Source: Rhodopirellula europaea 6C
Lineage (GTDB): Bacteria; Planctomycetota; Planctomycetia; Pirellulales; Pirellulaceae
Length of the DNA: 64,000 nt
Assembly (NCBI RefSeq): GCF_000338295.1
Contig: NZ_ANMO01000028.1
Span: forward strand, 1 to 64,000
Direction: 5' to 3'
Position 1 is the stretch's first letter. Every line of letters starts with the position of its first letter. Of the stretch, positions 1 to 64,000 are shown in pieces. The translations under genes and the position numbers were made by a program. Under the pieces are notes generated by a model. The model was not told the origin of the DNA and searched no databases. It saw only the letters and a list, made by a program, of their open reading frames with translations.

Positions 1-1
1 G

Positions 2-460
2 CTCTCACGTGTCGACCGATGTGAGTGTGCAAAAATGCTTTCTTTTCGCAAGGAAGACAGAAGCGTTGCTTTGCTGATTGGCGTTCAGGATGTTCGCGTG
101 GTCAGAGTGATGCATCATTTCGCTCGCTTCGATGCAGCGTGTTCATTGAGGTGGGAGGGTCGGAAGATCGAGCAGATGGGACTGGAGGCGGTTCCTCAAG
201 TCGGCGTGGCTGGCTTTTACGTTGATGTTGGTGTTCGTCGACGTGAAGGCGGTCGCTCGCTTTTACTGGGAATCGAATGCGACAACGCGACGTATCACTC
301 TGCTCGCAGTGCTCGCGACCGCGATCGACTTCGAGAAAAGATCATCCGGTCACGTGGATGGGAAATTCACCGGATTTGGTCAACCGACTGGTTTCTCAAT
401 CAAAAAGCTAAGGAAGACAAACTCGAGCAGGCGATTCAGCAGGTCTTTGGGAACGCATGA
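2..460 (+). CDS. 3' part of a protein ending in a Vsr-like (REase_MTES_1575-type) endonuclease domain
   Basis: The reading frame is open to the window edge, so this is the C-terminal end of a longer gene or a truncated remnant. The last ~90 residues match the nuclease domain that closes DUF4011/DUF3320 helicase-like proteins: VGVAGFYVDVGVRR, then LLLGIECDNATYH, SARDRDRLREKI and GWEIHRIWSTDWF. The Asp of the VDV strand and the E-x-D of IECD fit the PD-(D/E)xK-like active site of this fold. The ~50 residues before it do not read like the family and may be degenerate. The ATG at 35 is probably internal. Such proteins are usually found in defence or accessory regions. Domain identity is fairly certain; the state of the full gene cannot be seen here. 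Confidence 0.7.
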   Translation, partial: LSRVDRCECAKMLSFRKEDRSVALLIGVQDVRVVRVMHHFARFDAACSLRWEGRKIEQMGLEAVPQVGVAGFYVDVGVRRREGGRSLLLGIECDNATYHSARSARDRDRLREKIIRSRGWEIHRIWSTDWFLNQKAKEDKLEQAIQQVFGNA

Positions 461-525
461 GTTTGAACGTATTACCATAACGCGTCTCAGACACACCCGT
501 ATTGTTCAATTTCCCCACTGATTGA

Positions 526-1134
526 ATGGATGCTCCTCCGCGACGGACTGGATATTCGAGCCTCTCGGATTCTGAGTTGCTGCTTTGCGATTTCCTTTGG
601 CAGCACACTGTGATGACTCGGTGCCTTGCCAGCGAGGTGTATCCGCTACACATGAATGTTGGTTATTCGCACGGACTCACCGACCATCAACTTCAGGTAA
701 CGCTTGATCGAATGAAGCGGCGAGGGCTCATTACGATCTCTTCTGAGGTGGATGATGCGGAATCCTCTGTCACGCTGACTCCTGCTGGCGGAGATCAATG
801 GTCGTTGGAGCGTGCTCCGGTGTGGGATCGATTCATCTTTGAAAACGGGAGCTTGTCAGGCGAACGGTTCACGGTTGTTGCGGCGAACGAGTCCATTAGT
901 CGTCGCTACATCGGTTCGCGAATTGCCGCTGGCATCGAGGTTCAGGCAGGACCGATTGGTGTGCGGCGTGGTGTTTCCCTGTCACTGATTCCTTGGAAGC
1001 GATTTCAGAATATGGTGGTGCTTCGATTGGCCCGCGAACGGTCAACCAATCGTCATGTGGACTGGGATGTGTATGAATCGATGCGGATTTGGTGGACGTC
1101 GCTTGCGGAACTTTCCAAGTTGCCGAGGGGGTAG
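526..1134 (+). CDS. Hypothetical protein, possible winged-helix N-terminus
   Basis: A 202-residue reading frame, not recognised. Residues ~13-90 (SLSDSELLLCDFLW, LTDHQLQVTLDRMKRRGLI, then SSVTLTPAGGDQW) have the spacing of a winged helix: a helix pair, a recognition-like helix with K/R residues, and a beta hairpin ending in LTPAGG as in MarR-type domains. The remaining ~110 residues are alpha/beta with no motif seen. No signal peptide or membrane segment. It begins 65 bases after the endonuclease-domain gene, on the same strand. The DNA-binding idea is inference from pattern only. Confidence 0.5.
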   Translation: MDAPPRRTGYSSLSDSELLLCDFLWQHTVMTRCLASEVYPLHMNVGYSHGLTDHQLQVTLDRMKRRGLITISSEVDDAESSVTLTPAGGDQWSLERAPVWDRFIFENGSLSGERFTVVAANESISRRYIGSRIAAGIEVQAGPIGVRRGVSLSLIPWKRFQNMVVLRLARERSTNRHVDWDVYESMRIWWTSLAELSKLPRG

Positions 1135-1227
1135 ATGTCGATGTCAACTTGGTTTTCATGCAGTGGATGAGGAAGCGAGTCCTGGATGCGCAGAGATTCA
1201 TTGATTTCTCGACGCATCATCGACGAC

Positions 1228-1313
1228 GGCCCCGTCCGGGGCGGCACGGTGATGTCCGCCAACGTTCTCGGGGCTTCCACCCCGAGCTATTGAAGTCGGC
1301 CCCGTCCGGGGCG
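1228..1313. repeat. Cluster of three GC palindromes (REP-like)
   Basis: Two identical 16-base copies of GGCCCCGTCCGGGGCG lie at 1228-1243 and 1298-1313. Between them is a third hairpin with arms CTCGGGG and CCCCGAG at 1267-1286. GCCCCGTCCGGGGC is a near-perfect palindrome. The cluster sits directly before the broken hydrolase-like fragment, as repetitive extragenic palindromes often do. Confidence 0.7.
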
Positions 1314-1317
1314 AAGT

Positions 1318-1526
1318 TTTGAGAATGGCTTCGGAGGTGCCTCCGGAAACTGGGACGGAGCGATCGGGCTCATGGCCGAGGCGAATGGGAATCCAAAGAT
1401 TGAATTTACAGGATCCCCGGCCACCACCACTTCTCGGTCATCGCCCCGCTCGTGGAGATCATTGCCGACGAGATTGTTGCGGGGCAAATCAAACTCGACC
1501 GACAATCACTCTTGAATTTGCGATGA
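1318..1526 (+). pseudogene. Frameshifted remnant of the C-terminal end of a hydrolase-like protein
   Basis: Two coding-like pieces in different frames sit end to end. The first reads GFGGASGNWDGAIGLMAEAN then GNPKIEF (about 1327-1407). The second reads HHHFSVIAPLVEIIADEIVA then GQIKLDRQSLLNLR and stops at 1524-1526. The block around HFSVIAP resembles the catalytic-His end of alpha/beta hydrolases of the prolyl-oligopeptidase/dienelactone type, but this is inference. No start codon or upstream domain is present, and the frame change near 1410 would prevent a joined product. Confidence 0.4.
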
Positions 1527-1574
1527 CGTTGATGTCATCACGAGCCCCGGCCTTCGCTGCGCTGACAATCAGAT

Positions 1575-2504
1575 TCAATTCGGCTCTGGCTTGAGGCCAT
1601 GTTTCTTCGCAAATTCGATCAAGCCCGGGGCCAGTGAAGCGGTTGTTCCTGAGAGTATGTCAGCCCAATCTTCGATCGGATCCATCGCGTCTTTGAGTTC
1701 ACTTCGACTTTGGTAGTCGCCTCGCTTCGCTCGGTTGACGATGCTGTCGTAGTGGCGTTGCAATCTGCTTGCCAATTGATTGGCCCCTTTGATTTCCGGG
1801 GCGGATGCTGCTTCAACCAAGTGTTCGTGGATGAGTTCGATGGGCAGTCGATACTCCAATTCGTAATCGGCATTTTTACGATTCGAATGTTCGTCGTCTG
1901 ACTGGTGGACTTGCAATAGTTTCACCGGTTCGTTCGTATCTTGCCAAGGATCGATTCCGCAAAGGAGATTTGTCAGTTCTCCGAATGGGCGAAACAGATA
2001 CCAACGATCCGAACGTTGGATCGCTAGGAAAGATCGCACGTTGTGAATGTGCTTTTCCTTATGGTAGCTCTTCTCAGCCGTGAGTACCGTGAACACAACG
2101 CGTTTGTCATCAACCAATCGCTTTTCCAACTGTTTGATGCTTCGGATGCGAACAAGATCTCGGAGTGTGAAATGGAATAGCTGTCCTCCGCGGAATTTTT
2201 TGTCCTCTCCGAACGCCCTCGTTTCTAAGAAGTAGGAATCAATGGCGTATCGCTCGATGGCAATGCTGGGGAGCAACAAGGGACGAATGGCAGGGTCCAC
2301 CAACAGCATTGCGGCCTGATCGTCCCCGGCATTGGAGGCGGCAATCATCGCTTTCAGGGCTGCCTCCGCGGATTCAGCCCCATCCAGCAATTCGACCACG
2401 TCTGAAGGCGCAGAGGGTTCATCTGCCAGTGACTTGAAGGAGTCACACATCAGAACCATGAGAGCAACCACGAACAGGCTGCAGGAAAAGAAATATGATC
2501 GCAT
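1575..2504 (-). CDS. Hypothetical secreted protein
   Basis: A 309-residue protein if started at the ATG at 2504, chosen because it gives a clean signal peptide (MRSYFFSCSLFVVALMVLM, then ADEPS) and has GAGGGG about ten bases upstream; a GTG at 2522 is the alternative. The mature part has an N-terminal helical stretch (LDGAESAEAALKAMIAASNA) followed by mixed alpha/beta sequence including WYLFRPFGELTNLL, which resembles the NTF2/SnoaL-like folds often fused to planctomycete signal peptides. No catalytic motif is visible. It lies downstream of tRNA-Arg on the same strand but 167 bases away. Function unknown. Confidence 0.65.
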   Translation of the reverse strand: MRSYFFSCSLFVVALMVLMCDSFKSLADEPSAPSDVVELLDGAESAEAALKAMIAASNAGDDQAAMLLVDPAIRPLLLPSIAIERYAIDSYFLETRAFGEDKKFRGGQLFHFTLRDLVRIRSIKQLEKRLVDDKRVVFTVLTAEKSYHKEKHIHNVRSFLAIQRSDRWYLFRPFGELTNLLCGIDPWQDTNEPVKLLQVHQSDDEHSNRKNADYELEYRLPIELIHEHLVEAASAPEIKGANQLASRLQRHYDSIVNRAKRGDYQSRSELKDAMDPIEDWADILSGTTASLAPGLIEFAKKHGLKPEPN

Positions 2505-2671
2505 GATCGGTGTTCCCCTCACTGGAAAGAAGATGCGTTGAGTCGCATGAGGCGGTCACGCCATGGTCATCACGACATCGAATGGTTGGCGCCGCGCCGA
2601 TTGCGGAGCCATTTCAGATCGTCTGTGCGAAGTGGAAACGTGAGACCGAGATCAAGAGGTTTTTCCATCAA

Positions 2672-2745
2672 TACACCCGGCGGGGTTCGAACCCACAACC
2701 TTCGGCTTCGGAGGCCGACGCGCTATCCAATTGTGCCACGGGTGC
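2672..2745 (-). tRNA. tRNA-Arg (anticodon CCG)
   Basis: A complete cloverleaf reads on the minus strand: acceptor GCACCCG with CGGGTGT, D-arm with TGGATA in the loop, anticodon arm GGCCT-CCG-AAGCC, and T-arm GTGGG-TTCGAAC-CCCGC. The anticodon CCG decodes CGG. The first acceptor pair is G1-U72, followed by A73; the CCA end is not encoded. Length is 74 bases. Confidence 0.95.
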
Positions 2746-2847
2746 GTGTGGATGAGCGGGGCTCATTCACGAAGTCATTGTGACGGATCGAGAGAGGTTG
2801 GAATAGATGACTGTCGCGTGGCTTTCACTGCGGGTTGGGGCTGCAAG

Positions 2848-4254
2848 TCAGGGTTGGTGGCGACGGTGTTTCGGATGGTCAACCAAAGCGATGCGGATGT
2901 CACAAACGTTCGTGCCAGTGGGGCCGGTGAGGAGCAGCCCGCCGACTTGGCGAAGGAAACTGTGCGAGTCGTTGCGTCCCAACGCGTCGTGGACGTCGAG
3001 TCCGAGCTCAACGATTCGCCGGTGGATGCTGCCATCGATCATCCCGCCTGCGGCGTCGCTGGGGCCGTCTTCGCCGTCCGTGCCGCCGGACAGAATGGCG
3101 AGTCGTGACCATTGATCGTCGGACAGATTCAGTTCCAGCAGTCGAGCGTAGGCGGCCAGGACGAGTTGTCCGTTGCGGCCTCCGACGCCTCGGATCGATG
3201 CGTCGGCCAGCGACACGGTTGGTTCGCCGCCACTCAAGAAGGTGTCTTGCCGGTGCACGGCTGGATCGGCTTGCAGCATCGTGAGTGTTAGGTCCGCCAG
3301 ATGCCTGCCGACGGCTTCCGCATCGCCTTCGGATTGGCGATGGCAATGCATGACATGGTTGTAGCCCAGGGCTTCCGCGGTGATTCCGGCTGCGTCGACG
3401 GCGACCGCGTTGTTGCCAAGCACAAACGTGGAATGTTCGGAAGCGTCGATCGAGGGTGCGGGGTGTTCGGCCGCTCTTTGTAGGTGTTCACGAACGACCG
3501 CGGGCAGTTGGTGGTCGGGATCAAACTGGTCCAAGACAGTTAACGCATCCGTCGCCGTGGAAGTGTCGGGGACGGTTGGTCCAGATGCGATCAGGTCGAG
3601 TGGATCACCGAGGACATCCGAGAGCACGAGGGTGAGAAATTGGCCGGCCTGGTTGGCTCGTAGGAGTCCACCGCCTTTGACCTCGCTGAGGTGTTTGCGG
3701 ACCGTGTTGAGAGCCACGATGTCGGCGCCGTGCGAGCTGAGCCAACGTGTCACGGTCAGTTTGTCGTCCAGCGAAATGCCGGGCGATGGTCGGCATAAGA
3801 GTGCACTGCCGCCGCCGGAGATCAGGCCGATCACCAGGTCGCGAGGACCAGCGTCGGCGACCAATTGGAGGATGCGATCGGTGCCTTGAATGGCGGCAAC
3901 GGTGGGCTCGTTGACTCCTGCCGGTCGGGCTTCTTGAATCGTAATGCCCGGCAGATCGCGGTGGCATCCTTCGGGCACATTGACATGGCCGATGACGGGA
4001 AAGTCTTCGCCGTTTGCGCTGGTCAGGTTGGTCCGGATGACTTCCGACAACCCCGCAGCCATCGCCGCGGATGCTTTGCCAGCACCGACGACGACAATGC
4101 GGTCAAAGGAGTCTCTGCGGATCGCGTGGTCGGCGATCAGCATTGCGGTCTCATCAAGAGAGACCGAGTCGATGATTAGCCGGTCTCCCAGGACCGCTTC
4201 GACGCCGTGAGAGAACATGGCTTGGGCGTCGCTTAACAGCGTTCCTGGAGCCAT
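2848..4254 (-). CDS. Glycerate 2-kinase (GckA/TtuD type, DUF4147 + MOFRL domains)
   Basis: Phosphorylates D-glycerate to 2-phosphoglycerate in the cytosol, feeding glycolysis. The 468-residue protein starts at the ATG at 4254; the frame runs further upstream but only through the antisense of the next gene. The N-terminal DUF4147 domain has VVVGAGKAS (the catalytic-Lys region), ISGGGSALL and NTVRKHLSEVKGG. The C-terminal MOFRL domain has LSGGTDGEDGPSDAAGG, GRNDSHSFL and TGPTGTNVCDI. Length and motif order match the family. Its start lies five bases after the stop of the thioredoxin-fold gene, so the two are probably co-transcribed. Confidence 0.93.
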   Translation of the reverse strand: MAPGTLLSDAQAMFSHGVEAVLGDRLIIDSVSLDETAMLIADHAIRRDSFDRIVVVGAGKASAAMAAGLSEVIRTNLTSANGEDFPVIGHVNVPEGCHRDLPGITIQEARPAGVNEPTVAAIQGTDRILQLVADAGPRDLVIGLISGGGSALLCRPSPGISLDDKLTVTRWLSSHGADIVALNTVRKHLSEVKGGGLLRANQAGQFLTLVLSDVLGDPLDLIASGPTVPDTSTATDALTVLDQFDPDHQLPAVVREHLQRAAEHPAPSIDASEHSTFVLGNNAVAVDAAGITAEALGYNHVMHCHRQSEGDAEAVGRHLADLTLTMLQADPAVHRQDTFLSGGEPTVSLADASIRGVGGRNGQLVLAAYARLLELNLSDDQWSRLAILSGGTDGEDGPSDAAGGMIDGSIHRRIVELGLDVHDALGRNDSHSFLRQVGGLLLTGPTGTNVCDIRIALVDHPKHRRHQP

Positions 4255-4259
4255 GGCAA

Positions 4260-4853
4260 TCACGCGGTGCCGTTGGGATCGAAGTAGGTCGGCTCGTTGC
4301 CTTCTTTCCACTTGATGTTGCAACCGATCGAGGGACGTTGTTCGGCCTTGGGCGAACGACCCGCGATGGTTTCGTCCAGTGCCGCTCGCAAGTCTTCGCC
4401 GGTGAGGGGCAAGTCGGACTTGGGACGGCTGGAATCGAGCTGGCCGCGGTACGTCAGTTTGTGATCGGCATCGAACAAGAAGAAGTCTGGCGTGCATGCG
4501 GCTCCGTATGCGATGGCGACCGATTGGTCTTCGTCCAAGGCGTAAGGGAATGCGTAGCCGCGAGATTCCTTTTCGGCTTTCATCGCGTCGAAGTCATCAT
4601 CGGGGTACTTCACGATGTCGTTGCTGTTGATGCCAACGACGCCAACACCATGTTGCATGTACTCGTCGGTCAATAACTTGAGTTGTTCGGCAACGTGTTT
4701 GACATAGGGGCAGTGATTGCAGAGGAAGATCACGAGCAAAGCTTTGTGGTCTTTGAAGTCGGCCAACGAGACCGTTCCGCCATCGGTTTCTGGCAGTGAG
4801 AAGTCGGGTGCGGCGGTGCCCAGTGGCATCATTGTCGAAGCGGTGCGAACCAT
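4260..4853 (-). CDS. Thioredoxin-fold (AhpC/TSA-type) protein
   Basis: A 197-residue cytosolic protein of the peroxiredoxin-like thioredoxin family. It opens with PLGTAAPDFSLPETDGG and LADFKDHKALLVIFLCNHCPY. The CNHC motif stands where thioredoxins carry CxxC, and the family often keeps CxHCPY. Later VGINSNDIVKYPDDDFDAM and GAACTPDFFLFDADHKL (with the cis-Pro loop TPD) complete the fold. No signal peptide. It is followed five bases downstream by glycerate kinase and preceded by the heptamer array and fabI. The exact substrate is unknown. Confidence 0.85.
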   Translation of the reverse strand: MVRTASTMMPLGTAAPDFSLPETDGGTVSLADFKDHKALLVIFLCNHCPYVKHVAEQLKLLTDEYMQHGVGVVGINSNDIVKYPDDDFDAMKAEKESRGYAFPYALDEDQSVAIAYGAACTPDFFLFDADHKLTYRGQLDSSRPKSDLPLTGEDLRAALDETIAGRSPKAEQRPSIGCNIKWKEGNEPTYFDPNGTA

Positions 4854-4884
4854 GGAGAGTCCTTGGGGCTGAGGGGGTGAATTG

Positions 4885-4926
4885 GCGATTAGCGATTAGC
4901 GATTAGCGATTAGCGATTAGCGATTA
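4885..4926. repeat. Tandem heptamer array, GCGATTA x 6
   Basis: Six perfect head-to-tail copies of GCGATTA. The array continues without a break or change of register into the GCTAGGA array. The two units share positions GC and final A, so one probably arose from the other. Confidence 0.97.
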
Positions 4927-5056
4927 GCTAGGAGCTAGGAGCTAGGAGCTAGGAGCTAGGAGCTAGGAGCTAGGAGCTAGGAGCTAGGAGCTAGGAGCTA
5001 GGAGCTAGGAGCTAGGAGCTAGGAGCTAGGAGCTAGGAGCTAGGAGCTAGGAGCTA
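4927..5056. repeat. Tandem heptamer array, GCTAGGA x 18
   Basis: Eighteen perfect copies of GCTAGGA plus a final GCTA. The fabI stop codon (TAG on the minus strand, 5054-5056) lies in the last partial unit. On the minus strand the unit is TCCTAGC, so stop codons occur in all three frames because seven is not a multiple of three. The perfect identity suggests a recent, slippage-prone expansion. Confidence 0.97.
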
Positions 5057-5878
5057 CTTGGTTTGCTTTTTGATTTCGTCGAGCAAGCGACCGGGGCTGC
5101 CCATGGCGTGGTAGCCGCCGTCCACGTGCAGGATTTCGCCGCTGATTCCGGAGCTGGCGTCGGACAGCAGGAACGCACCCGATTTCCCGACTTCTTCGTG
5201 GGTCACGTTGCGTCCCATGGGGGCCATGTGTTCGTACATCGTCAGCATTTCTTCGACGCCAGCGGCTCGTCCGGCCAGCGTGCGGATCGGGCCGGCCGAC
5301 AGAGCGTTGACGCGGACACCACGGGCACCCATGTCAAAGGCCAGGTACCGCATTGAGGCATCCAAAGCGGCTTTGCAAACGCCCATGACGTTGTAGCCGG
5401 GGACGCATTTTTCGCCGCCGTAGTAGGTCATTGTCAGGACGGAGCCGCCCGGGTTCATGATGGGTTCGGCGGCTGCGGTGACGGCCAGCAAGGAGAAAAC
5501 GCTGGATTCCATCGCCAATTTGAACCCCGCTCGCGACGTGTGCATCGTTTCACGGCCCAGGTCGTCCCGGTCAGCGAAGGCGATCGAATGCAGCAAAAAG
5601 TCGATTTTCCCGAAGGTTTTCTCGGTGTGTTCGAAAATGGTGCGGATGTCGTCGTCGTTATTCGCGTCCATGGGTAGCAGGAATTCTGCGCCATCTTCTG
5701 GATCTGTCAATTTGGCAACTCGACGACGATTGCGTTGTTTTTCGTCGTCAGCACGGTCGGGAAGGTGTGTGAAACCGCATTTACCACCCTGCTTCAGAAT
5801 TTCCTGAGCGATCGCCCACGCGATCGAATGGTCATTGGCGACTCCAATGATCAGTCCCTTTTTTCCTTCAAATTGCAT
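5054..5878 (-). CDS. fabI: Enoyl-[acyl-carrier-protein] reductase (NADH), FabI
   Basis: Reduces trans-2-enoyl-ACP in the last step of each fatty-acid elongation cycle. The 274-residue protein starts at ATG 5878 ([20 protein letters not shown]); the in-frame ATG at 5953 would add 25 residues with no counterpart in FabI. Visible are the FabI-type cofactor loop [22 protein letters not shown], and the catalytic pair in YNVMGVCK (Tyr162 and Lys169, the Y-x6-K signature), with TMTYYGGE before it. The C-terminal end has [14 protein letters not shown]. It is divergent from the sigma-54-type activator, with 148 bases between the starts. The stop codon is embedded in the heptamer array. Confidence 0.95.
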
Positions 5879-6026
5879 CTTCAACCTTTTCGGCTTAGTT
5901 CTATTTAATTGTCCAGCGGTGAACATCATCGCGGCGGTTTCCAAGACCGACAAGCCGACGTTCTTCTCTGGGCACCAAAGCGTGATTGGTTACTCATCTC
6001 TTAATGTTGTCAAAGCAAATTCAACC

Positions 6027-8051
6027 ATGGATCGGTCACAGTCTGTTTTGCCTCCGCACGCTACCTCCTCAGCTTCGGAGGCATCGATGACCCACGGCAA
6101 CGCTCTGACGTCATTCATGCCGGTTCTGCTGGGGTTGGTCGGAAGTCAAGCATCGATTCGCGGCGGCGTGGTCAGCCAGATCCAGGACCGTTGGCAGCCG
6201 ACATTTTGGACCGGAGATCGCTGGGGGCAAGCGGAGTCACTGGCCAGCCAAGCGGTCGCGGACGATCAATTCGTCACCGCGGATGATTTCGCGGGGTTGA
6301 GTATCCCCGTCACGCCGGGCCCTGACGTGGCCACTTCGGCGGCGAGAGGATCGGGATCAGGTGTCACCGGGGCGGTGACGGGAGATCTGGGGTCGGGGCA
6401 AGACATTTTGCCGGGAGTCGGCAGCGACGCGATTGTGTTGTCGATCGATGGCAAACCTGCTGACTCGGACACATTGAAGATGTTGGCGACCGCGTTGGGC
6501 CGATTTCTGTGGCTGCAACGCAATCATCAGAACGACGCCCGGCGTTTGTGGCAAACTTCCAAAATGTTGCAGCACGCCGCCGTTTGGCAGCAGCTCGACA
6601 GCGACGAAAAGCTTTTGGCGTCGATGGCCGATTGTGCCTGTGAAGTTTTGAACTGCGAACGCGCCACGATCTTTCTGTGGGACAAACGCACAAAGAAGTT
6701 GATTGGCCGGCCCGCGATTGGAATTGAGGGCGGTGTTCTCGAGGTGGAGGACAATGCGGGAATCGTCGGCGAAGCGTTGCACAGCGGCAGCCCGCGATGG
6801 TGGTCTGCCGGAGGCACCGATGAAGGCCGCGTCAATCGACGCATTGATCAAGCTCAAAACTTCACGACGCGATCTTTGTTGGCCGTGCCGATGGTCAACT
6901 CTCGCGATCAAGTGATCGGCGTCTTCGAAGGCATCAACGCTCGGCCCGGCGATCATCGCAACGAGAGTTTTGATGCCGCCGATGTTCGCACGCTGACCGA
7001 GTTGGCGATGCATGCCTCGATCGCGATTGATTCATATCGGACGCGGACCGACTTGACGGAGACTCGCGATCGATTGGTCGAGCAAGCTGCCCAGTCCAAA
7101 CCGTTGATCGGCAATCATCATTCCATCCAAGAAATCCGCCGCAACGCCACAAAGGTGGCTCCGACAGATCTCAGTGTTCTGGTGCTGGGCAGCAACGGAA
7201 CGGGCAAAGAGGTTTTAGCTCAACACATTCACTATCAAAGCGAACGTCGCAACGGCCCGTTTGTCGCAGTCAACTGCGCCGCGTTGGTCGAGACATTGCT
7301 GGAAAGCGAGTTGTTCGGCCACGAGAAAGGTGCTTTCACCGACGCATCAGACACTCGAGTCGGCAAGTTTGAACTGGCCAACGGCGGCACATTGTTTTTG
7401 GACGAAGTTGGGGACATGAGCGCCGGCGGACAAGCGAAGCTGCTGCGAGTTTTGGAAGAGAAGGTCGTCGTTCGAGTAGGCGGTTCGCGGCCGATTCCCG
7501 TTGATGTTCGAGTGATCGCGGCGACCAACCAACCGTTGCAGGAGCTGATCTCGGCAAAGCGTTTCCGCGAAGATTTGTTCTTCCGGTTGAACGTTGTGTC
7601 GCTGACGTTGCCGCCACTTTCGCATCGTGGCGATGACGTGATGGAGTTGGCCGAACACTTCTTGGCAGATTTCTGCCGCCAGATCGGGCGTGCCGTGCCG
7701 ACGTTTGCAGCCAGTGCTCGTGACGCGATGCTGTCGCATGATTGGCCAGGCAATGTGCGGGAACTGCGTAATACAGTCGAGCGTATTTGTTACTTGACCA
7801 CGACGGATGTCATCGAAGCGAGTGATCTGATGATGTCGCCTTCCGCGACAAAAGCGTCGACGGTCGCGCCGGCGATGGACGACGTCGATGGCAATTTGAA
7901 TTCGGCGACGCGAGAGTTCCAGATCCAGCACATCGAGCGATTGATCGCATCGTGCGGTGGCAACATGACCGAAGCGGCCGGCAAACTGGGACTGCACCGT
8001 TCGAATCTGTATCGAAAGATGCGTCAGTTGGGAATGCCGACGTCCAGCTAG
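6027..8051 (+). CDS. Sigma-54-dependent-type transcriptional activator (GAF-AAA+-Fis)
   Basis: A 674-residue enhancer-binding-protein homologue from ATG 6027; the frame is open upstream to 5835 but over the fabI 5' end. The first ~160 residues are family-specific with Gly/Ser-rich stretches. Then come a GAF-like sensor (~173-338: [29 protein letters not shown]), the AAA+ domain (~358-585) with Walker A GSNGTGKE, Walker [13 protein letters not shown], the R-finger region [11 protein letters not shown] and WPGNVREL, and a C-terminal Fis helix-turn-helix ([20 protein letters not shown]). The sigma-54 contact loop reads GAFTDA instead of GAFTGA. There is no receiver domain, so the signal is probably sensed by GAF. 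The target genes are unknown. Confidence 0.9.
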
Positions 8052-8240
8052 TTCGCCATCGCGAGCAATCTCGCGGCCGCTGGCTCAACATCGAACCACG
8101 GTCCCAATTGTTCCATTTTGCGAGCGTCCTGTTGAATGAATCGAGACAATCATTCGGTGAGTGCTCGGGGACAATTGGGGCGGTGGTTTGATTTGCTTCT
8201 GGGCTGACTCAATCGCCGCCGACGCACTATCTTGGGAGGC

Positions 8241-9047
8241 ATGAACAATCCCAAGAAATCTTTTCATGAGTCGTCCTTCGGCGAGCTCGCGTGCACCGTT
8301 GTCGATGGTTCCGATCAGCCTTGGTTGCCGGTCATTCTGTGTCATGGCTATGGAGCCCCCGGCGATGATTTGGTCGGCTTGACGGACTACTTGATCGCCA
8401 AGCTCGGAGACGCCGCTAAAGCGGTGCGGTTTGTGTATCCGGTCGCGCCGGGTGATTTGGCCGATCAAGGGATGCCTGGTGGGCGAGCTTGGTGGCCGCT
8501 GAACATGGCTTCCCTTCAGCAATTGCTGCAAACGTCCCAGTTCGGCCAATTGCACGATCAAACTCCGCCGGGAATCGAAGCGGCCAGCGGCCAACTGGTT
8601 TCCGTCGTCCAGTCGGTGCTGAACAACATGCCCGCCGATCCGCCTGAATCCTCTGGTTCGTCGGCGATGAGTGGTGAGGCCGGTCGTCCGTATGTTTTGG
8701 GTGGTTTTTCGCAAGGTGCGATGGTGACCATGAACACGGCGCTGACAGGCGACATCCCTCCGCCGGATGTGCTGGTTCAGTTCTCGGGCACGTTGGTTTG
8801 TGGACCGCAGTGGATCGAAGCTGCGTCAAAATCGGGAAGCGGACGATTGAAAGCGACTCGAGTTCTGCAGTCGCACGGAAGCCAAGATCAGATCCTTCCG
8901 TTTTCAAGTGCCGCGACTTTGGCGGACACGTTGCACGAAGAGGCTTTGGAATGGGAGTTCCGAGCGTTCCAAGGTCCACACACGATCGAGGCGGGTACAT
9001 TGGACCACTTGGCCCAATGGATTCTTGATTTGACGGATCGCAAGTGA
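8241..9047 (+). CDS. Phospholipase/carboxylesterase-type alpha/beta hydrolase
   Basis: A 268-residue serine esterase of the YpfH/acyl-protein-thioesterase group. The order is an oxyanion loop VILCHGYGAPGDDL, nucleophile Ser in VLGGFSQGAM, Asp in LQSHGSQDQILPFS, and His in FQGPHTIE. No signal peptide, so it is cytosolic. The start is uncertain: ATG 8241 has GGGAGG only one base upstream, and TTG 8232 is in frame. The end overlaps the next gene by a GTGA junction, so it is coupled to the BatA-like gene. Confidence 0.85.
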   Translation: MNNPKKSFHESSFGELACTVVDGSDQPWLPVILCHGYGAPGDDLVGLTDYLIAKLGDAAKAVRFVYPVAPGDLADQGMPGGRAWWPLNMASLQQLLQTSQFGQLHDQTPPGIEAASGQLVSVVQSVLNNMPADPPESSGSSAMSGEAGRPYVLGGFSQGAMVTMNTALTGDIPPPDVLVQFSGTLVCGPQWIEAASKSGSGRLKATRVLQSHGSQDQILPFSSAATLADTLHEEALEWEFRAFQGPHTIEAGTLDHLAQWILDLTDRK

Positions 9048-11611
9048 CGTTCTTCAACGCAACGCTGATTCTCGGAACGCTGGCTGCGGTGGTGCCAATC
9101 GCATTGCACTTGCTGGCCCGCCGTGAACCGCAACGCGTTGTGTTTCCGGGGGTCCAGTTTCTGAGACCCAAGTTGAGTTCGCAACGAAGTCGGTTGCGAA
9201 TTCGTCGTTGGTGGTTGTTGGCGCTTCGCGTGTTGGCGGTCATCGCCTTGGCCGTTGCTTTGGCTCGACCGCACATCGATTCGGCGATGTCATCGACATG
9301 GTGGACCGTTGGTCTGATGGGTCTGACCGGAGTCGGTTTCTTGATTCTGGCCAGCGTTGCTGTCGCGCGTGGGATGGGACGGTCGTTGGCCGTCGGTGTG
9401 GCGGTGGCGGGTTTGCTTGCGCTGCTCGGTTCGTTGTTCCTGGGAACAAGAACGTGGGCGACGTCGGGTGATTTGTCAGAAGGCAACGAGCAGCCAGTCG
9501 CGATGGCTTTGCTCATTGACAATGGTCCCTCATCCAAACGATTGATCGCTAGCTCAGACGGAACGAACTCCAGCCGATTGGAAAATGCGATCCGCGAAGC
9601 CGCAACGGTGATTGAACGTTTGCCGGATGGGAGTCGTTTGGTGGTGCTGGACCGTTCCGCGACGCCGATTGGGTTTGCGTTGGATGCCGCATCGGCGCGT
9701 CTGCGTTTGTCTCAGATGAAACCGCTGGCCAATCCATTGCCGGTTCAAGAACGCATGGACGCGGCGATCGAGTTGTTGCGGTCCAGCGATTTGCCGGGCA
9801 AGCAATTGGTCGTGGTATCGGACTGGAACGCCGCGTCGTGGAAGCCTTCATCGCAAACACCTGCGATGCAACCGGAAGACGTTGCGATATCGATGTTGCA
9901 AGTCGATGCGGGCGTCGAAGGGAACGTTGATGCATCGGCCGAACGCTCGATCAATCGCTTTCTGTTGCCGCCCAAATTGATCGAGGTGGCTCCGGCACCG
10001 GGTGTCTCGATCCCCATTTCGGTATCGGTTGGAATGGAATCGTCTTCGGCAAACGAGGGGCAATCGATCAACGTGACAGTGCAACTGAGTTTGTATGAAC
10101 GCGACCCGTCGTTGCCTGTCATTCGCGATGGCGAATTGGTTTTGCCAAGGTTGCGAGGGGTGGATCGAGCATCGGCGACGGTTGTAGCGGGGGCCAACGC
10201 GGAATTGGTTTTGACGTTGCCACCGTTGGATTTGGGAACTCATCATGCGGTTGTTGAGCTCGTCGGCGACGACGCATTTGGATGGGACGATCGTCGTTTT
10301 TTGACGCTCAACATTCCCGTTCCACCACGTGTGTTGTTGGTAGGCGAAAACGCGGATGAACGGAACGAGTTGGGACTGGCTCTGACGGCCCCCAAAGCAC
10401 CGGATGATGATGGAGCCGGGTTTCGTGTGGCCGGCGTGACATATGCCGATCTGTCCGCGGTCGATTGGCAATTGATTGACGCGGTTGCGATGATCGACCC
10501 GCCAATCCAAATCGAGGCGGTGTCTCAATCGGTCGTGTCCGGAAGCGGACTGACAAGCCGTTCTGTCGACCAACTCGTCGAGTTGGCTCGCCGCGGCGGA
10601 GGCGTTGTGATGATGCTTGGGCCGTCAACGGAAGTGTTGGGTTTCGCGTCACCGAACAAACAGGCAGGTTCAGACGGAACGGATCGCTTGCTGCCTGATC
10701 TGGTGAGATCGTGGCGTGTACCTGAGCCAGGACGGTTTTGGGAAGAGCGTTTGCCTTCCCATCCAATTTTACGCCCCCTGACAATGCTGGATGACCAGCC
10801 ATCTTGGAGTGCATTTCGCGTGAATCGTTACTGGCAAAGCGAACCCAACGCCGCCGCCGGTTGGCAGACCGTGGTCCGCTACGCCGGGACTCAGCACCCC
10901 GCCGTCGTTGCTCGATCCATCGCATCGGACGATCCCAGCGACCACTCAGGTCGCGTCGCGGTGCTCACCACGCCGTTGCCCGCCTTGTCGAAGAAGACTC
11001 GTTCGTGGAATCAACTGTTCACCGCCGCGGACGCTTGGCCCGCGTTTGTGGTTTGGCGTGGATTGATGCAGTGGGCGACCGGAGTATCGGATCAAGCCAC
11101 GACGGTGTTGGTCGGCGCGACCGCGGTGGTTCCTGAAGAGGATGCCGCGAATCAAACTCGGCGTGCCACGGATGCGGCGGAGGCATCTGCCGACGCAACG
11201 GCAGAATCAAGCGTGCGACTGTATCCACCGATGGCCGAAGGGACTGAGGTCGACGCGGAGCCGACCATCAGCGAAGTGAACGTTGCCGAGCGTGGTGGCG
11301 TGTTCTCAGAGACGAACGAAGTCGGGACAACGTTCTTACGCGGCCCTGATTATTGGGGCGGGTATTCAACGAACTTGGACCCCGTTTGGTCGCGGGACGA
11401 ACGCGTCACCGCGTCGGAGATGGACCAGCGATTTGGAGCCGAGCAATGGATGTCGTCGGACTCCGGAGAACGATTGTCGATCCAAGGTCGTGTGGGAGGT
11501 TCACCTCCGGTGTCACTGCATGGACCAATGATGTTGCTGGCCGTGGTTGTCTTTCTAGCTGAGCAATTGCTCAGCAATCGGTTCTACCGAACATCAGGAG
11601 AGGCAGCGTGA
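9044..11611 (+). CDS. BatA-domain (double-transmembrane) protein with large extracytoplasmic part
   Basis: An 855-residue membrane protein with a GTG start overlapping the upstream stop (GTGA). Residues 1-~80 are the BatA N-terminal domain: FNATLILGTLAAVVPIALHL, LARREPQRVVFPGVQFLRP, and a second segment WWLLALRVLAVIALAVALAR. Two further segments follow at ~88-145 (TVGLMGLTGVGFLILASVAV, VGVAVAGLLALLGSLFLG). The middle (ALLIDNGPSSKRL) sits where VWA domains lie but lacks DxSxS. A later GATase-like stretch (RRGGGVVMMLGPSTEV) and a C-terminal segment MMLLAVVVFLAEQLL are visible. It is probably a structural partner of the VWA protein encoded next. Confidence 0.8.
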   Translation: MTFFNATLILGTLAAVVPIALHLLARREPQRVVFPGVQFLRPKLSSQRSRLRIRRWWLLALRVLAVIALAVALARPHIDSAMSSTWWTVGLMGLTGVGFLILASVAVARGMGRSLAVGVAVAGLLALLGSLFLGTRTWATSGDLSEGNEQPVAMALLIDNGPSSKRLIASSDGTNSSRLENAIREAATVIERLPDGSRLVVLDRSATPIGFALDAASARLRLSQMKPLANPLPVQERMDAAIELLRSSDLPGKQLVVVSDWNAASWKPSSQTPAMQPEDVAISMLQVDAGVEGNVDASAERSINRFLLPPKLIEVAPAPGVSIPISVSVGMESSSANEGQSINVTVQLSLYERDPSLPVIRDGELVLPRLRGVDRASATVVAGANAELVLTLPPLDLGTHHAVVELVGDDAFGWDDRRFLTLNIPVPPRVLLVGENADERNELGLALTAPKAPDDDGAGFRVAGVTYADLSAVDWQLIDAVAMIDPPIQIEAVSQSVVSGSGLTSRSVDQLVELARRGGGVVMMLGPSTEVLGFASPNKQAGSDGTDRLLPDLVRSWRVPEPGRFWEERLPSHPILRPLTMLDDQPSWSAFRVNRYWQSEPNAAAGWQTVVRYAGTQHPAVVARSIASDDPSDHSGRVAVLTTPLPALSKKTRSWNQLFTAADAWPAFVVWRGLMQWATGVSDQATTVLVGATAVVPEEDAANQTRRATDAAEASADATAESSVRLYPPMAEGTEVDAEPTISEVNVAERGGVFSETNEVGTTFLRGPDYWGGYSTNLDPVWSRDERVTASEMDQRFGAEQWMSSDSGERLSIQGRVGGSPPVSLHGPMMLLAVVVFLAEQLLSNRFYRTSGEAA

Positions 11612-13977
11612 GTTGGAGCCTCGACCCGATTTACGATTCGTTGCCGGTGGCTTTGCTGTTGGTGGGTTTGATTGCAACGATGTTGTTCACAATCCTTCCA
11701 CCGGGAGTGAGCGGGCGTCGACGACGGGGATTGCTGTTGTTGCGTGGTCTGGCATCCATTGCTTTGGCTCTGGTACTGCTTCGTCCGGCACTCGTGAGGA
11801 CAGACAACCGGCCCGCGGCGGCCACTCTTGCGATCGCGATCGACACATCGGCAAGCATGGGTTTGCCATCCGATGGATCGGAGAATCGGTGGCAACAGCA
11901 ACGACGGTCACTGGAGCAATTGGCGGGAGGTTTGTCGGATTCCGATCAAGCGTTGCAAGTCGTCGTGATGGGGTTTGATGCGTCGGCGAATGTGATCGGC
12001 GAGAGCGGAACAAGTGACCTGGAAACGCTGGCACAACGCATCGGCGAGATGGAGCATTCTGGGAAAGAGACCGATTTGTCATCTCCGTTGTTGATGGCGA
12101 TGAACCGAGGGCGAAACAGCCCGCTGACCGGAGTGGCGGTCTTTAGTGACGGAACCCAAATCACGAATCGGTCCGAAGGCAATGAGGCGGAACAGTCGGA
12201 TCCGCGCCGAGAAGCCCGCTTAGTCGGTGCGATGGGCGTTCCGGTCTGGGCGGTTCCTTTGGGGCCTCCCGCCGAGGCATCTCGGCAGATCGATTTGGCA
12301 ATTGAATCGTTGCCGGAAACGTTTCGCATGTTCACTGGCAACGAATCCAGTGTTTTGTTTGATGTGCACACGCGAGGCATCGTGCAGTCTCCCGCCAAAG
12401 TTTCGCTGCAGTGGATCGATTCGGCTGGCCAAACCGCGATCGCGGCGACTCGAACTGTCACGCCTGAATCGATGGAGCAAACCATCGCGATCGAGGTGCC
12501 CGTGTTGGCTCCCAAACCAGGCAAGTATCGATTGGTCGCCAGCGTCGAGACACGATCGGGTGAGACGATCACGGATAACAATTCTCAAGTTGCGTTTGTC
12601 GACGTTCGCGAAGGTGGCGGCAGAGTGTTGTACTTGGAAGGCACGCCGCGTTTGGAACAAAAGGATCTGCGTTGGGCGCTGGGTCGCTTCCTCGATTTGG
12701 AATTGACCTATCGATGGATTCCGCGAGACACGGTTGGTGCTTGGCCGATTGATTTGGTGGATGATTTCAGTCGTGGTCGCTATGACGTTGTGATCTTAGG
12801 TGACCTGCATTCATCGGCACTTGGAAATGAACAACTGCAAGAACTAGCGGACTCGGTGGGCGAAGGCACCGCCTTGATCATGTTGGGCGGTGAGCACACT
12901 TATTCGCGAGGTGGCTATGCAACGACACCGCTGGCGAAGGTCTTGCCGGTTCAATTGGATGATCGACAACGTCAACCGCCGGGGCCGTTGGATGCATCGG
13001 ATCGGTTGGGCAGCGACACCGATCCAATGCGGCAGCCTATCGTGTTGCGACCATCAACACCGCATCCCATCACAACGATCGAAGTCAGCAAGCAAGGTGG
13101 TGTGATTGGCTGGCCTGATTTGCCACCCATGCCAGGTGCCAATCGATGGCCATCGGTTCGGGTTGCACCCGGGGTTCAAGTTTTATTGTCGACACCACGT
13201 GACGAGCCGATGATGGTGGTGGGTGAATATGGCCGCGGACGAGTGGCCACCCTGGCGTTTGATTCGACTTGGACGTGGCGACGTGCGGGGCTGGGTGATT
13301 TTCACCGTCGGTTTTGGCGGCAATTGATTTTGTGGTCGCTCGCCCGTGAGGATTCATCTCAGCAAACCATTCAGCTGGAATTGTCGCCGCGACGTTTTGT
13401 GGCCACCGAAGCACCGTTGTTCACAGCGACGATTCGGGGCGATCTATCCGCGCTTCCGGATTCGCAATCGGGGGCAAATTCTGGGGCGTTCCAGGCCGAA
13501 GTGATTCTGTCGTCGGGAGAGACGGTAGCGGTCCAGATGTCCAGTACGGTGTCGACAAACGAGTCGGCTGTCTCGTTGACTGGGCAGTTACCATCCATGC
13601 CGCCTGGGTTTCATCGATTGCGAGTCAGTCCGGTCGGGGACGGTGCGACGACGGGCTCTGGCGATCCGCTTGAGCCAGCGGAGGTCGCCTTTCAAGTTCT
13701 TGACGACACCCGAGAATTGAGCGTTTCGCAGACCGGTCATTTGCTGCTTCGGCAAATTGCATCCGCGACATCGGGATCCGGCGGACGGGTTTTCGAGCCG
13801 GACCAGATTGATGAATTGGTGGAATTGATCCAGTCACGCCGCACGGAGTCGACCCGCACGGTCATCGAAAAATTCAGATTGGGTGACGGACCGGTGAGCG
13901 GTTGGTTCATTTTCCTATTGTTTGCCGGGGCTTTGTCGGTCGAGTGGTTCCTGCGACGTCAATGGGGTTTGGCATGA
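11608..13977 (+). CDS. VWA-domain membrane protein with GATase-like domain
   Basis: A 789-residue protein starting at a GTG that overlaps the preceding stop (GTGA). Two N-terminal membrane helices (LPVALLLVGLIATMLFTILP; GLLLLRGLASIALALVLL) precede a VWA domain with an intact MIDAS start (LAIAIDTSASMG), a mid-domain Thr region, and LTGVAVFSDGTQ. Residues ~340-460 (GGRVLYLEGTPRLEQ, DVVILGDLHSSAL, TALIMLGGEHTYSRGG) resemble class I glutamine-amidotransferase-like folds found in planctomycete VWA proteins. A final helix (WFIFLLFAGALSVEWFL) ends the protein. No MoxR or DUF58 gene is present beside this pair, unlike full bat operons. Confidence 0.82.
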   Translation: MSWSLDPIYDSLPVALLLVGLIATMLFTILPPGVSGRRRRGLLLLRGLASIALALVLLRPALVRTDNRPAAATLAIAIDTSASMGLPSDGSENRWQQQRRSLEQLAGGLSDSDQALQVVVMGFDASANVIGESGTSDLETLAQRIGEMEHSGKETDLSSPLLMAMNRGRNSPLTGVAVFSDGTQITNRSEGNEAEQSDPRREARLVGAMGVPVWAVPLGPPAEASRQIDLAIESLPETFRMFTGNESSVLFDVHTRGIVQSPAKVSLQWIDSAGQTAIAATRTVTPESMEQTIAIEVPVLAPKPGKYRLVASVETRSGETITDNNSQVAFVDVREGGGRVLYLEGTPRLEQKDLRWALGRFLDLELTYRWIPRDTVGAWPIDLVDDFSRGRYDVVILGDLHSSALGNEQLQELADSVGEGTALIMLGGEHTYSRGGYATTPLAKVLPVQLDDRQRQPPGPLDASDRLGSDTDPMRQPIVLRPSTPHPITTIEVSKQGGVIGWPDLPPMPGANRWPSVRVAPGVQVLLSTPRDEPMMVVGEYGRGRVATLAFDSTWTWRRAGLGDFHRRFWRQLILWSLAREDSSQQTIQLELSPRRFVATEAPLFTATIRGDLSALPDSQSGANSGAFQAEVILSSGETVAVQMSSTVSTNESAVSLTGQLPSMPPGFHRLRVSPVGDGATTGSGDPLEPAEVAFQVLDDTRELSVSQTGHLLLRQIASATSGSGGRVFEPDQIDELVELIQSRRTESTRTVIEKFRLGDGPVSGWFIFLLFAGALSVEWFLRRQWGLA

Positions 13978-14054
13978 GCGACGGATGCGTTCAACTGATG
14001 GGCCTTCCTGCCTGATCTCCCGCCTCGATTGCCGCCCTTTTTTAGGACACCCGC

Positions 14055-15215
14055 ATGCAACCGTTTGATCTTCATCCACGAACGCGAATCGTGTTTGGGC
14101 CGAACGTTTCAAATCAGATCAACGAGTTGGCCCGCTCTCTGGGTGGCGTCTTGGGCTCGGGACGACCTCGAGTATTGGTTGTCTGCGATCCGGGAATTGT
14201 CGCGGCCGGCCATTTTGATCGCATCACCGGTTTGTTGCGTGACAACGACTGGGAAGTCCACGCGTTTCACGAATTCGCCGAGAACCCAACGTCGGCGATG
14301 GTGGACGCGGGCGTGAGCGTCGCAGCGGATTTTCAGCCGGACCTGCTAATCGGGCTCGGCGGCGGCAGCAGCATGGACTGCGCCAAAGGGATCAACTTTG
14401 TGTACAGCTGCGGTGGTCGCATTCACGACTACCACGGCGTGGGCAAAGCGACGTCGGAGATGCTGCCGATGATTGCCATTCCGACCACGGCGGGTACCGG
14501 CAGCGAAGCTCAAAGTTTTGCTTTGATCAGCGATGCTGAAACGCACGTGAAGATGGCGTGCGGCGATCCCAAGGCCGCATGTCGGATCGCGTTGTTGGAT
14601 CCGACATTCACGCTGACGCAGCCTCGCGGAGTGACGGCGCTCACCGGCATTGATGCGATCTCGCACGCGGTTGAAACCTACGTCAGCAAAAAACGCAACG
14701 TGATGTCGACGACCTACAGTCGACGGGCATTTGGATTGCTGGCCCGATCCTTCGTTCGAGTGTTGCACGTGCCGGATGACTTGGAAGCTCGGGCGGACAT
14801 GCAGCTTGGCGCGTGTCTCGCCGGAATGGCGATTGAAACATCGATGTTGGGCGCGGCGCATGCCACGGCCAATCCTTTGACCGCTCGGCACAACGTGGTG
14901 CACGGTCAAGCGGTTGGGTTGATGTTGCCAGCGGTGGTTCGGTTCAACGGAACCGTGCACGCGGATTGGTACTCGGAGTTGTTGCGAGAATTGGAACCTC
15001 ACAGTGAGGTTTCCGAGGCACCCACACGTCTGGCCGAATTGATCGAAGATTGGATGCGAGAAGCAGACCTTGCGACGACGTTGGATGACCTTTCGATCCC
15101 GACATCCGACATCGGTTTGTTCGTCGAAGATGCGCTGAAGCAGTGGACCGGCACGTTCAACCCCATCGAGCTTGACGAAGATTCCACGCGAGCGCTGTAT
15201 CGCGAAGTGGTCTAG
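14055..15215 (+). CDS. Iron-containing alcohol dehydrogenase
   Basis: A 386-residue NAD(P)-dependent oxidoreductase of the Fe-ADH family. The N-terminal part has RIVFGPNVSNQI and LLIGLGGGSSMDCAKG (the dinucleotide-binding Gly-rich loop). The metal-binding region follows: PTTAGTGSEAQSFALI, GIDAISHAVETYVS, and AHATANPLTARHNVVHGQAVG, supplying the Asp/His ligands. Full length, no signal peptide. The start ATG 14055 follows 77 bases after the VWA gene. The natural substrate cannot be deduced; 1,3-propanediol, lactaldehyde or butanol-type dehydrogenases are all possible. Confidence 0.9.
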   Translation: MQPFDLHPRTRIVFGPNVSNQINELARSLGGVLGSGRPRVLVVCDPGIVAAGHFDRITGLLRDNDWEVHAFHEFAENPTSAMVDAGVSVAADFQPDLLIGLGGGSSMDCAKGINFVYSCGGRIHDYHGVGKATSEMLPMIAIPTTAGTGSEAQSFALISDAETHVKMACGDPKAACRIALLDPTFTLTQPRGVTALTGIDAISHAVETYVSKKRNVMSTTYSRRAFGLLARSFVRVLHVPDDLEARADMQLGACLAGMAIETSMLGAAHATANPLTARHNVVHGQAVGLMLPAVVRFNGTVHADWYSELLRELEPHSEVSEAPTRLAELIEDWMREADLATTLDDLSIPTSDIGLFVEDALKQWTGTFNPIELDEDSTRALYREVV

Positions 15216-15252
15216 TGATCTCTCAAAAACAGCCACGAAGTGTCGGCATGAT

Positions 15253-15276
15253 GTAGCCATCGGCGTGAGCCGATGG
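15253..15276. repeat. GTAGCC-led hairpin between convergent genes
   Basis: Arms CCATCGGC and GCCGATGG enclose a GTGA loop, preceded by GTAG. It lies in the 99-base gap between two convergent genes, so it could act as a bidirectional terminator, although no T-run follows. The layout recurs at 32732 with a different stem. Confidence 0.55.
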
Positions 15277-15314
15277 AAATCGAGGCGCGACTGGTTGGGC
15301 ACTGGCTCGGTCAA

Positions 15315-16943
15315 TTACTTCGCGTTCCACCACCAGCGATCGCTGGGGCGTGCGTCGACGAGTTCTCCGTAGTGGGCCAAGCTTGGACGCGGTTGGACTT
15401 GCTCGGGGAGCAAGCCCGCCGGTGCAACACTGACTCCGCCACTGGCCAAGATCAGTTGATGCATTTTGTTGCGGTGGCGATATCGATGCAGGACTGCGAT
15501 CGAGTCGACTTGCGTTGGCGTTGCCAATTGGGTGGACCTTTTCGAGGCGAAGTGCAGTAACGCTCGTTGCAGGGTGGCGTGATCGTTTTGAGGGGAAACC
15601 ATGGTCGAATTTTGCTGGCTGTTCTGAACCCAAAGTTGTCCCAACGCGGTGGCTTGGTAAACCGACTCGAGTGCACCGTAAAGCGGATAGCGAGACCTGA
15701 TCGTTAACCACTGTTGGTTGAAGTGATTGACGAAGGCTTCCGTCGATGGATCCAAAACGACATTGCCACGCTGGCCATTCAGCAACGCCAATTCATTTTC
15801 GCCGCTGAGTCGCAAAGGGGTGCCGGTCAATTGCCAAAGGTTGGCGGAATCGGCGCGTTCGTGGTGGACATCCAAGGCTTGTCCGGTGAACCAAAGTCGA
15901 AGCAACAGATCGGCAGGCGGCGTATTGCCTGCCGTGGCTTGGATGGTTTGCAAGTAGTTGCGAACTCCATCGGGCATGTCTTCGTCACCGAGTGCCAGTC
16001 GTTTCATATGGCGATCCGCTTCGATGAGGAGCCAGGCGATCTCGTGGTCCGCGGAGGTGCCAAAGACGTGGATGTCTTGCCGGCCCAGGGCTTCGGCCAA
16101 CGATTCGGCTGCCAGTCCCATCGGCACGTCACCGGAGACAATGGATTGTCCGAGAGCAGTCGCTTTCTTCAGTCCGTCCGGTGTGGGATCGATCGTGCAA
16201 CCAAATGGTTGTCGGTGAAGAGCGGCGGACAATCCGACCGCGAGCGACGTCAGGTTCATTGGTGGAAGACCTGAGCGTCGGTCAACTTGCCAACCGTTCA
16301 CTTGATCGAAGCCACCAACGGTACCGGCCAAGACAATGTCGTCGTCGGTTAACAAAACAAGCGAGACCTTGGACAATCCACCGGCATGTCCAAGTGCATC
16401 GTTGTTGGAGTTTGGTTCTGGAGTGTTGCGATCGGTAAGGTTTTCCGAAGCGAGTGCTTGCATCCAACGCCGGACCGACACGCACCGAATTTTGGCTGGT
16501 GATGTCCATTGTTCTGGGACCAATTCGGATGCATCATCGCGACCGCGCGCCGCGTCCAGCATCAATGCGGTCGCATGCTTCTTCCATTCGACCGACTTCG
16601 GTTCAGTTTCACTGTCTTCCTCGGCTTCGCGAAGCAGGCCATCGGGAGCGACGACAATGCCGGCAGGATATGGAGCCATCGTTCCAACGCCGCCGAGAGC
16701 TTCCCACGATTCGGGTTCAACCGTGGTTTGAATCAATTGCATCAACTGGCTGAAGTCGGCCAATGATTGACCACCTGCTGCACCCGGGTTTGTATTGGCG
16801 CCCCCTGAGTCTGCTGGATGGGTGGCGAAGCCGTCGGGGTCGTTCAGGCCGCTGTTGGTTTGGGCGACTGAGTGTGTGGCTCCGGCGAAACCGAGCCAGG
16901 CGAGCAGCCAAACGCTGGCAAGAAGTTTTTTCCAAGCGAACAT
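15315..16943 (-). CDS. Secreted protein resembling planctomycete DUF1598 proteins
   Basis: A 542-residue protein. ATG 16943 is chosen because it opens a signal peptide (MFAWKKLLASVWLLAWLGFA ending in THSVAQ); an upstream ATG at 17018 would add 25 charged residues. Around residues 165-260, CVSVRRWMQAL, LLTDDDIVLAGTVGGF, LPPMNLTSLAVGLSAAL and GCTIDPTPDGL follow the pattern of DUF1598, a family concentrated in planctomycetes. The C-terminal third (LWFTGQALDVHHE, MHQLILASGGVSV) has no known motif. Function unknown; probably periplasmic or paryphoplasmic. Confidence 0.7.
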   Translation of the reverse strand: MFAWKKLLASVWLLAWLGFAGATHSVAQTNSGLNDPDGFATHPADSGGANTNPGAAGGQSLADFSQLMQLIQTTVEPESWEALGGVGTMAPYPAGIVVAPDGLLREAEEDSETEPKSVEWKKHATALMLDAARGRDDASELVPEQWTSPAKIRCVSVRRWMQALASENLTDRNTPEPNSNNDALGHAGGLSKVSLVLLTDDDIVLAGTVGGFDQVNGWQVDRRSGLPPMNLTSLAVGLSAALHRQPFGCTIDPTPDGLKKATALGQSIVSGDVPMGLAAESLAEALGRQDIHVFGTSADHEIAWLLIEADRHMKRLALGDEDMPDGVRNYLQTIQATAGNTPPADLLLRLWFTGQALDVHHERADSANLWQLTGTPLRLSGENELALLNGQRGNVVLDPSTEAFVNHFNQQWLTIRSRYPLYGALESVYQATALGQLWVQNSQQNSTMVSPQNDHATLQRALLHFASKRSTQLATPTQVDSIAVLHRYRHRNKMHQLILASGGVSVAPAGLLPEQVQPRPSLAHYGELVDARPSDRWWWNAK

Positions 16944-17481
16944 CGTGACACCCCGAGAAGACGGCGAAGAGAAGGCGGTGCTTCTAGCGTAACGGTTGGC
17001 CAAGTCGCCGAACAGCAAAAACTGTTGAGCTTTGTGGTCTCGGTGTGGCTGACTTGCATCGAAGTCGTGCCCTATTCAGCGGGTGCCCATGCTAATGTGA
17101 CTCGTAGATTTTCCTGTCGGTTGGCCACTCTTGGCCGTCCAAGTCACCCCGGGCACGTGTGTCCAAACTACATTGCAATGAATCTCGGGCAGGAGTGCCC
17201 AAACTACGATCGTCACGCATGGTTCGTTGTCCTCCTCGTTGGCTCATCGCCTTCACTCATGCTCGGCAGCAAGACCGTTTCGACGAAAAACTGCCGGCCA
17301 ACGTTCCACCCTTCAATCGCCGGATACTAGCGAAGATAGTGGTTTCGATGAGGCAGGGTGGGTTCCCACCACGTGCGCCATGATTAGGCTTGCGTTTTCG
17401 TTGACCTTGGACGCTGGCTAAACGCCCCAGTTCCGAAGATTTCCCACCATCGCTTCCGCAAACAACCATCCTTTTGCAACC
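16944..17481. other. 538-base gene-free region with short interspersed repeats
   Basis: It separates two divergent genes and holds the repeat cluster at 17135-17207. No convincing reading frame is seen: the short frames here lack coding character. Promoters for both neighbours must lie here, but no clear -35/-10 pair could be picked. Confidence 0.55.
17135..17207. repeat. Interspersed repeat cluster related to the IS tips
   Basis: Two imperfect copies of a 22-base unit with the shape CGGGCA-N7-CCAAACTAC occur at 17150-17171 and 17186-17207. The second contains GGGCAGGAGTGCCC, the same GGGCA-N4-TGCC core that forms the ends of the insertion sequence at 39.8-41.4 kb. The 23 bases at 17135-17157 recur in reverse orientation at 41486-41508. 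Confidence 0.7.
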
Positions 17482-18489
17482 ATGCCTCATCCCGATAGCA
17501 TTCTGGTGACCGGAGCGACGGGCATGATCGGTGCCCCGGTGGTGAGACGTGCGGCGGCTGCGGGTCACCACGTGCAGGCGGTCGTGCGATCGGGATCGGA
17601 TCGTTCGGTCCTGGATGGCTGCGACGTGGAGTGGGTCGAATCGGATTTGACCGATCCCAATGCTGCGTACCAGAACGCGATTCGCAAGAGTGACGTGATC
17701 GTTCACACCGCGGCTCATGTGGGCGATTGGGGGCCGGTGTCGACCTACCGAGCAATCAACTTGGACGCGGTCGAAGACCTGCTGCGTTTTGCATCAGGCT
17801 CGGACCGATTGCGTCGGCTCGTTCACCTCAGTGCACTCGGTGTCTACCAAGCCAAGCACCACTTCGGCACCGATGAAACCACGCCCGTCGACCTTCGCGG
17901 TTTCGATGGCTACACCCACACCAAAGCACTCGCGGAAGGACTCGTGAATGTCGCTCACCAAAAGGACGGCATGCCAACCGTGATCGCTCGCCCCGGATTC
18001 ACTTATGGCGAAGGCGATCGGCGGATCTTGCCAAGGTTGATGCAGCGATTCCGAAACGGTTCGATCCGGATGATCGGCGACGGCCAGCGAGTGCTCAACA
18101 ACACCAACATCGACAACCTGATCGACGGATTGTTCCTGTGCATCGACCACAACGCGGCGGTGGGTGAGACCTTCAATTTGCGAGACGAGCGTTTGGTCAC
18201 GCGAGCGGAATTCCTCGGCGCGGTGGCGGAATTCCTTGAGCTTCCACCTCCCAAACGTGTTCCGCTGTGGTTCGCCAAAGTCGCTCGCCCGGTCCTCGAA
18301 ACCTACGGCCGAATTCGCGGTGCGGACGAGCCACCTTTGCTGACCGGGGCGACGATGAAGTTCATGACGCTGAATTTGGACTTCAGCATCGAGAAAGCCA
18401 AACGCTTGCTCGGCTATCAACCGCGAATCGATTTTCGTGAAGGAATCCAAGACGCACTGAAGTGGGCGGCAGAAAATGCGAGTCACTGA
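17482..18489 (+). CDS. NAD(P)-dependent epimerase/dehydratase (extended SDR, 3-beta-HSD-like)
   Basis: A 335-residue extended short-chain dehydrogenase. The Rossmann fingerprint ILVTGATGMIGAPVV is at residues 6-20. Then VIVHTAAHVGDWG, LVHLSALGVYQ (active-site Ser) and the catalytic pair in GYTHTKALAE (Tyr-x3-Lys). The 3-beta-HSD-like character appears in VIARPGFTYGEGDRRILPRL and NNTNIDNLIDGLFLCID. Cytosolic; substrate unknown, perhaps a sterol-like or sugar-nucleotide compound. Its end overlaps the start of the enolase-superfamily gene by 14 bases. Confidence 0.87.
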   Translation: MPHPDSILVTGATGMIGAPVVRRAAAAGHHVQAVVRSGSDRSVLDGCDVEWVESDLTDPNAAYQNAIRKSDVIVHTAAHVGDWGPVSTYRAINLDAVEDLLRFASGSDRLRRLVHLSALGVYQAKHHFGTDETTPVDLRGFDGYTHTKALAEGLVNVAHQKDGMPTVIARPGFTYGEGDRRILPRLMQRFRNGSIRMIGDGQRVLNNTNIDNLIDGLFLCIDHNAAVGETFNLRDERLVTRAEFLGAVAEFLELPPPKRVPLWFAKVARPVLETYGRIRGADEPPLLTGATMKFMTLNLDFSIEKAKRLLGYQPRIDFREGIQDALKWAAENASH

Positions 18490-19663
18490 ACTCACCGCGT
18501 TCCTGGTTCCGCTGCCACTCAAACGCGAAATCAAACATGCTTCGTTCACGCGAACCGAAAGCATCAACCTGCTGATCCGATGCAAGTTGACCAACGGCAC
18601 GATCGGCTGGGGCGAAGGTGTCCCGCGTCCCTATGTGACCGGGGAAACACCCGAAGGATGCCTGCAACAACTCTCGCAATCCGATCTGCAACCAGCACTG
18701 ACGCGACCGGCATCCAGTTGGCCGGATGTGGTATCGATCTGCGATGAATTGGAATTCCACAATGAAGCCGATGATCCTCGTGGCTGCGGTTCCAATTCAC
18801 TGCGCTGCGCGGTCGAACTCAGTTTGCTCGATGCGTTTGGCAAACACTTCGGCGAACCTGTCAGCGCGGTGGTGCCGCATGTTGCCGAAGCAGCAGAGAT
18901 TTATCTAAAACAACCTCGCGTTCGCTACTCCACCACGATCACATCTTCCGGTGCCAAAAGCGAGCGAATCTCCGCTCTTAAAATGCGTGCCTATGGGTTC
19001 GCTCAATGCAAGATCAAAGTCGGTGTGGACGGGCAAGACGACCCGTCACGTGTCGCTCGTATTCGACGCTGGATCGGCGGTGGAGTGGACCTGCGGTTGG
19101 ATGCCAATGAAGCCTGGCGTCCCGAGGAAGTCATCGAGAAGATGCGTCCGCTTCGCGAGTTTGGTGTGACTTGCATCGAGCAACCGGTGGCTCACGATGA
19201 GGTCGATGCTCTCGTGTCGCTTCGCGAATCAATTGGCGTTCCGATCATGCTGGACGAATCATTGACCAGCCGCATGGATGCAGAGCGAGCCATCGAGCTG
19301 GGCACGTGCGACCTGTTCAACCTTCGGCTTTCCAAGTGCGGCGGCTTCTTGAGTTGCCTCCGCTTGGCCGCGCTCGCCCGAGCGTCGGGACTCGGTTACC
19401 AACTCGGGTGTCATCCCGGCGAGTCCGGTGTCCTCTCGGCCGCCGGCCGACACTGGGCCAGCTCCGTTCGCGACATTCGCTATCTCGAAGGTTCGTATGA
19501 TCGACACTTGCTGACCACTTTGCCAACGCAGGAGGACATTACGTTCCGATACGGCGGTTGGGCACCGGCACTCGATTCGCCGGGCCTGGGCGTCACGATT
19601 CGCGAAGATTGGTTGCGGCAGAACGCGAAAACGGAACGCACGTTTGTGGTCGACGCTCAATGA
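18476..19663 (+). CDS. Enolase-superfamily enzyme (MLE/mandelate racemase subgroup; possible dipeptide epimerase)
   Basis: A 395-residue member of the muconate-lactonizing-enzyme subgroup, which uses paired lysines and a Mg2+ site for epimerisation, racemisation or cycloisomerisation. Visible are the KxK motif (QCKIKVGVDG), metal ligands in LRLDANEAW, CIEQPV and IMLDESLTS, and the opposite Lys in NLRLSKCGGF. The N-terminal capping domain is present. It overlaps the SDR upstream by 14 bases and the hydrolase downstream by an ATGA junction, so the three are one translational unit. The reaction cannot be fixed from sequence alone; dipeptide epimerase or o-succinylbenzoate synthase-like are both possible. 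Confidence 0.87.
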   Translation: MRVTELTAFLVPLPLKREIKHASFTRTESINLLIRCKLTNGTIGWGEGVPRPYVTGETPEGCLQQLSQSDLQPALTRPASSWPDVVSICDELEFHNEADDPRGCGSNSLRCAVELSLLDAFGKHFGEPVSAVVPHVAEAAEIYLKQPRVRYSTTITSSGAKSERISALKMRAYGFAQCKIKVGVDGQDDPSRVARIRRWIGGGVDLRLDANEAWRPEEVIEKMRPLREFGVTCIEQPVAHDEVDALVSLRESIGVPIMLDESLTSRMDAERAIELGTCDLFNLRLSKCGGFLSCLRLAALARASGLGYQLGCHPGESGVLSAAGRHWASSVRDIRYLEGSYDRHLLTTLPTQEDITFRYGGWAPALDSPGLGVTIREDWLRQNAKTERTFVVDAQ

Positions 19664-20526
19664 ATGGCATGCAGCAATCGCCACAGTGCGAAATCGAGAT
19701 GTTCGACGGTGCCGGTCGGATACGATTGATGTCGCGGCGCTGGCGTGTGACTCGTCCGCGCGGTCGGGTGGTGTTTTTGCACGGCATCGTCAGTCACTCG
19801 GGATGGTATTTGGCCAGTTGCGATGCTCTGGCTCAAAATGGATTTGAAGTCCACTTCCTGGACCGACGCGGTTCGGGAGGCAACCCGTTTCGTCGTGGCG
19901 ATGTCGATGACTGGCGTCAGTGGATCGACGACGTGGTTTGCTTTCTGAAAACTCAACCGCGTGATGTGCCGTTGATCCTGGGTGGAATCAGTTGGGGCGG
20001 AAAATTGGCGGCCGTGTTGGCGGCCGAGCATCCTGATCTGATCGATGGGTTGGCACTGATTTGCCCTGGGATCTACGCGGCACAGTTCCCTTCGCCGGCC
20101 AAGTACCGATTGCTCGGCGGACTTTCGCGGTTGGGCCTTGGCGGATTGCGGGTTCCGATTCCGCTGAAGGATCCCGAGTTGTTCACGGGAGTCGCTCGCT
20201 GGCAATCGTTCATCCAAAAGGATTCGCTAACGCTTCGCAAAGTCAGCGTGCGATTCGCGTTGGAAGACCGGAAGCTGACCCAGCACGCCCGGGAAGTCGC
20301 CCCGACGATTCGCACTCCAACTTGGTTGGTTTTGGCCGGGCGAGACCGGATCGTCGACAACCCGAAAACACGCGAAATGTTTGATCGGATGGCGGCGAGC
20401 GACAAAGAGTGCACTTGCTACGACGAAGCGGCACACACGTTTGAGTTCGAACCAGACCCGCGGCCCTATTTTCGTGACCTGACGAACTGGGTGACTCGGG
20501 TCGCTCGCCAAACCGCTGGGGATTGA
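19660..20526 (+). CDS. Alpha/beta hydrolase (lysophospholipase-like)
   Basis: A 288-residue serine hydrolase; the ATG 19660 overlaps the preceding stop (ATGA), indicating coupling. Motifs in order: VVFLHGIVSHSGWY (oxyanion loop), FLDRRGSGGNPFRRG (lid side), nucleophile Ser in ILGGISWGGKLA, Asp in VLAGRDRIVDN and His in DEAAHTFEFE. The layout is that of monoacylglycerol-lipase-type Hydrolase_4 proteins. No signal peptide. It probably acts in the same pathway as the SDR and enolase-type enzymes before it. Confidence 0.85.
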   Translation: MNGMQQSPQCEIEMFDGAGRIRLMSRRWRVTRPRGRVVFLHGIVSHSGWYLASCDALAQNGFEVHFLDRRGSGGNPFRRGDVDDWRQWIDDVVCFLKTQPRDVPLILGGISWGGKLAAVLAAEHPDLIDGLALICPGIYAAQFPSPAKYRLLGGLSRLGLGGLRVPIPLKDPELFTGVARWQSFIQKDSLTLRKVSVRFALEDRKLTQHAREVAPTIRTPTWLVLAGRDRIVDNPKTREMFDRMAASDKECTCYDEAAHTFEFEPDPRPYFRDLTNWVTRVARQTAGD

Positions 20527-20592
20527 GCCCATTGGAAGGATGCGGGATATTGCCGGTGAATCTCCGTTTTTCCTGACTCACCGGCTCACCGC

Positions 20593-22086
20593 ATGACTGC
20601 CTCCGCGATCTTGGCCTGCCAAAAATATCCCGTCACGACCATCATCGGGCTGGAAGTCCACGTCCAACTGAAAACGCAAACCAAGCTGTTTTGCGGATGC
20701 ACCACCGAATTTGGTGCCCCACCCAACACTCAGGTGTGCCCGGTCTGCTTGGGAATGCCGGGGGCGCTTCCCGTGATGAACCGCGAAGCGATCGCGTTGT
20801 CGGTCAAAACCGGATTGGCACTCAACTGCGACATCCCACCGCTGACCAAATGGGATCGCAAACAATACTTTTATCCCGATTTGCCGAAGGGCTATCAGAT
20901 CAGCCAGTTCGATTTGCCGATCTGCGCCGACGGGCATCTGACGATCAGCACGGATGATGGCGAAACCGAACGCCGAATTGGACTCGTACGAGCTCACCTG
21001 GAAGAGGACGCCGGCAAGAGCATGCACGACGAAGCGTCGGGCATCAGCGACACTAAGATCGACCTCAATCGATGCGGCACGCCTCTGCTGGAAATCGTCA
21101 GCCAACCGGACCTCCGGTCGGCCGATGAGGCCAAGGCTTACCTCAGCGAACTGAAGTTGTTGCTCACTCACCTGAAGGTTTCTGATTGCGAGATGCAAGA
21201 AGGCAGTCTGCGGGTCGACGCCAACGTGAACCTGCACATCGACGTCGAAGGCAAAAAGATCGCGACCCCGATCGTCGAAATCAAAAACCTCAACAGCTTC
21301 CGAAATGTTCAGCGTGCGATCGACTACGAAGTGCAACGCCAACTGGTCGATTGGGAAGAGAATCGCCAAACGATCGACGACGCTCCCAAGACCACTCGCG
21401 GTTGGGATGACTCCGCCGAGCAAACCTTTGCTCAGCGAGAGAAGGAAGAGTCGGCCGACTACCGATACTTCCCCGATCCCGACTTGCTGCCGGTGCGTCT
21501 GCCTCGTGATTACGTGGAATCCATCGGGGAATCGTTGGGTGAATTGCCAGCGGTGACGCGAGAGCGGCTTCAGACTCAACATGGCATCAAACCCTACGAC
21601 GCCGACGTGATCGTCAACCAAGGCCCGGACGTCATCGAATACTTCGAGACCGCCGTGGGAGCCAGCGGCGATGGCCGTCGCACATCGTCGTGGATGATGC
21701 AGGACGTGATGCGGACGATGAAGGAACGCAGCATCGACATCGATGCGTTCCCCATTCCAGCCAAGCGACTTGGTGAATTGATCCGCATGATCGCCGACGG
21801 AAAGCTGGACAACAATCGCGCTCGCGATGTGTTCGAACACTTGCTGACTCATGACGAGTCGATCGAACAAGCGACCAAGTCTTTGGGCATCGAAGCGGTT
21901 GACGACGACGCGCTGGAATCGCTGTGCAAGGAACTGCTGGCGGCCAACCCGCAAGTTGTCGAGGACGTGAAGGGCGGCAAGCAGCAAGCGGTTGGAGCCT
22001 TGATCGGGCAAGCCAAGAAGAAGAACCCCAACGCTTCGCCACAAGCCGTTCGCCAATTGTTGATCGACCTGATCGCGAAGATGTAG
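20593..22086 (+). CDS. gatB: Asp-tRNA(Asn)/Glu-tRNA(Gln) amidotransferase subunit B
   Basis: The GatB subunit of the heterotrimer that converts mischarged Glu-tRNA(Gln) or Asp-tRNA(Asn) to the cognate amide form. The 497-residue length is normal. The N-terminal catalytic cradle has IIGLEVHVQLKTQTKLFCGC, QVCPVCLGMPGALPVMN, DLPKGYQISQFDLPI and HLEEDAGKSMHD; the zinc-type cysteines CGC and CPVC are both present. The C-terminal helical and YqeY-like part (SWMMQDVMRTM, GKQQAVGALIGQAKKK) is complete. gatA and gatC are not nearby. It starts 66 bases after the hydrolase gene. Confidence 0.96.
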   Translation: MTASAILACQKYPVTTIIGLEVHVQLKTQTKLFCGCTTEFGAPPNTQVCPVCLGMPGALPVMNREAIALSVKTGLALNCDIPPLTKWDRKQYFYPDLPKGYQISQFDLPICADGHLTISTDDGETERRIGLVRAHLEEDAGKSMHDEASGISDTKIDLNRCGTPLLEIVSQPDLRSADEAKAYLSELKLLLTHLKVSDCEMQEGSLRVDANVNLHIDVEGKKIATPIVEIKNLNSFRNVQRAIDYEVQRQLVDWEENRQTIDDAPKTTRGWDDSAEQTFAQREKEESADYRYFPDPDLLPVRLPRDYVESIGESLGELPAVTRERLQTQHGIKPYDADVIVNQGPDVIEYFETAVGASGDGRRTSSWMMQDVMRTMKERSIDIDAFPIPAKRLGELIRMIADGKLDNNRARDVFEHLLTHDESIEQATKSLGIEAVDDDALESLCKELLAANPQVVEDVKGGKQQAVGALIGQAKKKNPNASPQAVRQLLIDLIAKM

Positions 22087-22298
22087 TTCGCGGATCGTGG
22101 TGGAGGATGACAGCGTTCCCGCACAATCGGCACAATCGTTCCGGTCTGGATCCAGTCGTGAGCCGAACGGTGGCGTGACGTCGCAGAAACGCCTCCTTGG
22201 GTGCCGATGATTGGGTGTGGGGTACGCTTGAGTATTCTCATTCGGCGTGCGGTCGTTCAACGACATCCCGTCGGACTTCATCTATCGGCCAAGGTCCC

Positions 22299-22823
22299 AT
22301 GAACGCTCCCGCGAAATCTTCGTTGAATCGAGCGAAACCGGATTGGGGATATCGCATCCTGCTCACCGTCGCCGCGATTGTCGCTGCTTGGTTGCTGCTG
22401 ATGCCCATTTGCCCGCCGATCGTTCAGTCGACGATGCAGCGGTTCCACTTGCGAACGCCGTCGTTCGCCTGGTGGGCGATCCAATCGCCGATCCCGGCGA
22501 TGTACAACTTCAAAAACACAACCGAAGTTCGCGAATTGCCACCGTCAGGTGAACTGACCGGGCTGGTTGATCCGCTCTGGTTGTCGCCCCTGGAAGAAGA
22601 CACGAGTGGATTGGGTGTCTTAGCCACACGAACGATCAACCACTATCCGGTGCGTGAGTTCACGTTTGCCAACGGTCGAGTTCGTTACTTGCAGGAAGAC
22701 GACCCGAGATGGTTGGTGGTTGAGTCCCACTATCGCGGCGAGTCGATGCAATCAACTTATGAATTGACCCGTGACGATGCCGGCGTTTGGCAGATGGTGT
22801 TGGCAGAGGAGACATCGCCATGA
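22299..22823 (+). CDS. Hypothetical protein with one N-terminal membrane helix
   Basis: A 174-residue protein from ATG 22299. After a basic N-terminus, a transmembrane helix (ILLTVAAIVAAWLLLMPICP) anchors a soluble domain with TEVRELPPSGELTGLVDPLW, TINHYPVREFTFANGRVRYL and SHYRGESMQSTYELTRDDAG, which reads as beta-rich. No known family recognised. The last codon overlaps the next start (ATGA), making it the first gene of a three-gene coupled unit with a polytopic membrane protein and a hydrolase-like protein. Confidence 0.7.
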   Translation: MNAPAKSSLNRAKPDWGYRILLTVAAIVAAWLLLMPICPPIVQSTMQRFHLRTPSFAWWAIQSPIPAMYNFKNTTEVRELPPSGELTGLVDPLWLSPLEEDTSGLGVLATRTINHYPVREFTFANGRVRYLQEDDPRWLVVESHYRGESMQSTYELTRDDAGVWQMVLAEETSP

Positions 22824-23674
22824 ACAGCATTGCTTCTCCGACAAAGCTTCGCTGGACCGAATGGACACCGCTGCACCTGACTTGGGCCGGCATGATGCTG
22901 GGTCTGTTTTGGAAGTGGAAGTTCTTTCTACTGGCCGATCGCATCTACGAAGCCATTCCAATCCACCACGAATTCTTTCCGGAATGGTTGCAGTCAGCAA
23001 CGGTGTTGCGAATCGCATTCTTAGCGGCGGCCATCTCCGTTGTCGCCGCTTGGATCACCGAACAACGAATGCGCCGATGCGTTGCCGCTGCAGTGACATG
23101 GATCTCGGCGACAGTGATGATCTGGCATCAAGGCAGCTACAACGACATGACGTTCGTCACGTTTTGGTGGTGCAGCCTGTGGGCGTTTTGGTACACCACG
23201 CGACTAGAAATCGACATGCCGGAGGAACTCTACCGCAAAGCGGCGCGTCTCAGTCGGGTGATCGTTTCGGTCGTTCTTCTAGGTGGAGCTTCGGGAAAAT
23301 GGACGGCAGAATACTGGTCCGGCGACGTGTTGTGGGAAATCTATTTCCTCGACCGAGACTTCTGGGTTTTTAATTGGTTGCGGTCCAGCTTTGATGGCGA
23401 AACGCTTCGCAACATCGCAACAATTTATAGCCGCAAAGTCGTGCTGGTCGAAACTGTCGCAGGATTCGCAGTTTGGTTGCTTCCCGCTCGTTGGGCGGCA
23501 ATCATTGGTGCGGTTGTATTCACTTCCATTGCTTTGTTTTCGAATTTCATGTTGTTCTCTGTACTGAGCCCGCTGATCGGATTGTCGTTGGCAGGATGGA
23601 TGCCTCGACCCCAGATCGCCGCGGAAGATGTCCCCCCATCCGAAAACCAAATGGCAGCGAGTATGGGTGGATGA
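22820..23674 (+). CDS. Polytopic membrane protein, possibly HTTM-like
   Basis: A 284-residue membrane protein with about six to eight hydrophobic segments, starting at the ATG overlapping the preceding stop. The pattern resembles the HTTM/vitamin-K-dependent-carboxylase-like membrane fold: a helix after HLTWAGMMLGLFWKWKFF, WHQGSYNDMTFVTFWWCSLW, then VVLLGGASGKWTAEYWSG, which is like the FxxGxxK-x-xxxWxxG loop of that family, and a terminal pair (FSNFMLFSVLSPLIGLSLAG). The family call is tentative. It is coupled at both ends by ATGA overlaps. Confidence 0.65.
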   Translation: MNSIASPTKLRWTEWTPLHLTWAGMMLGLFWKWKFFLLADRIYEAIPIHHEFFPEWLQSATVLRIAFLAAAISVVAAWITEQRMRRCVAAAVTWISATVMIWHQGSYNDMTFVTFWWCSLWAFWYTTRLEIDMPEELYRKAARLSRVIVSVVLLGGASGKWTAEYWSGDVLWEIYFLDRDFWVFNWLRSSFDGETLRNIATIYSRKVVLVETVAGFAVWLLPARWAAIIGAVVFTSIALFSNFMLFSVLSPLIGLSLAGWMPRPQIAAEDVPPSENQMAASMGG

Positions 23675-24609
23675 AAAGCATGCGTCCAATTCGCAACTGG
23701 TCCCGACGCATTCGTTTTGGACTGCTCAATCGCTTTGTGCTTCGTCCAACCACGGAACCGATCGACTATCGGCCTCAGGTTCGTTGTCGAGTTTCAAGGT
23801 TGGGTCATGCGAATTCGGATGCCAATGATTCCGTATCCAACGAATGGATTGAATGCTTTGTCCATCGCGTTGGCGATGCGTCGACCAGCAAAGTTGTAGA
23901 CAACAGCAACCTGGATGATTGGCGAGACATCCCGCCGCCCAACGATCTTGTTCTCAAGTTCCCAGGCACCGGTGGACGAGCCGAGCGGTCGACACCGTTT
24001 CCGATGCAACCCAACCAACCGATCTCACCGAGTGCGGAAGTTTGGACCTGGAATCCTCCTGGCTATGGAGGCAGTCCCGGTCACGCGACGCTGAAGAACT
24101 TGTCCGGTGCGGCTGCGGCCTGGAGCCAAAAGGTTCTCGATGCCCGGACACAAACAACCGCCGATGGCTGTTCAACGCAAATTTGGTTGTGCGGCAACAG
24201 CCTGGGATGCCTGCCCGCGATGCATGTCGCGGCGTCGTTGATGGATGCGTATCCATCCGCGATCCTGTGGATTCGCAATCCACCTGATTTGCGCCGCGTC
24301 ATCCTCAACATCTCAGCTCGCTATCGGGCAACCACCGCGATGCAGCACGTCTCCGCGGTGCTGCCCAAAAACGTCGATGCGATCGATTTGGCCGGCCGGT
24401 GCAAGATCCCGGCTGTGTTTCTCATGTCAGAGAAAGATTCACTGGTGTTGCCGGAATATCAGATGGCGATCCATGCCGCTTATGCTGGGCAAAAACTGGT
24501 GGTAGAACTTTCCGGTCTGAGTCACGACGACGTCCTGGAAGAAGAGCATCGCCCGGCGATCAACAACGCATTGGATTGGGCGATTCGCCAATCACAAAGA
24601 CCAGCGTAG
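23671..24609 (+). CDS. Alpha/beta hydrolase-fold protein
   Basis: A 312-residue protein starting at the ATG that overlaps the membrane-protein stop; a longer in-frame reading exists but lies inside that gene. The fold shows as LVLKFPGTGGRAERS (oxyanion region), nucleophile in LCGNSLGCLPAMHVAAS, acid in LMSEKDSLVLP, and His in LSGLSHDDVLEEEH. Catalytic residues all seem present. The N-terminal ~60 residues are basic and not part of the fold. It ends 18 bases inside the convergent acetyltransferase gene. Confidence 0.75.
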   Translation: MKSMRPIRNWSRRIRFGLLNRFVLRPTTEPIDYRPQVRCRVSRLGHANSDANDSVSNEWIECFVHRVGDASTSKVVDNSNLDDWRDIPPPNDLVLKFPGTGGRAERSTPFPMQPNQPISPSAEVWTWNPPGYGGSPGHATLKNLSGAAAAWSQKVLDARTQTTADGCSTQIWLCGNSLGCLPAMHVAASLMDAYPSAILWIRNPPDLRRVILNISARYRATTAMQHVSAVLPKNVDAIDLAGRCKIPAVFLMSEKDSLVLPEYQMAIHAAYAGQKLVVELSGLSHDDVLEEEHRPAINNALDWAIRQSQRPA

Positions 24610-25326
24610 CCCGGGTGCGTCCAAAGCGATTCCTGGCTTTTGACGGCTCGATTCGGTCAGCACCGTCTCTTTCATGCGACGTTCCAAATCAGGCACAACG
24701 CTGGCTTGCATTCGTCCGCGACCGACGCGATACAGCCGTCCGACGCGTTCAAAACCAGACTTGTAGAACGTGCTTTGCGAAGCAGCATTGGTCCAATCCG
24801 TCGTTGCGAACCAGTCGTGAAGTTTCAGTTCCAGAGCGTCGTCCCTGATCAACTTTCGAAGCAAAGTCGCCATGAGCCCGCGGCCGCGATAATCCAAGTC
24901 GGTCCACGCATTGAACAGAAACCCACAGTGAGCGGGCATATTGAGTGACGATCCTAAGTGAGCACTCCGGCTGAAGTTTTCAGTCGCGGGAATGTAGCCG
25001 GTCGCCGCCCAAACGAATGAAACCACGCGGTCGCCATCCCACATTCCAAACAGCCATTGATCCCCCGGACCATGCTCACGTGATGCATCGGTGTGGACGA
25101 TCCCGGATCCTACGATCGGGTCAATGCGACCTTCCTGACGCAGCTGCTTGAGCTGATCTGGCTCAATTGCACGAGCAACAAAGTCGTCCGAATCGAGGCC
25201 AATGGATCGACGCTCCGCAGCGACGGCTGCTTGTTCCGCTGTTGCGTGTAACAAACACGTGACATCCATCACATGCAGTCGCCGTATCGCTCGATAGAGA
25301 ATCGCTAGCATCGCTGACATATTCAA
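24592..25326 (-). CDS. GNAT-family acetyltransferase
   Basis: A 244-residue protein with a GCN5-type acetyl-CoA fold. The diagnostic segment is NAWTDLDYRGRGLMATLLRK (R-G-x-G of motif A), followed by FATTDWTNAASQSTFYKSGF (motif B, with the typical Asn and Y-x-x-x-GF). It starts three bases after the stop of the upstream FemAB/CelD-like gene, so the two are co-transcribed and possibly act on the same substrate. Its 3' end overlaps the convergent hydrolase gene by 18 bases. Acceptor unknown. Confidence 0.8.
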   Translation of the reverse strand: MNMSAMLAILYRAIRRLHVMDVTCLLHATAEQAAVAAERRSIGLDSDDFVARAIEPDQLKQLRQEGRIDPIVGSGIVHTDASREHGPGDQWLFGMWDGDRVVSFVWAATGYIPATENFSRSAHLGSSLNMPAHCGFLFNAWTDLDYRGRGLMATLLRKLIRDDALELKLHDWFATTDWTNAASQSTFYKSGFERVGRLYRVGRGRMQASVVPDLERRMKETVLTESSRQKPGIALDAPGLRWSL

Positions 25327-25329
25327 TTC

Positions 25330-26661
25330 TCAATTGCTCGGTTCGGGCGAGAAGTCATCCGCACGCTGGTAGTCACGAATCGAGTAGATCACGGGTGAAT
25401 CGGAAAGGTCATCCGCTACTTCGACGGTGGAGTCCAACGCAACTGAGATGCTCGCTGGTGTCTCTTCAACAAAGTCCTGCGTGATCGTTTGATCGGGCAG
25501 AAATTCCCGATGCTCTTCGGCGAAGGCTTCGTCAAGAGTGAGCGGCTGATCTTGCGGTAGATCCTTCATGCGGCGCCACTGCACCTTCAATAGCTGAGTC
25601 GCACGATCTTGAGCCATTCGCATTTGCCCGCGAGCGTGCTTGGCAAACACAGAGATTTCCAAGAGTGGAATCGGACGCGAGTGCAGGCGTCCCTTGTAGG
25701 TTTCATCGCCTCGCATGTAGTCGATGCCTGCTCGACCAAGTCGGTGAGCTTCACGGAACATATGCGAGTTCAACATAATGCCCGGCTTCAGATCTGGATA
25801 AGCATGATTGACACCGGTGCTGTAGCAATACTGTCGTCCATCATCACCGATGTAGTGCAACTCGGTCGCGATGACCTCGCCTTGGTAGATCAATTGAGGC
25901 AACACCAGTCGCCCGCGTTGGCTCATTTCGATGGTGGCATCGGTGACAAATTGAACCATGCGTTCATCGGCATACGTTCCGGGTTCGCCGACGTCTTGCC
26001 AACGTTTCTGATGCAACTCAATCAGCTTCATCAGTCCTATGTGAACTTCTTCAGGTGACCCCGCATCGCGGACGAAGAGCTCTCCGTCGCTTTCGTCCAA
26101 CTTGCGAAGCAAACCGCGAACTCGATTGCGATACTTTCGCGAACGCGTTGCCAGCAAGTCTTCCCAAGTCGCTTCGCAGCGGTTGAACCAAAGATGCATC
26201 CGGCTGTGGATGCTGGTCGGCACGTCATCCGCAACAAGGCATCGCGAAAAGACTTCCATCGCGGGATCGCCGGCGATCGTGCCGTCAAAATCAATTTGGT
26301 CCCAACCATGTTTTCGGTCGGCGGAACATTGAATCAAATGTTTCGCAAATGCGGTGGCAACCTCTTCGCGATCTTCCGGTAGCACCAAAATCGAAACGTG
26401 ATCGGTGCACACGTTTCCGGCTGCGAGCGTTTGCAACCGACGAAAATCACCCTCGGTTCGCTCCAACGGCAGCAATCCGCGGCAATCACCCGATTCATCG
26501 CGGGCGACCATGAAGAAAGCTCGTTCGACGTCGCCAAATTGCTGCCACCACGATCTCAACCAAACGGTCTGACGAAAAGGAATCCCGCCCGCCAGGCGGT
26601 CCCAGGTATTCCCGTCGGCCAACAAGTCTTCGGGCGAATCGCTAATTTCAATGTGGATCAT
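25330..26661 (-). CDS. FemAB/CelD-like GNAT-fold acyltransferase
   Basis: A 443-residue protein of the BioF2/CelD (Acetyltransf_6) type, in which two GNAT folds transfer acyl or aminoacyl groups, often to cell-surface polymers. Features: IPFRQTVWLRSWWQQFGD near the N-terminus, SRKYRNRVRGLLRKLDES, ELHQKRWQDVGEPG, and the second-domain core LHYIGDDGRQYCYSTGVN with GRAGIDYMRGDETYK. No signal peptide. It is immediately upstream of a GNAT gene. The C-terminal ~80 residues are acidic and unrelated to the fold. Substrate unknown; exopolysaccharide modification is a guess. Confidence 0.8.
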   Translation of the reverse strand: MIHIEISDSPEDLLADGNTWDRLAGGIPFRQTVWLRSWWQQFGDVERAFFMVARDESGDCRGLLPLERTEGDFRRLQTLAAGNVCTDHVSILVLPEDREEVATAFAKHLIQCSADRKHGWDQIDFDGTIAGDPAMEVFSRCLVADDVPTSIHSRMHLWFNRCEATWEDLLATRSRKYRNRVRGLLRKLDESDGELFVRDAGSPEEVHIGLMKLIELHQKRWQDVGEPGTYADERMVQFVTDATIEMSQRGRLVLPQLIYQGEVIATELHYIGDDGRQYCYSTGVNHAYPDLKPGIMLNSHMFREAHRLGRAGIDYMRGDETYKGRLHSRPIPLLEISVFAKHARGQMRMAQDRATQLLKVQWRRMKDLPQDQPLTLDEAFAEEHREFLPDQTITQDFVEETPASISVALDSTVEVADDLSDSPVIYSIRDYQRADDFSPEPSN

Positions 26662-26809
26662 GCGGAACTTTAGACCACCCCCCGATTGCCCATTGCAACA
26701 AACGAATCGTTTTGACTTACAATCTGTGCGTCTTCACGCAGAGACTCAACCCGACCCGCACAACCGTCGCAATCTGATTGCAACGCCGTCCTCCACCCCA
26801 CCAAAGCCC

Positions 26810-28153
26810 ATGCCCACCTCCGCACCGCACAACAAACCACACGTTTCTTCACGTTGGGCCACGCTGATTCGCCGCGCCATTTTGGGCGGATGCGTCGTCG
26901 CCAGCACCTCATCCATGTCCGTCGCGTCGGCCAACGAACCGGCCTCCACTGAGTCGACATCGTCTTGGACTCAATTCCACGGCCCCAGCTCATACGGCGA
27001 CGCCGGATCCGGCACATTGCCTTCGACTTGGAGTGAAGACGACTACGCTTGGAAGACAAAACTCAACGCGAGACATGTGGGATCGCCTGTTGTGGCGGGC
27101 AACCAAGTCTTCTTGCTCGACACCGCGACCGATCCCGCCGACAAGTCAATGAAGTTGGATCTGGTCAGCATCGATGCATCGACCGGCGATGTCCTTTGGC
27201 GCCGCTCGCATCCGTTTGAAGAACGTCATCGCCACAGCCGCAACACCGCCGCGTCCAGCACGCCTGTTGTGCATGAGGGACATGTGTACTACGCATACGG
27301 CGACGCCAACCATGCCGAACTGCTGGCATACGATATGAAAGGCGAACCAGTCTGGTCGCGTGACTTAGGACCTTGGTCAGGAGTGCACGGTTTTGGTGCC
27401 AGCCCGGTCGTGATCGACTCCAAGTTGCTGCTTTTCAACGATCAGCAATCCAAGAGTTTGGAAGCGTGGCAGACACCAGGCAAGAGTTCCATGTTGGCGT
27501 TTAATCCCAAGACCGGTGAAACGATTTGGGAAACGCCCGTCACTTCAACGCGACCTTCGTACGGTGTCCCAACGACTGATGGCAAGCAACTGATTTGTGC
27601 CAGCACCGGTGACGGTGTGTTTGGTCTCGATCCCGAAACCGGCATGATGCTGTGGTCGCTCAAGGTGTTCAACAAACGATGCTGCAGCTCGCCGTTGGTG
27701 GTTGGCGACTTGGTGATCGGCACCTGTGGAAGCGGTGGCGGTGGAAACTATTTGTCCGCCGTCCGCATCCCGAAGAGTGCGTCTGATCAACCCACCGAAG
27801 CTTTCCGCATCACGACAGCCGCACCGTACGTCCCAACGCCCGCGGTCAAAGATAATTTGATGTTCTTGATCTCGGACAACGGGATCGCAACTTGCATCGA
27901 TTGGCAGGACGACGGCAAGAAAGTCTGGAACAAACGGCTGGGTGGCAATTTCGGTGCCTCGCCCATCATCATTGGCGATCAGCTGCTGGCGATTTCATTA
28001 GACGGAACCGCACACGTGATGCCTGCCGGCGATTCACCAAGCGGAGCCAAATCATTCGATTTAGGCGGCCCGGTCGGAGCCACACCCGCATTCGCGGATG
28101 GGCGTTTATTCGTTCGCATCAACGACGAACTGTGCTGCTTGAAGACAAAGTAG
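26810..28153 (+). CDS. Secreted PQQ-like beta-propeller protein
   Basis: A 447-residue protein from ATG 26810, which precedes a signal peptide (RWATLIRRAILGGCVVASTS ending near VASANEP). The rest is an eight-bladed-type propeller of PQQ_2 repeats: WSEDDYAWKTKL, DASTGDVLWRRS, YDMKGEPVWSRDL, NPKTGETIWETPV, DPETGMMLWSLKV, DDGKKVWNKRLGG. It lacks the calcium and PQQ ligands that define dehydrogenases and resembles BamB-like or planctomycete polyvinylalcohol-dehydrogenase-like propellers. Role probably structural or in protein-protein binding at the cell surface. Transcribed alone, divergent from the acyltransferase pair. Confidence 0.85.
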   Translation: MPTSAPHNKPHVSSRWATLIRRAILGGCVVASTSSMSVASANEPASTESTSSWTQFHGPSSYGDAGSGTLPSTWSEDDYAWKTKLNARHVGSPVVAGNQVFLLDTATDPADKSMKLDLVSIDASTGDVLWRRSHPFEERHRHSRNTAASSTPVVHEGHVYYAYGDANHAELLAYDMKGEPVWSRDLGPWSGVHGFGASPVVIDSKLLLFNDQQSKSLEAWQTPGKSSMLAFNPKTGETIWETPVTSTRPSYGVPTTDGKQLICASTGDGVFGLDPETGMMLWSLKVFNKRCCSSPLVVGDLVIGTCGSGGGGNYLSAVRIPKSASDQPTEAFRITTAAPYVPTPAVKDNLMFLISDNGIATCIDWQDDGKKVWNKRLGGNFGASPIIIGDQLLAISLDGTAHVMPAGDSPSGAKSFDLGGPVGATPAFADGRLFVRINDELCCLKTK

Positions 28154-28185
28154 TCGCACAGTGTCCTGAACGGTCATGCGGGACT

Positions 28186-31155
28186 CTACTGAGCCCGTGC
28201 GATCTCGATCGTTGCATCAGCGATCAACCGGTTTGGATACTGAGTCAAACGTGCCTCAGCACCTCGGAACCAACCCAACAATGGAGTCTGATATTCCGCC
28301 GGTACGTACGGTGAGGGACCGAACCGATCGGACGGCCAAGCTGTGCTGACAAACCGTCGCCGAGCGGGATCAAACTGGTAGTCGCCACCGAGCGGGCATT
28401 GTGGACGACCACCCAAAACCAACTCGGCTTCGTCAATGGCTTGTTCCACCGGCACGCCCAATTGAGCCACCAACGAATTCAAAAACTCGGCTCCCGCCAG
28501 ACTGGCCGTTGCCGCTCGCTCGTAAAGCTGTTGATTCACCCACCCTTCCAGCTTCGTGCCTTTCAAGTTGTCAATTCTTCCTCGCACTTGAGCGTGATCA
28601 TCCACTTCGTTCGCGGAAAGATGCTGCAGCGAAGCGTTCAACACATCGGGTTGGAATGACAACACGCTGAAGCCGCCACCGGTGTAGCGATACAAACCAC
28701 CGATCAATCGGTTCATCCCTGGTCCAACAGGTTGGCCACGTCCCAGCCCGAGCGGCAATCGATCCAGCGCACCGGGTTGAGGCCACGCACCGAGGTACCC
28801 TGGCAGAGTCTTGAGGGCTCGATACTTGCTAATCAAACCATCAATCGACTCAGGTTCAGGCGGGAACGAATCCTTGATGGCAGCGAACAAGTGCGTCGGC
28901 GGGCCGAGAGTTTCCGACGCGACGTGAGCTTGCAACGCGACCACGTCATCGGGAGCAAACTTCATCGCGACTTGTGTTGGCGGGCCGAGCTGCTTCGCCC
29001 AACTGCCATAGTTCTCCGGTTGCCAAGGTGCGATCTCAGCGTGAATGGTCAATCGTTCGCGACGCTCACCGGCGGTGGGTCCCGTTGGATCGATCGGAAA
29101 CTCTTCTCGTTGCACGCCAATCACAATCGGATCGAGTGAACTGAATTGATCACTGTACGCGGCAGCAATTTGCCCGTACCAACGTGACTCGCTGGCGGTC
29201 ACCGTTTCGACAGGATTATCGGCGATCGGCAAGAACGTTCCGCGAGCACCACGTCGTGTGTCGACCAAGTGATTGGCGAATGAAACCACACCGGTTCCAT
29301 CGGCTCGATCACCAAAATTCTCAGGCAGGAATCCCGCGTTGATCAAACCGTCGATCTCTTGAATCGCGGGTTCACCGGGGGCCGTGTTGGATTGTGCGGC
29401 CATACGAGCCAATCGAACCAATGCGATGTCGGCTTCCGCCTGCATCCGCCGACGAAGCTCGATCAAGTAAGAGGGCTCCAACAAACCTTGCAGCATCTCG
29501 GCGGAGAAGTAAGCAAAGATGGTGTCGTTGCGTTCCAACGGCATGTAGCTGCGAGCCAACTGAAAATCCGCTGTGGCGGCCAATGACTCACCGGTCTTCG
29601 CGACTTCCAAAAAACGGTCCGCAATGGTCTCGCTGTTTGTGACCAAGATGCATGGCCCGGCTTCGACCAAGAACGATCGCACGCGGTTGTCACTGCTGCG
29701 AAGCAACGTCGCGGAACCATGCTGCAGATCGACGTTCTTCAGCGTCACTGAGTCATCGCTATCGGCCAACTTGGTGCGGTCGCTATTCAAACTGCTGCGT
29801 AGCAAGAACACGTTCTTGGCATGAAACAAAACACCAATTGAGGCCCCGTCGTCCAGGTACATGTCGCGACCAATCAATGCTTGATCTTCAATCACGCTGG
29901 GACCCAGCAAACGACTCATCGCATTGGTCTGAACACCCAACTGACGTTCCAAACGTTCCGCGGATTCGTTGCTGATCCCACGCAGCGTGATCATTCGCGA
30001 GATGTCACCGCCGTACTCGAGTGTCAAATCGCGAAACCACAGGTAGTTTTCAAACGATCCATAACGAAGATAGAAGCACTCCGGCGGCACGTGCTCCGCC
30101 AACACTTCCATCGCGGGCGGCTCGACGGGTGCGGTCGAAACCGGAGGTTGCCAAACCGGCGCGGCAGGCAGCGGCAACGCGGCGACCTGAGTCGGGGTTG
30201 GGTCGTTCAAGGTTTGTTGCAGCGGACCACCTGCGGCAGCGACGGCGAACACTTCGTTGGCAACTCCGGCCGCACCACCGATCCACTCGAGCGTGTGAAG
30301 CAGCGGGTCTTCCGTTTCAGTTTCGTCACCTCGTCCAAACCAAGGGGGCAACGGCAAATTCAAACGCCCCGACAACATTGCGATCAGATAGGTTGGCACC
30401 CACGGCGGAGTGTCGGTTGCATCGATCTGTCGTTTCGCGGCCGCTGTGGTCTCATCCCACCAAGCCGTTTGCATGGTCCGAGCAAGCCCGGGATCGGCCA
30501 CCGGCCGAACGTCCACCATCGTCAGCGTGCCCAGGTGATCTCGCACGGGCACTGAGAACGGCTGGTCGCCGGTGAAGAGGAACATCACGCGGCGTCCGAC
30601 CGTTTGTTCCGTCGCATCGTCACTCGATGTCAATTCGCGAATCAGATTGCCGACTCGGTTCAGCAAACGGCCACGGCCGATTTGGGGCACGGGTTGCTCC
30701 GACGGCGGACGTCCCACCGTGACACGGATGTCGTTGCTCACCGGATAGAAAATTTTCGTTGTCGCCGGAGCGGGTTCTCCATCGATCGTCAGGGGACCTG
30801 GAGCAGGTCCGACGACCGGATTCCGCAGTGGCATTTCGATGACTGCCACGCCGTAAGGCTGGCCCGTGACAGCTTGCACACGAACATCGACCGCATTGGT
30901 GGCACCGTTCAGCGGCGGAGCAACCGCACCCTGCGAGAATGGACCTGGCGGGACCTGGCCGGGCTGCCCGAACGGTACCGGTGGAACTGGAGCAGGCTGA
31001 AGCGGTGTGGCGGGCAACTGAGCTTTTGCGACCGAAACGTCACCGGCAATCAATAAGCCAAACACCACCCCGGCGGACACCAGCACGGTCACGAGAAGGG
31101 TCTTCTCAGAAAACAATGTGCGAATGGGGGTGGATTGTTCAGACGGGGAAGGCAT
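28186..31155 (-). CDS. Large hypothetical membrane-anchored or secreted protein
   Basis: A 989-residue protein starting at ATG 31155 (MPSPSEQSTPIRTLFS). A hydrophobic segment (LLVTVLVSAGVVFGLLIAGD) ending in SVAKA is a signal peptide or anchor. A Pro-rich linker of ~35 residues follows (LPATPLQPAPVPPVPFGQPG). The remainder is globular with no catalytic motif recognised. Two stretches, FYLRYGSFENYLWFRDL and LERNDTIFAYFSAEMLQGLL, recall the DUF3352-type layout, in which large extracytoplasmic proteins alternate beta and helical repeats; this is a weak resemblance. It appears to be a planctomycete lineage protein. Convergent with the PQQ-propeller gene, 32 bases apart. Confidence 0.65.
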   Translation of the reverse strand: MPSPSEQSTPIRTLFSEKTLLVTVLVSAGVVFGLLIAGDVSVAKAQLPATPLQPAPVPPVPFGQPGQVPPGPFSQGAVAPPLNGATNAVDVRVQAVTGQPYGVAVIEMPLRNPVVGPAPGPLTIDGEPAPATTKIFYPVSNDIRVTVGRPPSEQPVPQIGRGRLLNRVGNLIRELTSSDDATEQTVGRRVMFLFTGDQPFSVPVRDHLGTLTMVDVRPVADPGLARTMQTAWWDETTAAAKRQIDATDTPPWVPTYLIAMLSGRLNLPLPPWFGRGDETETEDPLLHTLEWIGGAAGVANEVFAVAAAGGPLQQTLNDPTPTQVAALPLPAAPVWQPPVSTAPVEPPAMEVLAEHVPPECFYLRYGSFENYLWFRDLTLEYGGDISRMITLRGISNESAERLERQLGVQTNAMSRLLGPSVIEDQALIGRDMYLDDGASIGVLFHAKNVFLLRSSLNSDRTKLADSDDSVTLKNVDLQHGSATLLRSSDNRVRSFLVEAGPCILVTNSETIADRFLEVAKTGESLAATADFQLARSYMPLERNDTIFAYFSAEMLQGLLEPSYLIELRRRMQAEADIALVRLARMAAQSNTAPGEPAIQEIDGLINAGFLPENFGDRADGTGVVSFANHLVDTRRGARGTFLPIADNPVETVTASESRWYGQIAAAYSDQFSSLDPIVIGVQREEFPIDPTGPTAGERRERLTIHAEIAPWQPENYGSWAKQLGPPTQVAMKFAPDDVVALQAHVASETLGPPTHLFAAIKDSFPPEPESIDGLISKYRALKTLPGYLGAWPQPGALDRLPLGLGRGQPVGPGMNRLIGGLYRYTGGGFSVLSFQPDVLNASLQHLSANEVDDHAQVRGRIDNLKGTKLEGWVNQQLYERAATASLAGAEFLNSLVAQLGVPVEQAIDEAELVLGGRPQCPLGGDYQFDPARRRFVSTAWPSDRFGPSPYVPAEYQTPLLGWFRGAEARLTQYPNRLIADATIEIARAQ

Positions 31156-31281
31156 GATCAGTGTCTCGTGGAAGATTGGCAGCGTGGTTTTCACCAGCCG
31201 TGTCTTGCGACATTCTATTCGGGCCTGAATTTGGGCACGCGAATCCTGAACATTCGAAACCTCTCACCCAGAAAGTCAACC

Positions 31282-32664
31282 GTGGCCAGCCCGTCTCGAA
31301 GTGGTGTCTTCCAAGCCGAAACCGATGCCCGACTGGAAGCATACGCCGAAAGCATCAGTTTTGACTCGCGGCTGTACGAGCACGACATTCGCGGATCCAT
31401 CGCCCACGCGAACATGCTTCGCGACGTGGATCTGCTGACGGAAGAGGAATTCAAGCTCATCAAGGACACTTTGGAAACCATTCGAGGTGAACTGGATCGC
31501 GGCGAGTTGCCGATGCGGTTCGAACTCGAAGACATCCACATGCATGTCGAACAAGCCTTGATCGATCGGATTGGCGACACCGGCCGCAAACTGCACACCG
31601 CTCGCAGCCGAAACGACCAAGTCAGCACGGACACCCGAATGTGGATCCGGCAATCCCTCGATGAAATCGATGCGTTGTTGGTCGATCTGCAAGCCGCGTT
31701 TCTTTCGCGTTGTGAGAATGACTTTGACGTCGTCCTGCCCGCCTACACACACCTGCAGCGAGCCCAACCGGTGCTCGCGCCGCACTACTGGCTCGCCTAC
31801 ATCGAAAAACTGGAACGCGACCGGCAACGAATCGCCGATTGCCGAAAACGAGTCAACCAGTGCTCGCTCGGCATCGCTGCTGTCGCCGGCACGACTCTGC
31901 CCATCGATCGCCAGCACACCGCGTCGGCGCTCGATTTCGAAGGCATCACCGCGAACAGTCTCGACACCAGCAGCGACCGTGACTTTGTGGTTGAGTCTAC
32001 GTTTGTGATGTCCTTGATCGCATCCCACCTGAGCGGCTGGGCCGAAGAATGGATTTTGTGGAGCACGGTGGAGTTTGACTTCATCCAAATCCCACAAGCC
32101 TTCTGCACCGGCAGCAGCATCATGCCGCAAAAGGTGAACCCAGACACGCTGGAACTCACCCGCGGCAAATCGGCTCGCGTGATGGGTGCCCTGCAAACTC
32201 TGATGTTGCTGATCAAGAACTTGCCGCTGGCTTACAACCGCGACTTGCAAGAAGACAAACCACCGTTGTTTGATGCGTTCGACACAACTCGAGCGATGTT
32301 GGAGTTGGCCGCGCCGATCGTTCGCGGAGCAGAACTCAAACGGGAATCCATCGCGGCACGGATCGAAAAGGGATACCTCGATGCAACGACGTTGATGGAA
32401 TGGATGATCGCTCGCGGGATGCCACAACGAACCGCTCATCACTTGGTCGGTGCGATCGTTTCCGAAGCGATGCAGCAGGGCGTGACGCTGTCCGATTTGC
32501 CGCTGGAGACTTATCAAAAGCTCAGCGACCAAATCGACGAATCGGTCTATGAAGTGCTTGGCACGGCCAACGCAATCGCAGCGTTCCGCAGCGAAGGCTC
32601 CACCGCACCGGCACGCGTTCGCGAGCAGATCAAGCTGTGGACATCACGCCTAGAAAACGCGTGA
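31282..32664 (+). CDS. argH: Argininosuccinate lyase
   Basis: Cleaves argininosuccinate to arginine and fumarate in the last step of arginine synthesis. GTG 31282 is chosen because it gives a 460-residue protein, the normal family length, opening VASPSRSGVFQAETDARLEA; the frame is open further upstream without similarity. Visible are the family blocks SRNDQVSTDTRMW, TYTHLQRAQP-like AYTHLQRAQPVLAPHYW, and the fumarase/ASL signature GSSIMPQKVNPD with its catalytic Ser loop. Homotetrameric, cytosolic. No other arg gene is in the window. Confidence 0.95.
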   Translation: MASPSRSGVFQAETDARLEAYAESISFDSRLYEHDIRGSIAHANMLRDVDLLTEEEFKLIKDTLETIRGELDRGELPMRFELEDIHMHVEQALIDRIGDTGRKLHTARSRNDQVSTDTRMWIRQSLDEIDALLVDLQAAFLSRCENDFDVVLPAYTHLQRAQPVLAPHYWLAYIEKLERDRQRIADCRKRVNQCSLGIAAVAGTTLPIDRQHTASALDFEGITANSLDTSSDRDFVVESTFVMSLIASHLSGWAEEWILWSTVEFDFIQIPQAFCTGSSIMPQKVNPDTLELTRGKSARVMGALQTLMLLIKNLPLAYNRDLQEDKPPLFDAFDTTRAMLELAAPIVRGAELKRESIAARIEKGYLDATTLMEWMIARGMPQRTAHHLVGAIVSEAMQQGVTLSDLPLETYQKLSDQIDESVYEVLGTANAIAAFRSEGSTAPARVREQIKLWTSRLENA

Positions 32665-32731
32665 CGAACACATTGCAACCCGTAACCCACCGACGCCCGA
32701 CGCCGCTCGGTGAGAGATCAAAACAGCTGTA

Positions 32732-32755
32732 GCCCACCGACGCCGCTCGGTGGGC
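32732..32755. repeat. GTAGCC-led hairpin after argH
   Basis: Arms GCCCACCGA and TCGGTGGGC enclose CGCCGC, directly after TGTA. A degenerate copy of the left half and right half (ACCCACCGACGCC, GCTCGGTGAG) sits 40 bases upstream. It could serve as the argH terminator, but no T-run follows. Confidence 0.6.
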
Positions 32756-32781
32756 AGCCTGGGAATTGAAAAAGTGAAATT

Positions 32782-32858
32782 GACAATTGTAAATTTTAAA
32801 ATGCTGTGACGCTGGAAGTAGGTTGCCTGAATCCGCGATTTTGCATTTTGCAATTGTC
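32782..32858. repeat. AT-rich imperfect inverted repeat
   Basis: The left arm at 32782-32804 begins GACAATTG and ends AAAATGC; the right arm at 32843-32858 reads GCATTTTGCAATTGTC. The arms pair with a seven-base bulge on the left. The AT content is far above that of the surroundings. It may be a solo mobile-element remnant or a terminator-like structure. Confidence 0.55.
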
Positions 32859-32917
32859 CATTTGCCCTTTGCGATCAGCACCACAAAGACGCTGCAAGAA
32901 CGCCTCAAGAGCGAGAG

Positions 32918-32992
32918 TACCCCCTGCCCGATTCGAACGAGCGTTTCCGACCGGATATGGGCCGATGTCCTGGGCCACTAGACGAAGGGGGC
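32918..32992 (-). tRNA. Glu-type tRNA gene with an abnormal anticodon arm (75 bases)
   Basis: On the minus strand the body is that of tRNA-Glu: acceptor GCCCCCT with AGGGGGT, TC, D-arm GTCT-AGTGGCCC-AGGAC, variable AAAC, T-arm GCTCG-TTCGAAT-CGGGC, then A73. Every part has the canonical Glu length except the anticodon arm. That arm reads either as stem TCGGC/GTCGG with a nine-base loop CCATATCCG, or as a six-pair stem with loop CATATCC that lacks U33. No UUC or CUC anticodon is present. The first pair is G1-U72 and CCA is not encoded. The decoding identity therefore cannot be assigned. It may be a functional odd tRNA, a non-translational tRNA or a decaying copy. Confidence 0.75.
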
Positions 32993-33040
32993 GATGCGAG
33001 ACGGCCAGTCCAAACCGGCCATCTCTTGAATCGCAGGTGA

Positions 33041-33628
33041 TCAGTCGTCGATGCTTTTGACGACCTTGTCGATCAAACCATAACTGCACGCTTCGTCAGC
33101 GGACATGAAGCGGTCACGGTCGGTGTCCTCTTCGATCTTTTCGAGCGAGTGACCGGTGTGTTCGATCATGATCTCGTTCATGCGTTGCTTGATCCGGCGC
33201 AACTCAGCGACGTGGATTTCCACTTCACGAGCGGTGCCTTGCATGCCAGCAAGTGGCTGGTGAATCATGATGCGAGCGTTCGGCAATGCGAATCGTTTGC
33301 CCTTGGCACCGGCGGTCAACAAGACCGCACCCATCGAAGCGGCCTGTCCAATGCAGTATGTCGCGACGTCACACGAAACGAATTGCATCGTGTCGTAGAT
33401 CGCCATCCCCGCCGTGATGCTGCCACCAGGCGAGTTGATGTACATGTGGATGTCCTTCTTGGGATCATCGGCTTGCAAAAACAGCATTTGAGCGACGAGC
33501 GCGTTGCTGATTTGGTCGTCGACTTGTTGACCCAAAAAGATGATCCGGTCTTTCAGCAACCGGCTGTAAATGTCGTACGTGCGTTCTTCGCGGCCGTTGC
33601 TTTCGACCACGTAAGGAATGACGGGCAT
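33041..33628 (-). CDS. clpP: ATP-dependent Clp protease proteolytic subunit (first copy)
   Basis: A 195-residue ClpP, the barrel-forming serine protease partner of ClpX/ClpA/ClpC. The catalytic triad is intact: Ser98 in [17 protein letters not shown], His123 in [10 protein letters not shown], and Asp172 in [15 protein letters not shown]. The substrate-cleft segment [20 protein letters not shown] is canonical. It starts 58 bases after the stop of the second clpP on the same strand, so the two are a tandem unit. No trigger factor or clpX gene flanks the pair in this window. Confidence 0.96.
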
Positions 33629-33686
33629 GATGATGTCCTAGTTGTTTTGGTTCGTTGAGAAGGGGAGGTCCGAAGTCTGAGAGGAA

Positions 33687-34370
33687 TCAGTCTTCGTCTT
33701 CTTCGCTTGCGGGAGTTCCCAACAAGAGGTCGTCAACGAGCCCATATTCTTTGGCTTGTTGTGCGTCCAAGAAGAAATCGCGATCGGTGTCCTTGGCGAT
33801 TTGCTCCACCGATTTGCCGCAATGGCTGGAGATGATTTCGTTCAGTTTGTCGCGATAGCGGAACATTTCCGCTGCTTGGATTTCAATGTCGCTGACTTGG
33901 CCTGAAACGCCGCCGAGCGGTTGGTGCATCATCACGCGACTGTTTGGCAAACAGAATCGTTTTCCCTTGGCACCACCGATCAACAACACGGCCGCTCCGC
34001 TGCAGGCTTCGCCGACGCAGTAGGTTGCGACGGGGCACGACAGCATTTGCATCGTGTCATAAATCGCCAACGTCGCGGTGACGCTGCCGCCGGGCGAGTT
34101 GATGTACAGGTGGATGTCTTTGCGACGATTTTCGCTCTGAAGATACAACAACTTCATCACGATTTCGTTGGCATTGGCGTAGTGGATCTCGCCTTGCATG
34201 AAAACGATTCGGTTTTCAAGCAACAAATCGCCCAGCGTCATCTGACGTTGGCGTTGATAACTCTGATAGGAAGCCGCGTTCGCGAGACGATGATCCGAAG
34301 CCATGGCGTGTTGCGCGTTTAGGTTCTGATCATGCAGGGACGGAAACGGGGAACCAAACGGATCGGACAT
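33687..34370 (-). CDS. clpP: ATP-dependent Clp protease proteolytic subunit (second, divergent copy)
   Basis: A 227-residue ClpP with ~35 extra N-terminal residues rich in Gln, Ser and His ([20 protein letters not shown]), possibly a propeptide. The triad is present: Ser124 in [19 protein letters not shown], His149 in [10 protein letters not shown], and Asp198 in [11 protein letters not shown]. The residues after the nucleophile read SGAA where the usual ClpP has SMGA. It probably forms mixed or separate rings with the first copy, as in other bacteria with two ClpP. It is first in the pair. Confidence 0.94.
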
Positions 34371-34639
34371 TCGTGGTAGCCTTTGGCGTGGAATACAGGG
34401 TTGCCGTCATGAACAAAAGGCCCAATCGGGGCAAGAAGGTTCAGTGTTCGCGATTGAACACCAGGTGACAAGACGGGTTGACCCGCGAAGGTGTTCTCCG
34501 ATGCCCTTGGGATGCGTGCTAAACTACGCATCTTAACGTTCCGGCCCGTTTCACCCGCCCTTCACCCCGCCTGACGAAGCCGGCCCCGCCACCGGCAACG
34601 CCCCCCGCCCCACACGCTCCCCACCCCAGGTTCCACACC

Positions 34640-35491
34640 ATGCGTTTGAAAACGATTGTCTTTCGCCAGCCCGCCGATTCACTTCCTGCCAGTCCACGAT
34701 TCACTTCCGCCCGTTTAACGGCGTGTATTTTGGGCGGATTCGCCTGCCTTTCGATTTTTTCCGGCACGCATTTTCGCAGTGCGGAGGCTCAAGACGTTTC
34801 CGCGGCAGGTGTCTCCAGCCAAACATCCGAGAGCGATGCCGATGTCTTGGCTCCCTATCGCGAAGCGGCCACCAAACGCTGGGAAAAGGAGATCCAGAAA
34901 TACGAGACTCTCGACGCGAAAACCACTGATCCGGCGGACGGAATTTTGCTGATCGGCAGCAGTAGCATTCGCCGCTGGGATTCCGCCGCCGAAGACTTGG
35001 CACCATTTCGAGTCATCCCCAGGGGCTACGGAGGCGCCAAGTACTCGGACCTTGCCGTATTCGCTGAGCGGCTGATCACGCCCCATGATTTCCGTGCTGT
35101 GGTGATCTTCGTTGGCAACGACATCTCGGGCAAAGAAAACGATGCAACGCCCGAGGAAGTCAAACGATTGGTTCGCCACGTCGTCGCTGTTACCCGCGAG
35201 CATCGCCCGGGCGCACCTGTATTGCTGGTCGAAGTCACGCCGACACGCTCACGCTACGACGCCTGGCCAAAAATTCGCGAACTGAACGCGATGTTGCGAG
35301 AAGTTTGCTTTACCGAGCCCAACGTTCACTTCGTCGCGACGGCGGAAACGTTTTTGACGCACGACAATCAACCGCGAGAAAACCTGTTCGTCGACGATCA
35401 GTTGCACCTCAACGAAGAAGGCTACGACATCTGGGGCGACATCATTCGCGATCGCCTGATCGAAGTTTTGCGTGAACAGACACGCGATTGA
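34640..35491 (+). CDS. Secreted SGNH/GDSL hydrolase
   Basis: A 283-residue extracytoplasmic esterase. The N-terminal ~55 residues hold a hydrophobic stretch (LTACILGGFACLSIFSGTHF) after a basic region and then a cleavable region (SAEAQDVS). The SGNH blocks are clear: block I ILLIGSSSIRRWDSAAEDL (Ser), Gly in RGYGGAKYSDL, block III VVIFVGNDIS (Asn), and block V DDQLHLNEEGYDIWG (Asp-x-x-His). Likely deacetylates or cleaves esters on polysaccharides; substrate unknown. Convergent with the NHL-propeller gene. Confidence 0.85.
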   Translation: MRLKTIVFRQPADSLPASPRFTSARLTACILGGFACLSIFSGTHFRSAEAQDVSAAGVSSQTSESDADVLAPYREAATKRWEKEIQKYETLDAKTTDPADGILLIGSSSIRRWDSAAEDLAPFRVIPRGYGGAKYSDLAVFAERLITPHDFRAVVIFVGNDISGKENDATPEEVKRLVRHVVAVTREHRPGAPVLLVEVTPTRSRYDAWPKIRELNAMLREVCFTEPNVHFVATAETFLTHDNQPRENLFVDDQLHLNEEGYDIWGDIIRDRLIEVLREQTRD

Positions 35492-35514
35492 TTCGTCGCC
35501 AATGAGTTCGTCGC

Positions 35515-35534
35515 CCGTTGGCTCCGCCCAACGG
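35515..35534. repeat. Intergenic hairpin, first of two
   Basis: Arms CCGTTGG and CCAACGG around CTCCGC, preceded by GTCGC. It lies after the SGNH hydrolase stop and has the same layout as the hairpins at 15253 and 32732. Confidence 0.5.
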
Positions 35535-35563
35535 AGATCCACCCCCGCAACAGCGAAGTGAGT

Positions 35564-35583
35564 CGATTGGCCGGAGCCAATCG
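35564..35583. terminator. Candidate bidirectional terminator hairpin
   Basis: Perfect arms CGATTGGC and GCCAATCG enclose a CGGA tetraloop between two convergent genes. There is no T-run on either side, so intrinsic termination is not certain. Confidence 0.4.
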
Positions 35584-35600
35584 GCGACATTGGTCACCTG

Positions 35601-36599
35601 CTAACCCGGCAGCGTGAATCGCTGCACACGGTGGTTGTTGCTATCCAGCACGTGCACACGCCGCTGAGAATCAACGACCAATCCCCAAGGCTCATAGAGC
35701 TGTCCGGGGTCATGTCCGGGGGCGCCCCAGGACGAAATGGGTTCGCCTTCGGGAGTCAAACGCTGGACCCGTTGATTACCAAATTCGCAGACCAGCACGG
35801 TGCCATCCGGGTCCACCGCGATTCCATAGGGATAGTAAAACTCGCCGAGTTGCTTGCCTTCCTGTCCCCATGATCCAATCCATTGCGGCTCGGTCGTCGA
35901 GATATCGTATCGCTGAACACGATGATTGCAGGCGTCCGCGATCCACAGAGTCTGCTCGTGAATGACCAGGCTCTGCGGCCGGACAAAGTGCTGAACCTCG
36001 CGCCCCGTTCCGCCCCATTGAGCCATGAAGGTGCCATCGGGATCGAATCGTTGAATCCGATCCGACGCTCCATACTCACCGATGTAAAGACAACCATCGC
36101 CATCCACTGCGATATCGGTCACGAAGGCAAACTCGCCGGCACCGCTGCCGGACGTGCCGCCGATTTGATCCTCCGGCAAAAGCTCTCCCGTCGGTGTAAA
36201 CGCGAGCATCCGATAGTAGTGCGTGTCAGCGACCAGCAATCGGTCTTTTGCACCGTCGAAAACCATTCCCGTAGGACGTCCGTTGTTTGTTTCCGGCGTC
36301 GTCCAAGTTCGTAAATGTTGGCCATCGGCATCGAAAACTTGGATCCGACCGGTCGTGTCGACGATGTACAGTTGGTCGTCCGGATCGATCGCCATCGCTC
36401 GCGGCTTCAAAAAACGTCCGTCTGAAAACCCACGTCGTCCCCAAACCAGTTCGGGTGTCCCGCCGAACGCGGAAGCAACGCAACCGTTCAGACTCGCAAG
36501 GCCAATCAACGATGTCGCTCCGGCCACCAATTGCTGACACGCCTGACGCCGATCAATCGGATTGGATTCAGCGAGATTGATTTGCGATGGTTCGCGCAT
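35601..36599 (-). CDS. NHL-repeat beta-propeller lipoprotein
   Basis: A 332-residue protein from ATG 36599. The N-terminus has twin Arg (NPIDRRQACQQLVAGATSL) and a lipobox-like end (IGLASLNGC), so it is probably an exported lipoprotein, perhaps through Tat. Six NHL-type blades follow: KPRAMAIDPDDQLYIVDTTG, RPTGMVFDGAKDRLLVADTH, FVTDIAVDGDGCLYIGEYG, RPQSLVIHEQTLWIADACNH, YPYGIAVDPDGTVLVCEFGN and EPWGLVVDSQRRVHVLDSNN. These propellers usually bind proteins or act as enzymes such as lactonases; no catalytic residues can be assigned. Confidence 0.83.
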   Translation of the reverse strand: MREPSQINLAESNPIDRRQACQQLVAGATSLIGLASLNGCVASAFGGTPELVWGRRGFSDGRFLKPRAMAIDPDDQLYIVDTTGRIQVFDADGQHLRTWTTPETNNGRPTGMVFDGAKDRLLVADTHYYRMLAFTPTGELLPEDQIGGTSGSGAGEFAFVTDIAVDGDGCLYIGEYGASDRIQRFDPDGTFMAQWGGTGREVQHFVRPQSLVIHEQTLWIADACNHRVQRYDISTTEPQWIGSWGQEGKQLGEFYYPYGIAVDPDGTVLVCEFGNQRVQRLTPEGEPISSWGAPGHDPGQLYEPWGLVVDSQRRVHVLDSNNHRVQRFTLPG

Positions 36600-36723
36600 G
36601 CGGCCTACCTGGAGAACGTGGCGTCTGCCGTGTCGCATGCAGGCTGCCATCGATGAGCTCGAATCGCTAGCATATGGTGTCCCGCTAGCGTTTGCTTCTG
36701 AGTTTAGCGGCCATCCGCGTCGG

Positions 36724-38022
36724 ATGGATCGCCCACCTCACAAAGTGCCCATGATTTACGACCTGCAAACGACCGACGATCCACGCGATATTGTTCATCG
36801 CAGCGTTCAAGCGCTGGTCGAAGGTCAGGTCATCGGCGTCCCCAGCGAGACAGTCTACGGATTGGTGGCCAGCTCACTGTGCCCGGCCGCGGTGCGTCGA
36901 TTGGCGCAGTGGACAGCGACTTGCCGAGGCTGGTCGACGCAATCGGATGAATCCACAGCGGACCAAGCCGGCTTTGTCGCACCCACGGCCGATGCGGGTT
37001 CGATCGCACTGTGTGTTCGCAGCACCGAAGCGGTGGGCGACTTTTTGATGCCAATGACGATCCTGGGCCGACGATTGTCCGAACGATGCTTCCCGGGCCC
37101 GCTGACGCTGATCGCGGACTGCGACGATGCGGTTTCGGCAATGAGCTGTTTACCAGAGTCGGTCGCGGGAACCCTACGAGCGGGGGCCGGCCATCGGACC
37201 TCCCCAGCGGGTGGTCCGGTCGCATTTCGAGTCTCCGGGCATCGGTTGCTCAGCCACATCCACCGCTACCTGTCCGCCCCGTTGGTCTGGGGCGAAATTG
37301 GATTGCCGGACGCATCTCCGCCCACCACAGCGGAGAAATTGCAATCGGCGTTGAACGCCGGAACGGGCGAGTCCTTGCCACTGCTGCTCGACGACGGTAT
37401 CAGTCGTTATGGTGATGAAGGAACGGTGGTCCGCGTCACGGGCAATCACTGGCACGTCCAGCGAACAGGAGTGATCCAACAAGCTGCCATGAATCAATTT
37501 GTCAAACCAGTCATCGCACTCGTGTGCACCGGCAACACCTGCCGCAGCCCCATGGCAGAAACGTTGCTTCGGGAAGCGTTGCGACGTAAATTCGGACGTG
37601 AGGATGTCGCCCGTGTCGTTTCGGCTGGCGTCGCAGCGGGACACGGCAGCGGAGCCAGCCCCCAGTCAGTGGAAGTGATGGGCCGGCGCGGGTTGGATTT
37701 GACTGGGCACGCCAGCCAACCGCTCGAAGATTCCCTGATGACGATGGCCGACTTGGTACTCACCATGACCCGTCGTCACCGAGATGCGATCGTGGCGGCT
37801 TGGCCGGACCGAGCCGAACGAGTGTTCACTCTTCGTCGTGACGGAGGTGATGTCAGCGATCCGGTTGGGATGCCGGTCGACGTGTATGAACAATGTGCAG
37901 ATCAAATCGTAAGCGAACTGGAAGGTTGGCTGAGCGAACTGCCCCCCGATTTCTTTCCGTCCGATGGCCCAAACGAAGGTCCAGATGACGAACCACCGCG
38001 GCACAATGCTGGTTCAGAGTAA
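36724..38022 (+). CDS. Fusion of a degenerate YrdC/Sua5-like domain and a YwlE-type low-molecular-weight phosphatase
   Basis: A 432-residue cytosolic protein; ATG 36724 is chosen, ATG 36751 is possible, and upstream in-frame codons run into the divergent gene. Residues ~15-255 keep the YrdC frame: VIGVPSETVYGLVASS, CFPGPLTLIADCDD, VAFRVSGHRLL. However, the KxR motif (K-x-R-P in the family) is replaced by an insert around TATCRGWSTQ, and the STSAN block is replaced by PLVWGEIGLPD, so threonylcarbamoyl-AMP synthesis is doubtful. Residues ~262-405 form an LMW phosphatase: P-loop VCTGNTCRSPMAE with nucleophile Cys268 and Arg, GHASQPLEDSLM, and the general-acid loop DVSDPVGMPV. The Thr in GNTCR is the residue that gives YwlE arginine-phosphatase specificity. 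First gene of an operon with rpiB and holB. Confidence 0.85.
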   Translation: MDRPPHKVPMIYDLQTTDDPRDIVHRSVQALVEGQVIGVPSETVYGLVASSLCPAAVRRLAQWTATCRGWSTQSDESTADQAGFVAPTADAGSIALCVRSTEAVGDFLMPMTILGRRLSERCFPGPLTLIADCDDAVSAMSCLPESVAGTLRAGAGHRTSPAGGPVAFRVSGHRLLSHIHRYLSAPLVWGEIGLPDASPPTTAEKLQSALNAGTGESLPLLLDDGISRYGDEGTVVRVTGNHWHVQRTGVIQQAAMNQFVKPVIALVCTGNTCRSPMAETLLREALRRKFGREDVARVVSAGVAAGHGSGASPQSVEVMGRRGLDLTGHASQPLEDSLMTMADLVLTMTRRHRDAIVAAWPDRAERVFTLRRDGGDVSDPVGMPVDVYEQCADQIVSELEGWLSELPPDFFPSDGPNEGPDDEPPRHNAGSE

Positions 38023-38025
38023 GGC

Positions 38026-38499
38026 ATGACAATCAAAGTAGGCCTGGCGAGCGACCACCGTGGCGTGCACATCAAAGCACGTCTCCTGCAAACGCTTCAA
38101 CGCGAAGGGTTCGAGGTGTGCGATCAGGGCACCGACTCAACCGACCCTGTTGACTACCCCGATTTCGCAATCCGCGTTGCCGAGCAGATTCGCGATGGCA
38201 AATTGGATCGCGGGATCCTGATCTGCGGCACCGGGATCGGAATGGCGATTGTCGCCAACAAATTCCACGGCGTCCGAGCAGCTTCGTGCTACGACGAAGT
38301 CATCGTGGAAATGTCTCGCCGCCACAACGACGTCAACGTGCTATGTCTGCCGGGTGACCTAATCGGTGAACGCCCCGTCGATGAGTTGGTGTTGATGTGG
38401 CTTCGCACAGACTTCGAATGCGGTCGTCACACACAACGTGTCGACAAGATCACCGCGATCGACAGCATCGACACGCCTGACATCAATCGCGGCGTCTAG
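38026..38499 (+). CDS. rpiB: Ribose-5-phosphate isomerase B
   Basis: Interconverts ribose 5-phosphate and ribulose 5-phosphate in the pentose phosphate pathway. The 157-residue protein is family length. Landmarks: VGLASDHRGVHIKARLLQ, DYPDFAIRVAEQI, ILICGTGIGMAIVANK with the catalytic Cys, and MSRRHNDVNVLCLPGDLIG. It begins three bases after the stop of the fusion gene and ends three bases before holB. LacA-type isomerases are related, but the motifs favour RpiB. Confidence 0.93.
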   Translation: MTIKVGLASDHRGVHIKARLLQTLQREGFEVCDQGTDSTDPVDYPDFAIRVAEQIRDGKLDRGILICGTGIGMAIVANKFHGVRAASCYDEVIVEMSRRHNDVNVLCLPGDLIGERPVDELVLMWLRTDFECGRHTQRVDKITAIDSIDTPDINRGV

Positions 38500-38502
38500 T
38501 TC

Positions 38503-39633
38503 GTGGCTGCGAAGAAAGCCTCCACGACTCCTCCCAAAGCCGCGAAAACCACGCGAGCAATCGCGGTCGATGCGCCGCCGCTGAAATCTTGGAGCGACTT
38601 GATCGGGCACGATTCCTTGATCACGGGGCTCACCGCAGCCATCCGCCAAGGTCGCCTCGGTGGAAGCCTTCTATTCGTCGGTCCCAACGGCGTCGGCAAA
38701 ACCTCCGCCGCGATTCTGCTTACACAAACATTGTTGTGCGAGCGAAGCACGGCGCGGGACATGGCTCCGTGTGGCGAATGCCCGTCGTGCGTCCAAGTCC
38801 GAGTCGGCACGCACCCGGACTTCATCCAAGTTCGCAAACCAGACGACAAAACTCTGATCCCATTGGAACTGTTGATTGGTCCAGTCGACGCCCGTTTGCA
38901 AGAAGGGTTTTGCCATGACGTGCACCTGAGACCCATGCAGGCCCAACGCAAAGTCGCGATTCTGCATGACGCTGATTTCCTGAACGAAGAAGGTGCCAAC
39001 TGTCTGCTCAAGACGCTGGAAGAACCGCCCGCCAATGCATTGATCATCCTGATCGGCAGCAGCGAACAACGCCAGCTTCCTACCATCCGGTCACGATGCC
39101 AGGTCCTTCGTTTTCAAACACCGCCTGGCGAAGCGGGTCGAGCGTTGCTGCGAAAACAACTCGATCACTATCAGTCGCAACACGAAGACGAATCGTTGCC
39201 GACGATGTCGGACGATGCTCTCGATGCGGCAATCGAGTTGTCCGCCGGCGACATGCATGTCGCCGCTCGGTTGGCTCGCGGAGGTGGCGAACAAATTCGC
39301 GAAGCCCTTTGGAATCAACTCGCCGCTCCGGTACCTGACCCAACCGCGATTGTTCGTTTGATCAATGGGCATCTCGACTCGATCAGCAAAGACGTCCCCA
39401 AACGACGTGCAGCGCTGCGAGATGTTTTCTCGATCGCGGTCCAGCACTACCGTCGGCAACTGCGATCCGATGCCAGCTCCGGCGAATACGATCCAGCCAC
39501 CCACCGGCGCCTCGATCGCACCCTGCGAACGTTCCGCGAGATCGACCGCAGTGCCAACCTCGGTACGCTCGTCGACTGCTATGCCTCCGACCTGACCCTG
39601 GCCGCCACCGGCGACCGAGGAGCCATCGGCTAG
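38503..39633 (+). CDS. holB: DNA polymerase III subunit delta'
   Basis: The 376-residue clamp-loader subunit with a GTG start three bases after rpiB. It opens with a Lys/Ala-rich tail (MAAKKASTTPPKAAKTT) absent from most delta' proteins. The AAA+ ATPase then shows LLFVGPNGVGKTSAAILL (Walker A), a zinc module with cysteines in LLCERSTARDMAPCGECPSC, VAILHDADFLNEEGANCLLK, and the sensor region LIILIGSSEQRQLPTIRSRC. An intact Walker A distinguishes it from E. coli delta', which is why it could also be called DnaX-like, but no tau/gamma C-terminal domain is present. Acts in replication. Confidence 0.87.
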   Translation: MAAKKASTTPPKAAKTTRAIAVDAPPLKSWSDLIGHDSLITGLTAAIRQGRLGGSLLFVGPNGVGKTSAAILLTQTLLCERSTARDMAPCGECPSCVQVRVGTHPDFIQVRKPDDKTLIPLELLIGPVDARLQEGFCHDVHLRPMQAQRKVAILHDADFLNEEGANCLLKTLEEPPANALIILIGSSEQRQLPTIRSRCQVLRFQTPPGEAGRALLRKQLDHYQSQHEDESLPTMSDDALDAAIELSAGDMHVAARLARGGGEQIREALWNQLAAPVPDPTAIVRLINGHLDSISKDVPKRRAALRDVFSIAVQHYRRQLRSDASSGEYDPATHRRLDRTLRTFREIDRSANLGTLVDCYASDLTLAATGDRGAIG

Positions 39634-39823
39634 TCGGTCCCGACTGGTCGCACCTCGTCGTAGGTCAGGTTATCACCTGGCATCCAGCCGATGCTTTGGA
39701 ACAAAGCGAGGCGTCCCGCCAGACTCCCAGACGTACAACCAGCCCCCCGCCAGGCAAGACCTGGCCGACACCGCCGCGTTACAGCTTGTCGACTTAATCA
39801 TCAACGAGGTTTGAACGCATCTA

Positions 39824-39858
39824 GGACGGGCACTCCTGCCTTTTTATACCCCACAACT
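39824..39858. repeat. Left terminal inverted repeat of the IS
   Basis: Thirty-five bases beginning GGACGGGCACTCCTGCC and ending CCCCACAACT, matching the right end in reverse at 31 positions. Confidence 0.85.
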
Positions 39859-41315
39859 CATTTGCTTGAATGCCGCGAATGCTTCGACGATGGTGGCGAA
39901 ACGGCTCATCCCTCGCCACAGCGTTTTCGAGCCGGGCGGGCCCTGCGATTTCTTGTTGATGTATCCACCCAGGATAGCAAGCGATGTCCCGAACGCTTCC
40001 ACAGTTGGCGGTGACTTCGGGTCAACCGGGCGTTTGGTTAGAAACATCATGATCGCCATCCACTCGTCGTCGCTAAAGTAATCTGTGCAAGGCGACTGTC
40101 CGTCGTGGCGTGTGGCACCTTTGAGATACTCCACTCGCCAAGCGACCACAGCGAGCATCGAAAACGCTCGGATGGAACGTTCCAACGTTTCGTACTTCAT
40201 GTCCTCGATGTGAAGGCCGCTTTTGAGTGTTTTGAAGTACAGCTCCACCAGCCAACGAAAACAGTAACCTGTCAAAACTTCGTTGATTTCGTCCACCGTG
40301 CTAACTGGCAGCGTGGTCAGAAGCACCCACTTGATCGGGGACTCACCCGATGGTGGATTCAGCTCAAGCGACTCCACTACGTTGATCCAAGTGTCGGCCA
40401 GCTTGCTAGTTGCCGATCGTCCCGTTCCAGCAACCTGGACGCGCACGCTGCGAAACTGAACCAGTGCTTCGCGTGATACACGAGCCTGTTTCCGAAGTCG
40501 TTTCTTATCATCGGGAAGCACTGGAGCGTCTCGACCGCCGATCAATACCGTTTTCTCGCCACGCCAGGCGACTTTCGAAAGCGCCTCTTCAATTGTCGTG
40601 ACATTCTCGATCGGCAGCCCGGTCATCACATCAACTGCGGCGACGATCTTCTGAGTCCGGCACTGACGGATGATGAATCCATCGTTCTCTGGGAACTCCG
40701 CCGCCTCGGCCAGCAGTTCGCCAATATCGGACTCGCTGTCGGAGAGCTGAATGAATTGAGTTTGCGGAATCGAGCGGGCGATCTGCTCGCCGCTTTGCAT
40801 TTTTCCATCCATCGACTGCTCTCCTTTTCTTCAAAGCAGCGTCGCTGCCGATCGGCCTTTCGTTGTTTCGCGGCGACCTCCAGCGACGGCACGTCACGAG
40901 TCCAAAGAACCTGGTCAACCACGCCCAACGGGATGCCAGAGGCAGCAATGGCGTAGAGTGGATGATAGAAACAACCAACGCGTTTTCCTCCCGACAGCGG
41001 CCCAGTTCCACTGACCTGTTGCTTAGGCTTTGTCAGATCGAACTCGGTCGTGTCTTGAGCCAAATAGACCCGTTGGTGCTCGCCGCATCGCTTTCGAGAG
41101 CACTGGTGATGAGCGTCGAAGATTGGATCCAGAATGACCTGGGAGTTATCAGCTAGACGATGATTTCCCTTCAGATCGGCTTTGGACCGAGTGCGATCCG
41201 GAGTCGACTCGCCGATCGCGGAAGCTTGAGAGACAAACTTAACAATGCGATCGACCTGGCGCTTGTGGCCCAGGTCCAACGATTGAAACTCCTGCCATAC
41301 CCATTCGACCACCAT
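39844..41315 (-). CDS. IS4-family DDE transposase split by a -1 frame change
   Basis: Two overlapping frames make one protein of about 489 residues. The first, from ATG 41315 (MVVEWVWQEFQSLDLGHKRQ, a Tn5-like N-terminal domain), carries the first catalytic Asp in VYLAQDTTEFDLTKP and VVDQVLWTRDVP. The second carries the second Asp in FIQLSDSESDIGELL and the Glu in CFRWLVELYFKTLKSGLHIE. Continuity needs a -1 shift at a run of five A (40800-40804): EEKESSRWMEK in frame one continues as MQSGEQIARS in frame two. This is either a programmed frameshift (A-AAA slip) or a single-base loss that inactivates this copy. The second frame alone has no good start upstream. Confidence 0.82.
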
Positions 41316-41386
41316 CCGTGCAACCTCCGTGCGATGAAAATCCAATTCGGAAAATCTTCGCACGGACGCGGCAAAAGGCAAGCAAA

Positions 41387-41421
41387 AGTTGTGGGGTATA
41401 AAAAGGCACTCTTGCCCGTCC
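41387..41421. repeat. Right terminal inverted repeat of the IS
   Basis: Mirror of the left end, read on the minus strand from 41421: GGACGGGCAAGAGTGCC followed by the shared T-run and CCCCACAACT. Confidence 0.85.
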
Positions 41422-41452
41422 GTCGGAGTGATCTCGCACAGGTGAGTGTTCC

Positions 41453-41508
41453 GGGCAAGCGTGCCCAAGCAACATGACGGATACTCGTGCCCGGGGTGAC
41501 TTGGACGG
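41453..41508. repeat. Interspersed repeat just outside the IS
   Basis: Contains GGGCAAGCGTGCCC at 41453-41466, the same palindrome core as the IS tips, and at 41486-41508 the reverse complement of the 23 bases found at 17135-17157. It may be a solo end or a small non-autonomous relative. Confidence 0.65.
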
Positions 41509-41597
41509 GCTGGAGTGACCATCCTACAGGGCAGGCCGCCATGCCTGGTTTTTTCTTCCGAAGATGGTTTCAAACGTGAAATCATTGGCGAGATGAC

Positions 41598-44117
41598 TCA
41601 CCGCAGCCGCAGGAATTTGCCGGTGGCGGATTCGGGGCAGGCGGCGATGGTTTCCGGCGGGCCTTCGGCGATCAGGTGGCCGCCTTGGGAGCCGCCGCCG
41701 GGGCCGAGATCGAGCAGCCAGTCGCAGGCGGCCAGCAGATCGGATTGGTGTTCGATGACCAGCACTGTGTTGCCGGCTTCGACCAAGCGATCGAGCACGA
41801 CGAGCAGTCGCTGCACATCAGCAAAGTGCAAACCGGTCGTGGGTTCGTCGAGCACGTAAAACGTTTTACCGGTTGCTGGTCGCGCGAGTTCGGTAGCCAG
41901 TTTGATCCGTTGGGCTTCGCCACCACTGAGTGTGGTGCTGGATTGCCCCAGCGTCACATAGCCCAGTCCAACGTCGACCAGCGACGTCAGCAAGTGATGG
42001 ACTTTGGGCACGTTTTCAAAGAACTCTTGGGCCGCGTCGATGGTCATGCCCAGCACGTCGGCGATGGTCGCTCCCTTGAACCGGACTTGCAGCGTTTGTC
42101 GGTTGAAACGTTTGCCGCCGCAGCGTGAACACTCGATCAACAAGTCGCTGAGGAAATTCATCTCGATGCGTTCAAAGCCGTTGCCTTTGCACACGTCGCA
42201 GCGACCGGCCGGACTGTTGAAGCTGAATCGATTCGCGGCGAACCCGAGCGTCTTGGCCTCCCGCGTGCTCGCGTAGACTTGGCGGATCGGATCCATGACA
42301 CCGGCGTAGGTGGCAGGACAACTTCGCGTCGTTCGGCCGATCGGTGTTTGGTCGATGGGGACCAGTTTGTCGATGTGCTGAGCACCGGTCAGCCGTTTGT
42401 GTGGGCCGAGTTGGTCGGCGACCAATTCCAGCTTGGCAGCCAGAGCCGGGTAGAGCGTGTCAACAATCAGCGAGCTCTTTCCGCTGCCGGAAACACCGCT
42501 GACGCCGACCAAGCATCCCAGCGGGATTTTTGCGGTGACATTTTGCAAGTTGTTCAGCGTTGCGCCGCTGAGCGTCAGCTGATGTGATTTGCGAGGCGTT
42601 CGTCTTGGCCGGTCCAGTCCAATCTTCGAGCGTCCGGACAGGTAGGCTCCCGTTGGGCTGGCCTCGTCATCGGCGACTTCTGCCGCGGTGCCTTGGCTGA
42701 CCAACCTGCCGCCGTGTCGGCCCGCACCGGGGCCGATGTCAATCACATGGTCAGCGGCTTGGATCGTGTCCTCGTCGTGCTCGACAATCACGATCGTGTT
42801 ACCGGCGGTTTGCAATTCCTTGATCGCCGCGAGCAATCGGTGGTGGTCGGCGGGATGCAGTCCGATCGACGGTTCATCCAGGACGTAGCAGACGCCGACC
42901 AGGCCGCTGCCGATGCTGGTGGCCAGACGTACCCGTTGCATTTCGCCGCCGCTGAGCGTTTCCGCTGAACGGTCCAGCGTCAGGTAGTCGACACCAACAC
43001 GGCGCAAGAAATCGATGCGGCGAACGACTTCGGATTGAATCGGTGCGGCGACCTTTTGTTGCAAAGCGTCGAGCGGTCGGGCAACGTTTTCCATCCAAGT
43101 TTGAGCGTCCGGCAATGGCATCCGGCACAGGGCGTCGATGGAGACATCGTGAATCGTGACGGCCAGCGATTCGGCTTTCAATCGACCGCCCTCACAAGTC
43201 GAACAGGTCACCATGTGCGATTTGTCGCCACGGACGGCAACTTTGCCGAGGCCTTGGCAAGTCGAGCAGGCACCGTAGGGGCTGTTGAAACTGAACGTTC
43301 GCGGTTCCAGTTCCTCAAAACTTTCACCACACTCCAAACAAGTCATCGAAGTGCTGAACAGTTTGGTTTCCGGTTCGCCGTCCCCGCGATCGATCAAGGC
43401 CGAACACATTCCACCCGCAAGACGCAACGCCAACCGAGTGGACTCATCCAGGCGAGCGTCCACTCCGTCTTTGATGATCAGCCGATCGACGATGGCTTCG
43501 ATGGTGTGGTTTTTTCGAACCGCCAGTGGCGGCACATCCTCGAGCAAATACATCTCGCCATCGACGCGAGCACGGACCAAACCGTGGCCGGCGATTTGTT
43601 CGAGCACATCCGCGTGAGCCCCTTTGCGGCCGCGAACCATGGGGCTCATCAAAGTCAGCTTGGTGCGATCGGGCAACGCCGCCAGGGTCGCGACGATGCG
43701 ATCAGGTGTTTGGGTGCTGATGGTGCTGCCGCAGGCGACGCAGTGAGGAACACCGACTCGCGCATACAGCAGACGCAGGTAGTCGTAGATCTCGGTGATG
43801 GTGGCGACGGTGCTGCGAGCCGAGTGCGAACCGCTCTTTTGATCGATCGACAGTGTCGGTGCCAACCCATCGATCCAGTCCACATCGGGACGGGGAATGG
43901 CGTCGAGGTATTGCCGGGCATAAGTCGACAAGCTGTCGATGTATTGCCGCTGGCCTTCGGCGAACAGGGTGTCAAACGCGAGCGAACTTTTGCCGCTGCC
44001 GGAGACTCCCGAGATGACCGTGATCGCGTCGCGAGGGATGTCGACGTCGAGGTTGCAAAGGTTATGAACCCGGGCACCTCGAATGCGAATCAAGTTGTCC
44101 GTGGACGGCGAAATCAT
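41598..44117 (-). CDS. uvrA: UvrA-type excinuclease ABC subunit A lacking the insertion domain
   Basis: The damage-recognition ATPase of nucleotide excision repair. ATG 44117 overlaps the stop of the CPBP gene (ATGA) and gives 839 residues, about 100 fewer than usual. Two ABC modules are complete: Walker A GVSGSGKSSLAFD and GVSGSGKSSLIVD, signatures LSGGEMQRVRLA and LSGGEAQRIKLA, and zinc modules in both halves. The UvrB-binding region is kept (PMVRGRKGAHADVLEQIAGH). Between CQGLG (~291) and CSTCEGGRL (~305), only about a dozen residues replace the ~110-residue insertion domain of E. coli UvrA. It may be a paralogue beside a full-length UvrA elsewhere. Confidence 0.9.
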   Translation of the reverse strand: MISPSTDNLIRIRGARVHNLCNLDVDIPRDAITVISGVSGSGKSSLAFDTLFAEGQRQYIDSLSTYARQYLDAIPRPDVDWIDGLAPTLSIDQKSGSHSARSTVATITEIYDYLRLLYARVGVPHCVACGSTISTQTPDRIVATLAALPDRTKLTLMSPMVRGRKGAHADVLEQIAGHGLVRARVDGEMYLLEDVPPLAVRKNHTIEAIVDRLIIKDGVDARLDESTRLALRLAGGMCSALIDRGDGEPETKLFSTSMTCLECGESFEELEPRTFSFNSPYGACSTCQGLGKVAVRGDKSHMVTCSTCEGGRLKAESLAVTIHDVSIDALCRMPLPDAQTWMENVARPLDALQQKVAAPIQSEVVRRIDFLRRVGVDYLTLDRSAETLSGGEMQRVRLATSIGSGLVGVCYVLDEPSIGLHPADHHRLLAAIKELQTAGNTIVIVEHDEDTIQAADHVIDIGPGAGRHGGRLVSQGTAAEVADDEASPTGAYLSGRSKIGLDRPRRTPRKSHQLTLSGATLNNLQNVTAKIPLGCLVGVSGVSGSGKSSLIVDTLYPALAAKLELVADQLGPHKRLTGAQHIDKLVPIDQTPIGRTTRSCPATYAGVMDPIRQVYASTREAKTLGFAANRFSFNSPAGRCDVCKGNGFERIEMNFLSDLLIECSRCGGKRFNRQTLQVRFKGATIADVLGMTIDAAQEFFENVPKVHHLLTSLVDVGLGYVTLGQSSTTLSGGEAQRIKLATELARPATGKTFYVLDEPTTGLHFADVQRLLVVLDRLVEAGNTVLVIEHQSDLLAACDWLLDLGPGGGSQGGHLIAEGPPETIAACPESATGKFLRLR

Positions 44118-45445
44118 GCCCGCGACATCTCGATCAAAGTCATCATCATGGTCAGTCCGTTGAGCACGAAGTGAACGATGATCGGCGGAATCAGCGAACC
44201 AGTCTGGCGATACAGGTAGCCGAGCCCAAGCGACAGGAAGAACAAGGGGATGGGCGCGAGGCCCTGTCCCCAGTGCAGCAACGCAAACACAAGGCTGGCA
44301 ACGAAGACGGGCCAGATTGCAGTGGGAGTCCAATCGTTGGAATCCGTCTGCATTGCCGTGGGCACTGTTATTGCAAGCGGTTCGGTGCCCGCGGCAGTCC
44401 CCGGAGCCATGTAGGCAGCTTCGATGATGGTTTTCGCTTCACGCTGAGGTTCAAACGTGGGGTCACTATCCGGTGTCTCAATGGAGGCGGCTGACTGCTC
44501 AAACGATTGTCGCACCATCGAGAGACGCCAGTCGGCCAAGCGTTGCAGGCCGCCCTGCAGCAAGCCGCGGATCCAGAATTCTTCGACGATCGGGGTCACC
44601 AATGCAGTCGTTACGAACAGCAATGCGAACACGGCGTAGTTTGGGCCCGTCTCGGATTCGTCCGGTTGAAGTGCGTCCAAAACGGGATGCGAGTATTCCT
44701 GCATGAGCGACACCGCAGTCATGATTAACATCGTCGGTGGAAGGATCATCAACGCGGATCGAAACCCGAGACCGATGTCGCCGCGTTGCGGAATCAAACC
44801 GATTCGAGAAATGGCGCTGCGATGATTCAGGCACAGGATCATCAACGTGATCACCGTGGCAGTTAGCATCCCCAACGTACTCAGTGTGAGTTGCGGCACG
44901 GACAACGCCGGCGATTCTGCCGCCACGCTTTCTTCGGCGGCGTTCGGGGCAGCTTCGTCGGGTTCGCTAATCTGATCAGGGGTTTCCGCGATCGGATCGG
45001 TCGCAACCAACGGTTCCGTTTCGGGATCCGATGAGTCTGCGGTTGCGTGTGCCGCTGGTTTTTCAATCCACCCCACGGCTTGAAAGGCACCCTGCAGCAA
45101 CGAGGAGCTGAAGATCAACGCGCCAATGAATACCACAAAATAGAGTACCGACCAAAAAGGCAGGTGACGCGGCCGGACTGGGATAAAGGCCTTCGCGCCG
45201 AATGGACGTTTGCCTCGATACAACAAACGGATCCATTGCGACAGTGAAGTCGCGAATGCGAATATGATAAGGATCGACAAAATCGACAAAGCAATCTCAG
45301 GCGGTCCAAGCTCAACCACCTCGGCCGACTCACTTGCCACTTCACTCGCGGTCGTCAAATCCGTTGAGTCCGCCGGTGCGGTGGCATCGCCTTGGGCCAA
45401 GAGTGAACATGCCCATTGCGATGTTGTGTGGAACCCGAAACTCAT
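44114..45445 (-). CDS. CPBP-family intramembrane metalloprotease
   Basis: A 443-residue polytopic membrane protein with the abortive-infection/CAAX-protease (CPBP) motifs: EExxxR in IVEEFWIRGLLQGGLQRL, FxxxH in LVFALLHWGQGLAPIPLFFL, and HxxxN in LIPPIIVHFVLNGLTMMM. The N-terminal half has additional helices and a long acidic extracytoplasmic loop (ATADSSDPETEPLVATDPI). A ~70-residue insert between the first two motifs (DSDPTFEPQREAK) is unusual. It is coupled by ATGA overlaps to pgsA upstream and uvrA downstream. Substrate unknown. Confidence 0.87.
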   Translation of the reverse strand: MSFGFHTTSQWACSLLAQGDATAPADSTDLTTASEVASESAEVVELGPPEIALSILSILIIFAFATSLSQWIRLLYRGKRPFGAKAFIPVRPRHLPFWSVLYFVVFIGALIFSSSLLQGAFQAVGWIEKPAAHATADSSDPETEPLVATDPIAETPDQISEPDEAAPNAAEESVAAESPALSVPQLTLSTLGMLTATVITLMILCLNHRSAISRIGLIPQRGDIGLGFRSALMILPPTMLIMTAVSLMQEYSHPVLDALQPDESETGPNYAVFALLFVTTALVTPIVEEFWIRGLLQGGLQRLADWRLSMVRQSFEQSAASIETPDSDPTFEPQREAKTIIEAAYMAPGTAAGTEPLAITVPTAMQTDSNDWTPTAIWPVFVASLVFALLHWGQGLAPIPLFFLSLGLGYLYRQTGSLIPPIIVHFVLNGLTMMMTLIEMSRA

Positions 45446-46176
45446 TGGGTCGGGAGCTCGCTGGAGACGGTGCGAAGCTGGGCATCATCTCGTGACGAAG
45501 CACTACCTTTGGTCGTTGCGACGTGATTGGTGTGCGAGATGTTATCAGTGGGCATGGCTTGTGAGGAATCTGGATTGGCGGTGGGAGCTTCGGGTTCCGC
45601 GGGAACTTCCATCCTCGCGTCGGACTGCATCACGCGTGCTGCGATCAATGTGTAATCGACACCGGAGTAGACCGTCAGCGCGATGGCTGCCCATAGCAAT
45701 CCCCACGATGCCCAAGCCAACCACATGGGAGCGGGGGTGACAATGTAAGTTAGCAACACGGCAACCACCGCTGCACACTGCAGGACCATCTTCCATTTGC
45801 CCAGCCAACTGGCCGAGAAATCCCCGCCGGCACCTTCGATGATGCCGCGCAGACTGGTGACCAACAGTTCGCGGGCGACAACGATGGTGGCCATCCAAGA
45901 AGCAACGGGGCTGTCCGGGACCGCCACCAAAGCGATGAACGAACCGCAAATGATGATCTTGTCGACGAACGGGTCGAAGATCCGTCCAAGTTTGGTGACT
46001 TGTCCGTATTTGCGAGCCCAGTAACCGTCCATCCAATCCGTCGAGGCCGCGATCAAGAAAACGATCATGGCAGCCAAGTGCATTCCCAACGGGATCAACG
46101 CCATCACCGCGATCGCCAAAACGAAACGTGCCGTTGTCAGTGCGTTGGGGACGTTGTAGATCGAAGGACCAGCCAT
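45442..46176 (-). CDS. pgsA: CDP-diacylglycerol--glycerol-3-phosphate 3-phosphatidyltransferase
   Basis: Makes phosphatidylglycerol phosphate in the inner membrane. ATG 46176 gives a 244-residue protein that opens MAGPSIYNVPNALTTARFVL; a longer frame has no similarity. The CDP-alcohol phosphotransferase signature is complete in DWMDGYWARKYGQ and GRIFDPFVDK (D-x2-D-G-x2-A-R-x8-G-x3-D-x3-D). Four to five membrane helices follow. The C-terminal ~60 residues are a polar tail (EVPAEPEAPTANPDSSQAMP) beyond the family core. Its stop overlaps the CPBP start. Confidence 0.9.
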   Translation of the reverse strand: MAGPSIYNVPNALTTARFVLAIAVMALIPLGMHLAAMIVFLIAASTDWMDGYWARKYGQVTKLGRIFDPFVDKIIICGSFIALVAVPDSPVASWMATIVVARELLVTSLRGIIEGAGGDFSASWLGKWKMVLQCAAVVAVLLTYIVTPAPMWLAWASWGLLWAAIALTVYSGVDYTLIAARVMQSDARMEVPAEPEAPTANPDSSQAMPTDNISHTNHVATTKGSASSRDDAQLRTVSSELPTQ

Positions 46177-46223
46177 GAGGCGACCAAAATCAAAGGGGAC
46201 AAACGAGCAAGTGATGGTCGGTT

Positions 46224-47657
46224 CTAAGTCGCCGCGGCAACCAGATCGTAACCTTGGGAAGCAACGATCTCGCACGGTCGAATTTGGCCGATTTCCACCG
46301 GCGAGTCTGGATCCACTTGCGAGACATAGATCAGACCATCGACATCGGGTGCTTCGCTTCGGGTGCGACCGATGAAGACGCCTTCCTGTTCAGGCATCTC
46401 TGCGTCGATCAAAACCTCTTCGATTCCACCGACGCGAGAGTCATTCCAATCAAATGCGATTTGTTGTTGCAGTTCCATCAAGTCATCGCGGCGTCGCGCG
46501 GCCACCTTGGGATCAACTCGATTGGGCAATCTCGCGGCCGGTGTGTCTTCTTCAATGCTGTAAGTGAACACGCCCAGGTTTTCAAATCGAGATTCCTTGA
46601 CGAAATCCATCAGCTCGACGAAGTCCTCTTCGGTCTCGCCGGGGAAGCCCGTGATCATTGTCGTTCGCATTACCAACGAATCAATTCGCGAGCGAAGCTT
46701 TTGGACGATGTCGGTTTGCAGTGCACGTGTGGTTTTGCGAGCCATGCGTTTCAGCATTTTGTCGCTGGCGTGCTGCAGTGGCATGTCGATGTACGGCACG
46801 ATTCGCTTGGCCGATGCCAATGTGTCAATCAGAGCGTCGTCGATGTACATCGGGTAGAAATACATCAGCCGAATCCAATCGATCGATTCGATTTTGTCGA
46901 GCTCTTTCAACAGCTGATTCAGGCGAGGTTCGCCGTAGCGATCCATGCCGTAGTACGTCGTGTCCTGTGCCACGATGACGACTTCGCGAACGCCACTGTC
47001 ACCCAATCGTTTGGCTTCGTCGATGATCTGTTCGATTGGTTTGCTGAAGTGCTTGCCGCGCATCTTTGGAATTGCGCAGAACGTGCACAGTCGATCGCAG
47101 CCTTCGCTGATTTTTAGATAGGCGAAGTGACGTGGCGTGACGGCCGAACGCATCGCATCGCTGAGCGGATTGACCGCGGCGGGTTTGAAAATCGTGCGTT
47201 GTTCTTGCAGCCCCGAATAGAGTTCATCAACGACCGAAACGATGTCGTTGCGACCGAAGACGCCGACCAAGGCATCGATGTCAGGTCGAGCCTGCAGCAG
47301 CTTGTCTTGTTGTCGTTCGGCCAAGCATCCCGTGACGACAACGTTGCGTAGTTTGCCGTCTCGTTTGAGGGCCAGCATTTCATCGATCGCGGCCATGGAC
47401 TCATCACGAGCCGAGTCGATGAAACCACAAGTGTTGACCACGACAAAGTCGGCTCCGTCGACCGAATCGACCATCCGGTAACCGTCGGCGTCGAGGCGAC
47501 CAAGCATTTGCTCAGTGTCGACGAGGTTCTTGGGGCACCCCAGCGAAACGACCGCGTACCGCCCCCGCGGTTTGCCCGTTTCCGGATCGATCATCGGGTC
47601 GATCCCCGGTGTAGCGACCGTCACGTTGTTCTGCGGGAGAATGGGAAGTTGCATCAA
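46224..47657 (-). CDS. rimO: Ribosomal protein S12 methylthiotransferase
   Basis: A 477-residue radical-SAM enzyme that methylthiolates Asp89 of ribosomal protein S12. The UPF0004 domain holds the first cluster cysteines in [30 protein letters not shown] and [11 protein letters not shown]. The radical-SAM motif [15 protein letters not shown] (CxxxCxxC) follows, and a TRAM-like C-terminal domain ([16 protein letters not shown]) ends it. GCPKN and length favour RimO over MiaB. The N-terminal ~30 residues are an extra extension, so a start further in is possible. It is 47 bases upstream of pgsA. Confidence 0.93.
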
Positions 47658-47974
47658 ACGAAATCAGGATCGAGGGTGGAGAAGCAAAATGCCGCAAAAA
47701 TCAATTCGCAGGATAATTCGAGCGTTTTCACGGCAAGCCCTTCATTAGAACACAAACCGGCGTTTTCGCAATTTGCAAACGTGGCCAATCGCGGGCGGCA
47801 GATGTCGGCCCAAACGGAGCGGTGCGGCGTCTTCTCAACCAGAGCCCGAGTGTGGGTGATGCGCTCGCGAAAACCGGTTCGCTCGCAAAAAAACGGCTCC
47901 CTTGCGTGAATGAGGCGGCAAATTCACAATCGTCAGCCCGATTGATTTTTTCCACCTTCGCAAGTGCATTTGCC
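47658..47974. other. 317-base divergent intergenic region (rimO/lysS)
   Basis: It separates two divergent genes and must carry both promoters, but no clear -35/-10 pair is seen. The lysS frame is open back to 47822 without family similarity. No repeat was noted. Confidence 0.5.
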
Positions 47975-49546
47975 GTGACCGATACGCCTTCCAACGCCGA
48001 CGACCTTGATTTGACCGACCCGCACGCGGCTCGTCGGCACAAACTGGAAGAAATCACCGCGAAAGGCATCGATCCGTGGGGCCAGCGTTTCGACGACCGT
48101 TTGTTGGTCAGCGAGTGCCGCGACCGCATTCCACAGATCCAGTGGCAACAAAAGGACGGCGAAACGATCGCCCTGCCCGACGTCGAAAGCGAAGAAGTCG
48201 ACTACCGCCAATGGAAAGCTGACAACGGCCCAGGCGAGGAAATCGGCCCGATCGTTCGCGTTGCCGGACGGATCTTGCTGGCACGGCCGACCGGCAAGTT
48301 GATCTTCATGAACATCCGAGACTGGACCGGTGACATCCAGATCTTTGTTGGCAAGAAACAAGTCGGCGACGAAAACTTTGATCTGGCCAAGCTGTTTGAC
48401 CTGGGTGATTTGATCGGTGTTCAAGGTCGACTGGGCCGCACCAACACGGGCGAGCTGACCGTGTTCGCGGAAGAGCTGATCTTGCTGACGAAGATGTTGG
48501 AGGTCCCGCCGGAAAAGCACGCCGGGATGACCAATCAAGACCTGCGCCAACGGATGCGGTATGCCGACTTGGCGTTCAACGACGGCGTGATGCAGACGTT
48601 CCTCGATCGCACCAAGATCATCAAAAGCATTCGCTCGACGCTGGACGACCAAGGGTTCTGCGAAGTCGAAGGCCCGACGCTGCATACCGTTCCAGGTGGT
48701 GCCGCTGCGCGTCCGTTCGAAACGCATCACAACGCTTTGGACATGAAGCTGACCATGCGGATCGCGTTGGAACTGCACCTCAAGCGATTGATGGTCGGCG
48801 GGATGGAACGTGTTTACGAACTGGGACGCGTCTATCGCAACGAAGGCCTGTCGCCGCGGCACAACCCTGAGTTCACGATGCTGGAAACCTATCAGGCGTA
48901 CGGCAATTACGAATCCATGATGGATCTGACGGAGAAGATCATCTGCGACGCGATCGAAAAGATCGGCGGTGGATTCAAACGTGAATACAACGGCACCATG
49001 TTGGACTTCACGCCGCCGTTCCAGCGTGCGACGTACGCGGAGTTGTTCCAAAAAGCCACCGGCATCGATCCCGCCGACGAAGACGCGGTCAAGGAATACG
49101 CCAAGGGGCTGAAGCTGACCATCGATGGCAAGCACCCCGATGTGATCCGCAATGAGATCTTTGAAGAGAAGGTTGAGGATTCATTGCAAGGCCCGATCTT
49201 CGTGACGGACTATCCGGCCAGCATTTGCCCGCTGACCAAACGCAAGAAGGACAACCCCGAAATCGCCGAGCGATTTGAGATGTTCATCTGCGGAATGGAA
49301 TTGGCCAACGCCTACACCGAGCTGAACGATCCCGATCTGCAGGAAGAGTTGTTCAAGACTCAACTCGAAGGTCAGGACGACGAAGATTCGATGGCCAAGA
49401 TGGACCACGACTTCGTCCGCGCGTTGCGTTACGGCATGCCGCCCGCTGGTGGACTGGGGATCGGCATCGACCGCTTGGTGATGGTTTTGACGAACCAAAA
49501 ATCCATTCGCGATGTGATTCTATTTCCCGTCCTTCGCCCCGAGTGA
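47975..49546 (+). CDS. lysS: Lysine--tRNA ligase (class II)
   Basis: GTG 47975 (opening VTDTPSNADDLDLTDPHAAR) gives 523 residues, close to the family norm, and upstream in-frame sequence is unlike LysRS. The OB-fold anticodon domain shows VAGRILLARPTGKLIFMNIR and NTGELTVFAEELILL. The class II motifs follow: motif 2 in YELGRVYRNEGLSPRHNPEF and motif 3 in PPAGGLGIGIDRLVMVL. Insertion at ~40-70 (QWQQKDGETIALPDVESEEV) is longer than in E. coli. Cytosolic dimer. Confidence 0.94.
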   Translation: MTDTPSNADDLDLTDPHAARRHKLEEITAKGIDPWGQRFDDRLLVSECRDRIPQIQWQQKDGETIALPDVESEEVDYRQWKADNGPGEEIGPIVRVAGRILLARPTGKLIFMNIRDWTGDIQIFVGKKQVGDENFDLAKLFDLGDLIGVQGRLGRTNTGELTVFAEELILLTKMLEVPPEKHAGMTNQDLRQRMRYADLAFNDGVMQTFLDRTKIIKSIRSTLDDQGFCEVEGPTLHTVPGGAAARPFETHHNALDMKLTMRIALELHLKRLMVGGMERVYELGRVYRNEGLSPRHNPEFTMLETYQAYGNYESMMDLTEKIICDAIEKIGGGFKREYNGTMLDFTPPFQRATYAELFQKATGIDPADEDAVKEYAKGLKLTIDGKHPDVIRNEIFEEKVEDSLQGPIFVTDYPASICPLTKRKKDNPEIAERFEMFICGMELANAYTELNDPDLQEELFKTQLEGQDDEDSMAKMDHDFVRALRYGMPPAGGLGIGIDRLVMVLTNQKSIRDVILFPVLRPE

Positions 49547-49584
49547 GCCGCTGATGGGCTGCGTGGCGACCGCCTTAGGCTGGA

Positions 49585-49803
49585 TTAAAACAGTGTGTAG
49601 ATAAACGGTGCCGCGCCGCTGCTGGCCATGATGCTGAGCAAGCCCACCAACAACAGCGATCCGATCAGAGGGATCATCCACCACTTCTTGTTCTCACGCA
49701 GGAACATTACGAATTCTTGCAGCAGGCCAATGTCCTGCTGTTCCGATTCGCGTTCGAAATCGCTGGGAGGCGTGGGCTCGGAGGGCGTTTTTGGATCGGA
49801 CAT
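49585..49803 (-). CDS. DUF5989-family small membrane protein
   Basis: A 72-residue protein with the DUF5989 pattern: LLQEFVMFLRENKKWWMIPL, a single membrane helix (IGSLLLVGLLSIMASSG) and the diagnostic end APFIYTLF. The N-terminal ~25 residues are Pro/Glu-rich. Members travel with SxtJ and carbamoyltransferase genes, as here: the SxtJ stop lies seven bases upstream. Function is not known. Confidence 0.85.
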   Translation of the reverse strand: MSDPKTPSEPTPPSDFERESEQQDIGLLQEFVMFLRENKKWWMIPLIGSLLLVGLLSIMASSGAAPFIYTLF

Positions 49804-49810
49804 AGGGAAG

Positions 49811-50218
49811 CTAAAACTGCTTGAAGTATTGGTCGGGTGTGGGCGTTGATTCGCGGTCGTTCCAATTACTGGAGCGGCCTTCTTGTTTCAGATTCAGTGG
49901 GTCGTGCCCGGTCGCTCCCAAGATCAAAGCGATGGGTGTCAGAACGACAAAGTAGATCGTTCCAAACAGCAGATGGCCAACACAAAAGGCGATCGGGTAT
50001 GTCGCGTATTGCCAGCCGCGAATGATGGGTTGTTGGGAAGCGGTCCAAGCATAGTAGACGGCCGCTACGGCGAGTCCCGCGATCAGCAAAACGATATTGA
50101 GCCATTGTCCAAAGTCGCTCAGCAAAAACGAAGCGATGATCAGGAGTAGGCCCAGCGACAGCCCAAACCAGCGACGCATCGACGGTGATGGTGGAGCATT
50201 GAGATCAATTAGTGGCAT
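49811..50218 (-). CDS. SxtJ-family membrane protein
   Basis: A 135-residue protein with three or four membrane helices (WFGLSLGLLLIIASFLLSDF; WLNIVLLIAGLAVAAVYYAW; GHLLFGTIYFVVLTPIALIL). The end GHDPLNLKQEGRSSNW is typical of the SxtJ family, named after a gene of saxitoxin clusters but widespread beside NodU/CmcH carbamoyltransferases. It starts ten bases after the carbamoyltransferase stop and seven before the DUF5989 gene. Role unknown; a membrane scaffold for the transferase is an inference. Confidence 0.82.
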   Translation of the reverse strand: MPLIDLNAPPSPSMRRWFGLSLGLLLIIASFLLSDFGQWLNIVLLIAGLAVAAVYYAWTASQQPIIRGWQYATYPIAFCVGHLLFGTIYFVVLTPIALILGATGHDPLNLKQEGRSSNWNDRESTPTPDQYFKQF

Positions 50219-50228
50219 GATGGATTAA

Positions 50229-52058
50229 TCAATCGGGAGCCAGATTGGACAGGTAGGTTTGACTGGAGGCGACCGCACTCTCGGGCTGTTCCTCGCGGAG
50301 CATCAAATGATTGCCCACGACCAAGACATCCATTTGGGTCGCCATGAAGCAACGGTAGGCGTCCGCCGCCGTTCGCACGATGGGTTCCCCTCGCACGTTG
50401 AAGCTGGTGTTGATCAGTGCCGGACAACCAGTTTGCTCGTGGAACTCTTTGAGCAAGGAATGGAATCGAGGCTGGCGATTTTCGCTGACGGTCTGAACTC
50501 GAGCCGAATAATCGAGGTGCGTGATGGCGGGCAAGTCACTTCTGACTTGGCGAACGCGTTCGATGCCATCGACGGGAGCGGTCGGCTCTTTTCTTCGAGA
50601 TGGCAAGACATCAAACGTGAACAGCATGTAGGGACTGGATGAATCCTTTTTCATCTCGAAGCAATCACCAGCGAATTCTTCCAAAACCGAAGGAGCAAAT
50701 GGCCGGAAAGATTCGCGGTATTTGATCTTCAGGTTCATGGTCGACTGCATCTCTGTGTTGCGAGGGTCGCCCAAGATGCTGCGGTTGCCAAGCGATCGCG
50801 GGCCAAACTCCATGCGTCCCTGGACCCAGCCGACCACCTTTCCTTCTGCCAACAACCCTGCGACACGTTGGTCGAGTTCCGCCACATGATCGAATGTCTG
50901 AACAACGGCACCTGACCGTATCAAGGCATCGATTTCCTTCGATTCATCGATCGGTGGACCCAGCAGCGATCCGTGTTGGGCGTCCTGAGGATTCGCCGTT
51001 CGCAAATTCCCTAGCAGTCGGTGCCAGATCAGCCAGGCGACTCCGAGAGCGCCGCCGGCGTCTCCGGCCGCTGGTTGAACCCAGATGTTTTCGAAAGGTC
51101 CTTCTCGCAACAGTCGTCCGTTTGAAACGCAGTTAAGAGCAACTCCGCCCGCCAAGCAAAGTGAATCACTTCCCGTTTGACGGTGAACATGGGAGGCGAG
51201 CTTGAGGATCACTTCTTCCGTGACGACTTGGATGCTTGCCGCGATATCCATGTCGACTTGTCTGACCAGTGACTCTGGATCTCGGCGAGAGATACCAAGC
51301 AAGCGTTCCAGCTTTTTGCCTGTCATTCGAAGAGTATGAGCGAATGTGAAGTAATTCATGTTCAGCTCATAGCTTCCGTCTTCGTTCACGCGAATCAATT
51401 CTTTGCGAACGACATCGGCAAACGTCGGTTCGCCATAAGGGGCGAGCCCCATCAATTTGTATTCGCCGGAATTGACTCGGAAGCCACAAAAGTAGGTGAA
51501 GGCGGAATAGAGCAAACCGAGTGAGTGTGGGAACCGGATGTCTTGTTTCAGTTCGAGCTTTTCGCGATTCCCAATTCCCCAACTGGTCGTGGTCCATTCG
51601 CCAACACCATCCACCGTCAGGATTGCCGCTTCATCAAACGGGCTGGGATAGAAAGCACTCGCCGCGTGTGATTCGTGGTGTTCGCAGAAAACGATTCGCC
51701 GTTTGGTTTTACCACCGAGGTGCCGGCGGATTTCGCGAGGAATGTGCAGCTTGAGTTGCAACCATGGCGGCATCGCGCGCGAAAAGGATGCGTATCCACG
51801 TGGAGCGTATGCCAAGTAGGTTTCCAGCAACCTTTCAAACTTCAGCAACGGCTTTTCGTAGAACCCGACGTAGTCGATGTCTGAGACGCTGGCACCGATC
51901 GAGTCCAAGCATCCTGCGAGCGCTTCGCTGGGAAACGCTGAGTCATGCTTCTTTCTCGTGAATCGTTCTTCGCTCGCAGCAGCGACCACAACGCCGTTGT
52001 TGATCAACGCAACGGCAGAATCGTGATAGAAGGCGGAGACGCCGAGGATAAGTGTCAT
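50229..52058 (-). CDS. Carbamoyltransferase (NodU/CmcH/TobZ family)
   Basis: A 609-residue enzyme that transfers a carbamoyl group from carbamoyl phosphate to a hydroxyl via carbamoyl-AMP. The N-terminal Kae1-like domain has LILGVSAFYHDSAVALINNG, FCEHHESHAASAFYPSPF (metal-binding His residues), ILTVDGVGEWTT, and LCLAGGVALNCVSNGRLLRE. The C-terminal YrdC-like domain has GRMEFGPRSLGNRSILGDPR, YKxxxRPFAPSVL-like FRPFAPSVLEEFAGD and INTSFNVRGEPIVRT. Cytosolic. It overlaps the SGNH gene upstream by ATGA and is followed by SxtJ and DUF5989. The acceptor is unknown, perhaps a surface glycan or small molecule. Confidence 0.92.
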   Translation of the reverse strand: MTLILGVSAFYHDSAVALINNGVVVAAASEERFTRKKHDSAFPSEALAGCLDSIGASVSDIDYVGFYEKPLLKFERLLETYLAYAPRGYASFSRAMPPWLQLKLHIPREIRRHLGGKTKRRIVFCEHHESHAASAFYPSPFDEAAILTVDGVGEWTTTSWGIGNREKLELKQDIRFPHSLGLLYSAFTYFCGFRVNSGEYKLMGLAPYGEPTFADVVRKELIRVNEDGSYELNMNYFTFAHTLRMTGKKLERLLGISRRDPESLVRQVDMDIAASIQVVTEEVILKLASHVHRQTGSDSLCLAGGVALNCVSNGRLLREGPFENIWVQPAAGDAGGALGVAWLIWHRLLGNLRTANPQDAQHGSLLGPPIDESKEIDALIRSGAVVQTFDHVAELDQRVAGLLAEGKVVGWVQGRMEFGPRSLGNRSILGDPRNTEMQSTMNLKIKYRESFRPFAPSVLEEFAGDCFEMKKDSSSPYMLFTFDVLPSRRKEPTAPVDGIERVRQVRSDLPAITHLDYSARVQTVSENRQPRFHSLLKEFHEQTGCPALINTSFNVRGEPIVRTAADAYRCFMATQMDVLVVGNHLMLREEQPESAVASSQTYLSNLAPD

Positions 52059-53116
52059 GGCAGCAGTTCAGCGAGGTCGTTGGCCCAAGAGTCGGCCACT
52101 TGTCGGTGTCCTTCGCGAGTCAAGTGAATCGCATCTCCTAACAAGTCTGGTTGACAGGAGACGTTTTTGGCGATGTCGAAAAGCGGCGTTTGCGACTCTT
52201 CAGCGACATCTCGCATTGTCTGTGTAATCCACCTTCCAATCTTTTGATTGGTTTCAATCTGCTGAGGTGTTTGCCCGAGATAGAGACCCAAATTGTCGCA
52301 GTCCGGATTCGCTGCCATCAATTGAGTGCTGATGACCGGTTGGGCGTCTGATCGATTGATGGCGGCGAGGAGGTCGTGTAAGTCATTGCGGAATGCCTTG
52401 GCGCCCTCTTTCGTGATTTTGGTGGAAGCATCAGCGGGAGGAGCGAACTGGGGAGTGTCGGCGGGGAACAACCGGAATCGAATCAACCCGTATAGAGTAC
52501 TCTGCGAAAGGAACCGCTGGGCCCAGGATGGCGCTGGTGGTGTTTTGTTGATCGATTCAGGCGATTTTGCGATCGCAAGTTTTGAATCGTTCCAGCCAAG
52601 ATAAAGAATTACCAAATCAGGACTCAGCGGAGCAATTGTCTGTTCGTAGCGATGTTTTACCTGAGTCATATTGAACCCAGGGACTCCTCCGTTGAGCACT
52701 TCGGCCTTTTTCCCGTCGGGGATACCTTGGTCACGCAGAAGCTGTTCCAGTACGCAGCACGAGTCTTGATGCTGTGGAACGAGGTAGCCGAAGACGCTGG
52801 AACCGCCGAGGACGGCGATGCGATAGACATCATCGGGTTTTTGTTTCTCGATTGACCGGCCCCGCAAACCAAACGAATTGGTTTCAACCTCGTAGGTCGA
52901 CGATCTTAGACGAAGATTTGGCCGGAGTGTGTGTCCGGCCTTTTTGTCGGGGACGAAGAAACTCAGCCCTGTTGCATAGCAGTTCGGTGTCCAGCCTCTC
53001 GAAGCAACGTAGACGCGAAGTCCGGCTTCGCAAAGGAAGATCGAGATCGCGAAGCCTAACCAGATGGCTGCTAGTGCGAACCACCGTTTTCGTCGCTTTA
53101 TTCGAGATGAAACCAT
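52055..53116 (-). CDS. Membrane-anchored SGNH/GDSL hydrolase
   Basis: A 353-residue protein with an N-terminal helix (WFALAAIWLGFAISIFLCEA) and an outer-facing SGNH domain. Block I is IAVLGGSSVFGYLVP (Ser), then NGGVPGFNMTQ (Gly), LVILYLGWNDSKLA (Asn), and DAIHLTREGHRQVAD (Asp-x-x-His). A pre-domain reads GHTLRPNLRLRSSTY and TNSFGLRGRSIEK, typical of SGNH proteins that act with surface-polymer genes. It is the first gene of the coupled carbamoyltransferase cassette, 98 bases after threonine synthase on the same strand. Acyl transfer or deacetylation of a glycan is inferred. Confidence 0.85.
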   Translation of the reverse strand: MVSSRIKRRKRWFALAAIWLGFAISIFLCEAGLRVYVASRGWTPNCYATGLSFFVPDKKAGHTLRPNLRLRSSTYEVETNSFGLRGRSIEKQKPDDVYRIAVLGGSSVFGYLVPQHQDSCCVLEQLLRDQGIPDGKKAEVLNGGVPGFNMTQVKHRYEQTIAPLSPDLVILYLGWNDSKLAIAKSPESINKTPPAPSWAQRFLSQSTLYGLIRFRLFPADTPQFAPPADASTKITKEGAKAFRNDLHDLLAAINRSDAQPVISTQLMAANPDCDNLGLYLGQTPQQIETNQKIGRWITQTMRDVAEESQTPLFDIAKNVSCQPDLLGDAIHLTREGHRQVADSWANDLAELLP

Positions 53117-53214
53117 GTTGCAAACTGCTTGGCTGCCTCGCGGAGTCGGCTGGCAACTCGACGAACGATTTAAGTAATGAATCGTTGCCTGTCACACATT
53201 TTCGTCCCGATGGA

Positions 53215-54585
53215 TCAGCCTTTGTGTTGTTCCAAGCAGCGAGCGATCTCATCTTTGACAGCATTGGCATCGGCGGGCAGATGAACCGCCGGGTTGGCAT
53301 GTTTGCTGTCGATGCCTTCGAGTGTGGATTCGTGGTAGCCAACCTTGAAATCCGTGAATTTCAATCCGTGAGCGGTGCTGATGACAACGGTCTTGTCCTT
53401 CGGTGAGATCTCGCCGCGATCGATCAGTTTCTTCAGCACGGCCAAGGCGACGCCGGTGTGAGGGCAAGTGAACATGCCGGTCAGGTCAGCAGACGCGGAG
53501 GCTTCGGCCAACTCGTTCTCGGAGGCTTGTTCAACAATGCCATTGGTTTCTCGGACGGCTTTGACCGCTTTGGCATAACTGACCGGATCTCCGATTCGGA
53601 TCGCATTGGCGAGAGTGTCCTGAGCGGTGACACTGACCTTCTCCGCAAAACCGTTCTTGTAAGCGGTGTAGAACGGATTGGCTCGTTCGGTTTGGGCGGC
53701 GACCAATCGAGGCATGCGGTTGATCAGCCCCAAGTCCATCATCAGCTTGAATCCCTTGTAGAGGGCGCTGATGTTTCCGAGGTTGCCAACTGGGATGATG
53801 ATCCAGTCCGGCACTTCCCATTCGAATTGGCGAACCATTTCGATGCCGACCGTTTTCTGTCCTTCGATGCGAAGGCTGTTCATCGAGTTGGCGAGGTAGA
53901 TCGAATTGTCCTTGGTGACTTCTTGGACGATCTTCATGCATCCGTCGAAGTCCGTATCGAGAGCCAGCACGTGTGCGCCGTTGGCGACCGGTTGGATCAA
54001 CTGAGCCGTGCTAACTTTTCCAGCCGGCAAGAAGATCACCGCGGGGATACCGGCGTAGGCGGCGTAGGCGGCCAATGCCGCGCTGGTGTCACCGGTGCTG
54101 GCACAGGCGACAGCTTTGACGCTGCTGCCTTGAGCCATCATTTGTTTGACGACGCTGACCAAGACGGTCATGCCCAGGTCTTTGAAACTGCCCGTGTGGC
54201 TGTTGCCGCAAAGTTTGATCCACAGATCCGGCACGCCGAGTTGGGCACCGAGTCGCTCTGCCCAGAAGAGGTTTGTGTTTCCTTCGAACATGCTGACGAC
54301 ATTCTCGTCTGCCAGCGATGGAACGACCCATTCTCGCATGCCCCAAACACCGCTGCCAAACGGCCATTTCGAGGTGCTGGCACGGGAGTCGAAAAGCTGT
54401 TGCCACTGATAGGCATTCTTCTTTTTCAGCGGTTCTCGCTCGTGATAGACCTCCAACAGACTGCCGCAGGTTGGGCAGGTGTAGATCACGTCAAAGATCG
54501 AGTGTTTCGCGCTGCAGCCTGAAATGCAGCGGAAATAGGTGGTTTGGTGATCCACGTCCGGTTTGGACTCGACGGCGAGAGACAT
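53215..54585 (-). CDS. thrC: Threonine synthase
   Basis: A PLP enzyme that makes threonine from O-phosphohomoserine. The 456-residue protein has an N-terminal zinc-ribbon-like segment ([13 protein letters not shown], then [14 protein letters not shown]), which marks one subgroup of the family. The PLP-Lys is in [14 protein letters not shown]; the phosphate loop is in [34 protein letters not shown] is the conserved helix. Cytosolic. It is upstream of the SGNH/carbamoyltransferase genes and may share their transcript. Confidence 0.92.
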
Positions 54586-54745
54586 GAGGAGATCCTGGTG
54601 CGATGGGAATAGGGGCCGATATTATGGTCACAGCCCACTCACAGGCAAAGGGCGAACCAAAAGTGGCTTGAACTGGGTTTGTCGGCCAGTTTTGGGTCGC
54701 TTCGCCAGCATTCCGTCCCAGTGACGGTCCCGCCGATAACCAAGC

Positions 54746-55231
54746 TCAGCGGACCCCGTAATATGGGACGCCGTAATACCGTGGCACGGTGTAGTAGGTA
54801 CCGGTTCCGAACTGCACTCCGCCCGCGGGGCCGATCTGCAGTCCGGTTCCACTGACGGTTCCGGGGACAAAACCGTAGCCGTAACTGCGGTAGCCGTACC
54901 CATATCCGCCGTATCCGTATCCACCATAGCCGCGACGAAAGCTATAACGACGTGGGGTGTTGTAGTAATAGTTCGTCACCGACCCGCGGTTAGCGTTGCT
55001 CGTGCTAACGGAGGGGCGATTGGCGGAGTAAACACCTTGCTGGGCAATGATGGCACTTCCTCCGCGATCGAATCCATTACTCTGGATTCCATAACGATAG
55101 CCCTGGGCGGATGCGTCAGAGGCGAGTGCAAATGCACTGAGCACCCCGATGGCTAGGGTTGCGAGACCGGTCGTGGCCCATGGTGGTAAGCGGCGCTGAG
55201 TCGATCGGAGTGTTTTGTCGGACGTGTTCAT
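54746..55231 (-). CDS. Secreted Tyr/Gly-rich protein
   Basis: A 161-residue protein from ATG 55231. The signal peptide is PWATTGLATLAIGVLSAFAL ending ASDASAQ. The mature protein is low complexity: Arg/Asn/Ser-rich first, then alternating Gly-Tyr (RRGYGGYGYGGYGYGYRSYG), then Gly/Thr/Val-rich and ending in VPRYYGVPYYGVR. Such compositions occur in planctomycete exported proteins with disordered or adhesive character. No family recognised; an upstream frame extension to 55441 lacks a signal sequence and is not favoured. Confidence 0.65.
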   Translation of the reverse strand: MNTSDKTLRSTQRRLPPWATTGLATLAIGVLSAFALASDASAQGYRYGIQSNGFDRGGSAIIAQQGVYSANRPSVSTSNANRGSVTNYYYNTPRRYSFRRGYGGYGYGGYGYGYRSYGYGFVPGTVSGTGLQIGPAGGVQFGTGTYYTVPRYYGVPYYGVR

Positions 55232-55499
55232 ATTGCACCTGAATGGTTGCTGGGGAGGAGAGAATGGGAACGTTTCGCTACGGGATCCACTGAATTTTAT
55301 GCGTCGCGAAACCGGAAGTCCTGGAAATATAATGTCTGATCGAGTCACGGCTTCCGCCAAATCTTTCTTCGGTTCAATGCGATTGAGCGACACTGCTGGC
55401 CGACTTTCACGAGTCTTCGGTGCGTCGTAGTACTGCTCCATAGAAGGTGAGCGACTTTGTTAGACTGGCGGCGATTCGTTTTTTGCTTCTCTTTCGCGA

Positions 55500-56600
55500 A
55501 TGGTTGCTATGGCTCGTTATTGGTTGGTATGTCTCGGATTGGTTCTAGTTGTTGGATGCAGCAAATCTGATTCCAGTTCCTCGGTGAAACCACAATCAGG
55601 TTCAAATGCGGTCGCGGATGCATCGGCGGATGCGACTGGTTTCCCGCGTGAGTGTGGCAACTACACCGTTTTAGGCATTTTGACGGACAACCAAGACAAC
55701 TCGAAAGCGAAGGAAAATGCTGAAACGACTTTGCTGCGTCATCCGGATGTGGCTTGTTTGGTCGGATTGTGGAGCCAAAACACACCGATGATTTTGGCCG
55801 GTCTTCGAAGCAGCGATGCAATCGGAAAAGTCGCGGTGGTTGGTTTTGATGAGCACCCGGACACTTTGGCGGGAATCCGTGACCAATCGGTTTACGGGAC
55901 GATCGTGCAGCAACCCTACGCATTCGGTTATCGCAGCGTGCAGTGGCTGACGACGATGGCGAAAGGCGGCGAAGTCGAGGTCCCGGAGTCGGGAATGATC
56001 ATCATCCCTCACCGATCGATCACCGGTGCAAACGTCAACGAGTTTGCCGCAGACATCGATGCGATCAAGTCAGGCAAAGGACCAATCTTGTCCGGCGACG
56101 AGCAGATCGACGGATCGGGAATTCGAGTGGCCTACATCACCAATTCGTTGGATCCGTTTTGGACTTTGGCCGATGCCGGTTGCAAGCGTGCGGCGGAGCA
56201 ATTCGGGTGCGAAGTTGATGTGCAAATGCCTTCGAGCGGTTCCATTGAAGAGCAAAAGCGATTCTTGGAATCCAATGTCGCGGCAAAGGTGGATGGGATC
56301 GCGATCAGCCCAATCGATCCTGAAAACCAAGTCGGCATGATCAACGATGCGTGCGAAGTCACCACGGTGATTTGTCAGGACAGCGATGCACCGGCTTCTC
56401 GTCGCAAGTTCTATCTCGGAACGAGCAACTACTTGGCCGGACGTGCCGCCGGCAAGTTGATTCAAGAAGCCATTCCGGAGGGCGGCGAAGTGATGCTGTT
56501 CGTCGGGAAGATGGAAGTGCTCAATGCCCAAGAACGCAGTCAGGGCATCATGGATGAGCTGGCGGGGAAGCCAATTCCGGCGATCTTACAAGGCAACTGA
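55500..56600 (+). CDS. Substrate-binding lipoprotein with permuted lobe order
   Basis: A 366-residue lipoprotein (signal ARYWLVCLGLVLVVGC, lipid Cys20). It resembles the sugar-binding (RbsB/Peripla_BP_4) family, but in reverse order. Residues ~52-185 match what is normally the C-terminal half: GNYTVLGILTDNQDNSKAKE, CLVGLWSQNTP, VAVVGFDEHPDTLAGIRD and YGTIVQQPYAFGYRSVQWL. Residues ~207-363 match what is normally the N-terminal half: IRVAYITNSLDPFWTLADAG, VQMPSSGSIEEQKRFLE, VDGIAISPIDPENQVGM, CQDSDAPASRRKFYLG and FVGKMEVLNAQERSQGIMDE. Both junctions look like clean linkers. No permease or ATPase genes adjoin, so the ligand is unknown. A tandem-duplication artefact is the main alternative. Confidence 0.82.
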   Translation: MVAMARYWLVCLGLVLVVGCSKSDSSSSVKPQSGSNAVADASADATGFPRECGNYTVLGILTDNQDNSKAKENAETTLLRHPDVACLVGLWSQNTPMILAGLRSSDAIGKVAVVGFDEHPDTLAGIRDQSVYGTIVQQPYAFGYRSVQWLTTMAKGGEVEVPESGMIIIPHRSITGANVNEFAADIDAIKSGKGPILSGDEQIDGSGIRVAYITNSLDPFWTLADAGCKRAAEQFGCEVDVQMPSSGSIEEQKRFLESNVAAKVDGIAISPIDPENQVGMINDACEVTTVICQDSDAPASRRKFYLGTSNYLAGRAAGKLIQEAIPEGGEVMLFVGKMEVLNAQERSQGIMDELAGKPIPAILQGN

Positions 56601-56813
56601 TTGCCAAAGCATTACCGATTTGTGAGGCAAACCTTGGCCGGTGCAATCCGAATAATCGGAATCAGTGGCCGCGAGGGTGAGTATTCAACCGTGTTTCCCT
56701 CCTCTCGCGGGAAGGATTGAGACGGCTCGAGTCGAAAGGTGACGTAGGTTTCCGTGTCGAGCGAGGGTGTGCCTGGTTCGATGCGACGTGGAAACCTTTT
56801 TGAGAGTTTGACC

Positions 56814-57011
56814 ATGAGTGCCATCCCTCCCGCCGTGCAGCAAGTCCTTCAGGCTCGCCAGGACGCGACGCAAACGCAGATCGATGTCGCGTTGTTGGGC
56901 CAGAATCTGGATGTGCAACGGCAAACCGGCGATGCGATCGTTCAGATGATCTCCGAAGTCGTCGACGTCCAAAAACAACTCGCCAGCGGTCACATCGACG
57001 TCCGCGTTTGA
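56814..57011 (+). CDS. Small protein resembling YjfB (putative motility protein)
   Basis: A 65-residue protein from ATG 56814 (MSAIPPAVQQVLQARQDATQ). It is a helical, Gln/Val-rich sequence with TQIDVALLGQNLDVQRQTGD and AIVQMISEVVDVQKQL, the pattern of YjfB-family small proteins, which are found near flagellar genes in some bacteria. No motility genes adjoin here. An in-frame ATG 60 bases upstream is less likely. Confidence 0.6.
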   Translation: MSAIPPAVQQVLQARQDATQTQIDVALLGQNLDVQRQTGDAIVQMISEVVDVQKQLASGHIDVRV

Positions 57012-57143
57012 TATTCGGCAAGGACGTCTGGTGGTTGGCAAGCACGCGGCGAGCCACCGCTAGTTCAACCAACTCGGCATTCTGCCCGCCCAGTATTCCG
57101 TGAGGCGTGCACCAACGACGGCTTTGATTAGCCGGTCGTCTTC

Positions 57144-57902
57144 TCAGCGGCCTTCGCGAAGGCGGTAGCCCAGAAAGTTGTCCAGCTCCGCTTCTTTCTC
57201 AATCGCCTGGACCGTCCGTTCGATGTCGTATTCGACTCGTCGAAACATCACCACATCTGGTTCCACAATCGCGTAGCAACTGCGCGGGTCGCCATCACGC
57301 GGTTGGCCGACACTGCCGACGTTGATCATCAATTTTGAATTGGGATCGGCCAGGGAATATCCGGTTCCGGTGTCAGCGGGACGGACGAAGCGTTGCTCCA
57401 TCGTGAACACACCGGGGACGTGGGTGTGCCCTTGGAAGCAAACTCGCGGGACCAACGAAAACAGCTTTTCCATTTTCTTTGTGTTCTGAGCGTCTTCGGG
57501 AAAGACGTATTCGTTCGTGGGTCCGCGCGGTGAACCATGAACAAACAGCCAATGGTCTTCACGAACGGTTCGAGGCAAGGCGCACAGGTATTCGATTCGT
57601 TTGCGGCTGGCTCCCGGATCGTCGCCAGTTTCTTCGAGCTGGCTGCGGGTCCAGAAGATTGCTTGTTCGGCCGCGACATTGAAGCCTTCCGGATCGAACA
57701 GCGAACTGCTGTCGTGATTCCCCAAGACGCAAAAGTCGAAACCCATCACGGTATCGAGGCAGGCACACGGTTCTGGGCCGTAACCGACCACATCGCCCAA
57801 ACAGACGATACGGTCGACCTTTTGCGATTCAACGTCCGCGAGGACGGCTTCGAGCGCGGACAGGTTTCCGTGGATGTCGCTAAGAATGGCTGTACGTGTC
57901 AC
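57144..57902 (-). CDS. Calcineurin-like metallophosphoesterase (second of twin genes)
   Basis: A 252-residue phosphoesterase with all metal-binding blocks: AILSDIHGNLSALEAVL, IVCLGDVVGYGPEPC, FCVLGNHDSSSL, LFVHGSPRGPTNEYVF, FQGHTHVPGVF, and a closing GSVGQPRDGDPRSCYAI. It starts four bases after the stop of its upstream paralogue. Substrate unknown; relatives hydrolyse phosphodiesters or nucleotides. Confidence 0.87.
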   Translation of the reverse strand: MTRTAILSDIHGNLSALEAVLADVESQKVDRIVCLGDVVGYGPEPCACLDTVMGFDFCVLGNHDSSSLFDPEGFNVAAEQAIFWTRSQLEETGDDPGASRKRIEYLCALPRTVREDHWLFVHGSPRGPTNEYVFPEDAQNTKKMEKLFSLVPRVCFQGHTHVPGVFTMEQRFVRPADTGTGYSLADPNSKLMINVGSVGQPRDGDPRSCYAIVEPDVVMFRRVEYDIERTVQAIEKEAELDNFLGYRLREGR

Positions 57903-57906
57903 CCGA

Positions 57907-58665
57907 TCAATGTCCTCGCTTCAGTCGATCGCCGAGGGCATCGTCCAGGTCGGGTTGAGCGTAAATCTTTTGAGCCGTCTTCTCGAAGTCGTATTCGACG
58001 CGGCGGTAGGTCACCGTCTTCGCGTCGGTATCCAAGATGATATAGCACGATTGATTGTTCTCGTCTCGCGGCTGGCCAACACTGCCGACGTTGATCATCA
58101 GCTTGTTGTTGCCCAACGCGTAGGTGTGGTCGCATTCGTCCGGTGTGACGAATTCACATTCGGTGGTGAACACGCCCGGCAGGTGGGTGTGGCCCATGAA
58201 GCAGTATTGATCGATCTTGCCAAACAAGATTTCCATCTTGCGAGCATCGTACATGTATTCGGGGAAGACGTATTCGTTGGTCGGGTCGCGAGGCGAACCG
58301 TGGACGAACTTGAATTCGCCGTCGTCGATGAATCGCGGCAGTTCGCCGAGGAAGTCCCACCGAGCGTTGACTTGTGCGGGACCGCCTTTGCCACTGTCCA
58401 GCTCGTCGCGAGTCCAGTAGATCGCTCGGAGTGCCATTGGGTTGAAGCCATCCGGATCAAACAGGGCCGCTTGGTCGTGGTTGCCAAGAATGGTGTGTTT
58501 GCACCGACGCATCACCAGATCCAGGCACTCGCACGGATTGGGGCCGTAGCCGATGATGTCACCCAGGCATATGACTTCTTGGACACCGACTGAGTCGATA
58601 TCTTCCAGAACCGCTTGCAGCGCTTCGAGGTTCCCGTGGATGTCGCTGATCAACGCTCGCTTCAC
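57907..58665 (-). CDS. Calcineurin-like metallophosphoesterase (first of twin genes)
   Basis: A 252-residue paralogue of the downstream gene, of identical length. Blocks: ALISDIHGNLEALQAVL, VICLGDIIGYGPNPC, HTILGNHDQAALF, KFVHGSPRDPTNEYVF, FMGHTHLPGVF, LMINVGSVGQPRDENNQSCY. Divergent from tsaB with 108 bases between. The pair presumably arose by tandem duplication and may have split substrates. Confidence 0.87.
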   Translation of the reverse strand: MKRALISDIHGNLEALQAVLEDIDSVGVQEVICLGDIIGYGPNPCECLDLVMRRCKHTILGNHDQAALFDPDGFNPMALRAIYWTRDELDSGKGGPAQVNARWDFLGELPRFIDDGEFKFVHGSPRDPTNEYVFPEYMYDARKMEILFGKIDQYCFMGHTHLPGVFTTECEFVTPDECDHTYALGNNKLMINVGSVGQPRDENNQSCYIILDTDAKTVTYRRVEYDFEKTAQKIYAQPDLDDALGDRLKRGH

Positions 58666-58773
58666 AAAATTCCTCGGTCACCTCACCTGGATGCTAAACC
58701 TGCCGAGTGTCATTGTAGTCTGGACTAAATTTGCACGACAATCCCACGCAATTGACTCGGCGAGTTCCCGACG

Positions 58774-59577
58774 ATGCACTCCAAGACCGAATCTGACGAC
58801 CAACGACCCTTCACCGGATTGGCTCTCGAAGTCATCGGTCGCGAAGGATCCGTGGCGTTCGTTCGAGACGGTGAGGTGGTTCAATCGACCGACTTACCCA
58901 GCGAAGTTCGCGCGACCGCGTCGTTGACACCTGCTCTTGAGTCGTTGCTGGCGAGCGTGAACACAGCCGCGAGCGACGCCGAAACCAGTCGGGATGAATC
59001 GTCAATGCCAACGCAAACCAGTCGCCCAGATTTCATCGCGGTTGCCGATGGTCCGGGATCGTTCACTGGTTTGCGTATCGCCGCAGCCACAGCGAAAACA
59101 CTGGCTTATGCCTGGGGAATACCCGTGGTGACGTTGGATTCGTTGTCAGTTTGGGCAGCGGCCGTGTTGCCGACCGGATCAACCGAGACGGCAAATTCGG
59201 ATTCCGATATGCCTCGCGTCGGTCAGCAAATGATCGTTGGCTTGGATGCCTATCGAGGTCAAACGTTCGTGGGGGCATTCGTTGCCACGGAAGCCGGATG
59301 GCAGTCGGACAAAGAAATTGAACTGCTCGATCGAGCTGATTGGCTCAGGACGTTGGAATCGGCCTCGTCCGGAACATGGCTGACCGGAGACGCGATCAAA
59401 CCCGGTCTACCGACGGAGAATCTGCGGGTGGTCGACCGAAAGCAAACTCTGGCTTCCGCTTTGGCAAAACTCGCTCACCAAAAATATTTAGCGGGACAAA
59501 CCACCGATCCGATGGAAGTGTTGCCCAGGTACTTTCGGCCGAGTGCAGCCGAAGAGAAGGCAGCGTCCTCTAAGTAA
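58774..59577 (+). CDS. tsaB: tRNA threonylcarbamoyladenosine biosynthesis protein TsaB
   Basis: The non-catalytic ASKHA-fold partner of TsaD in t6A37 synthesis. The 267-residue protein carries the family core VADGPGSFTGLRIAAATAKT, AYAWGIPVVTLDSLSVWA and VGLDAYRGQTFVGAFV, with a longer N-terminal loop (LTPALESLLASVNTAASDAE). TsaD, TsaE and an intact Sua5 are not in this window. Transcribed divergently from the phosphoesterase pair. Confidence 0.88.
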   Translation: MHSKTESDDQRPFTGLALEVIGREGSVAFVRDGEVVQSTDLPSEVRATASLTPALESLLASVNTAASDAETSRDESSMPTQTSRPDFIAVADGPGSFTGLRIAAATAKTLAYAWGIPVVTLDSLSVWAAAVLPTGSTETANSDSDMPRVGQQMIVGLDAYRGQTFVGAFVATEAGWQSDKEIELLDRADWLRTLESASSGTWLTGDAIKPGLPTENLRVVDRKQTLASALAKLAHQKYLAGQTTDPMEVLPRYFRPSAAEEKAASSK

Positions 59578-59659
59578 TCGATCGATTGCCGACTGGTTCG
59601 AGGCTCCAATCGCCGAACAGATGTTCATCCGTCGGCGTCTAGAACGGCCTGATCTGCAA

Positions 59660-61315
59660 CTAGCGAACCGCACTCATGTAGAAGCTGAACATACGCTCGT
59701 CGTCGGTATCGGCTTTCAGCACTGGGAACGCGAAGTCGAACGCAAGTGGAGCCGGACCGAGCATCGGGATCGCAACGCGAAGACCAAAGCCGGGAGCGAC
59801 TCGGAAGTTGTCTGAGTCGATTTCGATGTCTTGCTCAACCGTTCCAAAGTCAACAAACGCGACACCTCGGAAAGCATCGTCCGCTGTTAGCGGGAACATG
59901 TATTCAACGGAGTTTAGCCATTGGAATTGGCCACCGACCTCGACGCCATTGATGACGGGGCTGGCACCACGAAAGTCAAAACCTCGAATCGTCGCATAGC
60001 CGCCGGCGAAGTAATTCTCGAAGACAGGTGTTTCGTCGCCACTGAATCCAAGCTGTACGCTGTACGAAAGTGTTTGCTTGCCCGAACCATCGGCACGTTC
60101 ACGGAGAAGCAAGTATTTGCGGTACTCGGCTTCGAAGGTGGAGTATTCGTAATCACCAAAGGTTTGTTCGAAGCTCAACTCAAAATAGTGACCGCGACTG
60201 GGTTGTAGTGGGCTGTTTCGAGTGTCGTGAATCAGTGAAGCCATGCCGCTGTACAAGCCGTTGTCTCCTAAGACGTTGTTCAGCTCAGGGACCGTGTTGA
60301 CACGTGGGTCCGTGATTTCGACGTTCTGGCCGCTCACGCCCAGCGACACAGAAAGGTCAGGTGTCACTCGATAGCCAAAGCTGACCCGGCCGCCGAGACG
60401 GTTCTCATCCCAGTCGTCAAAGTTGCGGTCGTATAAGAATCCGCTGAGCGACATGCTGATCGGCAGATAGCCCAGCAGGTTCGGGTCGGCGAACTGTGCT
60501 GTGTAGCGTTGGAATTCATTGCCCGGGGCGGCTTCCAGCCGAAACGTTTGCCCGGCACCACGGAAAGCGGTTCCACTGAACAGATCGCCAAACGATCGTG
60601 GCCAACGGCTGATATCAAAGTTGCGTTCGTCAATTGTGATTTGGCCGGTGACGCCTGCATCACTGTTGACCGCACCACCGAACATCAAACGTCCTGTCCG
60701 AGCTGGGTAACCCTGAATGATCAGATCGGCTTCGCGAACAGTGGGTTGGTTGACAACGGGAGGTGCCAAATTGGGCGACGATGGAAAGCTGCCCTGCAAC
60801 GGCCCAGGCAGAGCGCCACCTTGATAGACGTCGCCTTGGTAAGTTTGATCCGGGTAGGTTTGGCCTTGGTAGCCGCCGTTTTGATAGGTCGGCGCGGCGT
60901 AGGGATTGCCAGGTGCCGGAGCGGGTGCAGGTGTGGTTGGAACGGCGGTTCCCGGGCCACTGTAAGTGGAGGGGCCACCGTAAACCGATTGTCCATAGGT
61001 CGAGTTGGCGGGTGCCGATGGTTGGCTTTGGTATGACGGTGGGGCGCCATAGGCCGAGGGCGGCGGCGTCGGAGGCGGGTATGCGGTTTGGGCTGCACTT
61101 TGCGACGATGAGATGAAGCCGGATGACAACGCGAGCAATGCCGATGCCGAGACGCGAGTCCACAGCGAGCGATTGATGTCATCGAGCCAGCGCGATGCCG
61201 TGTGATGCTTCGAATTCATCGAAGCATCTGGTTCAGAAGATTGGGTCACAGCACGCATCCATGACTTGAAGCGAAACTTGAGCGGGAGTGATTTCAGTGT
61301 TGCCTTGAAGTTCAT
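59660..61315 (-). CDS. Omp85-type outer-membrane barrel protein (BamA barrel part)
   Basis: A 551-residue protein: N-terminal export region with LWTRVSASALLALSSGFISS, then a ~100-residue Pro/Gln/Tyr-rich linker (TAYPPPTPPPSAYGAPPSYQ), then a beta barrel of the bacterial surface antigen family. The barrel shows SVSLGVSGQNVEITD, the loop-6 motif in YATIRGFDFRGASPVINGVE (IRGF), and an end PLAFDFAFPVLKADTDD then RMFSFYMSAVR. No POTRA domains are here; they are encoded in the preceding gene, with an ATGA overlap. The two products presumably make one assembly machine. Confidence 0.85.
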   Translation of the reverse strand: MNFKATLKSLPLKFRFKSWMRAVTQSSEPDASMNSKHHTASRWLDDINRSLWTRVSASALLALSSGFISSSQSAAQTAYPPPTPPPSAYGAPPSYQSQPSAPANSTYGQSVYGGPSTYSGPGTAVPTTPAPAPAPGNPYAAPTYQNGGYQGQTYPDQTYQGDVYQGGALPGPLQGSFPSSPNLAPPVVNQPTVREADLIIQGYPARTGRLMFGGAVNSDAGVTGQITIDERNFDISRWPRSFGDLFSGTAFRGAGQTFRLEAAPGNEFQRYTAQFADPNLLGYLPISMSLSGFLYDRNFDDWDENRLGGRVSFGYRVTPDLSVSLGVSGQNVEITDPRVNTVPELNNVLGDNGLYSGMASLIHDTRNSPLQPSRGHYFELSFEQTFGDYEYSTFEAEYRKYLLLRERADGSGKQTLSYSVQLGFSGDETPVFENYFAGGYATIRGFDFRGASPVINGVEVGGQFQWLNSVEYMFPLTADDAFRGVAFVDFGTVEQDIEIDSDNFRVAPGFGLRVAIPMLGPAPLAFDFAFPVLKADTDDERMFSFYMSAVR

Positions 61316-62766
61316 CTTTGCGATCCCTCCAACGGCTTCACGATGATGTCTGGTAGTTCAGCGATTGTTGGGTTGGTTTCCAGCAGATTGCTTCGTTCGA
61401 TTCGGTTGCGGCCGGTTTCTAAGTCGCGGCGATCGATGTAGTCACCTTCTCGCATTTCGATCAGGTTCAACATTGTGGTTTCTCGCATCAGGTGAGGTTC
61501 ACCGTCAATTTCCACCCGAATGCTGTTCACTTTCCAACGATCGCCTTCGGTGATTTCGTAAACCAAGTCGACGATGCCGTTCTCGTCACGCATGATTGTT
61601 TTTGGGTTGACCTCGGCGTAGATGAATCCGAGTTCGCCGTAGCCGTAAACGATTTCGCCGATGTCTTTTCGCATTTTGGTGCCGCTGAATGTGTCGTTTA
61701 CTTTCAGCTCAAGGCGTTTGCGAAGCGATTCTTCGGTGATGTATTCGTTGCCAACAATTTGGACGTCACCTACTTTGAAACGTGGGCCTTCGTTGACGAC
61801 AAAAACGATCGTCAACCATTTGCCGGTTTCGTCATATTCGATCCGGCGTCCGACCGTCGCGGTGAGGAAGCCGAGGTTGTGGTAGTACGATGCCAACACG
61901 TTGACGTCGGCGTCGATCTTTTTCATGTCCGCGACGTTGTTGATGTAGCTCATGATGCCCATCATTGGGCCGCGGCTTTGGATGACCTTCTTCAGACGCG
62001 ATTCGCTAACGATCGAAGCACCCTCGATCTGAATGTCTTCAATGCGTTCTTTGGGGCCTTCATTGATTCGGTAGACAACCGCGTTGGTGTCACTGGGCAG
62101 TCCGATGCCGGCTTCGATCGCGGCTTGGTTGAAGCCTTCTTCGTGGTAGTAGTCGAGCAATCGACGCTTGCCAGTTTCGATCGCGAATTCGCTGAGTGGG
62201 TCGCCTTCGGTGATGCCCGAACGGCCCGACAATTCACGGTCGTTCATCCGGTAGTTGCCGTGATAGATTACCTTCGACACCATCGCTCGTTCGCGAACAT
62301 AGAACGTGACCAGCACGCTCTTCTGCGGTGCGTTGCTGGAGCCGTTGGCTCGGGTGACACGTTCTTCGGTTTCGAAGGTGACGTGATCGAAAGACCCCAT
62401 GTCGTTTAAGCGACTGACGTCCGACAGGACCGTTTCTTCGCTGTAGAAACGACCTTTGCGGGTTTGCAGTTCCGCCAGGATGTCGGTGGTGCTGATGACC
62501 TGATTGCCGACCAGCCTGACTTCGGCGACGACCGCATCACCATCTTCGCGACGCAGGGCCATGCCATCGCGGTTGTGGATGTGGTCACGAAATTTTGGTT
62601 TGGTTGCGGCTGCAGGTGCCTGAGCTTGGCCTCCGCCCATTCCACCACCGCCACCGCCGAATTGAGCGAGGAGAGTGGTTGGTGAGCAGGCAATTGCCAG
62701 ACAGCAAACAAAACACGCCAGGAAGCGGTGTTTTGAGAGGTCGCAGTGGTAGAGTCGAGACGGCAT
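61312..62766 (-). CDS. POTRA-domain protein (BamA periplasmic part)
   Basis: A 484-residue protein from ATG 62766 with a signal-like segment (HRFLACFVCCLAIACSPTTL) followed by a Gly-rich linker. Five POTRA repeats can be counted from their openings: VVAEVRLVGN, MVSKVIYHGN, RIEDIQIEGA, KVGDVQIVGN and KVNSIRVEID, each with a downstream helix and FVVNEGPRFK-like strand. Five is the number in BamA. It ends without a barrel, and the barrel gene begins at the overlapping ATG. A start at 62853 is possible but adds unsupported sequence. Confidence 0.85.
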   Translation of the reverse strand: MPSRLYHCDLSKHRFLACFVCCLAIACSPTTLLAQFGGGGGGMGGGQAQAPAAATKPKFRDHIHNRDGMALRREDGDAVVAEVRLVGNQVISTTDILAELQTRKGRFYSEETVLSDVSRLNDMGSFDHVTFETEERVTRANGSSNAPQKSVLVTFYVRERAMVSKVIYHGNYRMNDRELSGRSGITEGDPLSEFAIETGKRRLLDYYHEEGFNQAAIEAGIGLPSDTNAVVYRINEGPKERIEDIQIEGASIVSESRLKKVIQSRGPMMGIMSYINNVADMKKIDADVNVLASYYHNLGFLTATVGRRIEYDETGKWLTIVFVVNEGPRFKVGDVQIVGNEYITEESLRKRLELKVNDTFSGTKMRKDIGEIVYGYGELGFIYAEVNPKTIMRDENGIVDLVYEITEGDRWKVNSIRVEIDGEPHLMRETTMLNLIEMREGDYIDRRDLETGRNRIERSNLLETNPTIAELPDIIVKPLEGSQR

Positions 62767-63051
62767 GAGCAGCCATATCCGTGGCACGAGAATTGAGGTC
62801 TTCCCGTCTCTACCAATGCTCGCGCGGGTGCCACAAGGCGAATACGTCCCCACCCGCGAACTTCAATCAACTTTGCAAAATTGTTCGATTTGATGAGAAA
62901 GATCGATTTGGCAAGCGGCAGCCATTTCGCCATATCAAACATTGACTTGCGGCGGCGAAAGCGGTCGTGAAACACATCTGTTTCCCGCTCGCGATCGGTT
63001 GTGAAAATGCCGCTTGTGAAGGTGCCCCGAGAAGGTACCCAGCGAAGGATC

Positions 63052-63912
63052 TCAGGGGGCGCCGTGTTCGATTAACTTTTGCTGAAGCGACTCAAAAAAG
63101 CTGCGGTCTTTGGCGTATTGGTCCGGAGCCATTTGGTTTTTGAAGTAATCCAAGTAGTCGATCCAGCCCTTGGTTTCATCGACGAAGGAGTATTCGGGGT
63201 CAGCCATTGGATTGACCCAATCTGGATCGCCCGGTTCGCGTTGGCCGGTGATTTGGCCATTGCCGTCGACAATGAAATTCGCCGTCAGAACGGGAAGCTT
63301 CATTCGCAACTCGTAGATCGCACGCTCGCCCCAAGACATGCCCGCGGTCGCTTCCTCCCAAGCCTGTGTCACCTCGGGCGACGTTGTGCTGTCCGGGAAC
63401 CGAATGCCGTTGGCTGCGCCCGATTGAGTGATCCCGTCGCGGTTGAGGTCGACCTGCGCCGCCGGTGGCACCAATAGATTCAGGGCCCCTTCTTCACTCA
63501 GCGAATCCACTTGGATCGGATCCGCTAATCGATGAATCGTTTGAACGGTTTCGAGTTCCTCAGGTGGCAATCCGCGAAGGAATTCTTTCGGTGCCGCATA
63601 ACCACCTTCGTCGTATGCCGTGGACATGACGTTCGCGTATGTCTCGCCCAATGCGGCGGCATCCTCTTGACCGCGATAACGGCCGAGTTGTTCGAATCGG
63701 TACCAATTGGTCCACGACTGCTCGATTTGGGAATCAAGCGGCGTGTCAGTGGCGACCGGTTCTGCGCTCGCATATCCCTCCCGTCCAAAGTTTGCCAGCA
63801 CTTCGCTGAAAACACTTTGCACGTTTTGGTTGGCAGCTCGACGATGGTCTTCGAGCGTCATCACACCGGATTGTCGCGTGTCGATTCGCACTTGAGGGTT
63901 CGCTCCATGCAA
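63052..63912 (-). CDS. Hypothetical protein, uncertain start
   Basis: A frame of up to 286 residues closed upstream by a stop at 63925-63927. The start may be TTG 63912, which has GAGGA about ten bases upstream, or ATG 63861 (MTLEDHRRAANQNVQSVFSE). The sequence is acidic and hydrophilic with DLNRDGITQSGAANG and IVDGNGQITGQREPGDPDW, which read like EF-hand or dockerin-type Ca loops (D-x-N-x-D-G and D-G-N-G-Q). No signal peptide, membrane helix or known domain. Located 285 bases upstream of the POTRA gene on the same strand. Confidence 0.55.
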   Translation of the reverse strand: MHGANPQVRIDTRQSGVMTLEDHRRAANQNVQSVFSEVLANFGREGYASAEPVATDTPLDSQIEQSWTNWYRFEQLGRYRGQEDAAALGETYANVMSTAYDEGGYAAPKEFLRGLPPEELETVQTIHRLADPIQVDSLSEEGALNLLVPPAAQVDLNRDGITQSGAANGIRFPDSTTSPEVTQAWEEATAGMSWGERAIYELRMKLPVLTANFIVDGNGQITGQREPGDPDWVNPMADPEYSFVDETKGWIDYLDYFKNQMAPDQYAKDRSFFESLQQKLIEHGAP

Positions 63913-64000
63913 GCGGGACGTTCCTCACGCTTATCGACCAACGCCGCTGTTCAAGTTTGATGGTTCACGATGGATTTTCGCAGAATATCGATTGAGTCGA

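Follow-up and report, generated by a model that had tools for sequence, protein, structure and literature searches.

Does the open reading frame (ORF) at positions 55500-56600 of the Rhodopirellula europaea 6C stretch analysed here (64,000 nucleotides, hereafter the window) encode a complete, working binding protein even though its two halves stand in reversed order, and did such a reversal occur only once? The ORF lies on the forward strand and codes for 366 amino acids, from an ATG start and followed by a stop codon. The Peripla_BP_4 profile (PF13407) matched its product in two stretches (whole-protein E-value 9e-49; 166.8 bits against a curated cut-off of 35.1), the best of which aligned residues 218-358 with profile positions 10-151. 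When the genome was searched with the same profile, the normally second half (profile 150-257) was found first, at 55653-55970 (+), and the normally first half (profile 10-155) second, at 56151-56585 (+), each exceeding the curated cut-off. The profile is not collinear with the protein, positions 150-257 standing ahead of 10-155. The first-pass annotation had proposed reversed halves at residues 52-185 and 207-363, in agreement with the HMM limits of 42-189 and 209-358 obtained after subtraction of a 12-residue ORF offset. It had also named a full-length alignment in normal order as grounds for rejection; none was found, the PF13407 halves aligning swapped. The window ORF is confirmed as a lipoprotein with a circularly permuted PF13407 order.

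Layout and fold of the permuted protein

On the basis of the profile order and of a full-length match to PDB entry 5er3, the ORF is described as a permuted sugar-type substrate-binding lipoprotein (SBP). Its first 20 residues (55500-55559, +) read as a signal peptide with a lipobox ending at the putatively lipidated Cys20, which is invariant in alignments of 10 and 16 rows; an exported lipoprotein is thereby predicted, as for CUT2-type binding proteins. Residues 21-47 (55560-55640, +) form a disordered and fast-evolving spacer between the lipid anchor and the first strand, the predicted confidence (pLDDT) being below 50 for residues 1-46. The gap between the two HMM stretches, residues 190-208 (56067-56123, +), corresponds to a linker by which the former C-terminus runs on into the former N-terminus. 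From the HMM-to-residue mapping, the new C-terminal end comprises residues 359-366 (56574-56597, +), located in a loop that, in normal-order relatives, runs into the strand that is now N-terminal.

In a phmmer search of the PDB, 5er3, the crystal structure of the Rhodopirellula baltica orthologue, aligned end to end with residues 26-366. This entry, an ABC transporter solute-binding protein of R. baltica SH 1 released in 2015, is the same protein with its halves in the same arrangement (structural match at 97% identity), and its sequence matches by eye that of the one-contig genome G537 (locus L071); no paper on 5ER3 was found in the open-licence literature. The nearest solved relatives of normal order by sequence are those of the Thermotoga maritima glucose-binding protein (2h3h, 2qvc, 3c6q), with which both halves align; 2qvc is matched as two swapped pieces, residues 209-358 to 2qvc 4-154 and residues 56-157 to 2qvc 156-257, while structurally the normal-order protein aligns across only about half. 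The AlphaFold model of the window protein has a pLDDT of 86.6 and a pTM of 0.81, so that the structure prediction called for earlier gave an unbroken fold. By structural match scores, the model matches 5er3 over 317 residues and each half matches normal-order members, in agreement with a Type I periplasmic-binding fold.

The permuted chain would fold into a two-lobed Venus flytrap, and it is expected to function like any other Type I (CUT2-like) sugar-binding protein. If the lobes are delimited by the established Type I topology and the mapping of HMM positions to residues, the ancestral ends would be tied by the linker of about 19 residues and the new ends opened in a C-lobe loop, at about positions 150-162 of a 307-position HMM built from normal-order relatives. 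The C-lobe, and no longer the N-lobe, would consequently carry the lipid anchor.

Both halves are under purifying selection. In the four of five genus relatives for which the ratio is defined, dN/dS of the mature protein is 0.034-0.053 and is similarly low in both halves; the spacer after the lipid anchor evolves faster (0.16-0.58 in five pairs). The residues invariant in proteins sharing the cut of the window gene (site A, see below) include N215, F220, W221, D294-P298, R302, N94, D117 and Q137, and alignments reveal invariant counterparts in proteins cut at a second site (site B). These positions are presumably the ones that line the sugar pocket in ribose-binding-type proteins.

Spanning matches to a query covering the junction were obtained in 46 of the 241 genomes of the family and in 7 of the 13 of the genus; the order was read at HMM level in 42 of these 46 (all except G420, G421, G422 and G423). 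These data bear on the idea that assembly or gene calling has joined two tandem copies. It is true that several relatives are MAG contigs, two rare forms described below (L126 and L142) being each known from a single one. However, the R. baltica structure has the same order along its length, G537 and many other genomes share it, and a lipobox precedes the permuted core in strict pattern in 57 of 66 distinct ORFs, the other nine comprising eight in which inspection by eye shows a signal-like stretch with a Cys and one truncated by a contig end. As 5er3 has this order, 46 family genomes span the junction and both halves are under purifying selection, an artefact is vanishingly improbable for the window gene; an assembly join, named by the first-pass annotation as a finding that would overturn its reading, is ruled out by 5er3 and by the many genomes, G537 included, with the same order. 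The functional permutant that it had proposed is supported by 5er3, the AlphaFold model, the low dN/dS and relatives that adjoin ABC transporter genes. Taken together, permutation of a protein that appears complete and working is supported.

Cut sites among relatives

Cut sites were placed on the 307-position HMM. The 66 distinct rearranged ORFs comprise 51 of site A, 12 of site B, one of site C, one transposition and L104, a distant protein cut near site B. At site A, which includes the window gene, the first stretch starts at HMM 149-182 and the last ends at 146-165; the extreme starts, 172 and 182, are those of L121 and L122, the latter truncated by a contig end. This site is a loop of variable length in normal-order relatives. 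In some site-A relatives, e.g. L011:1348-2757, the new C-terminus is followed by long stretches of acidic, KEEAP-like repeats. Site B starts at 218-224 and ends at 220-223. Site C, seen in L126 (MAG contig), starts at 122 and ends at 117, close to the first hinge between the lobes. In the SBP of an Opitutia MAG (L142:4677-5723), positions 157-271 are followed by 2-155 and then by 273-305, which is a transposition and not a plain circular permutation.

A junction-alignment scan of the genome collection gave, among the best 80 of 566 confirmed stretches, 34 rearranged loci (24 of site A, 8 of B, 1 of C and 1 of D) and 46 with normal genes only; being the best of 566, these 80 loci provide no estimate of prevalence from their mix of sites. 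Among the same best 80, rearranged loci include Phycisphaeraceae, Fimbriimonadaceae (Armatimonadota), an Omnitrophota MAG and Verrucomicrobiota MAGs. To look for cuts within the N-lobe, 392 genomes across the phylum were searched with a junction query of 115 residues: 12 genomes gave spanning matches, all of them already known site-A and site-B genomes, and no new cut class appeared with this query, which favours sequences near L077 and could let rare or distant N-lobe cuts escape.

When 35 genomes of the class were scanned with PF13407, swapped pairs turned up in 11: six of these genomes are of site A, and in the other five (G377, G633, G635, G637 and G639) a different SBP is cut near profile 205-209. 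Two of the five were matched, at about 26-27% identity, in a BLAST search with the window protein. An ABC ATPase lies directly downstream of this second SBP in four of the five; none was seen at L255, near a contig end. This second, distant SBP family, from another planctomycete family, is represented by loci L254, L255, L256, L257 and L104 and is permuted near site B.

Recurrence of the order change

A maximum-likelihood SBP tree was computed from 106 rows in canonical columns, thinned from 138 distinct rows; L104 and L152 were excluded from the trees for short coverage. The tree needs 11 changes for five order states, and its well-supported (starred) branches force at least six changes between normal and rearranged order. 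A single clade was rejected for all rearranged rows (p 2.8e-57), for all site-A rows (p 4.6e-102) and for all site-B rows (p 0.008), these values being indicative because the groups were chosen after the tree had been seen. Trees of the separate halves give similar numbers of changes, 12 and 10; they have few starred branches, and the forced changes fall to 2 and 1. The clade of the window gene, 21 rows, is one permutation lineage (100/100, starred). Fusion of two unrelated halves was also considered and rejected: the N-half and C-half trees both put the window gene in the same well-supported 21-row group. L125 (site A) pairs with the normal-order L178 in the SBP and ATPase trees alike, with starred support of 99/89 in the former and of 99 in the latter. 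L142 pairs with the normal-order L181 among the ATPases (96, starred) but joins site-B rows among the SBPs (94/86, not starred).

The single event assumed in the first-pass annotation does not stand, the SBP tree showing that the order changed several times. One ancient permutation followed by reversions to normal order would be in line with the many site-A lineages placed towards the base (L134, L123/L127, L016/L130, L124, L141, L132/L144), in a tree whose rooting depends on long-branch outgroups; these long branches make the root insecure, so that gain and reversion near the base cannot be separated. Against it, no one event can account for two different cut sites that are each well populated together with a third in L126 and the transposition in L142, and well away from the base L125 and L128 (site A), L126 (site C) and the Pirellulaceae site-B clade are interspersed with rows of normal order. 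We consider this scenario unlikely, and recurrence holds either way because a reversion is itself a further permutation. Permutation has recurred in related SBP genes, at two well-populated sites.

In all rearranged versions that were read, the lipidated N-terminus precedes C-lobe sequence. This shift of the anchor from the N-lobe to the C-lobe could reflect selection for the place of the tether rather than mere tolerance of the fold, a claim weakened by queries that need a largely contiguous N-lobe, so that N-lobe cuts are under-sampled. A wider reading, which we put forward only tentatively and hold to be somewhat doubtful, is that the chain order is fluid, with perhaps about ten permutations at two to three sites plus a transposition, in four phyla (Planctomycetota, Verrucomicrobiota, Armatimonadota and Omnitrophota) and also, independently, in a second SBP family, and that anchor placement was selected.

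Genetic route

It had been proposed that the permuted gene arose when a duplicated gene lost both of its outer halves. The permutation itself is borne out; for the route, no doubled half or in-frame tandem copy was found in 186 SBP ORF rows (108 permuted and 78 not, duplicates included). Adjacent SBP genes occur at one locus only, L184:1798-4261 of a Phycisphaeraceae MAG; these two genes are divergent, both of normal order and placed in different parts of the SBP tree. Duplication with loss of the outer halves is a plausible origin, and the route would most simply be tandem duplication, in-frame fusion and trimming, which the review PMC3320104 gives as one of two main models of permutation.

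Genomic context and likely transporter partner

An ABC ATPase directly adjoins 17 of the 29 permuted SBP loci examined, showing that permuted SBPs sit in ordinary transporter operons. The window gene is not placed beside an ATPase and a permease in the CUT2 manner, and no ABC gene was found within 14 kb of the SBP at ten loci of its clade (L071-L075, L106-L110). Elsewhere in its own genome, contig C14 (G000:C14) encodes an ATPase (53%) and a permease (45% over 3-441) of the same type, and no SBP was matched within 14 kb of this pair. A single contig carries both the SBP and the ABC pair in G433 and likewise in G528, with about 20 kb between them. Two genes on the reverse strand of the window, at 57144-58665 beside the SBP gene, code for related proteins (52% identical) and are probably a tandem duplication; by motif, we take them to be metallophosphatase-like.

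In the ATPase tree, the C14 ATPase groups with those of L076 and L078 (SH-aLRT 90). This tree does not mirror the SBP tree, and the ATPases of the window's SBP clade are scattered (L077, L079-L081, L121/122/129 and L218 apart from L211). As ATPases of the clade lie elsewhere in the ATPase tree, partner exchange or transfer is likely and the assignment of a partner is provisional; with this reserve, the C14 ATPase-permease pair is the likely partner. The lack of an adjoining ABC gene in the window's genus clade could also mean that the permuted SBP has become detached from ABC transport and acts as a sensor or in scavenging, hence an orphan gene; such SBPs can serve receptors, and XylFII-LytS structures are among the fold matches. 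This explanation appears improbable, given the ATPase adjoining 17 loci, the SBP-less pair of that family kept in the same genome and the 20 kb distances in G433 and G528, as expected of a split operon. Judged from gene neighbourhoods, the window protein most likely feeds an ABC transporter: because ATPases adjoin permuted SBPs and the C14 pair has no SBP, we infer a C-lobe-anchored, sugar-type flytrap serving that transporter. Our overall reading, to which we give a probability of roughly 85%, is that the window gene codes for a permuted, lipid-anchored CUT2-like flytrap, likely feeding an ABC transporter, and that the order change was repeated in related SBP genes.

Relation to known permutants and significance

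Natural circular permutants are usually single curiosities. A permuted sugar-binding lipoprotein was already known, and a site-A structure was released in the PDB in 2015. According to PMC4990184, TpMglB-2 (Tp0684) of Treponema pallidum, 'Type Ic / Cluster Bc', is a natural permuted Type I sugar-binding lipoprotein that binds glucose and closes, from which it follows that permuted SBPs can work. The window protein is likewise a circularly permuted Type I binding protein, cut in the C-lobe whereas TpMglB-2 is cut in the N-lobe; it does not have the N-lobe cut with a fourth lobe crossover of the TpMglB-2 class, its cut at HMM 150-162 lying past the first interlobe hinge, which known topology puts at about HMM 118-122. 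Recurrent permutation, with several orders per family, is described for DNA methyltransferases and other families in the review PMC3320104; here the same is seen in a transporter binding protein instead. No paper on permuted binding proteins in planctomycetes was found in the open-licence literature, a search that is weak evidence of absence, and within that literature the recurrence above all, together with the second and third cut sites, seems unreported.

Profile annotation that is bound to order splits or weakens permuted genes, and the present family may serve as a warning. Several independent permutations that are still tied to operons constitute a natural experiment on how a change of order arises. 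The permuted family could show which flytrap loops accept new ends and whether the lobe that bears the anchor affects docking, which would be of direct use for permuting binding proteins into biosensors.
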